From the NCBI RefSeq assembly GCF_963678165.1, contig NZ_OY782755.1:3539996-3603995 (forward strand): a DNA stretch of 64,000 bases, given 5' to 3'. A model generated the notes under the pieces. That model saw only the letters and a list, made by a program, of their open reading frames with translations. It was not told the DNA's origin and ran no database searches. Source of the stretch: an uncultured Acetobacteroides sp. Lineage in GTDB: Bacteria; Bacteroidota; Bacteroidia; Bacteroidales; ZOR0009. Positions within the stretch are counted from its first letter, which is position 1. Every line of letters begins with the position of its first letter. Made by a program: the position numbers and the translations under genes. Positions 1-64,000 of this stretch are shown in pieces.

Positions 1-1298
1 AGGCCGAGAAGTGGGATCCAGAGGCCATCGTCAAGCTGTACAAGCGCTGCGGCGCCCAGTACTTCTTCGCCATGGCCAACCACCACGACAACTTCGACCT
101 CTGGAACAGCAAGTACCAGCCCTGGAACTCGGTGAACCTAGGCCCTAAGAAGGATATCATTGCCGGCTGGGCCAAGGCGGCCAAGCACAACGGCCTGAAG
201 TTTGGCCTCAGCGTGCATGCCGCCCATGCCTGGACGTGGTACGAAACCGCGCAGGGAGCCGACAAGCAAGGCCCCTACGCCGGAAAGCCCTACGACGGTA
301 AGCTAACCAAGGCCGACGGCAAGGGCAAGTGGTGGGACGGCTACGACCCCCAAGAGCTGTACGCCCAAAACCATCCCCTCAGCCAAAAGGGCAACTGGGA
401 CAAGCAGTGGGACTGGGGCGATGGAGCATCGGTACCATCCGAGGCGTACTGCACCAAGTTCTACAACCGCACCATCGACCTCATCAACCAGTTTCACCCC
501 GACCTGGTTTACTTTGATGATACGGCCCTCCCCCTTTGGCCCATCAGCAACGTGGGGCTGAAAATCGCCGCGCACTACTACAACCAAAACATGCAGCTCC
601 ATAAGGGGAAGCTCGAGGGGGTGATTTTCGGTAAGGTTCTTACCGCCGAGCAAAAGCAGTGCATGGTATGGGATGTCGAAAAGGGCGCGCCCGACCAGAT
701 GCAGCCCCTACCCTGGCAAACCTGCACCTGCATCGGCGGCTGGCACTACGAGCAGTGGCGATACGAGCAGGGCAAGTACAAGCCAGCCTGGGTGGTTATC
801 CGCACCCTCGCCGACGTGGTGAGCAAGAACGGCAACCTGCTGCTCAACATCCCCGTAAAGGGCAATGGCTCCATCGACGATAAGGAGATAGCCGTCCTAA
901 ACCAGATAGCCCAGTGGATGGATGTCAACAAGGAGTCTATCTTCGATACGCACCCCTGGAAAATCTTTGGCGAAGGCCCGGTAACCGAAAAGGGAAACCC
1001 CATAAAGGTGCAGGGATTTAACGAGGGAGCCATCACCCAGCTCACCGCGCAAGATATCCGCTTCACCCAAAAGGGCGATGCCATCTACGCCATTGTAATG
1101 GCTTGGCCCGAGAATGGCGAGGTGCTGGTTAAGTCGCTGGGTACCGCCAATCCCTACGACGTAAAGAGCATTCGTAAGGTAGAATTGCTCGGCCACGGGA
1201 AGCTGGCCTACACCACCGATGCCTCGGGGCTAAAGGTGAAGCTGCCAGAGGTTAAGAAATCGGACATGGCGCTGGTGCTCAAGATTAGAACAAAGTAG
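1..1298 (+). CDS. Alpha-L-fucosidase, GH29 family (5' end missing)
   Basis: Secreted or periplasmic glycoside hydrolase that would release L-fucose from glycans. The frame is already open at base 3 (reading AEKWDPEAIVKLYKRCGAQY), so the gene enters from the left and the first internal ATG at 72 is not the start. The GH29 core is seen in the HHDNFDLW motif, followed by NLGPKKDI and a strand ending PDLVYFDD; by family knowledge the first Asp of FDD (bases 516-518) is the likely nucleophile. A C-terminal beta domain follows. The fucose-type substrate is inferred from the family; the signal peptide lies outside the window. Confidence 0.86.
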   Translation, partial: AEKWDPEAIVKLYKRCGAQYFFAMANHHDNFDLWNSKYQPWNSVNLGPKKDIIAGWAKAAKHNGLKFGLSVHAAHAWTWYETAQGADKQGPYAGKPYDGKLTKADGKGKWWDGYDPQELYAQNHPLSQKGNWDKQWDWGDGASVPSEAYCTKFYNRTIDLINQFHPDLVYFDDTALPLWPISNVGLKIAAHYYNQNMQLHKGKLEGVIFGKVLTAEQKQCMVWDVEKGAPDQMQPLPWQTCTCIGGWHYEQWRYEQGKYKPAWVVIRTLADVVSKNGNLLLNIPVKGNGSIDDKEIAVLNQIAQWMDVNKESIFDTHPWKIFGEGPVTEKGNPIKVQGFNEGAITQLTAQDIRFTQKGDAIYAIVMAWPENGEVLVKSLGTANPYDVKSIRKVELLGHGKLAYTTDASGLKVKLPEVKKSDMALVLKIRTK

Positions 1299-1330
1299 CA
1301 CTGCATCATACTGAGGGTAGTAATAAAAAA

Positions 1331-1357
1331 ACGCCGACTTTGCAGTCGGCGTTTTTT
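1331..1357 (+). terminator. Rho-independent terminator after the fucosidase gene
   Basis: Eight-base-pair stem CGCCGACT/AGTCGGCG at 1332-1351 followed by six T. It is almost identical to the hairpin at 1978-1997 beside smpB and belongs to the duplicated block described at 1332-1391. Confidence 0.8.
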
Positions 1358-1391
1358 ATATCTTCATGTGGCGATCCATCTCGCGCTTGGC
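1332..1391. repeat. Duplicated smpB 3' end with its terminator (att-like direct repeat)
   Basis: This 60-bp block matches 1978-2037 with three mismatches; the last 34 bases (1358-1391) are identical to the end of smpB. Read on the minus strand it still encodes [11 protein letters not shown] followed by a TAA stop, so it is a remnant of an SmpB C-terminus, but the sequence upstream of it no longer matches smpB. The two copies bracket about 590 bp holding one small lipoprotein gene, as attL and attR of an inserted element would. Confidence 0.8.
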
Positions 1392-1584
1392 GTACACCCT
1401 CTTGCCTCAAACTAATGCGAACTTGACGCAGGTTATCGTTAGAGAGCTAGAGTTCCCTTCCACCTATACCACTTAAGAGATTCTTTTTATCAACAGATCA
1501 TTGGCATAATTTTTGTCAACAACAAACAATGATTACTAATTATTTTATTTTGGAAAGCAAACCTGATTTAAAACAAAAAAGCGC

Positions 1585-1947
1585 ATGAAAAAGTTCTTAG
1601 TCTTATTTATTCTAGCCTTCTTATTTATGGGGTGTGCTAAGAATGCAATAGTAACAACGAATGCCTGTAATTCTGCAAATCCAATCGAAGAGGTTGATTG
1701 GCTAAAAGCCATGAAGAACTCCCTAACAAATTGCAGCTGCGAGATGTCTATCATTCAGGGGACATACAACAACCAAACGGTGTTCTTTACTATGATTACC
1801 GACCCTCTATGCAACAGCGTTAACATGCCCACCCTGTACAGCTGCGAAGGGAAGGTCGTTCGGGTTTTTAATGAAACCGACTATCGCGAATTCAATGATA
1901 AAGTAACTACGGTGAAAGTGCTTTACCGATGTAAAACCACAAAATAA
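1585..1947 (+). CDS. Small predicted lipoprotein, family unknown
   Basis: A 120-residue protein that I do not recognise. The N-terminus (MKKFLVLFILAFLFMGCAKN) is a clear lipoprotein signal with lipobox LFMGC, so the mature protein would begin at Cys17 and sit in a periplasmic or outer membrane leaflet. The mature part has several further Cys residues (NACNS, NCSCEM, DPLCNS, YSCEG, YRCKT), which suggests disulfides. It lies alone between the two copies of the smpB tail and has lower G+C than the neighbouring fucosidase, consistent with cargo of an inserted element. It ends in a terminator shared with smpB. Confidence 0.7.
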   Translation: MKKFLVLFILAFLFMGCAKNAIVTTNACNSANPIEEVDWLKAMKNSLTNCSCEMSIIQGTYNNQTVFFTMITDPLCNSVNMPTLYSCEGKVVRVFNETDYREFNDKVTTVKVLYRCKTTK

Positions 1948-1972
1948 CAGCCACAACCTTTCTATATGCAAC

Positions 1973-2001
1973 AAAAACGCCGACTGTACAGTCGGCGTTT
2001 T
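1973..2001. terminator. Bidirectional terminator between lipoprotein gene and smpB
   Basis: Stem CGCCGACT/AGTCGGCG (1978-1985 with 1990-1997), loop GTAC, preceded by five A and followed by four T. It can therefore serve the plus-strand lipoprotein gene and minus-strand smpB. Confidence 0.8.
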
Positions 2002-2454
2002 CTATATCTTCATGTGGCGATCCATCTCGCGCTTGGCATCCTTCAGCTTCAGGGTTTCGCGCTTATCGTACTCCTTCTTACCCTTGGCAAGAGCGATATC
2101 GAGTTTCGCTAATCCCTTATCGTTAATAAAAAGGCGCGTGGCGATGATGGTGAGCCCCGTCTCCTGCGACTTGCGCTCGAGCTTCGCCAGTTCCTTGCGC
2201 TGCAGCAGCAGCTTGCGGTCGCGCCGCGGATCGTGGTTGTTGTAGGTTCCCCAGTAGTACTCCGAGATGTTCATCCCCTTAACAAAAAGCTCGCCGCGGT
2301 GGAAGTAGCAGAACGAATCTACCAGGCTCACCTTGCCGGCACGAATCGACTTGATCTCGGTACCCGTTAGCACGATGCCAGCGGTGTAGGTCTCGATGAA
2401 CTCGTAGTCGTGGCTGGCACGCTTATTCCGTATGTTGACTTTTGGTTTATCCAT
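2002..2454 (-). CDS. smpB: SsrA-binding protein SmpB
   Basis: Partner of tmRNA in trans-translation: it binds tmRNA and fills the decoding centre of ribosomes stalled on broken mRNA. Its 150 residues are the usual length. Family signatures are visible: [22 protein letters not shown] near the start, [14 protein letters not shown], and the basic tail [20 protein letters not shown]. The last 11 codons and the terminator are duplicated at 1332-1391. No tmRNA gene is recognisable beside it. A -7 box at 2495-2502 supports transcription from its own promoter. Confidence 0.96.
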
Positions 2455-2465
2455 GTTACGATGAC

Positions 2466-2492
2466 AAAAAAGCAGAGCTCCGAGCCCTGCTT
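2466..2492 (-). terminator. Terminator of the Yip1-like gene
   Basis: On the minus strand, AAGCAGGGC pairs with GCTCTGCTT (one G-U) around a 5-nt loop and is followed by six T. It lies between the Yip1-like gene and smpB. Confidence 0.65.
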
Positions 2493-2494
2493 TA

Positions 2495-2502
2495 CAAATA
2501 TA
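2495..2502 (-). promoter_or_regulatory. Putative -7 promoter box for smpB
   Basis: Minus-strand TATATTTG matches the Bacteroidetes -7 consensus TAnnTTTG, 40 bp before the start codon. No good -33 TTTG lies at the expected spacing, so this is a partial match. Confidence 0.4.
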
Positions 2503-2514
2503 GAAAAATACCTT

Positions 2515-3087
2515 CTAAAATGCGATGGCCAACAATCCCCGCAGAACAAGGTGGGCAATAAGGCTTATGCCCACAAAAATAAGCACGGTGAGCACGGTGT
2601 AGCCCAAGCGCTGCTCGGTAACGGTGCCCAGCACTGGCTTAAAGCCCAGCCAAAGTACGTACAGCGAGTAGAAGCACGCAAGGCGCATCAGCCCGTTGAT
2701 TGGCTGAACCTGAAGGATGTTGCCGATGGTCATAAACAGCAATGCCGGAGCAATGGAGAAGATGGCCAGCTTAGCCGAAAGCGTCAGATCCTTGGTGGAG
2801 TCGAAGTTCACCGAAAGCTTTTCGATGGCATAGGCAAGTATGATTACCGAGCCACATGGGATAGCAAAGTCGATGATGGTTTGTCCAATAATCTCTCCGA
2901 GGCTCTCATCCTGCGTCCAAATCAAATCGCCAATAAAGGTCGACATGGCGTAAATGGCACAGAAAGGAATCAGGTAGGCCTTATACAAGGCGTTGATTTC
3001 AACCTTCTCCTCGCGGATTTCCTCCCATTCCATTTTAGGATTTCGAAGAAGATTGAAAATTCTACTCCAGAGTTGTTTAGGGTTCAT
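2515..3087 (-). CDS. Yip1-domain-like integral membrane protein
   Basis: About 190 residues with a soluble amino end (MNPKQLWSRIFNLLRNPKMEWEEIREEK) and then about five hydrophobic segments, the arrangement seen in bacterial Yip1-family proteins. The cellular role of this family in bacteria is not known. I place the start at the ATG 3085-3087; the longer reading to 3114 would need a TTG start. It is divergent from miaA and has its own terminator before smpB. Confidence 0.7.
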   Translation of the reverse strand: MNPKQLWSRIFNLLRNPKMEWEEIREEKVEINALYKAYLIPFCAIYAMSTFIGDLIWTQDESLGEIIGQTIIDFAIPCGSVIILAYAIEKLSVNFDSTKDLTLSAKLAIFSIAPALLFMTIGNILQVQPINGLMRLACFYSLYVLWLGFKPVLGTVTEQRLGYTVLTVLIFVGISLIAHLVLRGLLAIAF

Positions 3088-3122
3088 TTGAGCGTGCGTT
3101 AAAAAAGCAGACAAAAATAGGC

Positions 3123-3130
3123 TATTTTTG
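3123..3130 (+). promoter_or_regulatory. Putative -7 promoter box for miaA
   Basis: TATTTTTG matches TAnnTTTG, 38 bp before the miaA start. The -33 element is not convincing. Confidence 0.4.
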
Positions 3131-3167
3131 CAGAATTACTCCCATGTTTTAAAGCATTTCATCTGCG

Positions 3168-4091
3168 ATGAGCAAAAAATTATACGACCTTATAACCATT
3201 GTAGGACCAACCGCTTGCGGCAAAACCACCCTCGCTGTTGCGCTTGCAGATAGGTTGGGTGGCGAAATTCTATCGGCCGACTCGCGCCAAGTATACCGAT
3301 GTATGGATATTGGAACGGGGAAAGATCTCTCGGAGTACCAGCTCAACGGGCGACATATTCCATACCATTTAATAGATATTGTTGATGCAGGAGTACGCTT
3401 CGACGTCTTCGAGTACCAGCAGGCATTCCTAAAGGCCTACAACGAAGTTGCCGCTCGGGGCAACCAAGCCATCGTATGCGGTGGATCGGGGATGTACGTC
3501 GAGGCGGTAGTAAAAGGGTACGACCTAAAGCCTGTTCCTCAGAACGACGAACTAAGGGCATCGCTCGAGGCGTACTCGCTCGAGAAGCTAACCGGTATGC
3601 TCAGCACCATGAAGTCGCTGCACAACAGAACCGATGTCGACACCAAGAATCGCGCCATCCGCGCCATCGAAATAGAGACCTACTATAGGGATCATCCGAA
3701 CGAAAAGGAGGATTTTCCTAAGTTCACCAACATCTACTTTGGCATCGACATTCCCCGCGACCTGCGCCGCGAGCGCATCACCCAGCGGCTGCATCAGCGC
3801 CTCGACGAGGGGCTGATCGACGAGGTAAAATCGCTACTTGCCAAAGGCGTTACCATCGACGACCTCCTCTACTACGGGCTGGAGTACAAGTTTGTGGGCA
3901 GCTACCTCGACGGCAAGCTCGCCTACCCCGATATGGAAAGCGGTCTGGAGATGGCCATCCACCAGTTTGCCAAACGCCAGATGACCTGGTTCCGAGGCAT
4001 GGAGCGAAAAGGTGCCACCATAAATTGGATTGAATACCAGCTTACGCTTGACGAAAAGGTGGAGCTGATTCTAGAGAAGATCGGACAATAG
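3168..4091 (+). CDS. miaA: tRNA dimethylallyltransferase MiaA
   Basis: Transfers the dimethylallyl group from DMAPP to N6 of A37 in tRNAs that read UNN codons. At 307 residues it is of standard length. The P-loop GPTACGKT is at residues 13-20, followed by the characteristic ILSADSRQVYRCMDIGTGK and later IVCGGSGMYVEA. The C-terminal half carries the tRNA-binding insertion and the HQFAKRQMTWFR motif. It is a single gene with its own promoter region, pointing away from the Yip1-like gene. Confidence 0.96.
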   Translation: MSKKLYDLITIVGPTACGKTTLAVALADRLGGEILSADSRQVYRCMDIGTGKDLSEYQLNGRHIPYHLIDIVDAGVRFDVFEYQQAFLKAYNEVAARGNQAIVCGGSGMYVEAVVKGYDLKPVPQNDELRASLEAYSLEKLTGMLSTMKSLHNRTDVDTKNRAIRAIEIETYYRDHPNEKEDFPKFTNIYFGIDIPRDLRRERITQRLHQRLDEGLIDEVKSLLAKGVTIDDLLYYGLEYKFVGSYLDGKLAYPDMESGLEMAIHQFAKRQMTWFRGMERKGATINWIEYQLTLDEKVELILEKIGQ

Positions 4092-4286
4092 ACAGTAGGG
4101 GAAAGTCAGCCAATTCAAATCATCGTAAATAATAGCACCCGAGCAAGAGGATAGCAATATCATATTATCGCCAAAATTGTACTTTTACCTCCAAATCGTA
4201 AGCAAAATCAACAAACAGAAGCGTAACAAAGACGAAAATGCATCGTTATGCAGGTAGCTACAAACGTTAGGACAAATTTATTTCGT

Positions 4287-6395
4287 ATGAAGAAAATACA
4301 CTTTAAACCAGCAGCACTGCTGCTCCTTTCTCTTATGGCATTCTCATCAGGAAAGGGGGCACACGCAGCAACCGGTGCAATAGCCATCGACACTGCGCTT
4401 ACCAAGGAGGAAATCGCCAAGGGCATCCTCACCCCCGAAATCATGTGGAAGTTTGGACGCGTAGGCGCTCCTACCCTATCGCCCGACGGCCAACAGGTGG
4501 TATACCCCATCTCGTACTACAACCTAAAGGAGAACAAGGGCGTTACCAACCTTTACCTTTTATCTACCAAAGGTGGAGAACCTAAGAAGATAACCGACGA
4601 AAAGGGTTCGGAGTCGAATCCTGTATGGAGCAAGGATGGTAAAGCAATCTACTTCCTCTCGACCCGCGAAGGCGGATCGCAACTATGGAAGTACAACCTC
4701 AGCGATGGGGCAATGGCCAAGCTAAGCAGCCTCGATGGCGACATCAACGGTTTCACAATCTCTCCAGATGGTCAGAAGATTGCTTACGCAACCGATGTGA
4801 AGATACAAAAGGTTAGCGGCAAGGAGGTTTATCCCGAAATGGATAAGTCGAACGTGATGATCTTCGACAACCTGATGTACCGCCACTGGGATACCTGGGA
4901 GGATGGCTCGTACAGCCACATCTTTGTTGCCGACTTTAAGAACAACACCATCGAAGGTGCTATCGACATCAACAAGGATCAGGCATGGGACACCCCAATG
5001 GCAACCGACTACGACATTGCAGAGGTACAGTGGAGCCCAGACTCAAAGAAGATTGTGTTCGCCACCAAGCCGCTTACCAGCCGCCAGTACGCCACCAGCA
5101 CCAACTCCGACATCTTTGTTTACAACGTCGAAAGCAAAACGACTGAAAACATCTCTTCGGATAATGCCGGTTACGACCGCTACCCCACCTTCTCGCCCGA
5201 TGGTAAGACCATCGCATGGTGGAGCATGAAAACCGACGGATATGAGAGCGACCAAAAACGCCTCTTCCTAATGGACGTTGCAACTGGCGTAAAAACATAC
5301 GCTACTGCCGGATTCGACCAAAACATCGAAACCTATACATGGAGCAACGACAGCAAGACCATCTACTTTACCAGCGGAATCCAAGGCACCGAGCAGGTAT
5401 TTAAGATTGATGTGGCCAAGAAAGCCATCACCCAGTTCACCAAGGGCTACCACGACTACACCGCCTGCTGCTTCAACAACGGCGTGCTAGTTGGTCAAAA
5501 GATGTCGATAAAGATGTCGCCCGAAATCTTTAAGGTTGATATCAAAACTGGCAAGGAGACTCAGCTAACCTTTACCAACGCCAACATCTACCGCCACATT
5601 AAGATGGCCGAAACTCAGGAGCGTTGGGTTACCACCACCGACGGTAAGAAGATGCTCGTTTGGGTAGTTCTCCCCGTAAACTTCGATGCAAGCAAGAAGT
5701 ATCCTGCCCTACTCTACTGCCAAGGCGGACCACAATCAACCGTTAGCCAGTTCTGGAGCTTCCGTTGGAACTTTCAGATTATGGCTGCTAACGATTACGT
5801 AATTGTAGCGCCAAACCGTCGCGGAGTTCCATCGTTCGGTCAGGAGTGGAATGCACAAATATCTGGCGACTACTCTGGTCAAAACATCAAGGACTACCTA
5901 AGCGCCATCGACGATGTTAAGAAGGAGCCTTGGGTTGATGCAAACCGTTTAGGATGCGTTGGCGCTAGCTACGGCGGCTACTCTACCTACTTCCTTGCCG
6001 GGAATCACGAGAAGCGATTCAAAGCCTTTATTGCCCACAACGGCATGTTCAACCTCGAAAGCTTCTACGCGGCTACCGAGGAGACCTTCTTTGCCAACCA
6101 CGACCTTGGCGGCGCATACTGGGATAAGAGCAACGCCGTAGCGCAGCGCTCGTTTGCCAACAGCCCACACCGCTTCGTTCAGAACTGGGATACCCCAATC
6201 ATGGTAATTGTAGGCGGTCACGACTTCAGAATTCCTTACACCGAAGGCCTACAAGCTTACAACGCTGCAAAGCTTAGAGAAATCCCTGCTAAGCTGCTTG
6301 TATTCCCCGAAGAAACCCACTTCGTTACCAAACCACAGAATGCGGTTATCTGGCAGCGCGAATTCTTCGGATGGCTGGATAAGTGGCTTAAGTAA
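4287..6395 (+). CDS. S9 family prolyl oligopeptidase-type peptidase, exported
   Basis: Serine peptidase of the prolyl oligopeptidase/DPP-IV group with an N-terminal beta-propeller and a C-terminal alpha/beta-hydrolase domain. I start at ATG 4287 because it begins a typical signal peptide (MKKIHFKPAALLLLSLMAFS); the in-frame ATG at 4248 would add a charged stretch before it. Propeller blades show SPDG repeats (LSPDGQQV, ISPDGQK, FSPDGKT). The catalytic triad can be placed at Ser561 in GASYGGY, Asp646 in GGHDFRI and His678 in EETHF. Likely role: periplasmic peptide degradation. Exact specificity (dipeptidyl or acylaminoacyl) cannot be told from sequence. Confidence 0.92.
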   Translation: MKKIHFKPAALLLLSLMAFSSGKGAHAATGAIAIDTALTKEEIAKGILTPEIMWKFGRVGAPTLSPDGQQVVYPISYYNLKENKGVTNLYLLSTKGGEPKKITDEKGSESNPVWSKDGKAIYFLSTREGGSQLWKYNLSDGAMAKLSSLDGDINGFTISPDGQKIAYATDVKIQKVSGKEVYPEMDKSNVMIFDNLMYRHWDTWEDGSYSHIFVADFKNNTIEGAIDINKDQAWDTPMATDYDIAEVQWSPDSKKIVFATKPLTSRQYATSTNSDIFVYNVESKTTENISSDNAGYDRYPTFSPDGKTIAWWSMKTDGYESDQKRLFLMDVATGVKTYATAGFDQNIETYTWSNDSKTIYFTSGIQGTEQVFKIDVAKKAITQFTKGYHDYTACCFNNGVLVGQKMSIKMSPEIFKVDIKTGKETQLTFTNANIYRHIKMAETQERWVTTTDGKKMLVWVVLPVNFDASKKYPALLYCQGGPQSTVSQFWSFRWNFQIMAANDYVIVAPNRRGVPSFGQEWNAQISGDYSGQNIKDYLSAIDDVKKEPWVDANRLGCVGASYGGYSTYFLAGNHEKRFKAFIAHNGMFNLESFYAATEETFFANHDLGGAYWDKSNAVAQRSFANSPHRFVQNWDTPIMVIVGGHDFRIPYTEGLQAYNAAKLREIPAKLLVFPEETHFVTKPQNAVIWQREFFGWLDKWLK

Positions 6396-6412
6396 AGATA
6401 TGACAGCAATAG

Positions 6413-6447
6413 AAAAAGGGGTGAGCGTTACTGCTCACCCCTTTTTT
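6413..6447. terminator. Bidirectional terminator between S9 peptidase and LuxR-type regulator
   Basis: Stem AAAAAGGGGTGAGC / GCTCACCCCTTTTT around a 6-nt loop. It has an A tract on one side and a T tract on the other, and serves both convergent genes. Confidence 0.85.
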
Positions 6448-6448
6448 A

Positions 6449-7270
6449 CTATTCGAATTGATTCAGGTAGTCCCCCAACAAAACGTCAGTGCTTGATAGC
6501 TCAAACTTCTTCCGCAGCCTTGTTCGAATAGCCTCGATACTCTTAACGCTAATTCCGGTTATCTCCGAAATGCACCTAGTTGTAGTATTAACCCTTACAA
6601 GGGCACACACCTTATATTCATTGGGGGTTAAGTCAGGGAATCGGCTACTTAGGTTCTCATTAAAGTGCGGATGAAGTGCTACAAAGCTACGCTCAAACAC
6701 CTTCCACAAATCGGTAACCCTATACTTTTCGACCTCTAAAACAGCTAACGTCATCCACCCCTGATATGCCACTGGCTGCTTCTCTTTTATCTTATTGAGC
6801 TTTGCTATAACCTTATCGACTAGCACGTTTTTCTCCTCCACCTCCAGCAGTTTCGTCAAAACCTCCTTATCCTTCAAAGCATTGACCTCATCCAAGCATT
6901 TGCTCTGAATGAGTTTCGCTTCTTCTATCGCCTTTTTATAAAGCCTCCGATACCTAATAAAACCTACTGCACCTAAAAATGCCAGCACAAAAAGAATAAA
7001 GAAAGCAAGCCCAAGCACAGCTAGGTGATCGGCTGCTCCATTTTCCGGATTGCTTCCAATGCCGCCATCTTCTGGCCCGACAGTTTTTTTATGGAAAGCA
7101 GCGATACTTACTGCATAGAATTTATTACAACTAATCCCCTCCTTGAAACTTCCCAAATCTACAGGGGCAAAATGCAACACATCAACAGCGTAAGCACTCC
7201 GGACTTGACATCCGAATAAATTCAAACATAGAAGGCAAAGGCAAAAAGCGGTGGCTAGTAAACGTATCAT
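6449..7270 (-). CDS. Membrane-anchored LuxR-type HTH regulator
   Basis: A 273-residue protein with an N-terminal signal or anchor (MIRLLATAFCLCLLCLNLFG), a short periplasmic stretch, a strong transmembrane helix near residues 84-106 (LGLAFFILFVLAFLGAVGF), a helical cytoplasmic linker and a C-terminal LuxR-type helix-turn-helix (LTPNEYKVCALVRVNTTTRC, then SVKSIEAIRTRLRKKFEL). It probably senses something at the membrane and binds DNA directly. Targets are unknown; the nearest candidate is arcA, transcribed divergently from the next intergenic region. The C-terminal 60 residues are diagnostic; the rest is lineage-specific. Confidence 0.8.
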   Translation of the reverse strand: MIRLLATAFCLCLLCLNLFGCQVRSAYAVDVLHFAPVDLGSFKEGISCNKFYAVSIAAFHKKTVGPEDGGIGSNPENGAADHLAVLGLAFFILFVLAFLGAVGFIRYRRLYKKAIEEAKLIQSKCLDEVNALKDKEVLTKLLEVEEKNVLVDKVIAKLNKIKEKQPVAYQGWMTLAVLEVEKYRVTDLWKVFERSFVALHPHFNENLSSRFPDLTPNEYKVCALVRVNTTTRCISEITGISVKSIEAIRTRLRKKFELSSTDVLLGDYLNQFE

Positions 7271-7358
7271 TGGATTTGTCTATGGTTATTTTTAATGTCC
7301 CGTAAAAATATAACTTTTACACATCTTTACAATTCTACCCAATAGTCTTAATTATAGC

Positions 7359-7389
7359 TTTGCAATCTCTTTCTGGAATTGTAAATTTG
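7359..7389 (+). promoter_or_regulatory. Bacteroidetes-type promoter of arcA
   Basis: TTTG at 7359-7362, exactly 19 bp, then TAAATTTG at 7382-7389: a full match to TTTG-N19-TAnnTTTG. The start codon is 28 bp downstream. Confidence 0.8.
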
Positions 7390-7417
7390 CCCCACTCGAA
7401 AACTAATAAAAAACCTC

Positions 7418-8668
7418 ATGGAAATAAACGTAAGCTCGGAATTTGGAACGCTCGAAGGCGTTATCCTTCACTCACCAGGTGCCGAAGTGGAAAATATGAC
7501 ACCCGAGAATGCCCAAAGGGCGCTCTACAGCGACATTCTCAACCTATCAATAGCCAAGAAAGAGTACCAACAAGTAATAGGGGTCTTGAGCAAAGTGACC
7601 CAAACCTTCGAGGTAAAAGACCTACTTGCCAAAACCCTATCCTCGCCTGCCGTAAAGGAGGAGCTGGTTAGAAGTATTTGCGCAGCAGAGAAGCAGTACC
7701 AGCTAGTTGACGAGCTTCTAGCTCTATCACCAGTGGCCTTAAGCAAGGCACTCATAGAAGGGTTGCCGCTTAAAAGGAATAACCTAACAACCTTTTTAAG
7801 CGAAGATCGATACTCCCTGCACCCTCTCTTCAACTTCTACTTCACCCGCGATGCCTCAATCTCGATCAACAACAAGGTGCTCATTGGTAAGATGGCCAAC
7901 AAGGTTCGCGATAGGGAGGCAACCATTATGGAAGCCATTTTCAACCACTCGGGAGAATTCTCGACAAGTACCATCAACCCCTACAACTCGCAAGATGCAC
8001 GCCAAATTACCATTGAAGGTGGAGATGTGCTAATTGCCCGCGAAGATGTGCTAGTTATTGGGAATGGATGCCGAACCACAACACAGGGAATTGACTTTAT
8101 CCTTTCCCAAATCTTACAGCAAGACAAGAAAGGCAGATTCCATATTATTGTTCAAGAGCTACCTCACACCCCCGAGTCGTTCATCCACCTCGACATGCTA
8201 TTTACCCTGCTCGACTTCAACAAGTGCATGGTATACGAGCCAATAATTCTTAACAGCAACAAATTTCAGACGGTTCATATTACTGTAGATAACGGGACTG
8301 TAAGCATCCGCTCTGTTGACAGCATCCTTTCAGCACTTCGCTCGCTGGGCATCGATTTAGAGCCGATTGTTTGTGGGGGCACAAAGGACAGCTGGACTCA
8401 AGAACGCGAGCAATGGCATAGCGGCGCTAACTTCTTTGCCCTTGGGCCTGGCAAGGTGATGGGCTATGCGCGTAACGTAAACACCTTGGAGGAAATGAAC
8501 AAGCACGGCTTCGAAATAATAAGAGCCAAGGATGTTATCACCAACCATATCGACTTGAGCGCACACAACAGATATGTTGTTGCTATTGATGGCTCCGAGC
8601 TACCCCGCGGTGGCGGTGGTGCTCGATGCATGACGATGCCTGTAAGAAGAACAAAGATCAGCTGGTAA
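7418..8668 (+). CDS. arcA: Arginine deiminase
   Basis: Hydrolyses L-arginine to citrulline and ammonia, the first step of the arginine deiminase pathway. The 416 residues match the family. N-terminal EFGTLEGVILHSPGAEVENMTP, the FTRDAS motif near residue 146, EGGDVLI, HLDMLFTLL and the C-terminal GGGGARCMTMP with nucleophilic Cys404 are all present. No ornithine carbamoyltransferase, carbamate kinase or antiporter gene adjoins it, so the pathway is not clustered here. The strong promoter at 7359-7389 and a downstream hairpin at 8696 make it monocistronic. Confidence 0.94.
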   Translation: MEINVSSEFGTLEGVILHSPGAEVENMTPENAQRALYSDILNLSIAKKEYQQVIGVLSKVTQTFEVKDLLAKTLSSPAVKEELVRSICAAEKQYQLVDELLALSPVALSKALIEGLPLKRNNLTTFLSEDRYSLHPLFNFYFTRDASISINNKVLIGKMANKVRDREATIMEAIFNHSGEFSTSTINPYNSQDARQITIEGGDVLIAREDVLVIGNGCRTTTQGIDFILSQILQQDKKGRFHIIVQELPHTPESFIHLDMLFTLLDFNKCMVYEPIILNSNKFQTVHITVDNGTVSIRSVDSILSALRSLGIDLEPIVCGGTKDSWTQEREQWHSGANFFALGPGKVMGYARNVNTLEEMNKHGFEIIRAKDVITNHIDLSAHNRYVVAIDGSELPRGGGGARCMTMPVRRTKISW

Positions 8669-9189
8669 ACCCGCGAAACCATAAATAGAATGCACTTATC
8701 CTCCTGCCTATACAGGAGGATAATACGCCCTGATTATACATTTTGGCCGCCGAAACCATCCCTTGGCGTAACAGCGGTTGCCCCTGCTCGATCTAGGACT
8801 CCGTCGTAACCACCTATTGCAGCTGGCCTACCATTCAAAAGCAATGATCCTCGGCTATAAACCCCACTTCAACGCATCTCGTGGCATCTCGGAGGTAGGT
8901 AAGAGCCGCTCGGCAAGCCCCCAAAGCACCCTGCTGCAGCTTCAATAGCCTCAGAACACGCATCAGAGCCATCTCCAGCAGACTTTAATGTATCTCCGAT
9001 ATACCTCGAACGTATCTCCGATATACCTTTTAAGGGTATTAGGCATTGCGCTGAGGCAGACGGCAGGAGTTGCAGGCTATTTTCAGGGGCTGCGTAACCT
9101 TTTCAGGCCTCCCATGATTGCCCGGACAGGGGTTTAGATCCTCGCCTGCTTACATATTGCTGCAGAAATTTCGCTTGGGGATATGCTAA
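8669..9189. other. 521-bp intergenic stretch without recognisable genes
   Basis: Lies between arcA and the convergent sucC. It holds the hairpin at 8696-8723 and two exact 17-bp copies of GTATCTCCGATATACCT at 8990-9006 and 9012-9028 (22-bp spacing). No plausible reading frame and no sucD remnant is visible in either strand. Confidence 0.6.
8696..8723 (+). terminator. Perfect 11-bp hairpin after arcA, no T tract
   Basis: TTATCCTCCTG / CAGGAGGATAA with a 6-nt loop, 27 bp after the arcA stop. The absence of a T tract means it may be an mRNA 3'-end stabiliser rather than a strong terminator. Confidence 0.55.
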
Positions 9190-10377
9190 TCAGGCAACGA
9201 CAGACTTAATCAGATTTGCGGCATCTAGCAACGAGGTAGCAGATCGCATCTTGAGCCCTGATTCATCAAGTATTCTTTTGCCCTCAATAGCATTCGTTCC
9301 CTGAAGACGCACAATTACAGGAATTCCAATCGTCCCTACCTCCTTACACGCACTCACAATACCTTGGGCAACCCTATCGCATCGAACAATACCACCAAAG
9401 ATATTTATAAGAATGGCCTTCACGTTCGGATCTTTTAGGATGATTCTGAACCCAGCCCCTACTGATGCTGCACTTGCACCGCCTCCCACGTCCAAAAAGT
9501 TGGCTGGAGCGCCACCAGAATGCTTAATGATGTCCATCGTTGCCATGGCCAAACCAGCACCATTCACCATGCAGCCTACATTTCCATCAAGCTTTACGAA
9601 GTTGAGCTTACAAGCAGCAGCCTCCACTTCGTAGGGGTCTTCCTCGTTCTCATCCCTATATGCTGCAATAGATGGATTTCTAAACAAGGCATTATCATCA
9701 ATAGCCATTTTAGCATCAACCGCAAAAATACGCCCATCCGCAGCCTTTAGGAGCGGGTTGATTTCGAGTAGCGATGCATCAGAGCCAACATAGGCATTAT
9801 ATGCGGCCAGTATAGCCCTTCCAAAATTCTTCAAGGACACCCCAGAAAGACCCAACCTGAAGCCCATTTTCCTAACTTGGTAATCTTGCAGCCCTACTGG
9901 CTCAACAATTTCCCTAAATATAAGGTTGGGAGATTTTAGGGCTACCTCTTCGATATCAACACCGCCTTCTGCTGAATACACAATTGAATTTTTGCCAACC
10001 TTTCGATCCAGCAGAATGGAAAGGTAGAGCTCTTTCAATGGCTCCGAACCTGAAGAGTAAACATTCTCGGTCACCAGCACCTTACGCACCTTTTTGCCTT
10101 CTACACCGGTTTGATGCGTCACCAGCTGCATGCCAATCATTGCCTCGGCAATCTCATATGCTTGCTCTGCCGATATAGCCAGCTTCACACCACCGCCCTT
10201 ACCACGACCACCTGCATGGATTTGAGCCTTAATAACACAGCTATCAGAATTTACCTCTTCCTTTAATCGAAGAGCAGCATCTAGCACCTCTGCGGGGGAA
10301 GAAGCAAGAATTCCAAAAGGAACAGGAACACCATACTTGGCTAAAATCTCTTTCGCCTGATACTCGTGCAAATTCAT
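9190..10377 (-). CDS. sucC: Succinyl-CoA synthetase beta subunit (ADP-forming type)
   Basis: Beta subunit of succinate-CoA ligase, which couples succinyl-CoA cleavage to nucleotide phosphorylation in the TCA cycle or succinate pathway. The 395 residues start with the ATP-grasp motif MNLHEYQAKEILAKYGVPVP; AQIHAGGRGKGGGVKLA and the C-terminal NIFGGIVRCDRVAQGIV (phosphate and alpha-subunit contact region) are intact. The alpha subunit gene sucD normally follows sucC; here the next 520 bp downstream hold no gene, so the partner must be encoded elsewhere. Confidence 0.95.
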   Translation of the reverse strand: MNLHEYQAKEILAKYGVPVPFGILASSPAEVLDAALRLKEEVNSDSCVIKAQIHAGGRGKGGGVKLAISAEQAYEIAEAMIGMQLVTHQTGVEGKKVRKVLVTENVYSSGSEPLKELYLSILLDRKVGKNSIVYSAEGGVDIEEVALKSPNLIFREIVEPVGLQDYQVRKMGFRLGLSGVSLKNFGRAILAAYNAYVGSDASLLEINPLLKAADGRIFAVDAKMAIDDNALFRNPSIAAYRDENEEDPYEVEAAACKLNFVKLDGNVGCMVNGAGLAMATMDIIKHSGGAPANFLDVGGGASAASVGAGFRIILKDPNVKAILINIFGGIVRCDRVAQGIVSACKEVGTIGIPVIVRLQGTNAIEGKRILDESGLKMRSATSLLDAANLIKSVVA

Positions 10378-10444
10378 AAAGATGAAATGATAGATACGGT
10401 TTAACGCTAAGTTGTTATATCTTTACCCCTCTTTTATGGTAAAC

Positions 10445-10975
10445 ATGAGAAAGTTAGAAGTACACGAGTTAAACAGATTAGATGTCGAAGAGTTCAAGAG
10501 GATAGAAAAACACCCTGTCGTAATTGTACTCGACAACGTTAGGAGTCAGAACAATATTGGATCTGTATTTCGCACAGCCGATGCCTTTAGAATCGAAAAG
10601 GTGGTGCTAACAGGAATATGCTCAACACCACCTAACAAGGAAATTCACAAAACAGCCTTAGGTGCCGAAAACAGTGTTGAATGGGAATACTTCGATAAAT
10701 GTACCGACGCTGTTGAAAGCCTAAAAAATGCAGGCTACACCATTGTATCTATTGAGCAAGTAGAAGGTAGCATTTCTCTCGAAAAGTTCACAATCGATCA
10801 AAATGCTAAATATGCATTAGTGCTAGGCAACGAGGTTAAGGGCGTCGATCAGGAAGTTGTGCAAGCAAGCGATTGTGCTATTGAAATCCCACAAGAGGGA
10901 ACAAAGCATTCGCTCAATGTCTCTATTACAGCAGGGATTGTAATGTGGGAGTTCTTTCGGAAGTTTTCGTTTTAG
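10445..10975 (+). CDS. SPOUT (TrmH/SpoU family) RNA 2'-O-methyltransferase
   Basis: Predicted to methylate a ribose 2'-OH in tRNA or rRNA using S-adenosylmethionine. The three SpoU motifs are present: motif 1 VLDNVRSQNNIGSVFRTADA, motif 2 YALVLGNEVKGV, motif 3 IPQEGTKHSLNVSITAGIV, which build the knotted cofactor site. I start at ATG 10445 (MRKLEVHELNRL), where the family similarity begins; an upstream reading to 10412 is possible. At 177 residues it lacks the N-terminal RNA-binding extension of larger TrmH/RlmB proteins. The substrate is unknown. Confidence 0.88.
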   Translation: MRKLEVHELNRLDVEEFKRIEKHPVVIVLDNVRSQNNIGSVFRTADAFRIEKVVLTGICSTPPNKEIHKTALGAENSVEWEYFDKCTDAVESLKNAGYTIVSIEQVEGSISLEKFTIDQNAKYALVLGNEVKGVDQEVVQASDCAIEIPQEGTKHSLNVSITAGIVMWEFFRKFSF

Positions 10976-11014
10976 CAGCCAAGGTTCAGTAGGCAATCGC
11001 CGATTATACGGCAC

Positions 11015-11045
11015 AAAAAAAGGAGGCTCAAGGCCTCCTCTTTTT
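11015..11045. terminator. Bidirectional terminator between SPOUT methyltransferase and TPR lipoprotein
   Basis: A tract, GGAGGC..GCCTCC stem, T tract, located between two convergent genes. Confidence 0.85.
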
Positions 11046-11065
11046 ATATCAGAATCATCTATATA

Positions 11066-12775
11066 CTATAGAAGAGATTGGAATGCAGCATTCTGAAGAT
11101 ATGCACGGAATTCGAATTCAGTTGCAGCAAGTTTCTTCAATGAAGCATCACCAGATACAGCTTGCTTCAAGTTGCTAAGCAATGCCGATTCGTTTCCTTG
11201 ACGAGCAGCGATAACAGCCTTAAGGTAAGCACCCTTTGGAGTGTTAACTTGCTCAAGAACCTTAGAAGCATTTTCAGTCTTACCTACAAGAAGTAGAGCA
11301 AGAGCTTGGTTGAACGAGTTCGATCCTGCAAGGTAATCAACTGCAGCAGTGTATTGACCCTTAGTGATTGCAATGTAAGCAAGGTTGTGCTTAACTTGTT
11401 CACCAGCATCACCAGCTTGAACAAACAGCTTTTCAGCTTCAGCAATCTTACCTTGAGCAAGAGCAACAGCACCTTGGTTGTTCTTAACAACTGCATCGCT
11501 ATTAATAGCAGCAGCAGCTTCGAATTGCTTAGCAGCCTCAGCAACCTTTCCTTGCATTAGGTAAACAGCACCAAGGTTATTAATTGCCTTGTAGTTTTTG
11601 CTATCAATTTGAATAGCGCCTTCGTATGCTGCAATTTTGTAAGATGGATCAGAAGAAAGTTTAGCACCATACACTAGTTGATCTGCAGAAATGTTGCTGA
11701 AATCCTTGTTTTGAATCTTAGCCTTGATTTGATCATCAGAAAGACCAATGCTATTTACGTTAGCAATAAGGTTAGACTTTCTAAGTGCTGGAAGAATTGT
11801 CTTCTTAAGGTCAGGCCAACCTGCAGATAGATTCTTGATTTCACGGTCGCGAACGTTAGGATCGCTATACATAGAAACTACTCGAAGGATAAGTTCCTTA
11901 TCGGCAATATTTGAAGCGCTAACTAGTGCAACAAAACCATCCCAATCTTCACCAAGAGAGGTAACTTCTGGCTTGCTAACCACATCTTTAATCTTCTTGA
12001 AATCCTTCTTTACAGCATCCTTAGTAGAAGCACCACGCTTGGCAGAAAGTTTGTCGTTTAATTCAACTGGACCATCTGGAGAAGCGTAAGCCTTTATGGA
12101 AAGACCTTGGAAAGATTTATTTACAGTATCACCCTTAACCTTTGCAATGTATTGCTCTAAGTCTTTAACTTGAGACTTAGACAACTGCTTCTTTTCTACT
12201 ATTGCCTTGTTAATCATGAAAAGAATTTCAGCAGATTGTTGTTCTGGAGTAACTCTTTGGTAAGATTGATCATAGAAAATTGGAGCAGCAGCAGGAGTTG
12301 CTAAAGTGTATAGAGCACTAACGCCATCAGCCAACTTATAAGGTTGATCGAATGGAATAGTCTTACCCTTATAAAGGATCTTTACACGAAGCTCAAGTTT
12401 CGCCATTCTAAGCTGATCGCTGTATGGGAATTCAACCTCTTGCTCATAGCTACCACCATTTTCGTAGCTAATAACCTGATTGTTATCCTTTACATCTTCG
12501 CCCTGAAGAAGTTTTGCTGTTGCTGCAAGTTCACCTCCATTATAAACCAAAACAGGAGTTAACTCAAGTACAGCCTTCTTGTTGAAGAACTTGACTGGGA
12601 AAGCAACGCTAATCTTAGCCTTAACAGTTCCAGCTTTTGCTTCAAGTGAAGATGGAACGCAGGATACCTTTACTTGGTCAACTGCCTTCTTCATCTTTTC
12701 AGGATTGCTACAACTTCCCAAAAGAAGTACTACAGCAACCATCCATGCTAAATAGCTGATACGAATGTTTCTCAT
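11066..12775 (-). CDS. TPR-containing lipoprotein with OmpA-like segment
   Basis: A 569-residue envelope protein. The signal MRNIRISYLAWMVAVVLLLG is followed by lipobox LLGSC. Residues of about 30-190 form beta-rich domains with paired charged strands. Around residue 228, IKAYASPDGPVELNDKLSAKRG resembles the OmpA/peptidoglycan-binding loop (S-x-D/E-G, N-x-L-S-x-x-R). The C-terminal third has TPR repeats (YKAINNLGAVYLMQGKVAEA, VVKNNQGAVALAQGKIAEA, VKHNLAYIAITKGQYTAA). Proteins of this plan are common in Bacteroidota, but a precise function is not known to me. It is a single gene between two terminators. Confidence 0.8.
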   Translation of the reverse strand: MRNIRISYLAWMVAVVLLLGSCSNPEKMKKAVDQVKVSCVPSSLEAKAGTVKAKISVAFPVKFFNKKAVLELTPVLVYNGGELAATAKLLQGEDVKDNNQVISYENGGSYEQEVEFPYSDQLRMAKLELRVKILYKGKTIPFDQPYKLADGVSALYTLATPAAAPIFYDQSYQRVTPEQQSAEILFMINKAIVEKKQLSKSQVKDLEQYIAKVKGDTVNKSFQGLSIKAYASPDGPVELNDKLSAKRGASTKDAVKKDFKKIKDVVSKPEVTSLGEDWDGFVALVSASNIADKELILRVVSMYSDPNVRDREIKNLSAGWPDLKKTILPALRKSNLIANVNSIGLSDDQIKAKIQNKDFSNISADQLVYGAKLSSDPSYKIAAYEGAIQIDSKNYKAINNLGAVYLMQGKVAEAAKQFEAAAAINSDAVVKNNQGAVALAQGKIAEAEKLFVQAGDAGEQVKHNLAYIAITKGQYTAAVDYLAGSNSFNQALALLLVGKTENASKVLEQVNTPKGAYLKAVIAARQGNESALLSNLKQAVSGDASLKKLAATEFEFRAYLQNAAFQSLL

Positions 12776-12991
12776 AATCGCTTGTCTATTTTTGTATTAA
12801 AGTTTCTTTTTACAAACTCAGGCCATTCACCTGCAAACTTATAAATCTTTAAGCTAAAAAAGAAATAAATAGATCAAATAAATCGGTTTTCCTCTTTTAC
12901 TCAATAGATAATGCGTAAATCACTTAGAATTAACAGCAACAAACGCCAAAAGTCAACACCCATGAACCACATTTAGGCTATTTTAACCAAC

Positions 12992-13019
12992 AAAAAGGGG
13001 GAACAAATGCCCCCCCTTT
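12992..13019 (-). terminator. Terminator of the rpsO-pnp unit
   Basis: On the minus strand a GC-only stem (GGGGGC..CCCCC type) around GCATTTGTT is followed by TTTTTG, 20 bp after the pnp stop. Confidence 0.7.
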
Positions 13020-13039
13020 CCTATAGTTATATCCTCATA

Positions 13040-15232
13040 TTACTCTTTACGCTCAGGTCTCGAAGGGCGATCCCCACGTTTAGGACCATCGGGACGTGGT
13101 TCACGAGGTGCTTGCTCTGGTCGTGGAAGAAGTGCTCTACGACTCAACTTCAACTTCCCAGTCTTCTTGTCGACTTCAATGAGCTTTACATCAACAATAT
13201 CACCTTCTTTAAGAACATCTTCCACCTTTTCGACACGGTTATGGTCAATCTCTGAAATATGGAGAAGACCATCCTTACCAGGTAGAATCTCAACAAATGC
13301 TCCAAACTGAAGAATTGACTTCACCTTTCCACGGTAAACCTCACCCTCTTCAGGAACTGCTACTATGGCTTTAATCTTTTGAGCTGCAGCAAGAAGTCCG
13401 TCTCTATCTTCACTAAAGATATCAACAATACCCTTATTTTCAACCTCAGTAATGGTAATTGTAGTATTAGTCTCCTTTTGGATTTCCTGGATGATCTTAC
13501 CGCCAGGTCCAATAACCGCGCCAATAAACTCCTTAGGTATGATGATTTGCTCAATACGAGGAACATGTGGTTTGTAATCCTCTCGTGGTTCTTTTATCGT
13601 TTCTAAAATCTTACCTAAAATATGCATACGCCCAGCACGAGCTTGATCTAGCGCTTGAGATAGTATCTCATACGACAACCCGTCAACCTTAATATCCATT
13701 TGAGTAGCAGTGATACCATTCTCAGTTCCTGTAACTTTAAAGTCCATATCACCAAGATGATCTTCATCGCCAAGAATGTCTGAAAGGACAGCAAATTTTC
13801 CCGTCTTCTTATCTGCAATAAGCCCCATTGCTATACCTGAAACTGGACGCTTAATCTTCACACCTGCATCCATAAGAGCAAGAGTCCCAGCACAAACAGT
13901 AGCCATTGATGAAGAACCGTTAGACTCAAGAATATCTGAAACAACGCGAACTGCGTATGGGTTTTCAGGATTCTTTGGAACCATAGGCTTAAGAGCACGG
14001 AATGCAAGATTTCCATGTCCAATTTCTCGACGGCTTAGTCCACGTGAAGCACGAGCATCACCAGTTGAGAAAGGAGGAAAATTATAGTGAAGGACAAACT
14101 GCTCGGTACCTTGATTAAGAACCTCGTCGATTTGTTTCTCGTCAAGTTTTGTTCCAAGCGTTACAGTAGTAAGCGACTGTGTTTCTCCACGAGTAAAGAC
14201 AGCTGAACCGTGAGCCGATGGAAGATAGTCCACCTCACTCCATATTGGACGAATAGTTTTTGTGTCGCGTCCATCAAGACGTACTCCTTCGTCAATGATC
14301 ATACGACGCATGGCCTCTTTAAGTACATCGTGGAAGTAGCGTTCTACAACAGGTTTCATACCGGCAAGAACCTCTTCTGGTACTGATGCCTCGAATTCTT
14401 CAAGAACTGCAGCAAATTTATCGCTACGTTCATGCTTCGAGGTCATTCCTTTTGCTATCTCGTATACTTTATCGTAGGTTTCTTTCCAAATCTTTTCACG
14501 AAGTTCTTCGTCATTACGCTCATGGCAGTATGTTCGCTTAGTGGTTTTACCAACCATTTCAGCAAGTTCTACTTGGGCGATACAGTGCTTCTTAATTACC
14601 TCATGAGCAAACTTGATCGCATCAAGCATATCCACTTCCGAAACTTCATTCATTTCACCTTCTACCATCATAATATTATCGAGGGTAGCGGCTACCATAA
14701 TGTCTATATCGGCATCCTTAAGCTGCGAGAACGTTGGGTTAACCATCAGTTCGCCATTAACTCTTGCAACACGAACTTCTGAAATTGGGCCATTAAATGG
14801 AATGTCGGAGACAGCCAACGCTGCAGATGCGGCAAGACCTGCAAGTGCATCTGGCATAGTATCTTTATCTGCAGAAATTAGGTTTACAGTAACAAAAACC
14901 TCTGCATGAAAATCATCTGGGAATAGAGGACGTAGAGCGCGATCAACCAATCGCGAAACTAGAACCTCATAGTCAGAAGGCTTTGCCTCTCTTTTCATAA
15001 ACCCACCAGGGAAACGACCTGCAGCTGCATACTTTTCCTTGTAGTCTACTGAAAGTGGCATAAAGTCAACGTCCTCCTTGGCCTCCTTTGCAGCAGTAAC
15101 AGTGGCAAGGAGCATCGTATTACCCATCTTAACCACAACAGAACCGTCAGCTTGCTTGGCCAACTTCCCTGTTTCTATCTCAATTACCCTGCCATCACCA
15201 AGTTCAATTGTTTTTTTGATCGCATTATACAT
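13040..15232 (-). CDS. pnp: Polynucleotide phosphorylase
   Basis: 3'-5' phosphorolytic exoribonuclease of RNA decay; it forms a trimer. All expected domains are in order over 730 residues: first RNase PH domain (about 10-140), helical linker, second RNase PH domain (about 310-545, with [18 protein letters not shown] and [13 protein letters not shown]), KH domain ([20 protein letters not shown], about 560-610), S1 domain ([20 protein letters not shown], about 625-695) and a basic Pro-rich tail ([19 protein letters not shown]). It follows rpsO on the same strand, the usual pairing. Confidence 0.97.
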
Positions 15233-15278
15233 ATAAAAACCTCTTTATTAATTCCAATCTCGTTATAAAAAAACAAAT

Positions 15279-15333
15279 ATACTCCTTTTGTTAAAAAGGA
15301 GTATAAAAAAAGGCAATTTTGCAATTGCCTTTT
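15279..15333 (-). terminator. Two consecutive hairpins between rpsO and pnp
   Basis: Hairpin A (15308-15333) is AAAAGGCAAT..ATTGCCTTTT just after rpsO; hairpin B (15279-15304) is ATACTCCTTTT..AAAAGGAGTAT nearer pnp. Double hairpins here may partially terminate the rpsO transcript or act as processing sites for the rpsO-pnp message, as RNase III sites do in enterobacteria; that role is inferred. Confidence 0.7.
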
Positions 15334-15337
15334 AAAA

Positions 15338-15610
15338 TTATTTTCTCAAGTTAAGAGCCTTGATAATTGCTCTATATCTTTCAATTTCCGTATCCTTCAA
15401 ATACTCGAGCAATCTTCTTCTCTTACCCACCAACTTAAGTAGCGAACGTTGGGTGTCATAATCCTTACGGTGGGTTTTGAGATGCTCGGTTAAATGGTTG
15501 ATACGGTATGAAAATAGCGCAATCTGACCCTCTGCTGAGCCAGTATCGGTATTAGACTTCCCGTACTGTTGAAAAAGTTCTTGTTTTTTCTCTGCTGTTA
15601 AATAACTCAT
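15338..15610 (-). CDS. rpsO: 30S ribosomal protein S15
   Basis: Primary 16S rRNA-binding protein of the small subunit. The 90 residues carry the family hallmarks: DTGSAEGQIALFSYRINHLT, HLKTHRKDYDTQRSLLKLVG and KRRRLLEYLK. It is upstream of pnp and driven by the strong promoter at 15649-15679. Confidence 0.98.
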   Translation of the reverse strand: MSYLTAEKKQELFQQYGKSNTDTGSAEGQIALFSYRINHLTEHLKTHRKDYDTQRSLLKLVGKRRRLLEYLKDTEIERYRAIIKALNLRK

Positions 15611-15648
15611 CTCTAAATGTTTTTATAACGTTCGCCTATAAAGACGCG

Positions 15649-15679
15649 CAAAATTAAGCAATATTTCTGGTTCGGCAAA
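15649..15679 (-). promoter_or_regulatory. Bacteroidetes-type promoter of rpsO-pnp
   Basis: On the minus strand: TTTG (15679-15676), exactly 19 bp, then TAATTTTG (15656-15649). This is a full consensus match, 39 bp before the rpsO start codon. Confidence 0.8.
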
Positions 15680-15753
15680 TCATCCACCCACTTTTTTCTA
15701 CCAATTAACTTCAGAAAAGCTTAACCATCAGCAAAAACTAGCATATTGCAATT

Positions 15754-17043
15754 CTAGCGCATACAGACGCCTCCTTCTACAATTTTTTTCCCTATTGGGC
15801 AGCACAAACAGCGTTTTTCATCGCAGTACACCTTTTTTAAATGCAGCAAAGCCTGTGTGTAAAATGCAGACTTTACTGGCATACCCAACCGCCTCCATCT
15901 ATCAACTACACTATTATTATCAGGGGAGATAGCATCAAGCAGATCAAGTGCTTTTTCTTTTAAATGGTATGCGTCATTCATATGTCCATATGCAAAAACG
16001 AAAGGAACAAGGAGATTTATACCAAGCAGATTCAAGGCGCCATTCCCCAAACGCTTCTTCTGCGAAACAGTTGTTTTACCAAACACGAAGTGATCTTCCC
16101 AATAGGGTGAAAGTTCTATATTCGAAAATAACGCACAGAACTCTTCGAAACTGCTGCATATTACTATGCTGCCAAATATTGATGAATGTTCATGAAGCAA
16201 ACTTGCAAGTTGCGCTATACGTATGGTTGGAAAATTTTGAGGCCTAGTTCTCAGAAATTTCCACATACTTTTATCCAATGGTTTCAACTTGTATTTTGCT
16301 GATAAGAATTGGTACTCGAGTTTTAAGGTTGTCGTATATGTGTCATCTTCAACATTGCAGAGTAAGCCTGCTTGTCCAAACAGCAACGCTTCTATTGACA
16401 ATCTGCTGTTACGATGCTTTAGTATCATCTGATGTGGCAAAGCTTTTGCCAACAACTCGAATGGTAGCGAGTTTATTGAAAATCCAAAGTTTCTCAGAAG
16501 AAAGATATAGGCAACCTCTTCCCAGTTACTTGATGTTCTCTTAAGTTCATGCTCAATTGCTTCTACTTTTTTACCCAACTTCTCGACCAGCAATCTTCCT
16601 AAAAATTGCTTTATCAAAAAGGAATCAATTTCAGCAATATACCTTTCGCAAGGAATCCAATCAGACGAGTTAATCATCTCGCGATATCGGACTTCAAGGC
16701 TTTTATCGAAGTGTAATACAGCACACTTAACAGAAGTTCCAGTCGTTCGAGTTATCTCCACATCATCATGATTAGCAACAATGTGCATAATTACACTGTC
16801 ATACGCCTTGTCGGTATGATGGTTGTGCTTTAGCCAGTCTGAGGTATTTTGGTGAACTTCTACATTACCAGCCCAGAGCTGACCATCGATTTGCAACTTA
16901 GCATTGAAAAAATCGGGACCTGAATCACCATTTTGACTACCAGCATGCAGCACTTTAACGTTTTCGCCCGAGATGCACACCAACTCTCTTGTGTCAAAAA
17001 GCTGAAACTTCCATATAAATTGCAAGAAATGTTCACTCATCAT
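15754..17043 (-). CDS. DUF2851 family protein
   Basis: A 429-residue conserved protein of Bacteroidota without known function. The diagnostic N-terminal block is clear: MSEHFLQFIWKFQLFDTREL, then GSQNGDSGPDFFNAKLQID, WAGNVEVHQNTSDW and DSVIMHIVANHDD, a strand pattern reminiscent of nucleases but without an activity I can assign. The C-terminus has four Cys (VYCDEKRCLCCPIGKK) that could bind metal. It has no signal peptide and no operon partner; about 210 bp separate it from the divergent kinase gene. Confidence 0.85.
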   Translation of the reverse strand: MMSEHFLQFIWKFQLFDTRELVCISGENVKVLHAGSQNGDSGPDFFNAKLQIDGQLWAGNVEVHQNTSDWLKHNHHTDKAYDSVIMHIVANHDDVEITRTTGTSVKCAVLHFDKSLEVRYREMINSSDWIPCERYIAEIDSFLIKQFLGRLLVEKLGKKVEAIEHELKRTSSNWEEVAYIFLLRNFGFSINSLPFELLAKALPHQMILKHRNSRLSIEALLFGQAGLLCNVEDDTYTTTLKLEYQFLSAKYKLKPLDKSMWKFLRTRPQNFPTIRIAQLASLLHEHSSIFGSIVICSSFEEFCALFSNIELSPYWEDHFVFGKTTVSQKKRLGNGALNLLGINLLVPFVFAYGHMNDAYHLKEKALDLLDAISPDNNSVVDRWRRLGMPVKSAFYTQALLHLKKVYCDEKRCLCCPIGKKIVEGGVCMR

Positions 17044-17252
17044 TTTGAATGTTTAAAAACAAGACCAACCATTTGAGATTAAATATACAATAAATCTCAC
17101 AGAACTAAAATGATTGCATTTGTACGGTAAAAATTACACGATCCTCTCTATATTATTTACAGCAAACAGGAACTCGTCACATTAAAATATTCTAAATGGC
17201 CACATCAAACAATCAATAAAAGATTAGTTTTAGCGCTCAAAATAGAGCAAAC

Positions 17253-18914
17253 ATGTCGAATAGAATTGAAATTGTCGTTGATAACATTGGGAATAAAGCA
17301 CATGTTGAACCTGGAATGTCATTATCCGACATAGCAAAATCTCAGAATATAATGTTAAAGCATCCTATTCTAGGTGCTTTTGTAAACAACAAAATTAAAG
17401 AGCTTTCATACAAGATTTATTCTCCAAAAACTGTTCGTTTTATTGATATCACCCACCAAGCAGGACGGAGAATGTACGAGCGTTCGCTATTCTTTGTCCT
17501 TAACAAGGCCATAAAAGAGGTACTTCCTTCCAAGCAGCTGCGAATAGAGCACTCCATATCAAAAGGCTACTACTGCGAAATAGAGGGTATGGAAGGCGTT
17601 GACCTCGAAATTGTAATGGCAATCCTCGATAGAATGAAGGAAATAATTGATGCAGATCTTCCTTTTACCCGAATAAAAATGCTTACAGAAGAGGCTATTC
17701 CTCTTTTTGAAAAAGAGGGATTGAGCCAAAAGGTAAAGCTGCTAAAGACTAAGCCTAAACTATACACATCCGTCTATAAGCTAGATGGCACTATAGACTA
17801 CTACTACGAAGAGCTAGTTCCGTCTACAGGTTACCTTACTAACTTCGATTTGGTAAAGTATTTCGAGGGTATGCTTTTAATGACTCCCAAAAAAGACAAT
17901 CCAGAGAAACTAGAAGACATCATCCTACAAAACAAGATGTTCGATATCTTTCAAGAACAAAAGGATTGGCTTAAGATTATTGATGCAGAAACAATCGGAG
18001 ATCTTAACCAGACCATACTGGAAGGAAACGGCGGGGAACTAATTAAGGTTGCAGAAGCACTCCATGAAAAAAAGGTTGCACAAATAGCCGATCAAATCTA
18101 CAGCAGGAAGGACGTACACCTTGCGCTCATTTCAGGTCCGTCATCAAGCGGAAAAACAACCTTTTCGAAGCGTCTTGCTGTTCAACTTCGCGTTCTTGGG
18201 CTAAAGCCAGTAACTATCTCCATGGACAACTACTTTGTTGACCGCGAGCACACCCCTAAAGACGAAAATGGCAACTACGATTTCGAATCGATTTACGCCG
18301 TTGACATAAAGCAATTCAACACAGACCTAACCGCCTTAATGAACGGAGAGACTGTTGAAATTCCAATATTTAACTTCGAGACAGGGCAACGAATTTACAA
18401 GGGACACAGGCTGAAAATTGACAAAAACAGCATCATCATCGTTGAAGGTATCCATGCACTAAATCCTATGCTTACCTCGATGATTGAGGATAAGAAAAAA
18501 TTTAAGATCTACCTTTCGGCACTTACATCTATTTCGATGGATAGGCACAACCATGTACCAACTACCGACAACAGACTTATCCGCCGAATTGTACGCGATG
18601 CTCGATACAGAAGCTACTCAGCCTACGAAACCGTAAAAAGATGGCCCAGCGTCCGTAACGGCGAAGAAAAAAACATTTTCCCCTACCAAGAGTTTGCTGA
18701 TGTGATGTTCAACTCGGCCCTACTCTACGAGCTGGCAGTCCTAAAACAATATGCAGAACCTCTCCTTAGAGAAGTACCTCCTACTGCCCCTGAATACGCT
18801 GAAGCTCATAGACTCCTTAAATTCCTCAGCTACTTTGTTCCTCTCCTGGAGGAAGAGATTCCACCAACTTCAATTTTAAGAGAATTTTTGGGAGGAAGTA
18901 GCTTTAGTTTTTAA
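17253..18914 (+). CDS. Nucleoside (uridine-type) kinase with TGS and ThrRS-like N-terminal domains
   Basis: Predicted cytosolic kinase phosphorylating uridine/cytidine or a related nucleoside. Over 553 residues: a TGS-like domain (about 1-60), a segment like the second additional domain of threonyl-tRNA synthetase (about 65-190, including RRMYERSLFFVLNKA), and a P-loop kinase domain from residue 290 with GPSSSGKTT at 295-303, ISMDNYFVDREHTP and IIVEGIHALNP. The fusion of TGS/SAD modules to a uridine-kinase fold is a known architecture in Bacteroidota and Firmicutes; the purpose of the N-terminal modules is not established. Confidence 0.9.
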   Translation: MSNRIEIVVDNIGNKAHVEPGMSLSDIAKSQNIMLKHPILGAFVNNKIKELSYKIYSPKTVRFIDITHQAGRRMYERSLFFVLNKAIKEVLPSKQLRIEHSISKGYYCEIEGMEGVDLEIVMAILDRMKEIIDADLPFTRIKMLTEEAIPLFEKEGLSQKVKLLKTKPKLYTSVYKLDGTIDYYYEELVPSTGYLTNFDLVKYFEGMLLMTPKKDNPEKLEDIILQNKMFDIFQEQKDWLKIIDAETIGDLNQTILEGNGGELIKVAEALHEKKVAQIADQIYSRKDVHLALISGPSSSGKTTFSKRLAVQLRVLGLKPVTISMDNYFVDREHTPKDENGNYDFESIYAVDIKQFNTDLTALMNGETVEIPIFNFETGQRIYKGHRLKIDKNSIIIVEGIHALNPMLTSMIEDKKKFKIYLSALTSISMDRHNHVPTTDNRLIRRIVRDARYRSYSAYETVKRWPSVRNGEEKNIFPYQEFADVMFNSALLYELAVLKQYAEPLLREVPPTAPEYAEAHRLLKFLSYFVPLLEEEIPPTSILREFLGGSSFSF

Positions 18915-18951
18915 TCATACTGCACTGTTTTTATAGCACTTAGAACTAGAC

Positions 18952-18983
18952 AACAGAATAAGTCACCAAAAACTTATTCTGTT
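18952..18983 (+). terminator. Hairpin after the nucleoside kinase gene
   Basis: Perfect 12-bp stem AACAGAATAAGT / ACTTATTCTGTT with 8-nt loop, followed by GGTTTAT. Confidence 0.65.
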
Positions 18984-19086
18984 GGTTTATGCTAGGGCTA
19001 TGATTTCCAAATATCTTTTATATTTTTAAGCTATATTTAGAGATGATCTAGACTAATTACCGAACTACAAGTAACCTAATAGGGAA

Positions 19087-20547
19087 ATGTTGCGATTTTT
19101 TGGATTATTACTGGGATACTTCTTACTATCTACCACAATAGTGCATGCTGGCGACAACCCTGTTTTGGTAGTTAACGCTCCAAAACAGGCAGTTGCAGGT
19201 TCTACATTCGTTGTAAACGTAGAGGTATCAAATGCAGAGATGCAAGGGATTGCCCGATTCATGCAAGTGCTCCCATATGGAGTTACCATTGAACCCGCTG
19301 AGTGCGCAAACTCTGATTTTGAGTTCGCCAATCAAACGCTAAAACTAATGTGGTTCAGCCTTCAAAAAACCAACTCCCTGAAATTCTCGTACAAAGTTGT
19401 TACCCATGCAAACATAAAAGGTTCACTTAATTTGAGCGGATCGTTTGTTTTTATCAACTCTAGCAACATACACACTACAGCGACAGGCAATGATGTGGTG
19501 GTAGAGATCACCCCTGCACCCAATGTTAGCCCTGCAAATGTGGTGGACATCAAAAACTTTAAAAGTAAGCCAACTCCTGAAAGCAACCTAACATTCATAC
19601 CTGCAACGCAGCAGATGGAGTCGCTCAAGATGCCATCAAAAGCATTAAGGCAGGTATCGTACGATGCAAAGACAGACACCTACTTGGTGAGCATCCTGTT
19701 GGATAAGGGAAAGGCTAACAAATATGCCAAGCTGGAGGAAACCATTCCTCAAGGATATACTGCCGAATCGGTTGAAACGAGAGGTGGTGTTTTCGACTTC
19801 AGCAATGGTAAAGTGAAATTCCTGTGGCTTGATCTTCCTAGTCAACCCCGCTTTTTGGTGAGCTACAGGCTAAAGCCCAAAGCTAAGCAAGCCGATGGAA
19901 AGGCGCTTAGCATAACCGGCTACTTTGCATTTATGGTAGCCGATGCTACTGAGATTCACGAGGTAGCTCAGGCTCAGGTGGACCTGAAGAAGTTTGCAAT
20001 TACCTCGGACGTGAGAACTAAAGGTCGTGCAACAACCGCTGGTGGAGCCCGCGAAATTCCAATTAAGTACGTAGGAATTGCCAAGCAACCCCAGCAGGCG
20101 AAGAAAGCAGAGACTACTGCCAAGGTTCAGGAAGCGCAGAAGCAACAGGCGAAAACGCCTACGACTGCTCCCCTGAAGGCAAATACGAAGGCTGCTGAAG
20201 CGGCCCCAACAAAACAGGAAACTTCTAAGCAGGAAGCGCCTAAGCAAGAAGCTTCAGAAACCAAAGCAAAAGCAGGAGTCGCATTTAAGGTGCAGCTTGC
20301 GGCCGTATCCAAGGAAGCCGATAAGGCAGGCGCAGCAAACCGGTTCAAGACAGACTCTCCGCTTCTTAGGGAAGAAATTAATGGGATGGTAAGGTATCTC
20401 GTTGGGCCTTTTACAACCTACAACGAAGCCCTTGCCGCTAAGAATAAGGCAAAACAGAGCGGCTATAAAGATGCATTCCTTGTAGCCTACAATCAGCAGG
20501 GCTCGCGTATTAGCATTAAAGAAGCCTTAGCGTCGGATAAAAAATAA
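19087..20547 (+). CDS. Exported SPOR-domain protein
   Basis: A 486-residue envelope protein. The signal peptide is MLRFFGLLLGYFLLSTTIVHA. Two repeated beta domains of about 110 residues follow (each with a core like ARFMQVLPYGVTIEPAECAN or YAKLEETIPQGYTAESVETR, then LMWFSL or FLWLDL), then a low-complexity Ala/Lys/Gln/Thr/Glu linker (about 335-395) and a C-terminal SPOR domain (about 400-470: FKVQLAAVSKEADK ... VRYLVGPFTTYNEALAAK). SPOR domains bind denuded septal peptidoglycan. The next gene starts 6 bp later, so the two are cotranscribed. Confidence 0.82.
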   Translation: MLRFFGLLLGYFLLSTTIVHAGDNPVLVVNAPKQAVAGSTFVVNVEVSNAEMQGIARFMQVLPYGVTIEPAECANSDFEFANQTLKLMWFSLQKTNSLKFSYKVVTHANIKGSLNLSGSFVFINSSNIHTTATGNDVVVEITPAPNVSPANVVDIKNFKSKPTPESNLTFIPATQQMESLKMPSKALRQVSYDAKTDTYLVSILLDKGKANKYAKLEETIPQGYTAESVETRGGVFDFSNGKVKFLWLDLPSQPRFLVSYRLKPKAKQADGKALSITGYFAFMVADATEIHEVAQAQVDLKKFAITSDVRTKGRATTAGGAREIPIKYVGIAKQPQQAKKAETTAKVQEAQKQQAKTPTTAPLKANTKAAEAAPTKQETSKQEAPKQEASETKAKAGVAFKVQLAAVSKEADKAGAANRFKTDSPLLREEINGMVRYLVGPFTTYNEALAAKNKAKQSGYKDAFLVAYNQQGSRISIKEALASDKK

Positions 20548-20553
20548 AGTTGG

Positions 20554-21900
20554 ATGAAGCATATTCTCAAAAAAATTGTAATCGCATCGATACTCATTGC
20601 TGGAGCAAATAGCGCCATAGCCCAACAGGATGAGCTGGAGGAGATCTGGCGAAAGAACTTGAGAACCGAGGTTCAAGTAGAAAATCCAACATACCGTCCG
20701 GTTATTGGCATCGGCACCGGCTGTCTGACCTTTTGGGGTGACTTGCAGAACCAAGGAAACTCCTCCCTACTCGGGAACTCGGCCTTCAAAATAAACCTTT
20801 CGGGGTTCATCGATAAGAAGCGAAACTTTAAGTGGAACGTGTTCTGGCTTAACGGGCAGATATCCGGAAAGTACGTCCAATACGACGGCACGTTCGGCTT
20901 CATCAACTTTAAAACCAGCGTCAACCAGTTTGGGGCGAACCTGGAGTACACCTTCAACTCCCTCTTCAAAAGGGGGCGATTCCACCCCTACATTTCGGTT
21001 GGCTTTGCGCCGCTCAACTTCTCGCCCATGGGCGACTTCCTCGACAAGTCGGGGGCCCTCTACACCGCCACAACGATTACGAAACCCGACGGCAACTACG
21101 AGAGCAACCTCAAGAAGTACTACAAGAATTTAAACTATAGCGAGAATACCTTTACCGTCCCGATTGATGCGGGCCTCGACTTTACGCTGCACGACCGTAT
21201 CGGCATACGGCTGGGGGCGTCCTACAACATCACGTTCTCGGACGAGCTCGACAACATCTCGCCCAAAACGGTGAGCGCAATCAATAGCGGCACGAAGGGG
21301 CCCAAAATCCCAACCTCGCTGAAGGTAAACAGCAGCAACGACGCCTACCTGTTTACCTACCTAGCGCTCAACTTCGACCTGTTCTCCGATAGGAAGTCGT
21401 ACATCATCACCAAGCTGGCCATGGACATCGAGAACGAGCCTACCTTACAGGCCGACCAAGATTGGGATGGCATTCTGGACCCCGGCGACGATTGCCCCGA
21501 CACGCCATCGGGAGTCAAGGTGAACGACTTCGGCTGCCCGCTGGATACCGATGCCGACGGGGTGCCCGACTACCTAGATGCCGACAACCGCACGCCGGTG
21601 GGCTCGACGGTGAACAACAAGGGGGTGGCCATCACCAAAGAGGACTTCAGCATACTGGACAACCAGTTTGCCGCCGTTCGCCGCGAGGATGCCCGGATAT
21701 TTCTCGCCAACAACGGAAGGAAGCACGCCTACAAGCCGAAGGGGGAAATGCCGGCCAAGTACGCCTCGGTGGACACCAACAAGGATGGCGACATCTCGTA
21801 CGACGAGCTGAAGAGGGCCGTGGATGACTTCCTCGACAAGAAATCGAACTTTACGGCTGCCGAAATATCGGAGATCTACGAGTACTTCTTCGCGCAGTAA
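20554..21900 (+). CDS. Outer-membrane beta-barrel protein with TSP3 and EF-hand-like calcium motifs
   Basis: A 448-residue protein with signal peptide MKHILKKIVIASILIAGANS and an N-terminal portion of alternating amphipathic strands (GFIDKKRNFKWNVFWLNGQ, FKTSVNQFGANLEYTFNSL, IGIRLGASYNITFSDELDN) typical of an outer-membrane barrel. At about 301-345 are thrombospondin type 3 repeats (DQDWDGILDPGDDCPDTPSG, DTDADGVPDYLD); in OmpA-like proteins an OmpA domain normally follows, but here there is instead an EF-hand-like loop DTNKDGDISYDEL (407-419). It is translated 6 bp after the SPOR protein, suggesting a shared envelope role. Confidence 0.8.
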   Translation: MKHILKKIVIASILIAGANSAIAQQDELEEIWRKNLRTEVQVENPTYRPVIGIGTGCLTFWGDLQNQGNSSLLGNSAFKINLSGFIDKKRNFKWNVFWLNGQISGKYVQYDGTFGFINFKTSVNQFGANLEYTFNSLFKRGRFHPYISVGFAPLNFSPMGDFLDKSGALYTATTITKPDGNYESNLKKYYKNLNYSENTFTVPIDAGLDFTLHDRIGIRLGASYNITFSDELDNISPKTVSAINSGTKGPKIPTSLKVNSSNDAYLFTYLALNFDLFSDRKSYIITKLAMDIENEPTLQADQDWDGILDPGDDCPDTPSGVKVNDFGCPLDTDADGVPDYLDADNRTPVGSTVNNKGVAITKEDFSILDNQFAAVRREDARIFLANNGRKHAYKPKGEMPAKYASVDTNKDGDISYDELKRAVDDFLDKKSNFTAAEISEIYEYFFAQ

Positions 21901-21928
21901 GCAAGCCGCCTCCCGACATACCTTATAC

Positions 21929-21969
21929 CAGCAGAGGGTGCCTAAATGTATTTTAGGCACCCTCTGCTG
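21929..21969. terminator. Long perfect hairpin (18-bp stem) after the SPOR/OMP operon
   Basis: CAGCAGAGGGTGCCTAAA pairs perfectly with TTTAGGCACCCTCTGCTG around a 5-nt loop. There is no T tract. It forms the left border of the 42-bp repeat array. Confidence 0.75.
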
Positions 21970-22029
21970 CTTAGTAAAGGAGGCGCGGCTGCCGTCCTTC
22001 CCCTTTGCGAGCTTCCGCTGCTGTGGCAA

Positions 22030-22331
22030 CAATGGTTGATTCTCTTAAGGAAATCCACCATTGTTGTCGCTCAATAGTAGATTCTCTAAGGGAAATCTAC
22101 CGTTGTTGTTGCTCAATAGAAGATTCTCTAAGGGAAATCGACTATTGTTGTTGCTCAGTAGCAGATCCTCTAAAGGAAATCTACCATTGTTGTTGCTCAG
22201 TAGCAGATCCTCTAAAGGAAATCTACCATTGTTGTCGCTCAATAGTAGATCCTCTAAGGGAAATCTACAATTGTTACCGCTCAGTAGTAGATCCTCTAAG
22301 GAGAATCTACCATTGTTGTTGCACCAGGGCC
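22030..22331. repeat. Seven tandem 42-bp units (array A)
   Basis: The octamer GATTCTCT/GATCCTCT recurs at 22038, 22080, 22122, 22164, 22206, 22248 and 22290, always exactly 42 bp apart. Each unit contains a short inverted repeat around it (e.g. GTAGATT...AATCTAC) and a TTGTTGTTGCTC-like linker. The first unit is flanked by CAACAATGGT/ACCATTGTTG. The period is a multiple of three, so several frames stay open on both strands, but none has a credible start or codon bias. The array lies between convergent genes and between two long hairpins. Confidence 0.9.
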
Positions 22332-22332
22332 C

Positions 22333-22380
22333 CATATACGGCAAAGGCCGGGCATTGCTGCCCGGCCTTTGCCGTATATG
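22333..22380. terminator. Very long perfect hairpin (22-bp stem) downstream of pbp1A
   Basis: Bases 22333-22354 are perfectly complementary to 22359-22380, leaving a TTGC tetraloop; the stem core is GGCAAAGGCCGGGCA. It sits 11 bp beyond the PBP1A stop on the minus strand and has no T tract. A 3' boundary element or terminator is inferred. Confidence 0.75.
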
Positions 22381-22391
22381 TATCGTATGCC

Positions 22392-24785
22392 CTACTCGGC
22401 TGGCTGCTCCTGTGGCTCCTCCTCGGTACCGAAGTCGACGCTATTGTCGAGCAGCGAGTCGAGCGAGCTTGCCTTAGGGGCGTAGCGCGTGTGGCAGGTG
22501 TACTCCTTGGGAATCTTGCCCTGAGGCTTGGGGAATTTCCCCCTGAACTGAGGGAACTTATCGTCCTTCATCACCTTTTCCATAAAGCGGCCGTAGATGG
22601 GGAGCGCGGTCTTACACCCCTCACCCAGCTCGGTGGTGCGGAAGTGAACTGCCCTCGACTCGGCGCCTACCCAGCTGCCCGATATCAGGTTTGGCGACAC
22701 GCCGATGAACCATCCGTCGGACTGGTTGGACGATGTTCCAGTTTTACCGCCGAAATCGGTGCCCCACTTAAACAGGTCGTACTCGAACAGCGCCTGCGTG
22801 GTGGCGCCGGGCTCGGTAAGCCCCGACTTCAGCAGCTCGAGCATGTAGAAGGCGGTGAGGTCGTTCAGGATCTTCTTCTTTTGGGGGCCGGCCTCGTAGA
22901 TCACCTTCCCCTTCTTGTTCACAATCTTGGTTACCAGGATTGGCTTCACGGAGTAGCCCCCGTTGACCATTGGTGCATACGAGTTCACCAGCTCGTAGAG
23001 TGACACGTCGCTGGAGCCCAACGACACGGAGGGCACGCTTGCCAGCGGGGTGGTAACCCCCATCTTGTGGGCGTAGGCGATCACCCGATTCCACCCAACA
23101 TGCTGGGTGAGCTGCACGGCAATGGAGTTTATCGACTTGGCGAAGGCATGCTTCAGGGTAACCTGCGAGCCGGAGAAGCTGCCGTTGGCATTCTTAGGCG
23201 TCCAAGACTTCTGAACGCCCTTTTCCACATAGTTTACGGTAATAGGGCTATCCACCAACTTGTCGCAAGGCCCAAATCCGGCATCCATCGCGGCAGTGTA
23301 CACGTAGGCCTTAAAGAGCGAGCCTGGCTGACGCTTCGACTGCTTCACGTGGTCGTACTTAAAGAAGGGGTAGTTGATGCCCCCCACCCACGTTTTTATG
23401 TAGCCCGAGTTCGGATCCATCGACACAAACCCGGCATGCAGGAAGCGCTTGTAGTAGCGCAGCGAGTCCATCGGGCTAAAGGTGGTATCCTTTACGCCCC
23501 CCCAGGTAAAGACCTTCATCCTGCGAGGCTGATTCATGTAGAAGTCAACAGAATCGGCTCTACCTTTATACTTATCCTTCAGCGCGGCATACCGGCTGGT
23601 TTGCTTCGCGGCATCCTCGATAAACCCGGGGATTTCGACCCCTTTGGTATCAGCCCAAGGATTCTTCCCCTGCCAGTGGCCCTCGAATCGGCGCTGCAGC
23701 GGCTCCATCTGCTCGGTAACAGCCTCTTCGGCATACGCCTGGAGGTCGAGGTTGATGGTGGTGTATATCTTAAGGCCGTCCTCGTATAGGTCGATATCGT
23801 TCTCCTTGAGCCACTGCTTGAGGTAGCTGCTCACCGCATCGCGGATGTACGAGGCGTTGCCGTCAATATTTTCGTCGGGATTGTAGGCCAGCTTCAGGGG
23901 CAGCCTCTGCAGCGAATCCCTCGTCGAAGCCGAGATGTAGCCGTACTTGGCCATCTGCTCCAGCACCACGTTACGGCGCTCGAAGGCATTCTTTGGCCTT
24001 CGGATGGGGCTGTAGTAGGTAGGCGCCTTGAGCAAGCCAACCAAAAGAGCCGACTCCTCGGTTCGAAGCCTGATCGGCTTCTTGGAGAAGAAGGTTGCGG
24101 CAGCCGTCTTTATGCCGTGCGAGTTGCTCCCGAAGCTCACCGTGTTGAAGTACATGGTAAGAATCTCCTTCTTATCGTAGAACATCTCAATCTTAATAGA
24201 CGTAATCCACTCCTTTAGCTTATAAATAACGACATTGATGCCGGGGATATACCCTATCAGCCCCTTCGAGTAGTCGTCGCGGGTTTTAAACAGGTTCTTC
24301 ACCAGCTGCTGGGTGATGGTGCTACCACCTCTCCTATCGCCCTTGGCGGTAGAGTAGAGCGCGCTAGCCGTACCCTTAAAGTCGATACCCCAGTGGTCGT
24401 AGAAGCGGGCATCCTCGGTAGCCACCAGCGCGTTTACCAGCGAAGGTGGGAGATCCCTATAATCAACGGGAGTACGGTTCTCAACAAAGTACTTTCCTAT
24501 TAGCTTACCGTTGTCGGAGTACAGCTCCGAGGCAACGTTCATGGAAGGGTCCATCAAATCGGCTATTCTCGGAGAGCGACCAAACAGCCAAAAGATGTTG
24601 ATGTCAATCAGAAAAAGGGCAAGGAATATCGAGACAAAGACTACCCCCGTATAAAAGGCGATTTTCTGGTACCACTTATACGATCGTGCCGTTACAAATC
24701 GACCTTTAATCCACGCTAAAAGCCTCTTCGAAATATCCTTAAGCCAGTTGAGCGCAGCGATAAGCTGCCCTTTTTGAATATTCAT
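22392..24785 (-). CDS. Penicillin-binding protein 1A (bifunctional transglycosylase/transpeptidase)
   Basis: Class A PBP polymerising and cross-linking peptidoglycan at the outer face of the inner membrane. Over 797 residues: a cytoplasmic basic start, one membrane anchor (IAFYTGVVFVSIFLALFLID, about 44-63), GT51 domain with catalytic-Glu motif ATEDARFYDHWGID and RRGGSTITQQLVKNL, and a transpeptidase domain with SxxK (Ser489 in PGSLFK), SxN (KSINSIAV) and KTG (GGKTGTSSNQSDGWF). It ends in an acidic, Pro-rich tail (FGTEEEPQEQPAE). A single gene; a GH25 lysozyme and a lytic transglycosylase lie nearby, a loose cell-wall neighbourhood. Confidence 0.95.
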   Translation of the reverse strand: MNIQKGQLIAALNWLKDISKRLLAWIKGRFVTARSYKWYQKIAFYTGVVFVSIFLALFLIDINIFWLFGRSPRIADLMDPSMNVASELYSDNGKLIGKYFVENRTPVDYRDLPPSLVNALVATEDARFYDHWGIDFKGTASALYSTAKGDRRGGSTITQQLVKNLFKTRDDYSKGLIGYIPGINVVIYKLKEWITSIKIEMFYDKKEILTMYFNTVSFGSNSHGIKTAAATFFSKKPIRLRTEESALLVGLLKAPTYYSPIRRPKNAFERRNVVLEQMAKYGYISASTRDSLQRLPLKLAYNPDENIDGNASYIRDAVSSYLKQWLKENDIDLYEDGLKIYTTINLDLQAYAEEAVTEQMEPLQRRFEGHWQGKNPWADTKGVEIPGFIEDAAKQTSRYAALKDKYKGRADSVDFYMNQPRRMKVFTWGGVKDTTFSPMDSLRYYKRFLHAGFVSMDPNSGYIKTWVGGINYPFFKYDHVKQSKRQPGSLFKAYVYTAAMDAGFGPCDKLVDSPITVNYVEKGVQKSWTPKNANGSFSGSQVTLKHAFAKSINSIAVQLTQHVGWNRVIAYAHKMGVTTPLASVPSVSLGSSDVSLYELVNSYAPMVNGGYSVKPILVTKIVNKKGKVIYEAGPQKKKILNDLTAFYMLELLKSGLTEPGATTQALFEYDLFKWGTDFGGKTGTSSNQSDGWFIGVSPNLISGSWVGAESRAVHFRTTELGEGCKTALPIYGRFMEKVMKDDKFPQFRGKFPKPQGKIPKEYTCHTRYAPKASSLDSLLDNSVDFGTEEEPQEQPAE

Positions 24786-24899
24786 CCTAAGTCGTTGATT
24801 TGGCGCAAAGATAGCTTTTCTAGGTATTCAGAATCGTTTTTAACATTGTAAAATAGCTTTTCTATGTTTTTAGAGGAGTGCATCGTACGTAAGAATAAT

Positions 24900-24907
24900 T
24901 ACTTTTG
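24900..24907 (+). promoter_or_regulatory. -7 promoter box of the GH25 gene
   Basis: TACTTTTG matches TAnnTTTG 26 bp before ATG 24933. It lies downstream of the alternative start at 24864, which argues against that longer reading. Confidence 0.5.
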
Positions 24908-24932
24908 CAGCTGTAACGTTGAGGAATTTAAA

Positions 24933-25643
24933 ATGAGGTTCAAGTTTTCGAAGAAGCTACTACCGGCATTCGTTGCACTAGTTGTAATGCCCTGCTGCGG
25001 CAGCAAGTCAACCGACAAAGGTTCAGAGTTCTATTTTGATGTTGATAAAAACAAGTATCCCATTTGGGGCATTGATGTATCGCGCCATCAAAGCCACATT
25101 AACTGGGAGTCGGTTTCCTCAAGCGGTATTGACTTTGTTTTTGTGAAGGCAACCGAAGGGGTTACCGTTCAAGATCCGATGTACAAGGACCACATGGACG
25201 AGCTAAAGCGCCACAATATAATAAGGGGTGCCTACCACTTCTTCAGTTACAAGTCCACCGGAAAAAATCAGGCGAAAAACTTCATCAACACGGTAAAGCT
25301 CTCCAAGGGCGATTTACCTCCAGTACTCGATGTTGAGTTCAAACGAAGAATGCCATCGCGCGCCAAGATCATCACCGAGGTTAAGGCTTGGCTCAAGGAT
25401 GTTGAACATCACTACAAGGTAAAACCCATCATTTACCTCGACTACGACTTCTACCAGAAGTACCTCAAGGGCTCCATTAGCAAGGACTACGAGCTTTGGA
25501 TTACCGACTACTACGGCGAACCCGATGGCTGGACCTTCTGGCAGCAAACCGACAAGTATCGCATCAACGGTGTAAACACCCGAGTTGACCGTAACGTGTT
25601 TATCGGATCGAAACGAGAATTAAGAGAATTACTTATTGACTAA
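24933..25643 (+). CDS. GH25 lysozyme-like lipoprotein
   Basis: Predicted N-acetylmuramidase cleaving the glycan backbone of peptidoglycan. With the start at 24933 it is 236 residues: MRFKFSKKLLPAFVALVVMP followed by a lipobox-like CC (MPCCGS). The GH25 fold shows the first strand WGIDVSRHQSHINW, then DFVFVKATEG, IRGAYHFFSY, the catalytic LPPVLDVEF (D-x-E pair) and WTFWQQT. The start is chosen because it gives a canonical lipoprotein signal and lies after the -7 box. Lipid anchoring suggests action on the cell's own wall or on an external wall from the cell surface. Confidence 0.9.
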   Translation: MRFKFSKKLLPAFVALVVMPCCGSKSTDKGSEFYFDVDKNKYPIWGIDVSRHQSHINWESVSSSGIDFVFVKATEGVTVQDPMYKDHMDELKRHNIIRGAYHFFSYKSTGKNQAKNFINTVKLSKGDLPPVLDVEFKRRMPSRAKIITEVKAWLKDVEHHYKVKPIIYLDYDFYQKYLKGSISKDYELWITDYYGEPDGWTFWQQTDKYRINGVNTRVDRNVFIGSKRELRELLID

Positions 25644-25649
25644 ATAGGA

Positions 25650-25674
25650 AAGAGCCCCAAATATCGGGGCTCTT
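25650..25674. terminator. Terminator between GH25 gene and flavodoxin-fold gene
   Basis: AAGAGCCCC / GGGGCTCTT with a 7-nt loop, located between two convergent genes. Confidence 0.75.
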
Positions 25675-25682
25675 CTCGTATC

Positions 25683-26255
25683 CTACATTTTTGCAATGGC
25701 ATCCTTTAGGCTATCGAGGTACTCCTGCCGCAGCTCGTCGGAAGAGTTCATAATACCAGGGAAGAAGATATGCTCCACCTCCATTCCGCAGAAGCCAAAC
25801 ACCCCCACATCCTGCGTATCCATCAACGAGATGTACATTCTATCGTGATAAATGGCCTCTGGCTGACCGTGGGTGGAAATTAGCAGCGCCCGCTTCCCCT
25901 TCAGCGGATGCACCCAACCCTTTTCATCAATCGCATAGGCAAAACCGTAGGAGAAAACCCTGTCGATATATCCTTTTAAAATGGCAGGAAAGCCTGTCCA
26001 CCAAATGGGGTAAACCAAAATTAGCCGTTCGGCCCATGTTATCTTCTCCTGCTCCACCTTGACATCAGCAGCCACACTCCCGCTATACTGCAGGTTAAGA
26101 TCTTCGGGTTGTAGCACCGCCTTAAAATCCATCTCGTAAAGATCGGAGACCTTTACCTCGTGCCCCATCTCATCGAGCAGGCGCACAACCTCTTCTTTTA
26201 TGGCATGATTGAAGCTGAAAGGATTCAGATGAGCGTAAATGACAAGACACCTCAT
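25683..26255 (-). CDS. NAD(P)H-quinone reductase-like flavoprotein (flavodoxin_2 family)
   Basis: Predicted FMN/FAD-dependent NAD(P)H oxidoreductase of the MdaB/KefF/YwrO kind. I start at ATG 26255 (MRCLVIYAHLNPFSFNHAIK), where the flavin phosphate-binding strand-loop begins; the reading to 26327 adds an unrelated leader. Of about 190 residues, the motif RLILVYPIWWTGFPAILKGY (about 98-117) is typical for the family, as is FSYGFAYAIDEKGWVHPLKGKRALLISTHGQP. Likely cytosolic, reducing quinones or related electrophiles by two electrons. Confidence 0.85.
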   Translation of the reverse strand: MRCLVIYAHLNPFSFNHAIKEEVVRLLDEMGHEVKVSDLYEMDFKAVLQPEDLNLQYSGSVAADVKVEQEKITWAERLILVYPIWWTGFPAILKGYIDRVFSYGFAYAIDEKGWVHPLKGKRALLISTHGQPEAIYHDRMYISLMDTQDVGVFGFCGMEVEHIFFPGIMNSSDELRQEYLDSLKDAIAKM

Positions 26256-26401
26256 ACGTTTTGTTTTTAGGATACTGTTATAACATCCGAGAGCAGAAAT
26301 ACGGCAGTACAAGCAACCATAAAACACCGTTTACGGCAGCTTTTTTAGGTTAATTAAAGAGGTTAACCACAAGGCAAACATCGTTATTGCTGGTTTAAGC
26401 C

Positions 26402-26409
26402 TAAATTTG
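26402..26409 (+). promoter_or_regulatory. -7 promoter box of the transglycosylase-uvrA operon
   Basis: TAAATTTG matches TAnnTTTG, 24 bp before ATG 26433. The alternative GTG start at 26409 would overlap the box and is therefore rejected. Confidence 0.5.
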
Positions 26410-26432
26410 TGGGTTCCCAGAATTACAAAGAG

Positions 26433-27333
26433 ATGAAGACACGTTATATCACGGCGATTGCCCTTGCGCTGATACTTTCCAGCACAATAGCCAACGCCGA
26501 CGATGAGAAAGGAATAAGATCAGAAAGAACTATTCCAGCGGTAGAAACCCCCGCCCTCCCCAAAGCCATTACCTTCGCAGATGAAGCGGTGCCCCTACAG
26601 AACTTCGACACCTACGAAAGCCTCGAGCGCGAAATTCTGGTGAACACCTTTTGGCAATCGCAAACGCTTTTCAACCTTAAGCAGGCTTCGCGATACTTCG
26701 CTCAAATAGAGCCAATACTAAAGGCGAACAACGTTCCCGACGACATCAAGTACATTGCCGTGGCCGAAAGCAGCCTGCAAAACGTGGTATCGCCAGCAAA
26801 GGCAGCCGGTCCCTGGCAGATCCTCGAAGGTACCGCCAAGCAGTACGGGCTAGAGGTGAACGAAAATGTTGATGAGCGTTACAACATCGAAAAGGCAACT
26901 GAAGCGGCTGTTACCTACCTGAAGCGAGCAAAAGATTCGTTGGGTAGCTGGACGCTGGCAGCCGCATCGTACAACATCGGACTCACTGGGCTAAAGCGCC
27001 ACATGACCCGCCAGCAGCAATCCTCGTACTACGACCTGCTCCTTGGCGACGAAACGGGCCGCTATGTCTTCCGCATCCTTGCTTTCAAAATCATCTTAAA
27101 TGATCCTAAGGCATACGGCTTCGACTTTGGCGAGAACGACCGCTACCCCGAGCTACAGTACACCGAGGTTAAGGTAGACTACGCCATCGACGATTTGGCC
27201 AGCTTTGCCATTGCCAACAAAACCAGCTACAAGCTGCTGAAGCTGTACAACCCTTGGTTGCGCAGCAACATCCTCCCCAAGAACGAGGGAAAGACCTACA
27301 TTATTAAGCTACCGAAAGAAGGTTTCAGAGAGA

Positions 27334-27353
<20 letters not shown>
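26433..27353 (+). CDS. Lytic transglycosylase (SLT/MltD-like)
   Basis: Predicted periplasmic muramidase that cleaves peptidoglycan with formation of a 1,6-anhydro bond. 306 residues: signal peptide MKTRYITAIALALILSSTIA; SLT domain with catalytic Glu112 in IAVAESSLQNVVSPAKAAG, then GPWQILEGTAKQYGL and LAAASYNIGLTGLKRHM. The C-terminal about 70 residues (DLASFAIANKTSYKLLKLYN ... GKTYIIKLP) look like a single degenerate LysM-type module. It overlaps uvrA by 20 bp, so the two are translationally adjacent in one operon. Confidence 0.9.
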
Positions 27354-30192
<2,839 letters not shown>

Positions 30193-30223
30193 ACGCTAGA
30201 TTTTAGACGATAGATATTAGACG

Positions 30224-30253
30224 AAAAGGCTCGGACGTAGGTCCGGGCCTTTT
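30224..30253 (+). terminator. Terminator after uvrA
   Basis: AAAAGGC-T-CGGAC / GTCCG-G-GCCTTTT with a GTAG loop, 31 bp after the uvrA stop. It is embedded in AT-rich TTTTAGACG-type short repeats. Confidence 0.65.
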
Positions 30254-30300
30254 GCGTTTTACCATCAGAATTTTAGACGTTAGATATTTGAAGAGTACAT

Positions 30301-30377
30301 ACCCCTGACAGGGTTTGAACCCCTGTCAGGGGTAATTGGCATGGGAGGCTGCGAGGAGGTCAGAAACCTCCTCGCAG
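30301..30377. repeat. Two adjacent dispersed palindromes
   Basis: Palindrome 1: ACCCCTGACAGGG / CCCTGTCAGGGGT (30301-30333), the same family as the palindrome at 63276-63310. Palindrome 2: CTGCGAGGAGGT / ACCTCCTCGCAG (30349-30377). These look like REP-type intergenic repeats. The rest of 30193-31320 holds the period-21 array, a terminator at 31118, and no gene I can support. Confidence 0.75.
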
Positions 30378-30665
30378 ATGTGAAAACTCAATCCACACGC
30401 CTGCCAACTTGCCAACTTGTCAGGCGGTGTAGGTTCGGTCTTCCTTCGGTCTTCTTCGCTCAAGGCTCGGTGTAGTTGCTACTCTAATCCTGTCATTTTG
30501 GCACAACCTTATGGCTACTCGACTATCCCATATCCGTAGATATAATTTCTATGCTTTTAGTAGAACAATAGCCACCCCATATAGGGCAAAAGCATTAATA
30601 CCGTGCCTCCGTTATGTAGCCCCTTCTTTCTCCCTCTAGGTTACTTTCCCGAAGCTTAGGGTGAT

Positions 30666-31043
30666 AAAAAAGGAATCTAGAACATGAAAAAAGTAGCTCC
30701 ATCCCTTTAAAAAGGAGCTGCAAACATCAAAAAAGTAGTTCCAATCTACTAAAAAGTAGTTTTAAACTGCAACGCCGAAGCTCGTAGGATGCCGCCGAGG
30801 GTACCAGCAACCTTTTTATTGTACCAGCAACAAAAAGGTTGTTTGAAGCTACTCTTTTATACTATAGAGTGGCGGCTTTGTTGTAGGGACAACTTTTTTA
30901 TTGTTTCAACCTGCGGTTTTGTAGCTATAACCCGCGGTTTTACTATTTGTACCTGCACTTTTAATGCTTTTACCTACGATGCCGAGGCTTGAAGTTTCGA
31001 TAAGGTTGTTGCGAACTTCGGCGATGTAGCCACAAACAGCTGT
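30666..31043. repeat. Degenerate 21-bp periodic array (array B, about 18 units)
   Basis: Cut into 21-mers from 30666, the units line up without indels: AAAAAAGG/AAAAAAGTAG-type starts at 30666, 30687, 30708, 30729 and 30750, and TTT-starting units at 30897, 30918, 30939 and 30960 carrying ACCTGCGG, ACCCGCGG, ACCTGCAC and ACCTACGA at an exact 21-bp step (30909, 30930, 30951, 30972). Middle units are more diverged. A/T tracts thus recur every two helical turns. Short open frames here (e.g. 30789-30992) are by-products of the period. Confidence 0.7.
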
Positions 31044-31117
31044 TGGATCATTTTTTTGCTTAACCTCAAAGCGCTTTAAGGACTTATTCCAGAAAAGCAT
31101 CTCCACCCCTATAGCGC

Positions 31118-31147
31118 AAAAAAGCCCGGATTGCTCCGGGCTTTTTT
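31118..31147. terminator. Strong bidirectional terminator hairpin
   Basis: AAAAAAGCCCGGA / TCCGGGCTTTTTT, 13 bp perfect, TTGC loop, with an A tract and a T tract. It stands 174 bp beyond the minus-strand lipoprotein gene and probably ends the RHS operon. Confidence 0.8.
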
Positions 31148-31320
31148 ATTTTCGTTTTATGGTATTATAAGACTGCTGCTTATGTTCGAGGCGATTACAA
31201 CCGAAATGAAGCGAACTCAGCATTAATTAAATCGCGCCGATCCAGTGCTTTTATTCTACACTTCGCCTTGCAAAAGGTATTACATATACAAGCCAGTCTT
31301 AATTCCTTATTTACATTGTT

Positions 31321-31803
31321 CTACTTTTTAAAATAATTTTGATAGGATACTTCAATATCAACAGGAGCCACAATAATTGGTTTTTCTTTCCCATTAAAAA
31401 GAATTATTTTCCAAGGACAGTCTCTCAATGAGTTTTTGTCAACAACTATAGTATCTCCTTTCAATATAAACCTATAAATGTTTGTTGAATCATTAACTAC
31501 ATATTTTGAAATACTTTTATTTTGATTCAAAAATGATTGTGCTGTTGTATTATAATAACCAGCATCTTCTTCAAATGTATTGTTCCCTTCTTTTTCCTTC
31601 TCGTTTAGAATGGAATCTAGTTCATTTTCAGTTGGCCTAACCCATATGATTACAGGTTCTGAATAAACAATATTTCGTAAGCTTTTTTGTTTTACAGAAT
31701 CAACCTTGGGGTTAATTTTATCAATATTCTGCTTGTCTTTGTTTGCAGAATTTGAACAACTTCCTAAAATCAGGAGTATAAAAACCAAGTACGTATTTTT
31801 CAT
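31321..31803 (-). CDS. Lipoprotein encoded directly after the RHS toxin-like gene (candidate immunity protein)
   Basis: A 160-residue AT-rich gene, no family recognised. The start at ATG 31803 gives MKNTYLVFILLILGSCSNSA with lipobox ILGSC, so the product is exported and lipid-anchored. The mature part is hydrophilic with a predicted beta-rich end (YRFILKGDTIVVDKNSLRDC, KPIIVAPVDIEVSYQN). It begins 13 bp after the RHS stop codon on the same strand. Position, base composition like the RHS tip, and periplasmic location suggest an immunity protein against a tip acting in the periplasm; this is inference. Confidence 0.6.
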   Translation of the reverse strand: MKNTYLVFILLILGSCSNSANKDKQNIDKINPKVDSVKQKSLRNIVYSEPVIIWVRPTENELDSILNEKEKEGNNTFEEDAGYYNTTAQSFLNQNKSISKYVVNDSTNIYRFILKGDTIVVDKNSLRDCPWKIILFNGKEKPIIVAPVDIEVSYQNYFKK

Positions 31804-31816
31804 GACCAATCAGTTT

Positions 31817-34800
31817 TTATTTTGGTAAATTGTTTTCAATTTTATAAACAGGTCCTGTAACAGGTAATATTACAGGTGTCTGTTGACTACTCTGACTTGT
31901 TGGAATTTCTGCATGTACCACACCATTTTCTAATCGAGTAACAATACTACTCTGATTATCTTTCAATTCATTACTAAATAATTTAGCAGCAACACCAGTC
32001 ATTGGCATGTCAATCGCATTTAGTTTAGAATAATTTGACGAAGAGTGAGTTGAAACAAATCCGACTTTTTCTGCAGTTTTTAACATTTCAGTTTTAATAT
32101 CCTTTGGGCTCATCCCTCCATCTTTTGCTTTTTGATAAGTTGCACAAACAGCATCGCCTTTTTTACCATATACTTCCTTTATTTGATATTCAGAACCTGT
32201 TTTTTCACAATTACTATACATCGCATTTATTTGAGATTTAGGATCGCGGTAGGTACTTGAAACAGTAACTGTTTTTACCCCTAAATTATCAGCTGATTTA
32301 TTAATTACATTTTTTGATTGCTGAGAAACATATTGCTCATCCTTTTTCTTTTGAAATTTAATATCAGCCATCCCATCTGGATCAATCATACTCAACGGAT
32401 CATTATGACAATATGCATATGTTGAAATGCTAAAGAACTTTTCAGATTTTGGATCCACAGAGTGCCACCTCCCCAACTCCGGGTCGTAGAACCGTGCGCC
32501 GTAATCGTACCAGCCGAAGGTGGTGCCGCCAATGCTCTGGTCCTGTAGTTCCTTGCCGTTGTAAAGGTAGCGGTTTCTATCGCTGTTTACAATATCCTCA
32601 AACGACTTGCCGAAGGGGTAGTAGTCGGTGGCCTGCGCTAGGGCTAGCGTTTGCCCAGCACCAGCCGCCTTGCTAAACATGGCGCGGGTGTTGCCTAGGT
32701 GGTCTTTCAGGTTATACTGATAGGTGCCGTTGCCCAGCACCATACCCTCCTCGTGTAGGGCATAGGCCAGCGTCTTGCGCTGGTCGTACACCATGCTGCC
32801 GTGGTAGTAGCGGGCGGAGCCGTCGGGGTTAGCTACCGCCAGCTTCACCCCGGTGGCATCGTAGGTGTAGCCTACGCTTTGGCCGCCCTTGCTCACGCTC
32901 TTAGGTAGATTCATCTCGTTGTACTGTATTGCAAACCCGTTGCGGCCGTCGGTGGTGGCGTTGCCGTTGGCGTCGTACTGGTAGGCGGCACCTCCGTTGA
33001 TGCTGAGCAGCCGGTTGCCGCTGTAGGCGTAGCCGTAGATGGTGGCGGTGCTAGCCCCATTGGTACGGGTTAGGTTGGTGATATTGCCGTTGACATCGTA
33101 GCCAAGGCTCTTCTCTGCGTAGGCATCGCTAGCCGTAAGCGCCTCGGTGGTGGCGTAACTGCTACCCGTAAGCCTATCCAGCCTGTCGTAGGCAAAGCCG
33201 TAGCCCTTCTTGTTCTGAGAACCGTCAACCATCTTGGTGCGCCACACCATAGAGGAGATGTTGCCGCCAAACAGAGGTTTTACATTGGCTCCTGCTACCT
33301 CAGGCGCTTCATACGCTAGGCTCATGGCGAAGAAGTCGTCCCCAGCAGTGTTGGGCTCGTTGATCTTGGTGAGCCAACCGCGGATGTTGTACTCGTAGTG
33401 CTGCTTCTGATCGGTGCCTCCGTACTTCTTTTGCAGCACGTGGCCAAGCGCATCGTAGGTGTAGGTGGCCACGGTTTCCTCCGTGCCGCTGTTCAGCTTC
33501 ACGTATAGCCCCTTCAGCAGCCCGCTGTCGTAGTACTTGTAGGTGCGCACCAGCGTGGTGTTATTGCCGTTAAACGTTTGCTCTTCCTTCACCTCATCGG
33601 GCTGCCCCACGAAGTTGAGCTTGCTGGATACGGTGATGCCATCGCCAGCCTTACCTCCATAGAGCTCCTTCTTGATGGTTTGGATTACCCTTCCCTTCTC
33701 GTCGTAGTAGGTGGTGGTGGTGCTCCAGGTGCTGGTGGTGAGCTCCCTTACGCGGCTCACCGTGGATAGCCCCGTAACGTTGGTAGCCACAACCTGATCG
33801 TACACCATACTACCTCCAAGTTTGGAGCCCCCACCGTTGTCGTAGCTATCGTAGAAGGTGTAGGTGAGCGCATCGAGCGTGCCATCTAAAGCTTTATTTC
33901 CACTGTCTACCCTAGGGAAACTACTCTTCGAGTATTCAACACCGCTGGGGGTGTCATACTGGGGCGAAGCGCTAAAGGCGGCATCCACGAGCTGCTGCAT
34001 TGCCGCTTGAGTAGCTACCCCGTTGGTTAGATAGCCCGTCTCCACGGGTCGGTTTAGCGCATCGTAGCGGGTGTATAGCCACTTGGGCGTTATACTACTA
34101 TTGGCATCCTTTGCAACTCGAAGATTCCCATCCTGTACCGCCACCAGCCTATCGCGGCCGTCGTACACCATATACACAGCCTCTACCCCGGGCAGTTTCT
34201 TTTTAATCATACGCCCGTACCCGTCGTACTCGTAGTAGTAGGCCAGCGCATCGAGCGACTCCATGGCTACGCCAGGTGCCGCCGAGAAGCCAGCCTGCCC
34301 CACAAAGCCAGGCTTTAGCGTTAGACTGGCTCCTGAGACTAGCAGGTACGCGGTGCTACTAGGGCTGTTCAGTTCCTGCGCCCCCTGCACCACGCTGGTG
34401 CCAGCGGGAATCCCCTTAGGAAGCCCCTTGGTATCGAGCGAGGCCATGTACTTAGGCGGTAGGACCCAGCGTAGGCGGCCAAAGTCGTCGTACACGTAGT
34501 CGGTGGTGGCATTTAGCCCATCAGCATCGGCCACCTTGCGTACTACGTGCCCCTCAAGATCCTTGTACTCTACCGTGGTGGTCTTATCCTCGTCCTGTAC
34601 CGCCGTGCGGTAGAGCGTGCCAGGTAGGTAGCACTGCCCGCCCGTAAGCGTACCGTTGTCGGCCACCGTCCATAGCACCACCTCGTCGGCCTTATTGGTG
34701 CCGTATGCCGTACTCACCGTGTGACCGCTACCTAATGCATAGGACGTACCGGGCGCGCTCTGCTCCACCACGCGGTTTAGCGGCGATCCATCGAAAACGG

Positions 34801-35242
34801 TCTCGCCATAGCCGGGCTGGTTGTTAAACTGGACGTTGTAAAAGGTAGTCTGATCGTTTAGTGCGGTACCCAAGTAGGCTCCGGCACCTGCCCCTTGCGC
34901 CTTGGGTAGCGGCAGGTACTGGCGGTATTCGCGCCCCATGCCGTCGTACACATGCGGGGTGATTTGGTCGTTGAAGGCGGAGCCGTCAGCGTTGGGTGTG
35001 GCCGCTACCCCTATGGTTTGTAGGGGTCGGCCTAGCCCGTCGTAGTACTCGATGGTGGCTCTCTGTTTTGCGGCAGGGAGCTTTAGCAGGTCAACCACAG
35101 TGGTGGTAGCCTCGCGGGGCGTGCGCTTGATGATGTAGTTCTGACCCGCAGTGGGGCTAACCTGGGCATGCAGCACCGAACCTACAAAAAGTAAAAGGCC
35201 CAGTACTAGATGCTTCTTTTCTGAAATATATTTTTTCGCCAT
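31817..35242 (-). CDS. Secreted DUF6443/RHS-repeat protein with variable C-terminal tip
   Basis: 1141 residues. A Sec signal (KHLVLGLLLFVGSVLHAQ) is followed by a DUF6443-like N-terminal domain (YIIKRTPREATTTVVDLLKL ... YYDGLGRPLQTIGV), many YD/RHS repeats (YEYDGYGRMIKK, YTYDALGHVLQKKY, YDANGNATTDG) and the conserved RHS core end YNGKELQD...YDYGARFYDPELGRWHSVDP. After DPDG a 184-residue tip follows (about 958-1141). The tip contains TVSSTYRDPKSQINAMY, STHSSSNYSKLNAIDM and VVHAEIP, i.e. Arg999, His1066, Asp1078 and His1110 in an order like the zinc peptidase M15 (VanY-like) fold. G+C drops sharply at about 32450, marking a swapped tip. Confidence 0.85.
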   Translation of the reverse strand: MAKKYISEKKHLVLGLLLFVGSVLHAQVSPTAGQNYIIKRTPREATTTVVDLLKLPAAKQRATIEYYDGLGRPLQTIGVAATPNADGSAFNDQITPHVYDGMGREYRQYLPLPKAQGAGAGAYLGTALNDQTTFYNVQFNNQPGYGETVFDGSPLNRVVEQSAPGTSYALGSGHTVSTAYGTNKADEVVLWTVADNGTLTGGQCYLPGTLYRTAVQDEDKTTTVEYKDLEGHVVRKVADADGLNATTDYVYDDFGRLRWVLPPKYMASLDTKGLPKGIPAGTSVVQGAQELNSPSSTAYLLVSGASLTLKPGFVGQAGFSAAPGVAMESLDALAYYYEYDGYGRMIKKKLPGVEAVYMVYDGRDRLVAVQDGNLRVAKDANSSITPKWLYTRYDALNRPVETGYLTNGVATQAAMQQLVDAAFSASPQYDTPSGVEYSKSSFPRVDSGNKALDGTLDALTYTFYDSYDNGGGSKLGGSMVYDQVVATNVTGLSTVSRVRELTTSTWSTTTTYYDEKGRVIQTIKKELYGGKAGDGITVSSKLNFVGQPDEVKEEQTFNGNNTTLVRTYKYYDSGLLKGLYVKLNSGTEETVATYTYDALGHVLQKKYGGTDQKQHYEYNIRGWLTKINEPNTAGDDFFAMSLAYEAPEVAGANVKPLFGGNISSMVWRTKMVDGSQNKKGYGFAYDRLDRLTGSSYATTEALTASDAYAEKSLGYDVNGNITNLTRTNGASTATIYGYAYSGNRLLSINGGAAYQYDANGNATTDGRNGFAIQYNEMNLPKSVSKGGQSVGYTYDATGVKLAVANPDGSARYYHGSMVYDQRKTLAYALHEEGMVLGNGTYQYNLKDHLGNTRAMFSKAAGAGQTLALAQATDYYPFGKSFEDIVNSDRNRYLYNGKELQDQSIGGTTFGWYDYGARFYDPELGRWHSVDPKSEKFFSISTYAYCHNDPLSMIDPDGMADIKFQKKKDEQYVSQQSKNVINKSADNLGVKTVTVSSTYRDPKSQINAMYSNCEKTGSEYQIKEVYGKKGDAVCATYQKAKDGGMSPKDIKTEMLKTAEKVGFVSTHSSSNYSKLNAIDMPMTGVAAKLFSNELKDNQSSIVTRLENGVVHAEIPTSQSSQQTPVILPVTGPVYKIENNLPK

Positions 35243-35305
35243 ATCTGTTACTAAAATTAGTACATGCTGCCCTTCAGGCGCCTGTATGTATGGTATTGCG
35301 TTTAG

Positions 35306-38300
35306 CTATTGATTCTTATCGTTGTAGTAGTTGTAGTCATTTTTCGATACAATATTACCCTTATCGTCCTTAACGCTCGTAAGCCGACCAAAACCATCGT
35401 ACTCGTAGTAGGTGGTAGCTCCGTTAGGGGTGGTTTTAGAAGTAATACCCACGAGCGGCCTATACGTATAGGTGGTAACTAGCACGTTGGTAGGAAATTC
35501 TTTGCGGATGCTGTTGTTTAGCGCCTTTAGGCGATCTCTCGTTGCAGCATCTGTTAGGTTGGTGTAGCTCTGCAGCTGGACTACCAAGCTTGTCTTTCCC
35601 GAAACATCATCGTATGTTGCATTATCGAACTGAGCCACAGGGTAGGTGCTGTTGTATCCCCAGATAAAAGAGGTAGAAGTTCCATTTTTCCTCTTTAGCT
35701 CCTTTATATAGCCATCACCTCCATAGCCAAATTGTTGTTCTTCACGATACCCCTTACCTTCGCTCCAAAGTGAATACCTAAAAGGACAATACACCCCATC
35801 GGAAGGATAATAGTACTCGAGCAGCCTACCCTCTTTTTGCCTATCATTTACAAAACGCTCTTCTTTTACAACAATTCCTGGCATATGTCCCATGTGCAGA
35901 TACAGATTCCCCGCTGCCGCTAGGTTGTATGGATAGTAGTACTTTTCGGTTACTATATCTCCGAAAGACCTCTTTGTGCTCTTCGACGATAGCTGCCCCA
36001 TCTCATCGTAGGCATAGCTGCTCTCCTCCGATATTGTGCCTTGGTCGGTATAACTCTTCACATACTCCTTCGTCTTAAAAATCTGGTAGGAATATATAGG
36101 GGAGACATACAGGTACCAATCATCAATTTCGTACACTAGAGGCCCAGAATCACGTGGTCCTACTCTACAACTAGACCAATGCTCATTATCATATTTCAAA
36201 AATGAGGAGTAATTTTTTGCAACAGTTTTTTGCTTCAAGTCCATATCAAAGGACTGCTCCTTTACCAGCTTCTCTTTGTCAAAGTAGCTCACCTTACTCA
36301 ACGATCCATTCAATGGCTTCTGCTCTACTCTAAAGATCACCCCCTCCTGCGAGAACACGGGTAAATCGTTACTGAAAATCTTGGTGGTTTTTCCATTTGA
36401 ATTCTCCTTCGAGTCAACCTCTTTAATCTCTACATTAGAGTAGCCGACTACAGGTCCATCGTATTGAATTATCGGTCTATCTGCTACATTTAGCTGGCTA
36501 ATAAAAAATTGGAATATACTTTTGCAGTCTTTTCCAGGTTGCCTACAAGAAGATACGTAGCTTAGAGGCACCATCAGCTTACCGTACGAATTCCCGTCGG
36601 CAGACTCATAGCAAAACACCTGTTTTTTCTGCAAGACACTATTGCTGTAGAAGCAAATCTGAGCAACCCGGCAACCTCCACCTATGCTATACTTACTATT
36701 TAAATTTGGCAGTGCATATTCGTGCCTTACCGAAGCGTATACATGCTGCGTAGGGTAAGGATAGACACTAGGAGTTCCTTCGGGGATGGCAGTTTGCACC
36801 ACCAAATTCACCCTTCGCCGTCTATCTGTAGTAAAGGTTACCTGTAACTCCCTATTCCAATCGTCAAACTGATTGGCGCTAAATTGGGCTAAGTAGGTCC
36901 ATGGGGTAGAGGACTTATCGACTAGAGATATCATTGTATTACCCTTAACGTTCGACAGGGGAACACAAGATGGTGGATACATGCACCTAAAGCTAGCGGA
37001 AAAAGTCACCCGTCTATCTGGTTCAATAAAAAATCCCTCATCCATATTTTTATTGGTTCGGTACTCATCTACCTTTTCCAGCACATTCGACTTTATCTCC
37101 TCTGCGCTCAAGCATCTGTAGTTCGAAAAGGCGTTGGGCTCATAGGCTATTGTCGTAGTCCCTCCTGTAGGGTATGTAATTTTGTTAAGTAAGCCCGCCT
37201 TCATAAATGTGGGGCTTGCACCTCTGTTGGCTCCACCGTTCGTCTTTTGCCGTTCTATAAAGGCCTCCCTTTTATTGTCATCTAGCAATGGGTACTCATA
37301 CTTCCCAAATCTAAAAGTAGGTACTAGTATGTTATTATTCTCCCCATTGTAGTACCCCCAATGGTCAATAGCTGTACTCTTCTTGTAGGGCAATGCTACA
37401 TTCTCATAGGCGAACGTGTACCTATTTACAGCATTGTCGTAAACAAAGCTGTACTTACCAGCATATTTTTTGAAATCGCCGCTCGATACCTGAAAGAGAG
37501 AATCCAGCCTAAGCCTCTTGCTAACTTGATCCTCTGTGAAATTCGAAAAGCTTTGATTGTACGGACTATATAAAAGAGATTTCTCTCTTGTGGACTTATT
37601 GCCCTCAAAGTAGCTATTAAATAGAACGTACATCTTTTTTAAGCCTCCATCGTACTTGGAGTAAACGCTTATGCTATCGAGCTTTCGAGGGGCATCCCCT
37701 TTTATATCCAACCGGGCGCTCAACCCGAATTTAACTAGCTCCGATTTTGTTTCAATGCTCTCCAAGTATACTGGAGACCCTGTATATTTATTAACTTGAT
37801 CAGATTGCAACCTAGCACCCTTTACAAGGTCTATATAGGCATTCTGGGTGTCATTCTCTTCTGTTCTTTCCGTAGTTCCTTCTGTAGACATAGACGGAAG
37901 TGGGGTATACGACAGCTTAAGATCCGAATTAAAGTAGCGAAACTGGATACAATCGTCCGCAGCCTTATCCGGGAATGCTATTTTAGTAAGGTAGTAGCTG
38001 TCGGAATAGGAGAATGCATCGCCTATCGTTTTAGAAGTTCTCTCAAGTTGGTTAAAATAGTATTTAATTCCAAGCTTATCGGTTATAATAAAAAAACCAT
38101 TTTCCCGTTCCACGGTTAGCAAATCAGCCTGGTTTAGGGCATGGTATTGATGATCTTGTCCTTCAACAAATCTCCCAGAATAGCCGCAAAAATTAAACGA
38201 AAAGAGATCGATTTGATTTTGACTATTAAATATGTAATAAAGGCTACCTCTCTCGGGTTTATCAATACTTCCAAAACTTGAAAAAGTATACTTCTGATGA

Positions 38301-38764
38301 AAGTCATGGTAATTCTCATTAAACAGCTCATGCAGCGTTTTTTTTGTATAAGACTGCATAAGCAAATCATCCAATTCTTGGTCTGTCTTTATTGGATTGC
38401 ACTCGGCGTCATTCATTCCGGCAGGAATGCAGTTAATTACACCACCAGCATTTAACAACCAGCCCAACCCAACAACGCTTGCTTCATCATCGGCCTTAAT
38501 ACCCCCAGAGTGGTATTGTAAGCTTATATCATGGGTATAATTCCCAACCTTCACGCTATGAATGGGAATAGTAATATCAGCGACTCCCGTATATTCAGAA
38601 ACTGGCACATCAACAAACTTCTGAAACATGGAGGCATCTGGGCTTAAAAATTTGGGAATTTGGTTTCCAACCTGATTGGCCAGCTGGGCCTTTAAAGCCA
38701 TAGGATTTAGCAGCACCCAGATAATTGCTGAGCACAAAAAGCACCGTTTAATACACAACCTCAT
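35306..38764 (-). CDS. Large secreted SpvB/TcB-like protein with terminal RHS repeats
   Basis: 1152 residues. The signal peptide MRLCIKRCFLCSAIIWVLLN...LKAQ is followed by a segment resembling the start of SpvB/TcB-type proteins (VSEYTGVADITIPIHSVKVG, YHSGGIKADDEASVVGLGW, LLNAGGVI), a long beta-rich middle with many Tyr and Asp, and YD/RHS repeats only at the end (YAYDEMGQLSSKS, YYEYDGFGRLTSVKDDKGN). It ends 63 bp before the RHS gene on the same strand, so the two are one operon. By analogy with Tc toxins, where TcB and the RHS part of TcC close into a hollow shell, the pair may build one cocoon; that is inference. Confidence 0.75.
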   Translation of the reverse strand: MRLCIKRCFLCSAIIWVLLNPMALKAQLANQVGNQIPKFLSPDASMFQKFVDVPVSEYTGVADITIPIHSVKVGNYTHDISLQYHSGGIKADDEASVVGLGWLLNAGGVINCIPAGMNDAECNPIKTDQELDDLLMQSYTKKTLHELFNENYHDFHQKYTFSSFGSIDKPERGSLYYIFNSQNQIDLFSFNFCGYSGRFVEGQDHQYHALNQADLLTVERENGFFIITDKLGIKYYFNQLERTSKTIGDAFSYSDSYYLTKIAFPDKAADDCIQFRYFNSDLKLSYTPLPSMSTEGTTERTEENDTQNAYIDLVKGARLQSDQVNKYTGSPVYLESIETKSELVKFGLSARLDIKGDAPRKLDSISVYSKYDGGLKKMYVLFNSYFEGNKSTREKSLLYSPYNQSFSNFTEDQVSKRLRLDSLFQVSSGDFKKYAGKYSFVYDNAVNRYTFAYENVALPYKKSTAIDHWGYYNGENNNILVPTFRFGKYEYPLLDDNKREAFIERQKTNGGANRGASPTFMKAGLLNKITYPTGGTTTIAYEPNAFSNYRCLSAEEIKSNVLEKVDEYRTNKNMDEGFFIEPDRRVTFSASFRCMYPPSCVPLSNVKGNTMISLVDKSSTPWTYLAQFSANQFDDWNRELQVTFTTDRRRRVNLVVQTAIPEGTPSVYPYPTQHVYASVRHEYALPNLNSKYSIGGGCRVAQICFYSNSVLQKKQVFCYESADGNSYGKLMVPLSYVSSCRQPGKDCKSIFQFFISQLNVADRPIIQYDGPVVGYSNVEIKEVDSKENSNGKTTKIFSNDLPVFSQEGVIFRVEQKPLNGSLSKVSYFDKEKLVKEQSFDMDLKQKTVAKNYSSFLKYDNEHWSSCRVGPRDSGPLVYEIDDWYLYVSPIYSYQIFKTKEYVKSYTDQGTISEESSYAYDEMGQLSSKSTKRSFGDIVTEKYYYPYNLAAAGNLYLHMGHMPGIVVKEERFVNDRQKEGRLLEYYYPSDGVYCPFRYSLWSEGKGYREEQQFGYGGDGYIKELKRKNGTSTSFIWGYNSTYPVAQFDNATYDDVSGKTSLVVQLQSYTNLTDAATRDRLKALNNSIRKEFPTNVLVTTYTYRPLVGITSKTTPNGATTYYEYDGFGRLTSVKDDKGNIVSKNDYNYYNDKNQ

Positions 38765-39189
38765 TTAAATAAATTATTATCGTAATATGCACATCATCTG
38801 TTTAAAATAGAGACCATTTACACAAACAAATCTATATTTCAACTTTTTGATGAATGGTTTAAGCTGATAAAAGTAGAATCTACTTTATTAATCACAGGTA
38901 AATCACATAAATTAATAACAAACATTAACATGTAAAAATACACATCAACCGAGAGTCTACATGCCTATGTCTGTAGGAAGATATTGGAGGTGAAGTTTTC
39001 GACAAAAAAATAGCACTATCAATCATACAAAATCAGCGCCCCGCATTTCGTGCTGTGTTGAGCAACTTTAGGTCGCTGCTAAAGTTCAACGAAATAACAA
39101 CCTTAGCAAAATGCAGTTCGGCACAACTAAACAACAACGAGTTTTTTACTTTTGGGCTACAGTTTGCAGGGTTTTACATAACCTATATT
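38765..39189. other. AT-rich upstream region of the RHS operon
   Basis: 425 bp without a credible frame. A minus-strand TAGATTTG box (38834-38827) matches TAnnTTTG and may be the operon promoter, though the -33 element is poor. Further out is an interrupted palindrome, GTTGA-gca-ACTTTAG ... CTAAAGT-TCAAC, around 39057-39090. Confidence 0.45.
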
Positions 39190-39405
39190 TATGAATACTG
39201 GTAGGCGTAGCCACTAGTGGTGGCTTTAATAGCCCCCTCCTCGTGTAGCACAAGGTTCAGCATTTTATCCTTGTTGTACACCATGCTGCCATGGTAGTAG
39301 CGGACGGTGCCGTCAGGTTGGCTACCGCCAGCATCGCCCTGGTGGCATCGTAGGTGTAACTTATGCCTTGGCCGGCCTTGCTCACGCTCTTGGGTAGGTT
39401 CAGCA
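39190..39405 (-). pseudogene. Orphan RHS core fragment, frameshifted
   Basis: On the minus strand, LNLPKSVSKAGQGISYTYDA and AMLAVAN are read in one frame, then PDGTVRYYHGSMVYNKDKML and VLHEEGAIKA in another. This matches the RHS gene's LPKSVSKGGQSVGYTYDATG...PDGSARYYHGSMVYDQ...LHEEGMV. The fragment is cut at both ends and has a frameshift near AVAN, so it is a non-functional remnant, likely a displaced or recombined copy of an RHS core. Confidence 0.8.
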
Positions 39406-39573
39406 TCGCCCCAAGATGCGTCGAACGCTGTTGCGTATTTACTACTGTGCGACAACAAAGCAACCTCCCATCATAAGATTTCCAAAAAAACATCACTAAA
39501 CAGCTTAACATTTTCCCCAACCAGCTGTTTTGACTGGCAAAACTGGAAGCATACTCGTCTGAGAGAATTATAG

Positions 39574-39680
39574 TATCATGACACAAGTATCAAGTATCAC
39601 GAGGCTAACGCCAGCTGTATTTAATGGTCTATACAAAATTTACGTCCCATTTCGTGATACATGTATCGTGTGTCGTGATA
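39574..39680. repeat. Imperfect inverted repeat (29-bp arms) before the 2-oxoacid dehydrogenase operon
   Basis: The left arm (39574-39602) and the reverse complement of the right arm (39652-39680) both start TCGTGATAC and end with GTGTC(A/G)TGATA. Each arm itself repeats GTATC/GATAC units. The spacer is 49 bp. The operon start is 40 bp further, so it may lie in the 5' untranslated region or at the promoter. Confidence 0.7.
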
Positions 39681-39719
39681 CAATAGATGATGAGATGCTA
39701 CAAAACTAACAGTAACGCT

Positions 39720-40814
39720 ATGTCACTAATATTTGAGAACTACAATCCGGCTGAAGACAAGCTTTTTCAGATCATGGATAATACCGGGGGGATCATCAAC
39801 CCCACCGAAATGCCCGACATCAGCGATGCGCTTGCGGTAAAAGCGTACAAGGACATGCTCTTCTCGCGCATCGCCGATGCCATGGCCGTTTCGTTCCAGA
39901 GGCAGGGGCGCATGTACACCTACCCCTCCAACTACGGACAGGAGGCCATTGCGGTAGCCGCCGGGATGGCCATGCGCGAGGACGACTGGATGGTTCCGGC
40001 CTTCCGCGAGCTGGCCGCCTGGCTGGCCAAGGGCGCAACGCTCAAGGAGATCTTCCTGTACTACATGGGCAACGAGGAGGGTAGCGCCTTTAAGAATGCG
40101 AAACACCTGCTCCCCTTCAGCGTCCCCATCAGCTCGCAGTTCCCGCATGCGGTGGGCATCGGGTACGCCATCAACCAGCAGAAGAAGGACGAGGTGGTAT
40201 TCGCCTTTGTTGGCGATGGGGGCACCTCCGAGGGCGACTTCAGCGAGGCGCTAAACTTTGCCGCCGTATGGAAGGTTCCGGTTGTCTTCATCGTGCAGAA
40301 TAACCAGTACGCCATCTCGGTCCCCATCAGGAAGCAGACCAAGTCGAGGAACATTGCCGTTAAGGCGATGGCCTTCGGGATGCCCGGCATCAAGGTCGAT
40401 GGCAACGACATCTTTGCCATGTACGCGGCCGTCAAGCATGCCGCCGATTACGCCAGAGCCAAGAATGGCCCGGTGCTCATCGAGGGCTTCACCTACCGCA
40501 GGGGCGCCCACACCACCTCCGACGATCCCACCAAGTATCGAACCAAGGAGGAGGAGCAGGAGTGGGATGCCAAAGATCCGCTTAAAAGATTAAGGTACTA
40601 CTTAGATAGCAAAGGGCTGTGGACCGAGGATGAGGAGAAGCTCACCGAGCAGTACAAGCAGGAGGTGGAGCGCCAGTTCGAGGAGGCCGAGAAGACCCCT
40701 CCGCATACGCTGGACGATGTGTTTAGGTACACCCACTACGAGATGCCCGACGAGCTAAGGCGCCAAAAGGACGAATACGAAAAATACTTACTATGGAAGG
40801 AGGGACGAAAATGA
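39720..40814 (+). CDS. 2-oxoacid dehydrogenase E1 component, alpha subunit
   Basis: Thiamine-diphosphate-dependent decarboxylase subunit of a pyruvate or branched-chain 2-oxoacid dehydrogenase complex. I start at ATG 39720 (MSLIFENYNPAEDKLFQIMD); the upstream ATGs at 39687/39690 would give an unusual leader. The ThDP-binding motif runs GDGGTSEGDFSEALNFAAVW to QNNQYAIS, and the phosphorylation-loop-like YRRGAHTTSDDPTKYR is present. The last codons overlap the E1 beta start as ATGA, indicating coupled translation. Whether the substrate is pyruvate or branched-chain keto acids cannot be settled by eye. Confidence 0.92.
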   Translation: MSLIFENYNPAEDKLFQIMDNTGGIINPTEMPDISDALAVKAYKDMLFSRIADAMAVSFQRQGRMYTYPSNYGQEAIAVAAGMAMREDDWMVPAFRELAAWLAKGATLKEIFLYYMGNEEGSAFKNAKHLLPFSVPISSQFPHAVGIGYAINQQKKDEVVFAFVGDGGTSEGDFSEALNFAAVWKVPVVFIVQNNQYAISVPIRKQTKSRNIAVKAMAFGMPGIKVDGNDIFAMYAAVKHAADYARAKNGPVLIEGFTYRRGAHTTSDDPTKYRTKEEEQEWDAKDPLKRLRYYLDSKGLWTEDEEKLTEQYKQEVERQFEEAEKTPPHTLDDVFRYTHYEMPDELRRQKDEYEKYLLWKEGRK

Positions 40815-41788
40815 GCGTAATGACAATGGTGCAGGCCATCAACAATGCGATGGATATTAAGCTAGCCGAGGATGACAACGTGGTTATCTACGGCGAGGAT
40901 GTTGGCTACGAAGGAGGCGTCTTCAGGGTTACCGAAGGGCTACAGCAAAAGTATGGCGAGAATAGGGTATTCGACTCGCCGCTGGCCGAATCGGCCATCG
41001 TAGGAACAGCCGTAGGCATGGCTATCGCCGGACTCCGTCCTGTGGTAGAGCTACAGTTCGACGGATTCACCTACCCCGCCTTCAACCAGATTGTGTCGCA
41101 CGCCGCACGCATGCACAACCGCACCCGAGGAAAGTTTAAGACCCCAATGGTGATCCGATTCCCCTACGGCGGCGGCATCAACGCGCTGGAGCACCACTCC
41201 GAGAGTCCCGAGGCAACCTACGGGCACATTCCCGGGCTTAAGGTGGTAATCCCCTCCACCCCGCACGATGCAAAAGGGCTGCTGATCTCAGCCATCGAGA
41301 GCGACGACACCATCATATTCATGGAGCCCAAGCGCATCTACCGCGCCATCAAGCAGGAGGTCTCCAACGAGAAGTTCTCCATCCCCATCGGCAAGGCAAA
41401 AGTGGTAACTCCCGGAACCGACATCACCGTGGTGGCCTACGGCGCCATGATTCGTGAGGTGCAAAAGGCAATGGTGATGGCCAAGGAGGCCGGCATATCG
41501 GTAGAGCTCATCGACCTGAGAACCATCTACCCAATCGACAGGGAGACCATCGCGCAGTCGATACAAAAGACTGGACGCGTGCTAACGGTGGCCGAATCGC
41601 CCACCAGCTTTGGCGTAGGTGCCGAGATTACGGCCATAGCCAACGAGGAGGCGTTCCTCTACCTCGAGGCTCCTCCCAAAAGGGTTAACGGGTTCGATAC
41701 CATAATCCCATTGGCCAAAGGCGAGCACTTCTACATGCAAACGCCCGAGAAGATTTTCTACGAGATTGAACGAACAGTAAGATTTTAA
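40811..41788 (+). CDS. 2-oxoacid dehydrogenase E1 component, beta subunit
   Basis: Partner of the alpha subunit in the E1 heterotetramer. The ATG overlaps the stop of the upstream gene (ATGA), giving 325 residues. The family blocks GEDVGYEGGVFRVTEGL, DSPLAESAIVGTAVGMAIAG, RFPYGGGINALEHHSESPEA and VVIPSTPHDAKGLL are intact, as is the C-terminal transketolase domain DITVVAYGAMIREVQKA. The E2 gene follows 11 bp later. Confidence 0.94.
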   Translation: MSVMTMVQAINNAMDIKLAEDDNVVIYGEDVGYEGGVFRVTEGLQQKYGENRVFDSPLAESAIVGTAVGMAIAGLRPVVELQFDGFTYPAFNQIVSHAARMHNRTRGKFKTPMVIRFPYGGGINALEHHSESPEATYGHIPGLKVVIPSTPHDAKGLLISAIESDDTIIFMEPKRIYRAIKQEVSNEKFSIPIGKAKVVTPGTDITVVAYGAMIREVQKAMVMAKEAGISVELIDLRTIYPIDRETIAQSIQKTGRVLTVAESPTSFGVGAEITAIANEEAFLYLEAPPKRVNGFDTIIPLAKGEHFYMQTPEKIFYEIERTVRF

Positions 41789-41799
41789 CCACTTACGCT

Positions 41800-43092
41800 A
41801 TGAGGTACATATTTAATTTTCCAGATATAGGCGAAGGCTTAGACGAAGGCATCATTGCCGAATGGCATGTTGCCAAGGGCCAACAGGTAAAATCGGGCGA
41901 TCCGCTAGTGCTGATGGAAACCGACAAGGTTGTAACCGACATCCCATCGCCCAAGAGTGGCACCATTGTTGCCATCTACGGCAAGGTTGGCGAAACTATT
42001 CACGTGGGCAGCCCTTTAGTAGAAATAGAGATTGAAGGTGTTGCCGGCGAAGAGGCGGTAGCCGAGGCTGCGAAGAAAGACTTCGTAGAACCTTCGGAAG
42101 AGCCCATTGAGGAGGGCTCCTTCGGAGTTGTAGGCACCATAGAGGTTGCCGGGAACAAGGCTTTCCTACCCGCCAGCGAAGAGGGAGTTGCAGAGGCGCC
42201 ATCTCCCGAGAAACTGCAAAGAAAGGCGCTTGCCACACCCGTTGCGCGTGCCATGGCTAAAGAGCTCAACGTTGATATCAACAACATTAAAGGAACTGGT
42301 CCCGGAGGAAGGATTACCAAGCAGGACATCCAGCAGTACGTTAACGGAGCGGGGAGACCTGCCGTCCAGCGTGCCGAATCACCCCATGTTGAAGATCAGG
42401 TAACCTACGAGCCGCTCACCCAAATCAGAAAGACCATCGCAAAGACTATGGCGCTTTCGATGCAGAATGCCGTACACATGTCGGTGCACGAGGAGGTGGA
42501 GATCAGCGAGCTGATGCGCATACGGGAGAAGTACAAGGTGGTGCTTGCCGAACGAAACATCAAACTAACCTATCTAGCCTTTATCGTTAAGGCCACGGCC
42601 CTAGCGCTAAAGCAGCATCCTGCGCTTAACTCGCAACTCGACTTGGACAACAGCCGAATGATCCACAAGCACTACTACAACATTGGTATTGCCGTTGATA
42701 CCGCCGAAGGGCTCGTTGTTCCCGTTATTAGGAATGCGGATAAACTGTCGATTGCCGAGATTGCAACGCAGATTGCAGCCTTCAGCGAAAAGGCGAAGGA
42801 GCGCAAGCTTACCCTCGACGACCTGAAGGATGGCACCTTCACCATCACCAACTATGGTGCTATCGGTGGAATCTATGGGAATCCGGTAATCAACTACCCT
42901 CAGGCAGGCATTCTAGGTGTAGGCAGACTGCTCAAGAAGCCTATTGTTAAGGGCGATCAAATAGACATCGGAAACATACTTCCACTATCGCTTGCCGTCG
43001 ACCACCGAATTGTTGATGGTGGCGAGACGACTCGCTTCCTGCTTCGCATCATGCGCTACCTCGAAGATCCAATCGCCATGGAGTTCGAGTAG
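41800..43092 (+). CDS. Dihydrolipoamide acyltransferase (E2)
   Basis: Core of the 2-oxoacid dehydrogenase complex; it carries the acyl group on lipoate and passes it to CoA. 430 residues: lipoyl domain (1-80) with the lipoylated Lys43 in METDKVVTD, an acidic linker, a peripheral-subunit-binding domain (ATPVARAMAKELNVDINNIK), and a catalytic domain ending in DHRIVDGGETTRFL with the active-site His. One lipoyl domain only. It stands between E1 beta and E3; the lipoate ligase gene downstream would supply its cofactor. Confidence 0.95.
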   Translation: MRYIFNFPDIGEGLDEGIIAEWHVAKGQQVKSGDPLVLMETDKVVTDIPSPKSGTIVAIYGKVGETIHVGSPLVEIEIEGVAGEEAVAEAAKKDFVEPSEEPIEEGSFGVVGTIEVAGNKAFLPASEEGVAEAPSPEKLQRKALATPVARAMAKELNVDINNIKGTGPGGRITKQDIQQYVNGAGRPAVQRAESPHVEDQVTYEPLTQIRKTIAKTMALSMQNAVHMSVHEEVEISELMRIREKYKVVLAERNIKLTYLAFIVKATALALKQHPALNSQLDLDNSRMIHKHYYNIGIAVDTAEGLVVPVIRNADKLSIAEIATQIAAFSEKAKERKLTLDDLKDGTFTITNYGAIGGIYGNPVINYPQAGILGVGRLLKKPIVKGDQIDIGNILPLSLAVDHRIVDGGETTRFLLRIMRYLEDPIAMEFE

Positions 43093-43119
43093 GATATCAA
43101 CATTAAAAAGATTGTGTTT

Positions 43120-44466
43120 ATGGAATACGACGTAATCATCATAGGCGCTGGTCCTGCCGGCTACGTAGCCGCAATCAGAGCCGCACAGGTGGGGTTGAAA
43201 ACCGCCATCATCGAAAAGAAATACATCGGCGGGATGTGCCTAAACTGGGGCTGCATACCCTCCAAGTCCATCATCGAAAGCGCGAAGCTGTTCAACAGGA
43301 TGAAGAACAGTGCAGAGTTTGGCATCGAAGGTGTTGATCCAAAAGCGCTGACGTTTCGCTGGGATAAGGTGAAGGCTCGCTCGCAGAAGATCACCCGGAA
43401 GCTTACCTCGGGCATCGGCTTCCTGCTCAAAAAGAATGGAGTCGACGTTATTATGGGCGAAGCCAAAATCACAGGCAGCGGCTCGGTGGTGGTGGATAAC
43501 CGGAGCATCACCGCCAAGAGCATCATCATTGCAACTGGCTCCTACCCTGCCCCGCTTAGCGATAAGCTCAGCAACTCCCCGGTGGTTCATCTCGAGAGGA
43601 TTTTCGAACTCAAGGAGATCCCCGAAAACATTGTTGTTTACGGCAAGGGCATCATGTCGATAGAGATGGCGCAGTTCTTCCAGCTAATCGGGAAATCGGT
43701 TGCCGTTGTTTCGGAGGATAGCGAGTTCTTCCCCGGCATCGACGAGTACCTGCAAACCTTCATCACCCGAAAACTTAAGGCCGATGGCATTCCTTTCGTG
43801 GTGGGCGATCCCGTCGAAAAGTACGAGGATGGCTACCTGTACGTGAAGGATAAAAAGATTGCCTGCGATGCGCTTGTCAACAGCAGCTTCCGCAACGCCA
43901 TCATCCCCGAAAGCCAACCTGCGCTATCGCTCGACGAGCAGGGCTTTATTGCCGTCAACGACCGCTTCGAGACCAGCATCCCGGGTGTTTATGCCATTGG
44001 CGATGTTAACGGAAAGAGTTTCTTGGCGCACATCGCCTCGGCACAAGGGCTGTGGCTGGTTAACCATCTGAAGGGTATCCATACGGAGTTTGCCATCCAT
44101 AAGTACCCGCTAAACTTCTACACCGTTCCGGAGATTGCGCAGATTGGGCTAACCGAGCAGCAGATTAAGGACGATGGCATCGAGTACAAGGTGAGCGAGT
44201 TCCCACTAACCGCCAACGGCAAGGCTCTAATAGAAGGCAACACCGAAGGGTTCATCCGCATGCTTTCCGACAAGAAGTACGGCGAAGTGCTCGGCGTACA
44301 GATTGTAGCCGAACACGCCACCGACATGATTGCCGAGGCATCGGCCTACCTACAGATGGAGGGCACCGTTTACGATGTGGCGCAAACCATCCACGCCCAC
44401 CCTTCGGTGTCGGAAATTTTTATGGAGGCCGGATTCGAGGCGGTGGATAAGGCGATACATAAGTAA
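43120..44466 (+). CDS. lpdA: Dihydrolipoamide dehydrogenase (E3)
   Basis: FAD- and NAD-dependent flavoenzyme that re-oxidises dihydrolipoamide. ATG 43120 gives 449 residues beginning MEYDVIIIGAGPAGYVAAIR. The redox disulfide is Cys40/Cys45 in GGMCLNWGCIPSK (Met and Trp replace the more usual Thr and Val). The second nucleotide site (VVYGKGIMSIEMAQFF) has a Lys-Gly-Ile in place of the usual G-x-G-x-x-G second glycines, which is odd. The C-terminal HAHPSVSEIFMEA supplies the catalytic His-Glu pair of the partner subunit. Last of the four complex genes. Confidence 0.92.
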   Translation: MEYDVIIIGAGPAGYVAAIRAAQVGLKTAIIEKKYIGGMCLNWGCIPSKSIIESAKLFNRMKNSAEFGIEGVDPKALTFRWDKVKARSQKITRKLTSGIGFLLKKNGVDVIMGEAKITGSGSVVVDNRSITAKSIIIATGSYPAPLSDKLSNSPVVHLERIFELKEIPENIVVYGKGIMSIEMAQFFQLIGKSVAVVSEDSEFFPGIDEYLQTFITRKLKADGIPFVVGDPVEKYEDGYLYVKDKKIACDALVNSSFRNAIIPESQPALSLDEQGFIAVNDRFETSIPGVYAIGDVNGKSFLAHIASAQGLWLVNHLKGIHTEFAIHKYPLNFYTVPEIAQIGLTEQQIKDDGIEYKVSEFPLTANGKALIEGNTEGFIRMLSDKKYGEVLGVQIVAEHATDMIAEASAYLQMEGTVYDVAQTIHAHPSVSEIFMEAGFEAVDKAIHK

Positions 44467-44531
44467 AAAAGACCTCACCTTTAAAACGTGAAATCTTTTA
44501 CAGGGATAGACACCGTGATAGCACTGTTGTT

Positions 44532-44690
44532 TAATAGATGCAAGCATATTCCCTCCTTTGGAGGGGCAAGGGGTGGGTAAAGCAGCCACCCCTTGCCTAA
44601 AACATTTTTATTTGAAGAGAATGAATAAATCAAGCATCTCCAACTTTGGACGAGTTCTAAACCCACTCCTACCCCTCCCAAGGAGGGGAT
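44532..44690. repeat. Palindromic repeat cluster between lpdA and the lipoate ligase gene
   Basis: Contains CCCTCC..GGAGGGG (44551-44566), a perfect 12-bp hairpin GGCAAGGGGTGG / CCACCCCTTGCC (44565-44598) and CCCCTCC..GGAGGGG in opposite orientation (44672-44688). The 13-mer TAATAGATGCAAG at 44532 recurs at 62136 inside a related element. It probably weakens or ends read-through from lpdA. Confidence 0.75.
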
Positions 44691-44733
44691 AAAACCGCCC
44701 AACATAACGCCATAAGATTTTAGTTTATCATCC

Positions 44734-45384
44734 ATGATCCCCATTCACCAATACAACCTCCCCGACATCTCCATCCTCGAAAGTACCGGGGATGCCTACC
44801 ACATCTGGCATCCGCAGGATACCCATATTGTTTTAGGAGCAGGCAACAAGCCGGAGGAATCGCTCATCGAGGAGCACGTGCTGTCCGACCAAATCGCCGT
44901 GCATAAGCGCCCATCGGGCGGGCAGACGGTGGTGCTCACCCCCAAGACGCTTGTGGTGTCCGTGCTCCTTCATCAAAATCCCACCGCCAACCCTTTGGAG
45001 GCATTCAAGAAGATCAACACCGCTATAGCCAGCGCCCTCACGCGCGTTGGCGTCGAAAACTTGGCGCATAAGGGCATCTCCGACATCACCATCGAGGATC
45101 GAAAGATTCTGGGATCATCCATCTACCGAAGCAAGGACAGGCTCTTCTACCACGGCGTGCTCAACGTTGCAGAGCCCAGCACCACCTTCGAGCGCTACCT
45201 GAAGCACCCGCCCAAGGAGCCCGACTACCGCAGGGGAAGACCCCACGGCGACTTCGTTACATCAATTGCAAACAACAAGAACGATATTGATATTCGCGAC
45301 ATCGAGCGGTCGCTTCACGATGCCATGCGGGAACTGATGGAAAGCTTATCAAACCCCAAAAAAGAGGGGGCTCCCAACTACTAG
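44734..45384 (+). CDS. Lipoate-protein ligase A-like protein
   Basis: Member of the biotin/lipoyl ligase fold (BPL_LplA_LipB); it would attach lipoate or octanoate to the E2 lysine. 216 residues with the ligand-binding loop HKRPSGGQTVVL and the catalytic-region motif KGISDITIEDRKILGSSIYR, followed by FYHGVLN and the basic end PDYRRGRPHGDFVTS. It follows the complex genes after a repeat-rich 267-bp gap. It lacks the separate C-terminal accessory domain of E. coli LplA, so ligase versus transferase activity is open. Its last 24 codons are duplicated at 46356-46427. Confidence 0.82.
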   Translation: MIPIHQYNLPDISILESTGDAYHIWHPQDTHIVLGAGNKPEESLIEEHVLSDQIAVHKRPSGGQTVVLTPKTLVVSVLLHQNPTANPLEAFKKINTAIASALTRVGVENLAHKGISDITIEDRKILGSSIYRSKDRLFYHGVLNVAEPSTTFERYLKHPPKEPDYRRGRPHGDFVTSIANNKNDIDIRDIERSLHDAMRELMESLSNPKKEGAPNY

Positions 45385-45394
45385 AGCCCCCTTT
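45361..45394. terminator. Terminator overlapping the lipoate ligase stop codon
   Basis: AGGGGGCTC / GAGCCCCCT with T tract; the right arm begins within the stop codon. It also faces the convergent lipoprotein gene. Confidence 0.75.
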
Positions 45395-45416
45395 GCTATG
45401 GTAGCGTATTAATTTG

Positions 45417-45758
45417 CTACTCACCAAATGACATTCGAAGCATCTTATGCCCTATTCCCTGCGAGTCATTATACGTATCAATGCTGTACGACACCAGTTG
45501 GGCAAGGTTATAGTATTCATCATCCACCCGGAGAAACCTACCGTCAATGCTAAAATCATCGTACACCCACCAGCCAGGAACAACATTGTTTTTTGGTGCA
45601 CACCATATAGCCACCTTCTCTACTTGCTCCTCTTTCAGCACACGCTGCAGCTCCTTGGATACGACGTCTGACGAAAGCTGTACCTCATCCTTTTTACACG
45701 AGACAAAGGCCGCTGTAGCCATCAAAAAAAGCATCCATAAAACACATCTTACCCTCAT
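45417..45758 (-). CDS. Small lipoprotein, paralogue 1
   Basis: 113 residues, family not recognised. The signal MRVRCVLWMLFLMATAAFVS ends in lipobox FVSCKKD. The second half (FSIDGRFLRVDDEYYNLAQL, VSYSID) aligns with the next gene upstream (FEVKGEFVRVDNSYYNLSQL, VKYQLL), so the two are tandem duplicates that have diverged. Same strand, 26 bp apart; probably one operon. Function unknown; envelope location is inferred from the signal. Confidence 0.7.
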   Translation of the reverse strand: MRVRCVLWMLFLMATAAFVSCKKDEVQLSSDVVSKELQRVLKEEQVEKVAIWCAPKNNVVPGWWVYDDFSIDGRFLRVDDEYYNLAQLVSYSIDTYNDSQGIGHKMLRMSFGE

Positions 45759-45784
45759 ACGATATCAGAATTTATATTAAACAA

Positions 45785-46120
45785 TCACTGTACCCTAATG
45801 TACAACCTCATCCAGCACTCCTTTCCGCTGGCCTCGTTGCTGTAGAGAAGCTGGTATTTTACAAGTTGGCTTAGGTTGTAGTAGCTATTGTCTACCCTAA
45901 CAAACTCACCCTTAACCTCAAAATCTCGGCTATAGGTCACGTACATCACATCAGTGCTAACGCTTGCATCCAGAACGGCAAGCTTAACAACGCCTTCTTT
46001 TTCAATTACCGAGTTCACCTTGTTGGCAACCGACTGCCCTTGGGTAAGCTCATCTTTATCACATGAGTACGGTAACGCTAAGGAGATAAGCGCTACCAGG
46101 TAGACAAAAATCTTTTTCAT
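45785..46120 (-). CDS. Small lipoprotein, paralogue 2
   Basis: 111 residues beginning MKKIFVYLVALISLALPYSC with a lipobox-like LPYSCDKDE. The pattern G-x-F-x-R-V-D-x-x-Y-Y-N-L-x-Q-L is shared with the downstream paralogue, as is the N-terminal half (NKVNSVIEKEGVVKLAVLDA versus SKELQRVLKEEQVEKVAIWC). No known domain is visible. Confidence 0.7.
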   Translation of the reverse strand: MKKIFVYLVALISLALPYSCDKDELTQGQSVANKVNSVIEKEGVVKLAVLDASVSTDVMYVTYSRDFEVKGEFVRVDNSYYNLSQLVKYQLLYSNEASGKECWMRLYIRVQ

Positions 46121-46346
46121 AAATTATACGGTTTGATGTTAATTTACTGCTAAGATATGCAATTCTGGCTCCATTGCACTTCGCATATAAAATAAACGCC
46201 TGTAAGGTGCCTTATATTTTGCCGAGCAAACTCATGAATTGGGTCAATTCCCACCAAGTTCGAGTTTTCCGTTGGTTGCAAGCAAGACAGCATTCTCCAA
46301 CCAAGGCACCTAGGAGCATTTGACCATTCGAAACAATTACTTTCAC

Positions 46347-46427
46347 ATGTCAACCAACAAGACCGATATTGATATTAGCGACATCGAGAGGTCGCTGCAC
46401 GATGCCATGCGGGGGCTGGTAGAGTAA
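46347..46427 (+). pseudogene. Duplicated 3' end of the lipoate ligase gene
   Basis: From 46356, codons read NKTDIDISDIERSLHDAMRG then LVE and stop. This matches the C-terminus NKNDIDIRDIERSLHDAMRE at 45277-45345, with about eight base changes. Nothing of the rest of the gene remains; the preceding ATG at 46347 would give only a 26-residue peptide. It is a truncated copy, separated from its source by the two lipoprotein genes. Confidence 0.85.
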
Positions 46428-46503
46428 GGTCCCTACTAAACGCAACCATTATCACGTTACGTGATTTTACATGCTCAAGGCTAACAACTCAAGGTAAAGC
46501 CTG

Positions 46504-46755
46504 CAAATCACACGGGTCTTTCTACTAATCACACGGCATATATCAACATACACAAGACACTTAACCATATACGCACAGATCATAACCACAAACTAACGGT
46601 ACTTACTCATAATCGCACGAATACTATTAATAAACTCACGGTACATAAACCTAACCGCACGGTTATCATTCACAAACTCACGTCACTTAACCAAAACCTC
46701 ACGTATCTATCATCAAAACAAACGGTTTTTACCATCAATCACACGGCAAACATTT
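46504..46755. repeat. Twelve 21-bp units with a CACGG core (array C)
   Basis: CACGG or a one/two-base variant occurs at 46511, 46532, (46553), 46574, 46595, 46616, 46637, 46658, 46679, 46700, 46721 and 46742: exactly 21 bp each time with no indel over 230 bp. An A-rich segment precedes the core and a TA-rich TATCAT-like segment follows it. It lies in the divergent region between the lipoprotein pair and the universal stress protein gene. In one plus frame it reads as Arg-containing heptads with one stop, which I take as a by-product. Confidence 0.88.
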
Positions 46756-46969
46756 GCATTGTGGAGCCAGACATACCCAAAGCGGCTCGAAGAAGATAAA
46801 AATCCACCTTCAACCAAGTTAACTTAAGCCCATGAACATATCCTTAAAAAACTTGTAGTTAATAGTAGCACCACAACAGCTGCCCTACCCGATTGCCCAA
46901 GCGGCACGCTGCTAGGGTGCCTGCCGCGATTGGTGTTGCTAAAATCTTCTCGAGATGAACAATATTAAG

Positions 46970-47434
46970 ATGAAAAAGGTGCTGATTTCGTTGGATTATA
47001 ATCCAACCGCCGAAAAGGTTGCCGAAACAGGCTACGCGCTCGCCAAAGAAATGGGCGCTGAAGTTTACCTCATCCACGTAATCTCCAACATGGAGTACTA
47101 CACCTCCACCGTATACTCGCCCATTATGGGGTATGGCGACTTCGGCAACGTGGGCCTGTCAACGGTGTACACCGCCGAGGACCTGAAGGCCGAAACCCAG
47201 AAGTACCTCAACAAGTCGAAGGACCACCTCAGCGACGACACGATCCAAACCATCGTGGTCGAGGGCGATTCGGCCGATGCCATACTCGACGTAGCCGCCG
47301 ATATCCATGCGGATGTTATTGTGATGGGCTCCCACAGCCGGAGATGGCTCGATAAGATCCTGGTGGGAAGCGTAACCGAACGGGTTTTGCACAAGTCCAA
47401 GATTCCGCTCTTCATCGTTCCAACCCGAGGATAA
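46970..47434 (+). CDS. Universal stress protein (UspA family)
   Basis: 154-residue cytosolic protein with the Usp Rossmann-like fold: start MKKVLISLDYNPTAEKVAET, middle EVYLIHV, and the ATP-binding end VIVMGSHSRRWLDKILVGSV...VLHKSKIPLFIVP. The first ATG (46955) is possible, but the family begins at MKKVLIS. The G-x2-(x)-x9-G-S/T nucleotide motif is largely conserved, so it is likely an ATP-binding type. Array C lies 215 bp upstream. Confidence 0.9.
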   Translation: MKKVLISLDYNPTAEKVAETGYALAKEMGAEVYLIHVISNMEYYTSTVYSPIMGYGDFGNVGLSTVYTAEDLKAETQKYLNKSKDHLSDDTIQTIVVEGDSADAILDVAADIHADVIVMGSHSRRWLDKILVGSVTERVLHKSKIPLFIVPTRG

Positions 47435-47469
47435 CTCACATCGGATAAATAAGGAATCAGAACAAAAAA

Positions 47470-47499
47470 AGAAAGTCGCCCCGGTGAGGGCGACTTTCT
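47470..47499. terminator. Bidirectional terminator between usp and mdh
   Basis: Perfect 12-bp stem AGAAAGTCGCCC / GGGCGACTTTCT with a 6-nt loop and an A tract to the left, between convergent genes. Confidence 0.85.
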
Positions 47500-47519
47500 G
47501 CTATTTGAATAGTCCCAGA

Positions 47520-48458
47520 CTAGAACATCTTCATTTCATCAAGAACGTTCATTACGTTCTTAACCGCCTTAGCGCTGGTTTCAAGCTGAGCTTGCTCTTC
47601 AGCGGTAAGCTTAAGGTCGATGATCTTTTCGATACCGTTCTTGCCAAGTACAACAGGTACGCCAAGGGCGATGCCCTTCATGCCGTACTCGCCGTTAAGC
47701 ATAGCGCAAACTGGGTAAACCGACTTGGTGTCGCGTACGATAGCCTCTACCATTTGGGCAGCAGCAGTACCAGGAGCATACCAAGCAGAAGTTCCTTGAA
47801 GAGCTACGATCTCGCCACCACCGTTTTGGGTGCGCTTGATGATCTCCTGAAGGCGATCTTCAGCGATTAGCTGACGTACTGGAATACCGCAAACTGAGGT
47901 ATAGCTTGGTAGTGGAACCATGGTGTCACCATGACCACCCAAAAGAAGCGCTTCGATGCCGATAGGCGAAACGTTAAGCTCCGATGCGATGAACGCTTTG
48001 TAGCGAGCAGTATCAAGGATACCAGCCATACCGAATACGCGGTTTGATGGAACCTTAGCAGCAAGGAATGCAGCGTAGGTCATAACATCAAGTGGGTTCG
48101 ATACAACGATGATCTTAGCATCTGGAGAATGCTTAATGATGTTTTCGGTAACTTCCTTAACAATCTTAGCGTTGGTCGAAATTAGGTCGTCGCGGCTCAT
48201 ACCGGGCTTACGAGGAAGACCTGCAGTAATAACTACAACTTCAGAACCTGCAGTTTTGTCGTAGCCTTCTGGACCAACACCAGTAACACGGGTGCTGAAT
48301 CCTTGGATAGGTGCAGTTTGCCACATATCAAGGGCCTTACCTTGAGCAACGCCTTCACGAACGTCAACCAATACAACCTCGTTGCAAAGATCCTTGCGAG
48401 CAATCTCGTGAGCACAAGTTGCGCCCACATTACCAGCACCTACAACTGTAATTTTCAT
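47520..48458 (-). CDS. mdh: Malate dehydrogenase (LDH-like type)
   Basis: NAD-dependent interconversion of malate and oxaloacetate. 312 residues; NAD site VVGAGNVGATCAHEIA, substrate-binding Arg in TAGLPRKPGMSRDDL, VVSNPLDVMTY, and the catalytic His in LLLGGHGDTMVPL. The LDH-like form is the usual one in this phylum. The 5' leader on the minus strand contains the hairpin TTGTTAGCA / TGCTAACAA (48526-48501), and TATATTTG at 48544-48537 is a possible -7 box. Confidence 0.96.
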   Translation of the reverse strand: MKITVVGAGNVGATCAHEIARKDLCNEVVLVDVREGVAQGKALDMWQTAPIQGFSTRVTGVGPEGYDKTAGSEVVVITAGLPRKPGMSRDDLISTNAKIVKEVTENIIKHSPDAKIIVVSNPLDVMTYAAFLAAKVPSNRVFGMAGILDTARYKAFIASELNVSPIGIEALLLGGHGDTMVPLPSYTSVCGIPVRQLIAEDRLQEIIKRTQNGGGEIVALQGTSAWYAPGTAAAQMVEAIVRDTKSVYPVCAMLNGEYGMKGIALGVPVVLGKNGIEKIIDLKLTAEEQAQLETSAKAVKNVMNVLDEMKMF

Positions 48459-48595
48459 AATTTGAATGTTATTTAATTAAAACCTCTCTTCATTTTCAGA
48501 TTGTTAGCACGACTTATTGCTAACAAATTCACAGCCCAAATATAGGATAGTATTTCAAATATTATCCCTCTATTTTCAAGTTCAACAGCATGTTT

Positions 48596-50086
48596 TTAAC
48601 GTATTAAGCTTTCGTAGTCAGCCTCCAGCTCCCTCCCCTTTTCGAAGTCGTAGAGCGACACACGTCGAAGATCGTAGTAGTACCACCAGAAGTTTTCCAG
48701 CGTATTTACGAAGTTAGAGTTGGCGTTATCCTTCTCGGAGAGCGCCGTATTCAGGTCGAGCACCGAAATCTTTCCGGCGATGAAGCGATCCATCGACACC
48801 TTGTAGCGTATCTGTGCAATGGTATCCGACTTAGCGGCAATCCGGTACTTCTGCCCCATCATGTTAAAGCGCATAACCTTAACAAAGATATTCTGGTCAA
48901 ACTCTATCTGCGACTGCTCCGTCTTTCCCTTCACCAAATCGAGGTTGCTCTGCGCCATCTTAATCTTTCCACGCCGCTGCCCCCAGTCGATGATGGGCAT
49001 CGAAATGGTAACCTGTGCCGTTTGCGACGGCTTTACATTTGCATAGGCCCCCTGCAAATCGATAGAGTTCTGGTTAAACCCTATCGAGGCTCTAAGATTA
49101 GCGGTAAATCCTGTTTCCCGCCTATTCTCCTCAAGCCAACGCTCTGCCTCAAGCAGCTGCCGGTTAAAGCTAACGATGTCCGGATTATTCTTTCGAGCAT
49201 GCTCCAGTACTTTCTCGTACGAGAGCACCATCTCCGGAACCTTCGTTGGAACAACAAGCGCCAACTCCCGCTTATCGCTAATTCCTAAAAATGATCTAAA
49301 CTTATTCTGCGCATCCTCTAGGTCGACCAACCGCTGGCTGTATGCCGACTCAGCGTTTAGCTTCGAGAGCTCCATCTGCATCACGTCGCTCTCCGAAATA
49401 GACCCCAACTTAAAGCGTCCTTTGGATATCTTGTAAAGCGTATCCGCATTCCTCAAGTTCACCTTTGCAATCCGAAGATCCTGCTGCGCAATAACCAAAT
49501 CGAAGAACTTGCTAATAGCCGAAAGTATAACCGTCTCCCGCTTGTACAGGTAGTTCCTTTTGGCTTCCTCATACTTCAGCGGATCAATTCGCCGTTGCCA
49601 CTTGAGCCAGTTTACCCCAAAAAGATTCTGCTGGTAAGTAATTCCAATGGGTTGAGCCTTGTAAGTCTTTTGAACTAGCGCTTCGAAGTCATCATTCCGC
49701 TCAAGGTTTGATTCTATCGAGAAATTTCCACCTGTTAGCCCTACTTTCTGGTTTATCGAAAGCGTCATGGTCTCGTTAAAGTAGTTCTGGGGGGTATACT
49801 TCACGCTCCCATCATTCTGCTGAACAGGCGAGATGGTATTGACATATTTAGGGATGGTTCCACTCAGGTTCAACGAAGGCAGAAAGCTTGCTTTGAAGCT
49901 TCTATAGTCCCAGTAGGACGAAAGGAAGCTGCTCTTTGCATTTTTCACATCGTTCGACAGTTCAAGAGCAGCATTGATGTAGTTCTCGAGATCATAGACA
50001 TGAGAATTTCCGTTCTCCTCCTTCTGCCCGTACAAGCCCTTAACGCAAAGCACAGCTATTGCTAACGTAATAGTAACTCTCCTCAT
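48596..50086 (-). CDS. TolC-family outer-membrane efflux protein
   Basis: 496 residues with signal peptide MRRVTITLAIAVLCVKGLYG and the two long alpha-helical hairpin repeats of the TolC/OEP family (about 45-290 and 300-480; e.g. SAYSQRLVDLEDAQNKFRSF, KMAQSNLDLVKGKTEQSQIE). It forms the outer-membrane tunnel of a tripartite exporter. Its gene starts 15 bp after the adaptor gene, so they are cotranscribed. No inner-membrane ABC or RND pump gene is next to the pair. Confidence 0.9.
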   Translation of the reverse strand: MRRVTITLAIAVLCVKGLYGQKEENGNSHVYDLENYINAALELSNDVKNAKSSFLSSYWDYRSFKASFLPSLNLSGTIPKYVNTISPVQQNDGSVKYTPQNYFNETMTLSINQKVGLTGGNFSIESNLERNDDFEALVQKTYKAQPIGITYQQNLFGVNWLKWQRRIDPLKYEEAKRNYLYKRETVILSAISKFFDLVIAQQDLRIAKVNLRNADTLYKISKGRFKLGSISESDVMQMELSKLNAESAYSQRLVDLEDAQNKFRSFLGISDKRELALVVPTKVPEMVLSYEKVLEHARKNNPDIVSFNRQLLEAERWLEENRRETGFTANLRASIGFNQNSIDLQGAYANVKPSQTAQVTISMPIIDWGQRRGKIKMAQSNLDLVKGKTEQSQIEFDQNIFVKVMRFNMMGQKYRIAAKSDTIAQIRYKVSMDRFIAGKISVLDLNTALSEKDNANSNFVNTLENFWWYYYDLRRVSLYDFEKGRELEADYESLIR

Positions 50087-50101
50087 AGTATGAATGCGCC
50101 T

Positions 50102-51340
50102 TTACAGCTGCTTAAGGATAAACGAATCTACCTTTTCAGGACGACTTAAGAATATCTCCTCCCCCTTCTTCAAACCTTTAACAATGGCCACCAACTCACT
50201 ATTTGATCCACCAAGAGCTACCTCCTGCTTCCGTTTATCCTCGGTATAAACGTAGTGCTTCCCCTGCTCGGCCACAATGGCTTTTTGCGGCAGGTAGAGT
50301 ACATTGTTTAGCGTCGTTAAGCGAAGATCGTTAATGGAAGACATCATTGGGCGCAGCTCCTGCGACGAGTTATGGATTCGAACCATTACGGTATACAACT
50401 TCTTACCATCAACCACGCGTGGAAATCCAGATATTTCCTCTATGCGACCATTAAACGAGGTGTTCTCCAAAAGCGGAATCCTAACCTTTGCATCCTGCAT
50501 AAGCTTCACCTTTGCAAGATCACCCTCTGGCAGTTCAAACGTAGAGTAGAAAGAAGAGCTATTAGGTATTAATGCTACAGTAAGATCATCGGGGGTAATA
50601 ATACTCCCCGCCTGGCGCTTATTTCCCGACAAATCGGTATAGTAGGTTACAACACCACTTCGAGGAGCACGGACCACTACTGCACCAAGCAACTTTCTTA
50701 ACTCAAGAGGCTTTTTAGCCGCATTCTCGGCCTTTGCTTGAAGAGCAACAGCGTTGTCCGCAATCTGCTGCATCTTAAACTTCATGTTTTGGTATGCCTG
50801 ATCGTAGGCAATTTTAGACTTCTCGAATTCCAGTTTAGACTTTTTCTGTGCTGCTGGAGGATCGTAAAACGATTGCTCCATATTAATCTGACTAATCTCC
50901 ATGTTAATACGAAGCGTCGAGAGATTATATCGTACATCACGAAGTTGGGCTACTGTATCGGAGAGTGCGCGTTGTGCCTGTCCGCTTAAGTCGGCAGCCT
51001 CAAGCTCTGCTGCCTTTATCGCATTCACAATGCTCTCCCTGTCGAGAAGCGCAATAGGCTCCCCTGATCTAACCACCTTACCTTCCGGCACAATCGTTTT
51101 AATTCGAACTTGTCCGATTACATCCGATTTAGACCTAAATGCAGTAGAAGCAGCAACCTTAATAAAGTCCTTTGCAACAAGTTCTCCATTAGCAACAATG
51201 GTAACATCAACATTTCCCTCCTCTACAGCAACAAGTTTAGGCTTACCTGAACTAAAAACATCTGAAGTAAAAACAAAATAGGCTGCAAATCCAACTACAA
51301 CAACTAAAACTAAGACTAATAGAAATCCCCTCTTCTTCAC
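50102..51340 (-). CDS. HlyD/MacA-like periplasmic adaptor protein
   Basis: 412 residues with an N-terminal membrane anchor (GFLLVLVLVVVVGFAAYFVF), a lipoyl-like half motif (KTIVPEGKVVRSGEPIALLD), a coiled coil (about 100-205; LEFEKSKIAYDQAYQNMKFK), the second lipoyl half (VRAPRSGVVTYYTDLSG) and beta-barrel/MPD domains (ELPEGDLAKVKLMQDAKVRI). It connects an inner-membrane transporter with the TolC homologue encoded just downstream. glmM lies 55 bp upstream on the same strand, so the three genes may be one transcript. Confidence 0.88.
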   Translation of the reverse strand: MKKRGFLLVLVLVVVVGFAAYFVFTSDVFSSGKPKLVAVEEGNVDVTIVANGELVAKDFIKVAASTAFRSKSDVIGQVRIKTIVPEGKVVRSGEPIALLDRESIVNAIKAAELEAADLSGQAQRALSDTVAQLRDVRYNLSTLRINMEISQINMEQSFYDPPAAQKKSKLEFEKSKIAYDQAYQNMKFKMQQIADNAVALQAKAENAAKKPLELRKLLGAVVVRAPRSGVVTYYTDLSGNKRQAGSIITPDDLTVALIPNSSSFYSTFELPEGDLAKVKLMQDAKVRIPLLENTSFNGRIEEISGFPRVVDGKKLYTVMVRIHNSSQELRPMMSSINDLRLTTLNNVLYLPQKAIVAEQGKHYVYTEDKRKQEVALGGSNSELVAIVKGLKKGEEIFLSRPEKVDSFILKQL

Positions 51341-51395
51341 TCTACTTTTGGGTTTAGATGGTTAGAAAACCGATTGAAGCCCTACAACCTAACAT

Positions 51396-52784
51396 TTACA
51401 GATTGCAAATGCTACGGATGTCGCCAATAATTTGACCGGCAAAAGCATCTGCTTCAGCTACAGTAGGAGCCTCTGAGTAAATACGAATAATTGGTTCTGT
51501 ATTCGACTTACGCAGGTGTACCCAACGATTATCGATATCAATGCGAACTCCATCAATGTCGTTGATCTGACAATCTGCATACTTTGCCTTCATTTTGAGT
51601 AGCACATCATCAACATCTATTGCAGGTGTAAGCTCTATCTTATTTTTTGATATGTGGTAAGATGGATATGTCTTACGAAGTTCCAAACAAGTTTTGCCAC
51701 TCTTTGCCAGGTGTGTAAGGAAAATAGCAACACCTACAAGAGCATCGCGACCGTAATGACTTTCAGGATAAATAACCCCTCCATTACCTTCTCCACCGAT
51801 AACAGCACCAACCTCTTTCATCTTTGCCACAACGTTTACCTCACCAACTGCCGATGCTGCATATTCTACACCATGCTTAATGGCAATATCCTTAAGCGCT
51901 CTCGACGACGAAAGGTTAGATACAACATTACCCTTGGTAATTGAAAGTAGATAATCGGCAACAGCAACAAGGGTGTACTCCTCTCCAAACATAGATCCAT
52001 CTTCACAAACAAAAGCAAGACGATCAACATCGGGGTCAACAACAATTCCTAAATCAGCCTTTTCTTTAACAACTAGTTGGGCAATGTCCACTAAGTGTTC
52101 AGGAAGTGGTTCGGGGTTATGAGGAAACTGTCCATTAGGCTCGCAGTATAACTTTACCACTTCAACTCCCATTCTCTCGAGCAATTCTGGGATAACGACA
52201 CCACCTACAGAGTTAACAGCATCAACTACCACTCTTAACTTTGCTTTTTTCACGGCATCAATATCAACTGCTTTAAGAGCAAGAACAGAGTCTATATGCT
52301 TTTGGCTAAAAGAGGCTTGTTTTACTACTTTTCCCAAGTCGTCTACCTCTGCAAAGAAGAAAGAATCGCTCTCCGCAATGGACAGAATACGTTTACCATC
52401 GGCATCTGAAAGGAATTCTCCCTTACTATTAAGCAACTTCAATGCATTCCACTGCTTAGGATTGTGGCTTGCTGTAAGAATAATTCCACCGTCAGCCTCT
52501 TCCATAGTAACGGCAACCTCTACCGTTGGCGTAGTTGCTAAGTCAGCATCAACCACATTTACGCCACAACCCATTAAAGTACCAACTACCAAATTGCTAA
52601 CCATTGGTCCCGAAATACGTGCATCGCGACCGACAACAACCTTAAGGACATCCTTCTTTGTTGATTCTTTTAACCATTGGGCATACGCAGTAGTAAACTT
52701 CACTACATCAATAGGGCTTAAACCACTACCAGGCTTTCCTCCTATTGTACCTCTTATTCCTGAAATAGACTTTATTAATGCCAT
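51396..52784 (-). CDS. glmM: Phosphohexomutase, probably phosphoglucosamine mutase
   Basis: Alpha-D-phosphohexomutase family; the likely reaction is glucosamine-6-P to glucosamine-1-P for UDP-GlcNAc and cell-wall synthesis. 462 residues: SISGIRGTIGGKPGSGLSP, the phosphoserine loop TASHNPKQWNALK with Ser106, the metal-binding loop DPDVDRLAFVCEDG, the sugar loop GGEGNGGVIYPE and the phosphate loop RKSNTEPIIRIYSEAP. Loop sequences fit GlmM better than phosphomannomutase, but GEGNGG (rather than GEQSGH) is typical of the Bacteroidota/archaeal subgroup, so specificity is not certain. Confidence 0.85.
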   Translation of the reverse strand: MALIKSISGIRGTIGGKPGSGLSPIDVVKFTTAYAQWLKESTKKDVLKVVVGRDARISGPMVSNLVVGTLMGCGVNVVDADLATTPTVEVAVTMEEADGGIILTASHNPKQWNALKLLNSKGEFLSDADGKRILSIAESDSFFFAEVDDLGKVVKQASFSQKHIDSVLALKAVDIDAVKKAKLRVVVDAVNSVGGVVIPELLERMGVEVVKLYCEPNGQFPHNPEPLPEHLVDIAQLVVKEKADLGIVVDPDVDRLAFVCEDGSMFGEEYTLVAVADYLLSITKGNVVSNLSSSRALKDIAIKHGVEYAASAVGEVNVVAKMKEVGAVIGGEGNGGVIYPESHYGRDALVGVAIFLTHLAKSGKTCLELRKTYPSYHISKNKIELTPAIDVDDVLLKMKAKYADCQINDIDGVRIDIDNRWVHLRKSNTEPIIRIYSEAPTVAEADAFAGQIIGDIRSICNL

Positions 52785-52941
52785 CGAAAAACGTGTTAGA
52801 GTGATAAAAAATTGATGTTAGAGTTTGAACTGGTAAATATAGCAAAGTCATCTTTACCCTATCCCCAACCGTTCACCCTTAACATACCTTAATAGTATAT
52901 ATTTAGAAAAGAAGGTGTACATTTCCCCATGAAAAAAACAC

Positions 52942-52949
52942 TACTTTTG
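52942..52949 (+). promoter_or_regulatory. Putative -7 box of the pseudouridine synthase gene
   Basis: TACTTTTG matches TAnnTTTG, 55 bp before the start codon; no clear -33 TTTG. Confidence 0.45.
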
Positions 52950-53003
52950 TAGGTAAGGAATTCGCAGAGAATGCGAGAAAAACAATCTTAATTCGCTACC
53001 AGA

Positions 53004-54590
53004 ATGGAAAATGAATTTTACGAAGAAAGCCCCGAGAAGTCTACGCGCAGAAGCTTCGACAACGAATCGGGCGAGTCTTTCCAAGAAAAACAAAATGAGA
53101 AACCTAAAAGAACCATTTCCGATCCAAACAGAGGAGTATTTGAAAGGAAGGTAGATTTCAACCCAAACAGAGAAAGAAACTTTGACCGCGACGACCGTGG
53201 TGGAGATCGTAGTGGTTTCAACCGCGAGCGCAACTTCAACCGTGATGACCGTGGTGGAGATCGTGGTGGATTCAACCGTGAGCGCAGCTTCAACCGCGAT
53301 GACCGTGGTGGAGATCGTGGTGGTTTCAACCGCGAGCGCAACTTCAACCGCGACGACCGTGGTGGAGATCGTGGTGGTTTCAACCGTGAGCGCAGCTTCA
53401 ACCGCGATGACCGTGGTGGAGATCGTGGTGGTTTCAACCGTGAGCGCAGCTTCAACCGCGACGACCGTGATGGAGATCGTGGTGGTTTCAACCGTGAGCG
53501 CAGTTTCAACCGCGACGACCGTGATGGAGATCGTGGTGGTTTCAACCGTGAGCGCAGCTTCAACCGCGACGACCGTGGTGGAGATCGCGGTGGGTTTAAC
53601 CGCGAGCGCAGCTTCAACCGCGATGACCGTGGTGGAGATCGCGGAGGTTTTAACCGTGAGCGCAGCTTCAACCGCGACGACCGTGGTGGAGATCGTGGTG
53701 GTTTCTACTCCCCATTTGAGAAGAAAAAAAGCTACGGCGGAGATTTCAACGATCGAAATGATAACAGCAATCGCACCCTTCGTCCACGTAAAAGCCGTGG
53801 GGAAGAGTTTGATCGTCCAAAAATTGGTGCTGGATTAGGTCCAAAATACGTAGAGGAGCCTATTGATCCAGAAGCAGAAATCCGCTTGAACAAGTATATC
53901 GCCAACTCTGGTGTTTGCTCACGTCGTGAAGCCGACAACCACATCACAGCAGGTGAAATTACAGTTAATGGAGAAGTAGTAACAACCCTTGGTACCAAGA
54001 TTAAGATGGGTGATGAGGTTCAATTTAACGGAACCATCATCAAAGGAGAAAAGAAGGTTTACCTCATTCTCAACAAGCCTAAAGGATATGTTACCTCTGT
54101 AGATGATCCCCACGCCGAAAAAACGGTAATGGAGCTTATTAAAGGAGCCTGCAACGAGCGCATTTACCCTGTTGGTCGCCTAGACAAATCGACTACAGGC
54201 GTTCTTCTCCTCACCAACGATGGAGAACTTACCAAAACGCTTACTCACCCTACCTATAACAAGAAAAAAATCTACCACGTGTTCCTCGATAAGAGAATAA
54301 GCGAGGAAGATATGGAGCGTATTGCTACTGGAGTAGACTTAGACGATGGTGTAGCTTATGCTGATGCCATTAGCTACGTTGACGGCAGCGACAAATCGCA
54401 GGTAGGCGTTGAAATTCACTCTGGCAAAAACAGAATTATCCGCCGCTTATTCGACACCATCGGATATAAGGTAATAAAGTTGGATAGAGTTTACTTCGCA
54501 GGATTAACCAAGAAGGGACTTCCTAAAGGAAGATGGCGTTTCCTAACTCAACGCGAGGTTGGAATGCTCAAGATGGGATCTTACGAATAG
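53004..54590 (+). CDS. RsuA/RluB-type pseudouridine synthase with Arg/Asp/Gly-rich repeat extension
   Basis: 528 residues. The C-terminal half is a standard rRNA pseudouridine synthase: S4 domain (about 294-350; RLNKYIANSGVCSRREADNH) and catalytic domain with Asp394 in PVGRLDKSTTGVLLLTNDGE, ending in IRRLFDTIGYKVIKLDRVYF. The N-terminal 290 residues are disordered and highly charged, with ten 18-residue repeats (53166-53705) of the type NRERSFNRDDRGGDRGGF, resembling RGG-box RNA-binding tails. Such basic extensions on this enzyme are known in Bacteroidota; the repeat number is likely variable. The exact rRNA target is not deducible. Confidence 0.92.
   Translation: MENEFYEESPEKSTRRSFDNESGESFQEKQNEKPKRTISDPNRGVFERKVDFNPNRERNFDRDDRGGDRSGFNRERNFNRDDRGGDRGGFNRERSFNRDDRGGDRGGFNRERNFNRDDRGGDRGGFNRERSFNRDDRGGDRGGFNRERSFNRDDRDGDRGGFNRERSFNRDDRDGDRGGFNRERSFNRDDRGGDRGGFNRERSFNRDDRGGDRGGFNRERSFNRDDRGGDRGGFYSPFEKKKSYGGDFNDRNDNSNRTLRPRKSRGEEFDRPKIGAGLGPKYVEEPIDPEAEIRLNKYIANSGVCSRREADNHITAGEITVNGEVVTTLGTKIKMGDEVQFNGTIIKGEKKVYLILNKPKGYVTSVDDPHAEKTVMELIKGACNERIYPVGRLDKSTTGVLLLTNDGELTKTLTHPTYNKKKIYHVFLDKRISEEDMERIATGVDLDDGVAYADAISYVDGSDKSQVGVEIHSGKNRIIRRLFDTIGYKVIKLDRVYFAGLTKKGLPKGRWRFLTQREVGMLKMGSYE
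53166..53705 (+). repeat. Ten in-frame 54-bp repeats encoding an RGG-like tract
   Basis: Ten units of 54 bp encode NRERSFNRDDRGGDRGGF with changes only at N/S, N/D and G/D/S positions. Synonymous differences (cgc/cgt, gat/gac) between units are few, indicating recent expansion or gene conversion. The same DNA gives long shadow frames on both strands that I do not annotate. Confidence 0.95.
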
Positions 54591-54616
54591 TAAGTTTTCG
54601 TCACCTAAAAAATAAA

Positions 54617-54653
54617 AAGAGAGGATGGTTCACACCATTCTCTCTTCTTTTTG
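54617..54653. terminator. Terminator between pseudouridine synthase and hydrolase genes
   Basis: AAGAGAGgATGGT / ACCATtCTCTCTT stem with TCAC loop, followed by CTTTTTG; convergent genes on both sides. Confidence 0.8.
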
Positions 54654-54657
54654 GGCA

Positions 54658-55830
54658 CTAGCCTAAAAAGCTGGCTGCTCGCCGGAAGACATGCTTAAAG
54701 CCTCCATCAACAGCATCGCCTATAGTAGGCTTCCCAATAATTGGAAACGGTTGCTCGTGCGAGTGGGGAAAAGCAAAATCCACCATCTCAATATTTTTAC
54801 TGCCAATGCTTCTAAAGAAGGATGACACTCCCGTAGGTGGGATCACCTTATCTTTTAAAAGCGAGATGGCATACACCTGTCCTTTAAATTTCGAAAACAT
54901 ATCGCATCGAAAATCTTTTAGCCTATCCATGTTGAGCATTGAGCGAAAAGCCATAGCAAATCGGTTATCCGCTATAAACACCCCCAGCCGTGTCTGACGA
55001 GCAGATTCTTTTTCAAACTCATCATTGTAGTAGCTGAAAATTTTACTAAAGGATGCCTCGTCCATTATCATCTTAGAAACGCCATTCATGTCGTTAAAAA
55101 AGGCACCGCCGCAGAACATGAAAAGTCTTGAATTCGAGACAATGTCGTTTGGGTTGGCAATAAAAAGTATCTGGGAAAGAAATGCCCCAATTGAGTAAGC
55201 AAAAAAGTCAACTTGGGCATCACCCTTAACGTACGGAATGCTCCCCATTTGAATTTGTTCTAGCAGGCTAACGAGATCGATTGCGCTCTGATAGCCCGAT
55301 GTAAAAAACCTCAATGGGTCGGACAGCAACCTCCGGCTAAGCGCGATGTTAACAAACGAGGAACTATCGGCTTTGCCATACCTCTGGTTGCAGTCGTTGA
55401 GCACCGAAAGCATCGCCCGAGGGTCTGCCCATTCCTTGGGAGCCCTATTTATATGGTACGATATTGGAAATAAAATAACCGCGCTATTGGTAGACCTTGC
55501 AAGCTCATCCGCCCAGGGCATGTACTTCATCCAGCTGCGCTCGTTTAGCCCATGCAGCAGCACGATTACCTTATCGTACTTTTTTTCGCCGTTGGGCAAA
55601 AAAATGGGGTAGGTGAAGTTGCCGTTTATATCATCGGAATCGGACAAAACGTCCTCCTCCTTGTTAGCGTTTAGCAAAACATCGGGATGGTTTGGCAGCT
55701 GAAACCGCTCGATCTTGCCGGAATGGAAGCTTAGGGTGCGAATTTTAAGATCGGCATTAGCAAAATCAACGTTTCCGTTGACTAGGATGTCAATTTTCTT
55801 GAAACTATCTAAAGCACTCGTGTACCCCAT
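54658..55830 (-). CDS. Alpha/beta-hydrolase-like protein of unknown substrate (possibly DUF6051)
   Basis: 390 residues from ATG 55830 (MGYTSALDSFKKIDILVNGN). The longer reading to 55920 is rejected because a good promoter (55857-55887) lies inside it. The hydrolase core shows the oxyanion strand KVIVLLHGLNERSWMKYMPW, a Ser-containing nucleophile-elbow-like FFAYSIGAFLSQ (A-x-S-x-G instead of G-x-S-x-G), and late LLKDKVIPPTGVSSFF and FAFPHSHEQPFP, which could provide the acid and His. No signal peptide. The family name DUF6051 is from memory and tentative. Confidence 0.7.
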   Translation of the reverse strand: MGYTSALDSFKKIDILVNGNVDFANADLKIRTLSFHSGKIERFQLPNHPDVLLNANKEEDVLSDSDDINGNFTYPIFLPNGEKKYDKVIVLLHGLNERSWMKYMPWADELARSTNSAVILFPISYHINRAPKEWADPRAMLSVLNDCNQRYGKADSSSFVNIALSRRLLSDPLRFFTSGYQSAIDLVSLLEQIQMGSIPYVKGDAQVDFFAYSIGAFLSQILFIANPNDIVSNSRLFMFCGGAFFNDMNGVSKMIMDEASFSKIFSYYNDEFEKESARQTRLGVFIADNRFAMAFRSMLNMDRLKDFRCDMFSKFKGQVYAISLLKDKVIPPTGVSSFFRSIGSKNIEMVDFAFPHSHEQPFPIIGKPTIGDAVDGGFKHVFRRAASFLG

Positions 55831-55856
55831 ATCGCTGACGATTAATTTACTAGTTG

Positions 55857-55887
55857 CAAAGGTAAGGCATCGGTAAGCATCCGTCAA
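55857..55887 (-). promoter_or_regulatory. Promoter of the alpha/beta-hydrolase gene
   Basis: Minus strand TTG (55887-55885), 20 bp, then TACCTTTG (55864-55857), 26 bp before ATG 55830. It fixes the start choice for that gene. Confidence 0.6.
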
Positions 55888-55994
55888 CTTTATGGGCTGA
55901 CGGCAAGGCGGCTGGGGCAAAATTGGGGATATAGGGGTAAGATTGCCGAATATGGGGTGAAATTACAGGAACAATGAGCGTGCTTCTCCCGTAT

Positions 55995-56026
55995 TTTGTA
56001 TTTATGCCCGAGAAAAATTACATTTG
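55995..56026 (+). promoter_or_regulatory. Promoter of the LytTR regulator gene
   Basis: TTTG (55995-55998), 20 bp, TACATTTG (56019-56026), 27 bp before the start codon. Confidence 0.7.
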
Positions 56027-56053
56027 CTAGACAGAGAATAGAAGGCAATACCG

Positions 56054-56902
56054 ATGGTGGATCTACAAAAAACGATACCAAGCTATATTACCGACAAAGG
56101 GAATATTGTTAGACTAATATTCTTTACGGCAGCTTTTGCTCTTGTGTTCATCAACATTTACTCTCCTTTTGGAGTAGAGACCTGGTACAACGTTACCCCG
56201 CTGCAGCTATTCTTCTACTCCAGCTTGGTTATCCTTACAGGGGTGCTCGTGGTTGTTGCAAGCCGCGTGCTCATGTACCAGATAAGCAAAGCGAGAACGC
56301 TGCTGCTGTGGCAGTACCTGCTGTGGATTTTGGCTGAGATAATCTTCATGGCGCTATTCTACACCCTGTACGAATCGGTAATTCTGCACGAGAAAAGGGG
56401 CATCCTCGAGCTAGCCAAAGTCTCAATTCAAAATACGGCGCTCATCATTCTGCTCCCCTACTCGGTTCTTTGGTTGTACTTTTCGTGGAAGGAGAATAAG
56501 GATAAGCTGGAGGCGCTTATTCAGGGTGACGCCCCCTACGATGCCACCAAGATGGTTGCGTTTCACGATGAAAAGGGGATTCTACGGCTCTCGCTGAAGG
56601 CCGAGAACCTTATCTACATAGAGGCGGCCGACAACTACGTAAACATACACTACTACAACAAGGGGAAGGTGTCGAAGTTTATGCTCCGCAACTCGCTAAA
56701 GAGGCTAGAGGAGATGTTTGCCAGCTCCGAGATGGTGCGCTGCCACCGCTCCTACATGGTCAACTTCGGGAAGGTGAAGATTATCCGGAAGGATAAGGAT
56801 GGCCTTAGGCTCGAGCTGGATGTGCCCAATGCCCAAGACCTCCCCGTATCAAAATCGTACGTCGAAAGCGTGATGGCAACTTTCGGAAAGTACTGCCGCT
56901 AG
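56054..56902 (+). CDS. Membrane-bound LytTR-type DNA-binding regulator
   Basis: 282 residues. The N-terminal half has four transmembrane helices (about 22-37 IFFTAAFALVFINIY; 50-70 LFFYSSLVILTGVLVVVASR; 82-105 LLWQYLLWILAEIIFMALFY; 128-145 ALIILLPYSVLWLYFSW). The C-terminal LytTR domain (about 165-280) contains ENLIYIEAADNYVNIHYYNK, KFMLRNSLKRLEEM and VRCHRSYMVN. It has no receiver domain and no sensor kinase nearby, so it is probably a one-component regulator sensing through its membrane part, as often found in Bacteroidota. Targets unknown. Confidence 0.88.
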   Translation: MVDLQKTIPSYITDKGNIVRLIFFTAAFALVFINIYSPFGVETWYNVTPLQLFFYSSLVILTGVLVVVASRVLMYQISKARTLLLWQYLLWILAEIIFMALFYTLYESVILHEKRGILELAKVSIQNTALIILLPYSVLWLYFSWKENKDKLEALIQGDAPYDATKMVAFHDEKGILRLSLKAENLIYIEAADNYVNIHYYNKGKVSKFMLRNSLKRLEEMFASSEMVRCHRSYMVNFGKVKIIRKDKDGLRLELDVPNAQDLPVSKSYVESVMATFGKYCR

Positions 56903-57273
56903 GCGCCCTTCGCGCCCAGTGATTTCGCTTTTAAAAATACAGGCTCAGCATTTTGCAGAGGCGATGACTTTATAAAGAGAATTTACCTCTCTTATCTGTT
57001 CTTTTTGAAGGGCAAAAAGAACGAAAAACCCTTGGCACAAATTAACTCGCTCGGTCGCGGTGGAATGTCGCCATATCAAATGATTGCTCCTAGTCCTTTC
57101 ATTGCTGTTGCGCTAATTAGCGTTGTAGCAGCTCCGCTCGCTCAAACAGAATTCGTGCCAGTCTGGTATGGCTGCGCCATGGTATTTACGGGGGAAAGCT
57201 AACCTACTCAAGTACGCCTGTCCGCCGTTGGTTAGCCATTCTTCTATTATTTGTTTGATTCAAATTGCAAAAG
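56903..57273. other. 371-bp intergenic region without a supported gene
   Basis: Contains the inverted repeat TTCTTTTTG-aaggg-CAAAAAGAA at about 57000-57023, a form common in Bacteroidota intergenic DNA. The 65-codon frame at 57005-57202 starts within that repeat and has no domain or ribosome site; I treat it as chance. Confidence 0.5.
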
Positions 57274-57888
57274 TTAAACCCCTGCCTTCGCGCCAACGAT
57301 GAGGAATAGCGGATAGCGACGGCCGTTCTCCCGCTTCATCTCCATAAACACGTCGGAATGGGTTACCGCGAGGCCTGCTGCCCCGAATGCTTGGGCCAGC
57401 TGCGCAAGATCGAACCCGTTGTGACCCTCGAAACCCGCGCCATGGAACGAGCCATCCTCGGAAACGAGGTCGACAATGGCCAGCTTTCCTCCTGGTTTTA
57501 GGAGCCCAGAAAAGCGGGCAAGAATAGCCGCGTAGTCGGGGATATGGTGCAGCGTCATGGAGGAGAATATCAGGTCGTAGGCCCCGCTAAAGGAGGTATC
57601 CGCCGAAAGGTCGACGTTGCAAACCTGCGCATTCGGGAGCTGCTGCTGCGCTAGCTTGGAGGAAAGAACCTCCAGCATCCCCTCGGAGGTATCGATAAAG
57701 GTTGCCGTGCCAATCTTCGCGAGCAGCTGCAGCCCCACCAGCCCGGTACCGCACCCGTACTCCATCACATCCATCGAAGGATCGAGCGTCACCGCACCCT
57801 CGATGGCGGCTGCTACGCGCTGCGCCTTTTTCACCCGCTGGGGCGTATCCCACTCGGCGGCTCTTGCATTAAAATCGTTCATGTCCAT
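57274..57888 (-). CDS. Class I SAM-dependent methyltransferase
   Basis: 204 residues, start ATG 57888 (MDMNDFNARAAEWDTPQRVK; a further ATG at 57882 is equally good). The Rossmann motif I is VMEYGCGTGLVGLQL (about 43-57), followed by ATFIDTSEGMLEVLSSK (motif II acidic residue), YDLIFSSMTLHHIPD (motif IV) and LKPGGKLAIVDLV. It looks like a small-molecule methyltransferase of the UbiE/Methyltransf_25 type; the substrate cannot be named. The 42-bp array starts 41 bp upstream of its start codon. Confidence 0.85.
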   Translation of the reverse strand: MDMNDFNARAAEWDTPQRVKKAQRVAAAIEGAVTLDPSMDVMEYGCGTGLVGLQLLAKIGTATFIDTSEGMLEVLSSKLAQQQLPNAQVCNVDLSADTSFSGAYDLIFSSMTLHHIPDYAAILARFSGLLKPGGKLAIVDLVSEDGSFHGAGFEGHNGFDLAQLAQAFGAAGLAVTHSDVFMEMKRENGRRYPLFLIVGAKAGV

Positions 57889-57928
57889 ACTCAGCAACGG
57901 GGTTAGCCCGAATAGTTAGTGCGCTAAG

Positions 57929-58414
57929 GTAGCAATTCCCAAATTTTAGTGATGCATTGACTTCGGAGCGGGATCAATTCCTAAATTTTAGTGATGCATT
58001 AACCTCGGACCTGGATCAATTCCCAAATTTTGGGGATGCATTGACCTCGAAGCTGAATCAATTCCTAATTTTTGGGGATGCATTACCTTCGATGCTGAAT
58101 CAATCCCCGAATTTTAAGGATGCATTGACTTCGGAGCGGGATCAATTCCCAATTTTTAGGGATGCATTACCTTCGGAGCTGAATCAATCCGTAAATTTTA
58201 GGGATGCATTGACCTCGGAGGTGAATCAATCTCCAAATTTTAGGGATGCATTGCCTTCGGAGCGGAATCAATCCCTAAATTTTAGTGATGCATTGCCTTC
58301 GATGCTGAATCAATTCCCAAATTTTAGTGATGCATTACCTTCGGACCTGAATCAATTCCTAAATTTTGGGGATGCATTGCCTTCGGAGGTGGATCAATTC
58401 CCAAGTTCTAGCGG
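57929..58414. repeat. Eleven tandem 42-bp units (array D)
   Basis: GATGCATT recurs at 57951, 57993, 58035, 58077, 58119, 58161, 58203, 58245, 58287, 58329 and 58371, exactly 42 bp apart, preceded by a half unit. Within each unit ATCAAT and AAATTTT-G are nearly invariant, while the 12 bases after the octamer vary in a mosaic (e.g. TTCGGAGCGG, CTCGGACCTG, TTCGATGCTG). One plus frame is open throughout, but it has no ATG and follows a TAG at 57930. The array fills the divergent region between the methyltransferase and FNR-like genes. Confidence 0.93.
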
Positions 58415-58522
58415 ATAATGCGCTCCACCCCTCCCCCATCTGCTTATAAAAGCTAAACCAAAAACATTTGCGCCTCTCCCATGTTTTCCCCCACAAAATT
58501 AAAAGAAGGAGGACCACAAGCC

Positions 58523-59332
58523 ATGGGAAAATGCGCATGCCAAACAAGAACCACCGCTAAAACCGATACCCCCAAGAAGCGCTGCGGCTGCAACTCGAAG
58601 CAGCCCCTGCTAGCCAGCAACCCCGCAGCGGCCATGCAGGCGGCAGGGCAGCTGGCCGACATTTGCCGAATTGCGCCCGAGGAGCAAGAGCACCTACACC
58701 AGGTTGTTCGTGTTGACGAGCTCCCCAACGCCACCTACCTAATTCGCATCGAGAAGAAGGGCCTCGAGCCTAGAAGCGGCCAGTACATGGCGCTAAGCGT
58801 ACCCGGCGATATCCAGACGCGCCACTACTCCATCTACAGCGGCGAAAACGACGAAACGCTCGATTTCCTGATAAAGGAGGTTGACGACGGGATAGTATCC
58901 GTTAAGCTGCACCAGTTTAAGCCCGGCGATAAGGTGCTAGTAGAGGGCCCGTGGGGGCATTTTAGGGTAAGGCCCAGCGATGTTGGCACCAAGAGGTTCC
59001 TGTTCGTTGCCTCGGGAACCGGGATATCGCCATTCCACAGCTTCATCAAGTCGTATCCAGGCCTAGACTACCAGCTGCTACATGGCGTGAGGTACGGCAA
59101 CGACCGCTACGGGATGGACGAATACCCAAAGAAGCGGTACGTAGCCTGCACCTCGCGCGACGGGGAGGGTGATTTTCGGGGCAGAGTTACCGACTACCTA
59201 AAGGCCAACCGGGTTGAGCCTGGTACGCTCTGCTACCTCTGCGGGAATAACCAAATGATTGAGGATGCCATCGCCATCCTTCAGTCGCAAGGAATAAAGG
59301 AGAGCGAAATCTATACGGAGATATTCTTTTAG
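58523..59332 (+). CDS. Ferredoxin-NADP reductase-like flavoprotein with Cys-rich N-terminus
   Basis: 269 residues from ATG 58523, which has an unusually strong Shine-Dalgarno AAGGAGG (58506-58512); the longer reading to 58481 would include it. FNR fold: FAD-binding RHYSIYSG (R-x-Y-S), PGDKVLVEGPWGHF, NADP-binding VASGTGISPFHSFI and CYLCGNNQMIEDA, with a C-terminal aromatic (EIFF). The first 35 residues (MGKCACQTR...KKRCGCNSKQ) carry a CxC and a CGC pair that is not part of the standard fold. Its redox partner is unknown. Confidence 0.85.
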   Translation: MGKCACQTRTTAKTDTPKKRCGCNSKQPLLASNPAAAMQAAGQLADICRIAPEEQEHLHQVVRVDELPNATYLIRIEKKGLEPRSGQYMALSVPGDIQTRHYSIYSGENDETLDFLIKEVDDGIVSVKLHQFKPGDKVLVEGPWGHFRVRPSDVGTKRFLFVASGTGISPFHSFIKSYPGLDYQLLHGVRYGNDRYGMDEYPKKRYVACTSRDGEGDFRGRVTDYLKANRVEPGTLCYLCGNNQMIEDAIAILQSQGIKESEIYTEIFF

Positions 59333-59450
59333 CCCGGCCATAAGTTCCATTTCTGCAGCGGCGGAGAGGTGCTCGCGCACCTTTTCGCCGCTTTTTCGCC
59401 AGCCAAGGCCACACCTTAATAAAACAATCGATTTAGCGCCTATCCCCTTT

Positions 59451-59458
59451 TAATTTTG
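59451..59458 (+). promoter_or_regulatory. Putative -7 box for the phe/tyr operon leader
   Basis: TAATTTTG matches TAnnTTTG. A transcript starting about 59464 would include both attenuators. No clear -33 TTTG at the usual distance. Confidence 0.45.
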
Positions 59459-59640
59459 AAGTCCAACCTGCACATACAGCTCATCTCAATAACCGACATC
59501 AATAAAATTCTTGTTTTTTAGCACTTTACAGTTCGCTTGCAGACAACCTTCCACCGTTAAGTATAGCTATAAAACAGCGCATTGCCGAACATCGGTAAGC
59601 AGAAACAGCTATCATTGCATCCGTCATAACGAACAAAGAG

Positions 59641-59730
59641 ATGAACAAGTCCCTACAAGTAACAAGTTGGTTTTACTTTTTTTACTACTTCTTTTTTTAC
59701 GAAAGAGGGGGCTTGGCTATTGCGCGATAA
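59641..59730 (+). CDS. Aromatic leader peptide 1 of the phe/tyr operon
   Basis: A 29-codon frame reading MNKSLQVTS, then eleven uninterrupted aromatic residues WFYFFYYFFFY (six Phe, four Tyr, one Trp), then ERGGLAIAR and stop. Such a run has no structural purpose and is the hallmark of a leader peptide sensing charged tRNA-Phe and tRNA-Tyr. It is directly followed by a terminator whose 5' arm can alternatively pair with the codons after the aromatic run. Confidence 0.88.
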   Translation: MNKSLQVTSWFYFFYYFFFYERGGLAIAR

Positions 59731-59780
59731 GATCGACACAAAAATAGAGCAAGCCCCAGCAATGGGGCTTTTCTTTTTTT
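59708..59780 (+). promoter_or_regulatory. Attenuator 1: antiterminator and terminator
   Basis: Terminator: AAGCCCC (59751-59757) with GGGGCTT (59764-59770) and then TTCTTTTTTT. Antiterminator: GGGGCTTG (59708-59715), which lies in leader codons 23-25, with CAAGCCCC (59750-59757), 8 bp. The two use the same strand and exclude each other. A ribosome stalled in the aromatic run leaves 59708-59715 free (read-through); one reaching the stop codon at 59728 covers it (termination). Confidence 0.85.
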
Positions 59781-59794
59781 AAAACCATAAGCAG

Positions 59795-59923
59795 ATGCAA
59801 AACGTACAAAACATAGAAACAACGAGGGCAGAGCAGCAGGTGCGGTTACGTTCGCTATTTAGCGCTTCGTATTTCTACTTTTTCTACTACTGGAGAAAGA
59901 AGGGACTTTTATGTGCGTGCTAG
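59795..59923 (+). CDS. Aromatic leader peptide 2 of the phe/tyr operon
   Basis: A 42-codon frame starting MQNVQNIETTRAEQQ and containing YFYFFYYW (residues 26-33, eight aromatic residues in a row), then RKKGLLCAC and stop. It begins 14 bp after the T tract of attenuator 1 and ends before a second terminator. Sequence outside the aromatic run is unlike leader 1, so it is not a simple recent duplication. Confidence 0.85.
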   Translation: MQNVQNIETTRAEQQVRLRSLFSASYFYFFYYWRKKGLLCAC

Positions 59924-59977
59924 CATCAGAATAGCAACACCGAGCATAAAGGTCCCACACGCGTGGGGCCTTTTTTT
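59902..59977 (+). promoter_or_regulatory. Attenuator 2: antiterminator and terminator
   Basis: Terminator: AAAGGTCCCAC (59948-59958) with GTGGGGCCTTT (59963-59973; one G-U) and a run of seven T. Antiterminator: GGGACTTTTATG (59902-59913), in leader codons 36-40 just after the aromatic run, with CATAAAGGTCCC (59945-59956), 12 bp with one G-U. They are mutually exclusive. pheA starts 27 bp after the T tract. Confidence 0.85.
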
Positions 59978-60003
59978 ATATCCGACCAAAAAGACAAAAA
60001 CAA

Positions 60004-60855
60004 ATGATACTAGAGTACGAATCGCCATTAAGAGTAGCCATACAGGGGGTAAGAGGGGCCTTCCACGAGATCGCCGCAAGAGAAACCCTTGGTAACGATA
60101 TCATCCCCGTAGAATGCCTAACCTTCCGCGAGCTGGTTGCCGCAACCGAATCGGAGAAGGTTGATGCCGCTCTTATGGCCATCGAGAACTCCGTAGCAGG
60201 CGGCATCCTGCCCAACTACGCGCTGCTCCGCAACTCGGAGCTGCAGATTGTCGGCGAGGTTTACCTGCGCATCGTACAGAACCTGCTAGCCCTACCCGGC
60301 GAAACGGTAGAGTCCATCAAAGAGGTGGAATCGCACCCCATGGCCATACAGCAGTGTACCGACTTCTTGGGAGAGCATCCCGAGTGGAAGATCATCGAGT
60401 CGGAAGACACCGCTCTTAGCGCACGTAAGATATCGGAGGGTGAAATCCGGGGAAAGGCAGCCATTGGCTCGTCGCTAGCTGCCGAGCTGTTCGGGCTTAA
60501 CATCCTTGCTCCCGAAATAGAATCGAACAAGGAGAACTATACCCGCTTCCTCATCCTTACAAAAAAGGATGGGAAGATACGCAACACCACCTCCAACAAG
60601 GCCAGCATCTGCTTCTCGGCCAAGCACGAGCCAGGAGCCCTAGCCGACATCCTTAAGGATATTGCCGACTGCGGCGTAAACCTTTCCATGCTCCACTCCC
60701 TGCCCAAGGTTGGGGCTAAGTGGGAGTATATCTTCCACGCCGACCTTGTGTACGATAGCTACATGCAGTACCTACAGGCCGTGAAGACGCTCAACGAAAC
60801 AGCCACCTACTTTAAGGTGCTGGGCGAATACCAAGCTGGATCAGAAATATTTTAA
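60004..60855 (+). CDS. pheA: Prephenate dehydratase
   Basis: Converts prephenate to phenylpyruvate in phenylalanine synthesis. Monofunctional: 283 residues, no chorismate mutase domain. The dehydratase domain begins LRVAIQGVRGAFHEIAAR and contains ENSVAGGI and the catalytic TRF motif in ENYTRFLIL. The C-terminal ACT domain (about 200-275) has HEPGALADILKDIADCGVNL, but the usual ESRP Phe-binding motif is LHSLP here, so feedback inhibition may differ. First structural gene behind the tandem attenuators; the aminotransferase starts 21 bp later. Confidence 0.95.
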   Translation: MILEYESPLRVAIQGVRGAFHEIAARETLGNDIIPVECLTFRELVAATESEKVDAALMAIENSVAGGILPNYALLRNSELQIVGEVYLRIVQNLLALPGETVESIKEVESHPMAIQQCTDFLGEHPEWKIIESEDTALSARKISEGEIRGKAAIGSSLAAELFGLNILAPEIESNKENYTRFLILTKKDGKIRNTTSNKASICFSAKHEPGALADILKDIADCGVNLSMLHSLPKVGAKWEYIFHADLVYDSYMQYLQAVKTLNETATYFKVLGEYQAGSEIF

Positions 60856-60876
60856 TGCATAAGAAATAGCAACACC

Positions 60877-62046
60877 ATGCACGTAAAACCATCGAGTAGG
60901 ATTGGGAAGGTAAGCGAATACTACTTCTCGAAGAAGCTAAAAGAGATTGACCAGATGAGGGCCAACGGCACCAAGGTCATCAACCTTGGCATTGGCAACC
61001 CCGACTTGAAGCCTTCGGCCGCAATGATTGAGGGCGTTTGTGAAACCAGCCGAAAGAGCGGCGTCCACGGCTACCAGAGCTACATTGGCAGCCCCGTTCT
61101 TCGCCAGGCCTTTGCCGATTTCTACCACCGATACTACGGCGTGACGCTAAACCCATCCAACGAGATTCTTCCGCTAACGGGATCGAAGGAGGGCATCATG
61201 CACATCTCCATGGCCTTCCTCGACGAGGGCGACGAGGTGCTGGTACCCAACCCCGGCTACCCCACCTACACCTCGGCCACCAAGCTGGCTGGTGGCGTTC
61301 CTGTGGAGTACAACCTCACCGAGGAGAACGGGTTTCACCCCAACTTCGAGGAGATTGAGCAGCGCGATCTATCAAAAGTAAAGTTGATGTGGGTGAACTA
61401 CCCCCACATGCCAACGGGTGCTAAGGCTACGAGGAAGCTGTTCGAGCAGCTGGTGGCGTTCGGCAGGAAGCACCAGATACTCATCTGCCACGACAACCCC
61501 TACAGCTTCATCCTAAACAAGGAGCCGCTAAGCCTGATGGCCGTTGAAGGGGCCAAGGAGGTGGCGCTGGAGCTCAACTCGCTAAGCAAGTCGCACAACA
61601 TGGCCGGATGGCGCGTGGGGATGCTGGCAGGAAGCGCCGAACACCTTAGCGCAGTGCTCACCTTCAAGAGCAACATGGACTCGGGTATGGCCCTGCCCAT
61701 TCAGATGGCCGCTGCCGCTGCGCTGAGCGCCGACCAGAATTGGTTCGACAGCATCAATGCCGAGTACGCCAAAAGGCTGGTGCTGGCCGAGGAGATTGCC
61801 CGAAAGATAGGCTGCAAGCTACCCAAGGAGCATTCTGGAATGTTCCTATGGATAAAGATTCCCGACAGCGTGGAGAGCGCCGAGGCAATGGCCGACAAGA
61901 TCCTCTACCAAAAGGGCATCTTCATCACGCCGGGATCGATCTTCGGATCGAACGGCAGCCGATTCCTGCGCATCTCGCTCTGCGCCGATGAGGCAACCCT
62001 AAAGGAGGCCGCCGATATACTTAGCACGTTTAAACTAGAGGAGTAA
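60877..62046 (+). CDS. PLP-dependent class I/II aminotransferase (probably aromatic)
   Basis: 389 residues of fold type I. Visible: GNPDLKPSAAMIEG, YQSYIGSPVLRQAFADFY, PLTGSKEGIMHI, VPNPGYPTYTSAT, NYPHMPTGAKAT, HDNPYSFI and the PLP-lysine motif LNSLSKSHNMAGWRVG, with SRFLRISLC near the end binding substrate carboxylate. Sequence alone places it near aspartate/LL-DAP-type aminotransferases, but its place between pheA and tyrA suggests it transaminates phenylpyruvate, hydroxyphenylpyruvate or prephenate. This is context-based. Confidence 0.88.
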   Translation: MHVKPSSRIGKVSEYYFSKKLKEIDQMRANGTKVINLGIGNPDLKPSAAMIEGVCETSRKSGVHGYQSYIGSPVLRQAFADFYHRYYGVTLNPSNEILPLTGSKEGIMHISMAFLDEGDEVLVPNPGYPTYTSATKLAGGVPVEYNLTEENGFHPNFEEIEQRDLSKVKLMWVNYPHMPTGAKATRKLFEQLVAFGRKHQILICHDNPYSFILNKEPLSLMAVEGAKEVALELNSLSKSHNMAGWRVGMLAGSAEHLSAVLTFKSNMDSGMALPIQMAAAAALSADQNWFDSINAEYAKRLVLAEEIARKIGCKLPKEHSGMFLWIKIPDSVESAEAMADKILYQKGIFITPGSIFGSNGSRFLRISLCADEATLKEAADILSTFKLEE

Positions 62047-62083
62047 CCTCCTCGTTAAGGCTCTAAGTTTTATCAGGGCAACT

Positions 62084-62192
62084 CCCCTCCTTCTTAAGGA
62101 GGGGTGCCCGTAGGGCGGGGAGGTTCGAAATCATATAATAGATGCAAGTCAACCACCCCCGGCTGCGCCGACCCCTCCTTAAAAAGGAGGGG
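62084..62192. repeat. Paired palindromic intergenic element within the phe/tyr operon
   Basis: Two near-identical palindromes CCCCTCCTT-N3-AAGGAGGGG at 62084-62104 and 62172-62192, in a larger inverted arrangement (GGGTGCCCGTAGGGCGGGG on the left, CCCCCGGCTGCGCCGACCCC on the right). The centre contains TAATAGATGCAAG, also present at 44532. It resembles a REP/BIME-type mobile repeat inserted between the aminotransferase gene and tyrA (226-bp gap). Confidence 0.8.
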
Positions 62193-62272
62193 AATAGCAC
62201 CGAATAAAAGTTCGCAAAACTATTGAATTTATAGCCTCTAGTTGCGATCTCAAAAAAAGAAAAGAACGAAAA

Positions 62273-63118
62273 ATGAACATTACAATAATCGGATTAGGCT
62301 TAATTGGAGGATCGATGGCCATCGACTTTAAGCATATGGGGCATCGGGTGCTAGGCGTCGAAGCCAACCCCTTTCACCAGCGCGAGGCCATGGATCTTGG
62401 GCTGGTGGAGCAATGCCTCCCGCTCGATCAGGCCGTAGCACAGTCGGACGTGGTGGTGGTTGCCGTACCCGTAGGAGCAACACCAGCCGTTATTAAGGAG
62501 GCGCTGCAGCATCTTCAGGCAAATGGCGTTATCTTTGATGTTGGCTCGACCAAAAAAGGTATCTGCAAGGCGTTGGAGGGGCATCCTCGCCGCGAGCGGT
62601 TCGTTGCCGCCCACCCCATTGCAGGAACCGAGTACAGCGGACCGTCGGCAGCGCACAGCGGCCTATTCTACCGCAAGTTGGGCATCATCTGCGATAGGCA
62701 AAAAAGCGCCACCGATGCCGTAGACTGCGTGGAGGACCTGTTCGTGCAGCTGGGCATGGAGCTCAAGCGCATCGACTCCGACGAGCACGACAAGCACCTG
62801 GCCTACGTGTCGCACATCTCGCACCTATCGTCGTTTACGCTGGGGCTTACAGTGCTCGACATCGAGAAGGACGAGCGTTCGATCTTCGACATGGCCGGCA
62901 GCGGTTTCGCCTCAACGGTCCGACTGGCAAAGAGCTCGCCCGAGATGTGGGCGCCCATCATGCTCGAAAACTCAGAGCACCTGCTGGAGGCGCTCGACAG
63001 CTACATCGACAACCTCAACAAGTTTAAGGAGCGCATCCTTAACCGCGACGAGGAGGGGCTAAAGGAGCTGATGCGCGAGGCCAACCGAATTAGAAGGGTA
63101 CTGGAGAAGAGAAGTTAA
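62273..63118 (+). CDS. tyrA: Prephenate dehydrogenase
   Basis: NAD(P)-dependent oxidative decarboxylation of prephenate to 4-hydroxyphenylpyruvate (tyrosine branch). 281 residues: MNITIIGLGLIGGSMAIDFK (Rossmann GxGxxG), DVVVVAVPVGATP, IFDVGSTKKGICKALEG, and the substrate-site HPIAGTEYSGPSAAHSGLF; the helical dimerisation domain follows. Neither a chorismate mutase nor an ACT domain is fused, so inhibition by Tyr would have to act through the catalytic domain. Confidence 0.94.
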   Translation: MNITIIGLGLIGGSMAIDFKHMGHRVLGVEANPFHQREAMDLGLVEQCLPLDQAVAQSDVVVVAVPVGATPAVIKEALQHLQANGVIFDVGSTKKGICKALEGHPRRERFVAAHPIAGTEYSGPSAAHSGLFYRKLGIICDRQKSATDAVDCVEDLFVQLGMELKRIDSDEHDKHLAYVSHISHLSSFTLGLTVLDIEKDERSIFDMAGSGFASTVRLAKSSPEMWAPIMLENSEHLLEALDSYIDNLNKFKERILNRDEEGLKELMREANRIRRVLEKRS

Positions 63119-63239
63119 AGGAAGAAGCACAAGCCCTGAAAGGGCTAGACTGAAATTGGCGAAAAGCAAGGTGTTAGACGAATGGAGTAGATTAAGAAGC
63201 AACCACTTCGAGAATCTAGGCAGAGGCAGAAGATACTAC

Positions 63240-63310
63240 GTAGAGACGTTGCACTGCAACATCTCTACCTCCCGGTAACCCTGACAGGTTTTGAAAACCT
63301 GTCAGGGTTA
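63240..63310. repeat. Two dispersed palindromes between tyrA and the DAHP synthase gene
   Basis: GTAGAGAcGTTGCA / TGCAACaTCTCTAC (63240-63268) and the perfect 15-bp TAACCCTGACAGGTT / AACCTGTCAGGGTTA (63276-63310). The second belongs to the same family as 30301-30333. The 320-bp gap otherwise holds nothing recognisable. Confidence 0.8.
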
Positions 63311-63438
63311 CGACCCGAAGATTGGCTCACCGGATATAAGGTTACCAGACCAGTCTTAAGGAGGCCTCTCAGGATTAAGCGAAGATGTCTAACATCTAAA
63401 GTCTTAAAACGTAATGAAACAAACAAAAACATCATACA

Positions 63439-64000
63439 ATGGCAGCAAACGAGCTTAAAGATTTGATTCCAATGACCGAATGGTTACCGGGAATCAAGAG
63501 ACCGCTAATCATCGCAGGACCTTGCAGCGCCGAGAGTCCCGAGCAGCTAATGGAAACCGCAAAGGCCATTAAGGCCCTTGGCCAGGTGGATATCTTCCGC
63601 GCTGGCATATGGAAGCCCCGCACCTTCCCCAACAACTTCGAGGGGGTAGGCAGCATCGGCCTAGAGTGGCTTCGCGAGGTGAAGAAGGAGACCGGTCTAC
63701 CTGTTGCCACCGAGGTAGGCTCGGTGAAGCACGTGTTCGAGGCCATCAAGTACGGCGTCGACCTCATCTGGATTGGCGCCCGCACCACGGCCAACCCCTT
63801 CGCCATGCAGGAGATCGCCGAGGCGCTTCAGGGGGTAGACATCCCCGTGCTGGTGAAGAACCCGCTTAGTCCCGATCTCGAGCTGTGGGATGGGGGCATC
63901 ACCCGCATCTACGCAGCCGGCATCCGCAAACTCGGCGCCATCCACCGCGGCTTCTCCACCTGGGGCAAGAGCGACCTGCGCAACACCCCCCACTGGCAGG
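63439..64000 (+). CDS. DAHP synthase, probably fused to chorismate mutase (3' end beyond window)
   Basis: First 187 codons of a 3-deoxy-7-phosphoheptulonate synthase of the KDO8P synthase-like (type I beta) group: RPLIIAGPCSAESPEQLMET, VDIFRAGIWKPRTFPNNFEG, PVATEVGSVKHVFEAIKYGV, LIWIGARTTANPFAMQEIAE and VLVKNPLSPDLELWDGGITR. It catalyses the first step of the aromatic pathway. In Bacteroidota this protein usually carries a C-terminal type II chorismate mutase, which would make prephenate for pheA and tyrA; that part lies beyond the window and cannot be confirmed. Confidence 0.92.
   Translation, partial: MAANELKDLIPMTEWLPGIKRPLIIAGPCSAESPEQLMETAKAIKALGQVDIFRAGIWKPRTFPNNFEGVGSIGLEWLREVKKETGLPVATEVGSVKHVFEAIKYGVDLIWIGARTTANPFAMQEIAEALQGVDIPVLVKNPLSPDLELWDGGITRIYAAGIRKLGAIHRGFSTWGKSDLRNTPHWQ

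Follow-up and report, generated by a model that had tools for sequence, protein, structure and literature searches.

The window, by which we mean the whole analysed stretch of 64,000 nucleotides from an uncultured Acetobacteroides sp. whose genome is a single contig of 4.30 Mb, ends in four Phe/Tyr biosynthesis genes that all run in one direction:

60004 to 60855, forward strand: pheA, prephenate dehydratase (PF00800, E 4.7e-56)
60877 to 62046, forward strand: class I/II aminotransferase (PF00155, E 3.5e-64)
62273 to 63118, forward strand: tyrA, prephenate dehydrogenase (NF006307, 324.7 bits against a cut-off of 295)
63439 to 63999, forward strand: DAHP synthase, incomplete because the window ends within it (PF00793, E 1.7e-25)

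Two tandem arrays are found further upstream, the one at 57933-58416 being built from 11.5 copies of a 42-bp unit (82% matches) and open in at least one frame, and that at 53185-53705 from 9.6 copies of a 54-bp unit lying within a 528-residue open reading frame with Arg/Gly/Asp-rich repeats. The DNA leading up to pheA contains two leader modules, made up of the following features:

59610 to 59617, forward strand: candidate promoter -7 box TATCATTG, read from the sequence, with one mismatch to TAnnTTTG, a box class enriched before first leaders
59641 to 59730, forward strand: leader peptide 1, 29 codons, from ATG at 59641 to TAA at 59730, open reading frame MNKSLQVTSWFYFFYYFFFYERGGLAIAR
59646 to 59654, forward strand: module 1 segment 1, early codons able to pair with segment 2 if the ribosome is absent (from the minimum free energy (MFE) fold of the untranslated leader)
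59668 to 59700, forward strand: leader 1 aromatic run, 11 consecutive codons (W F Y F F Y Y F F F Y)
59708 to 59715, forward strand: module 1 segment 2, the antiterminator 5' strand, pairing with 59750-59757 over 8 bp
59750 to 59757, forward strand: module 1 segment 3, common to antiterminator and terminator
59751 to 59780, forward strand: intrinsic terminator 1, a hairpin at 59751-59770 with a T-rich tail
59795 to 59923, forward strand: leader peptide 2, an open reading frame of 42 codons, from ATG at 59795 to TAG at 59923
59870 to 59893, forward strand: leader 2 aromatic run, 8 consecutive codons (Y F Y F F Y Y W)
59902 to 59913, forward strand: module 2 segment 2, the antiterminator 5' strand, pairing with 59945-59956 over 12 bp with one G-U
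59945 to 59956, forward strand: module 2 segment 3
59948 to 59977, forward strand: intrinsic terminator 2, a hairpin at 59948-59973 with a T tail

Each of the two modules combines a short leader open reading frame carrying clustered codons for the product amino acids of the operon, an intrinsic terminator following that frame and, just past the regulatory codons, an antiterminator that excludes the terminator. The earlier note on this DNA had read the region as tandem attenuators before pheA, and both leaders, both terminators and the 8-bp and 12-bp pairings are indeed present where it placed them. Calculated over slightly longer stretches, the antiterminator duplexes amount to -20.6 kcal/mol in module 1 and -20.3 kcal/mol in module 2. 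Since a generic terminator scan returned 4 terminators on both strands, which is not far over chance (2.2 in shuffles, sd 1.5), the evidence lies in the combination of the elements and in their conservation and not in the hairpins alone.

Alternative folds of the leaders

Both window modules are predicted to fold into the antiterminator when the ribosome is stalled, into the terminator when it has reached the stop codon and likewise into the terminator when the leader is untranslated, and in the untranslated fold of module 1 the early codons pair with segment 2 as a protector. Among the 242 modules of the survey described below, segment 2 starts at a median of 10 nt past the aromatic run (5-95%: 6 to 16), and the duplex formed between the stretch following the run and the module's own terminator 5' arm has a mean of -15.2 kcal/mol, as compared to -9.7 kcal/mol for arms taken from other loci (40 permutations, sd of means 0.19) and -6.5 kcal/mol for shuffled stretches. 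Once the stop codon has been reached, the terminator is formed in 242 of 242 modules, a result that is partly built in, the upstream RNA being omitted from that fold. When the full terminator is present, the stalled-state MFE structure is the antiterminator in 70 of the 242 modules (29 of 80 in tandems), and because this is a minority, the model leans on co-transcriptional order. Classical attenuation likewise depends on the order of RNA synthesis. As long as the 3' strand of the terminator has yet to be made, upstream pairing takes up 77% of the arm, compared to 11% when the ribosome sits at the stop codon.

Distribution of pheA modules and their codon content

PheA was searched for in 60 relatives and subsequently in 393 genomes of the order, a match being found in 178 of the 393. 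Upstream DNA was taken from 149 distinct order genomes and from 77 of 80 loci with record titles; left out were L025 and L029, whose pheA is truncated at the edge of a contig, and L053, which duplicates the position of L008, from the order sample, and L194, L215 and L221 (too little upstream DNA) from the named set. A filter of at least 450 nt upstream, which removed L049, L058, L137 and L155, then gave 146 order-sample and 76 named loci, that is 222. L039 and L173 are identical upstream and were both counted, L033 and L160 share their leader peptides, and the named and order-sample sets may overlap further. A module was defined as an open reading frame that starts with ATG, is 9-50 residues long and contains a stretch of 8 in which 5 or more are aromatic, together with a terminator of its own at -9 kcal/mol or lower.

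One module was found at 162 of the 222 loci, two at 40 and none at 20. The order sample, which spans 53 family codes, comprises 103 single, 28 tandem and 15 empty loci, its tandems belonging to 14 families, and the named set comprises 59, 12 and 5, respectively, with tandems that include Hymenobacter, Chitinophaga and Saprospiraceae. Five detection settings, the main one among them, gave 28 to 41 tandems; L058, L068 and L086 are tandem-like under looser rules and were left out of the tandem count. A triple module was found at none of the 222 loci under any of these settings, nor with 900 nt of upstream DNA where the DNA extends so far. Bacteroidota are the right comparison group for the window, a single pheA module being the commonest state and the tandem recurring there. 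It may also be mentioned that some single modules (L004, L116, L170, L225, L232 and others) precede pheA by approximately 180 to 290 nt, at the place of the distal module of tandems, as if a proximal module had been lost.

The supply sensed by the two window leaders would be that of charged Phe and Tyr tRNAs, each leader containing a single Trp codon in addition. It could be argued that the two modules instead report two different signals, one leader responding mainly to Phe and the other mainly to Tyr or Trp, and the residue mix does vary among individual leaders, one Trp codon being present in both leaders of the window. Over the 40 tandems, however, the mix is alike, with F 0.53, Y 0.42 and W 0.05 in distal leaders and F 0.57, Y 0.39 and W 0.04 in proximal ones, leaving such a division of labour unlikely.

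Descent of the tandem state and its transcription

Two same-genus genomes were found and compared with the window (G001, with a PheA 80% identical, and G002, with one 98% identical), and both leaders and both terminators are kept in each of them, so that the aromatic runs and hairpins that the earlier note expected upstream of pheA in relatives are present in both congeners. Codon differences in the leader 1 run are mostly synonymous across the genus (TAC/TAT, TTT/TTC), the last aromatic codon having been lost in G001, while leader 2 has diverged in its N-terminal half in G001, where the aromatic run is retained, and has its run broken by Leu in G002. Co-variation of the alternative stems, which that note proposed to look for, takes the form of compensating changes in module 2 within these three sequences only: an A-U antiterminator pair of the window corresponds to G-C in G002, the loop of terminator 2 is closed by C-G in the window and by U-A in G002, this pair being absent in G001, and codon 38 of leader 2 is CTT, TTT or TCT, the residue changing while the antiterminator pairs stay. 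In a comparison of three sequences only, these patterns suggest that selection acts both on the aromatic codons and on the pairing.

The PheA tree, which is a gene tree of one gene and not a species tree, carried labels on 154 rows, 114 of them single and 40 tandem. Explaining the tandem state on it takes no fewer than 18 changes, whereas 100 label shuffles average 35.4 with a minimum of 32. A second, quick tree build again gave 18 changes, as with FastTree, and scoring three borderline loci as tandem gave 16; the figure is a rough one. Since the changes are well below those of the label shuffles and yet many, the tandem state is clustered by descent but has repeatedly arisen or been lost, the count being one that does not separate gain from loss. 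The smallest PheA clade that contains the genus together with L008, L030, L032, L153, L156 and L172 has 10 rows and a support of 93, and 9 of these rows are tandem, the sole single being L070.

A maintained double gate and not a fresh duplication is the best reading, in agreement with its presence in the congeners, with the prevalence of tandems in the surrounding PheA clade and with antiterminator arms that are matched to their own terminators. One might still suppose that one of the modules is a decaying, functionless duplicate beside a single working gate, a notion to which the gains or losses implied by the changes on the PheA tree lend some weight. It is nonetheless quite improbable, since both modules are found in all three genus members and at 9 of the 10 loci of the clade, and since the antiterminators are equally good in distal and proximal modules, the mean own duplex being -15.3 kcal/mol in the former, -14.9 kcal/mol in the latter and -15.2 kcal/mol in single modules.

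A double gate further presupposes that both modules are read in series, and here the position of candidate promoters is informative. The box TAnnTTTG occurs within 60 nt before the leader at 123 of 162 single loci (8.0 expected, all expected counts being derived from single-base shuffles), and within 60 nt before leader 1 at 25 of 40 tandems (1.2 expected). The remaining 15 of 40 tandems are without an exact box at this distance, the window's own included, where TATCATTG is aligned with TAATATTG in both congeners. Had there been a second promoter between the modules, the resulting transcript would meet gate 2 only and the modules would be alternatives. As regards promoters of this kind, the only one covered, the box is indeed found in 5 of 40 stretches between the tandem start codons, one of them (L207) past terminator 1, but 5.0 are expected by chance, against 26 of 40 within 120 nt before leader 1 where 3.0 are expected, and in the short gaps directly before leader 2 it is found in 0 of 40 tandems (0.3 expected); we accordingly regard a second promoter as very improbable. 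Given that the box is in excess ahead of leader 1 but at chance level in the stretch separating the two leaders, both gates are most likely carried on one transcript, and the double gate is probably read from one promoter. Finally, the idea that T-rich DNA before a gene simply gives rise to Phe/Tyr-rich open reading frames and T-tailed hairpins is contradicted by controls and can be disregarded for practical purposes, for although leader-like frames alone appear in 59 of 1,110 dinucleotide shuffles made from the 500 nt that precede each of the 222 pheA genes, a leader with a terminator appears in 1 of these shuffles and on 2 of 222 reverse strands, compared to a module of either number at 202 of the 222 real loci.

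Probable serial attenuation and its relation to known systems

Taken at the level of sequence and predicted structure, we consider it well supported, with a probability of roughly 0.87, that the pheA leader would carry two complete ribosome-dependent attenuators in series on one 5' leader, both reading charged aromatic tRNAs. When aromatics are plentiful, the ribosome would pass the aromatic run and cover segment 2, leaving segments 3 and 4 to form the terminator, and when they are scarce it would stall in the run, so that a free segment 2 could pair with segment 3 and the polymerase read through. A transcript would have to clear gate 1 and thereafter gate 2 in order to reach pheA, and since the gates are passed one after the other, the read-through fractions should multiply. 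We infer that the leaders are translated, that ribosomes stall in them, that termination follows as described and that two gates multiply in series, with a lower leak and a sharper response as the presumed benefit; a very steep response to tRNA charging may reasonably be expected from this arrangement.

The window's genome has single leaders before other amino acid genes, namely hisG (L258; five His), trpE (L267; three Trp) and ilvD (L277; Ile/Val/Leu-rich). Among 33 trpE loci, one module is found at 17, two at 3 (one of which, L291, is doubtful) and none at 13, while among 34 hisG loci the figures are 26, 3 and 5, both being counts without a shuffle control; weaker second trpE matches (L270-L273) were left out of the count, and L297 has no Trp leader before trpE. 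Tandem modules were observed elsewhere in the order before trpE, with Trp codons, in L263 and L304, and before hisG, with His codons, in L309, L322 and L325. Direct reading of the sequence of the trpE double in L263 showed a pair of WWW leaders, with a T-tailed hairpin after each.

Textbooks describe the attenuation of amino acid operons with a single leader for each operon, and the E. coli trp and pheA type are single ribosome-dependent attenuators. The Rfam Phe_leader family (RF01859) was considered for the window and rejected, its best score being 28.3 bits at 59849-59978 (E 0.089) against a gathering score of 55, and it was not found at gathering score in any of 16 tandem loci. A T-box or riboswitch was likewise rejected, no Rfam family reaching its gathering score in these 16 loci, which include L001 of the window's genome.

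Published work already describes putative attenuators upstream of pheA in Bacteroidota. Leader-peptide clues before amino acid operons and a structured element before pheA are reported for Flavobacterium psychrophilum (PMC9723704), and a putative attenuator is listed upstream of the B. thetaiotaomicron pheA operon in Table 7 of PMC1173090. The single attenuators of E. coli trp/pheA type, of F. psychrophilum and of B. thetaiotaomicron resemble the present modules in having a leader open reading frame with product codons, an intrinsic terminator, an exclusive antiterminator and a biosynthetic operon downstream, whereas here two complete units are placed serially before one operon. Two attenuator units are also given for the aromatic supraoperon of Streptococcus pneumoniae, and the printed table seems to put the second among the genes (PMC1173090). 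Further context is provided by PMC7366714, PMC8632094 and PMC4974804. A same-signal tandem leader-peptide attenuator before an amino acid operon was not found in the literature covered, outside of which lie most subscription journals.

Other tandem arrangements offer partial parallels. Salmonella mgtCBR (PMC3641672) likewise has two leader open reading frames, each controlling one common downstream transcript, but its signals, ATP and proline, differ and act additively, and its stem-loops are unlike intrinsic terminators; the codon content of both leaders is of one kind in the window and in the 40 tandems, which would speak against different signals here. Pseudo-cooperative tandem riboswitches, of which the TPP tandem is an example, share with the arrangement proposed for the pheA leader two independent serial termination gates for the same signal, and a steeper response is described for such same-ligand tandems (PMC9481103). 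They differ in binding their ligand directly, while the sensor proposed here is the translating ribosome and no Rfam family was matched. Synthetic pT181 antisense attenuators placed two in series are said to improve dynamic range (PMC3753616), but these are engineered, antisense-controlled and without leader peptides.

We think it reasonably probable, albeit with less assurance than for the locus itself, that serial same-signal attenuation is a recurrent design of Bacteroidota amino acid operons, used often for phe/tyr and sometimes for trp and his, that it has been gained or lost many times, and that it constitutes a ribosome-read counterpart of pseudo-cooperative tandem riboswitches which would derive a sharper switch from graded tRNA charging. 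Leader annotation in Bacteroidota should then look for two small open reading frames and two premature transcript ends per operon. Furthermore, if two serial units are a standing option of the phylum, relatives with one gate and relatives with two would offer a natural experiment on the contribution of an additional gate, the possible gains being a lower leak, a wider range and a sharper threshold.
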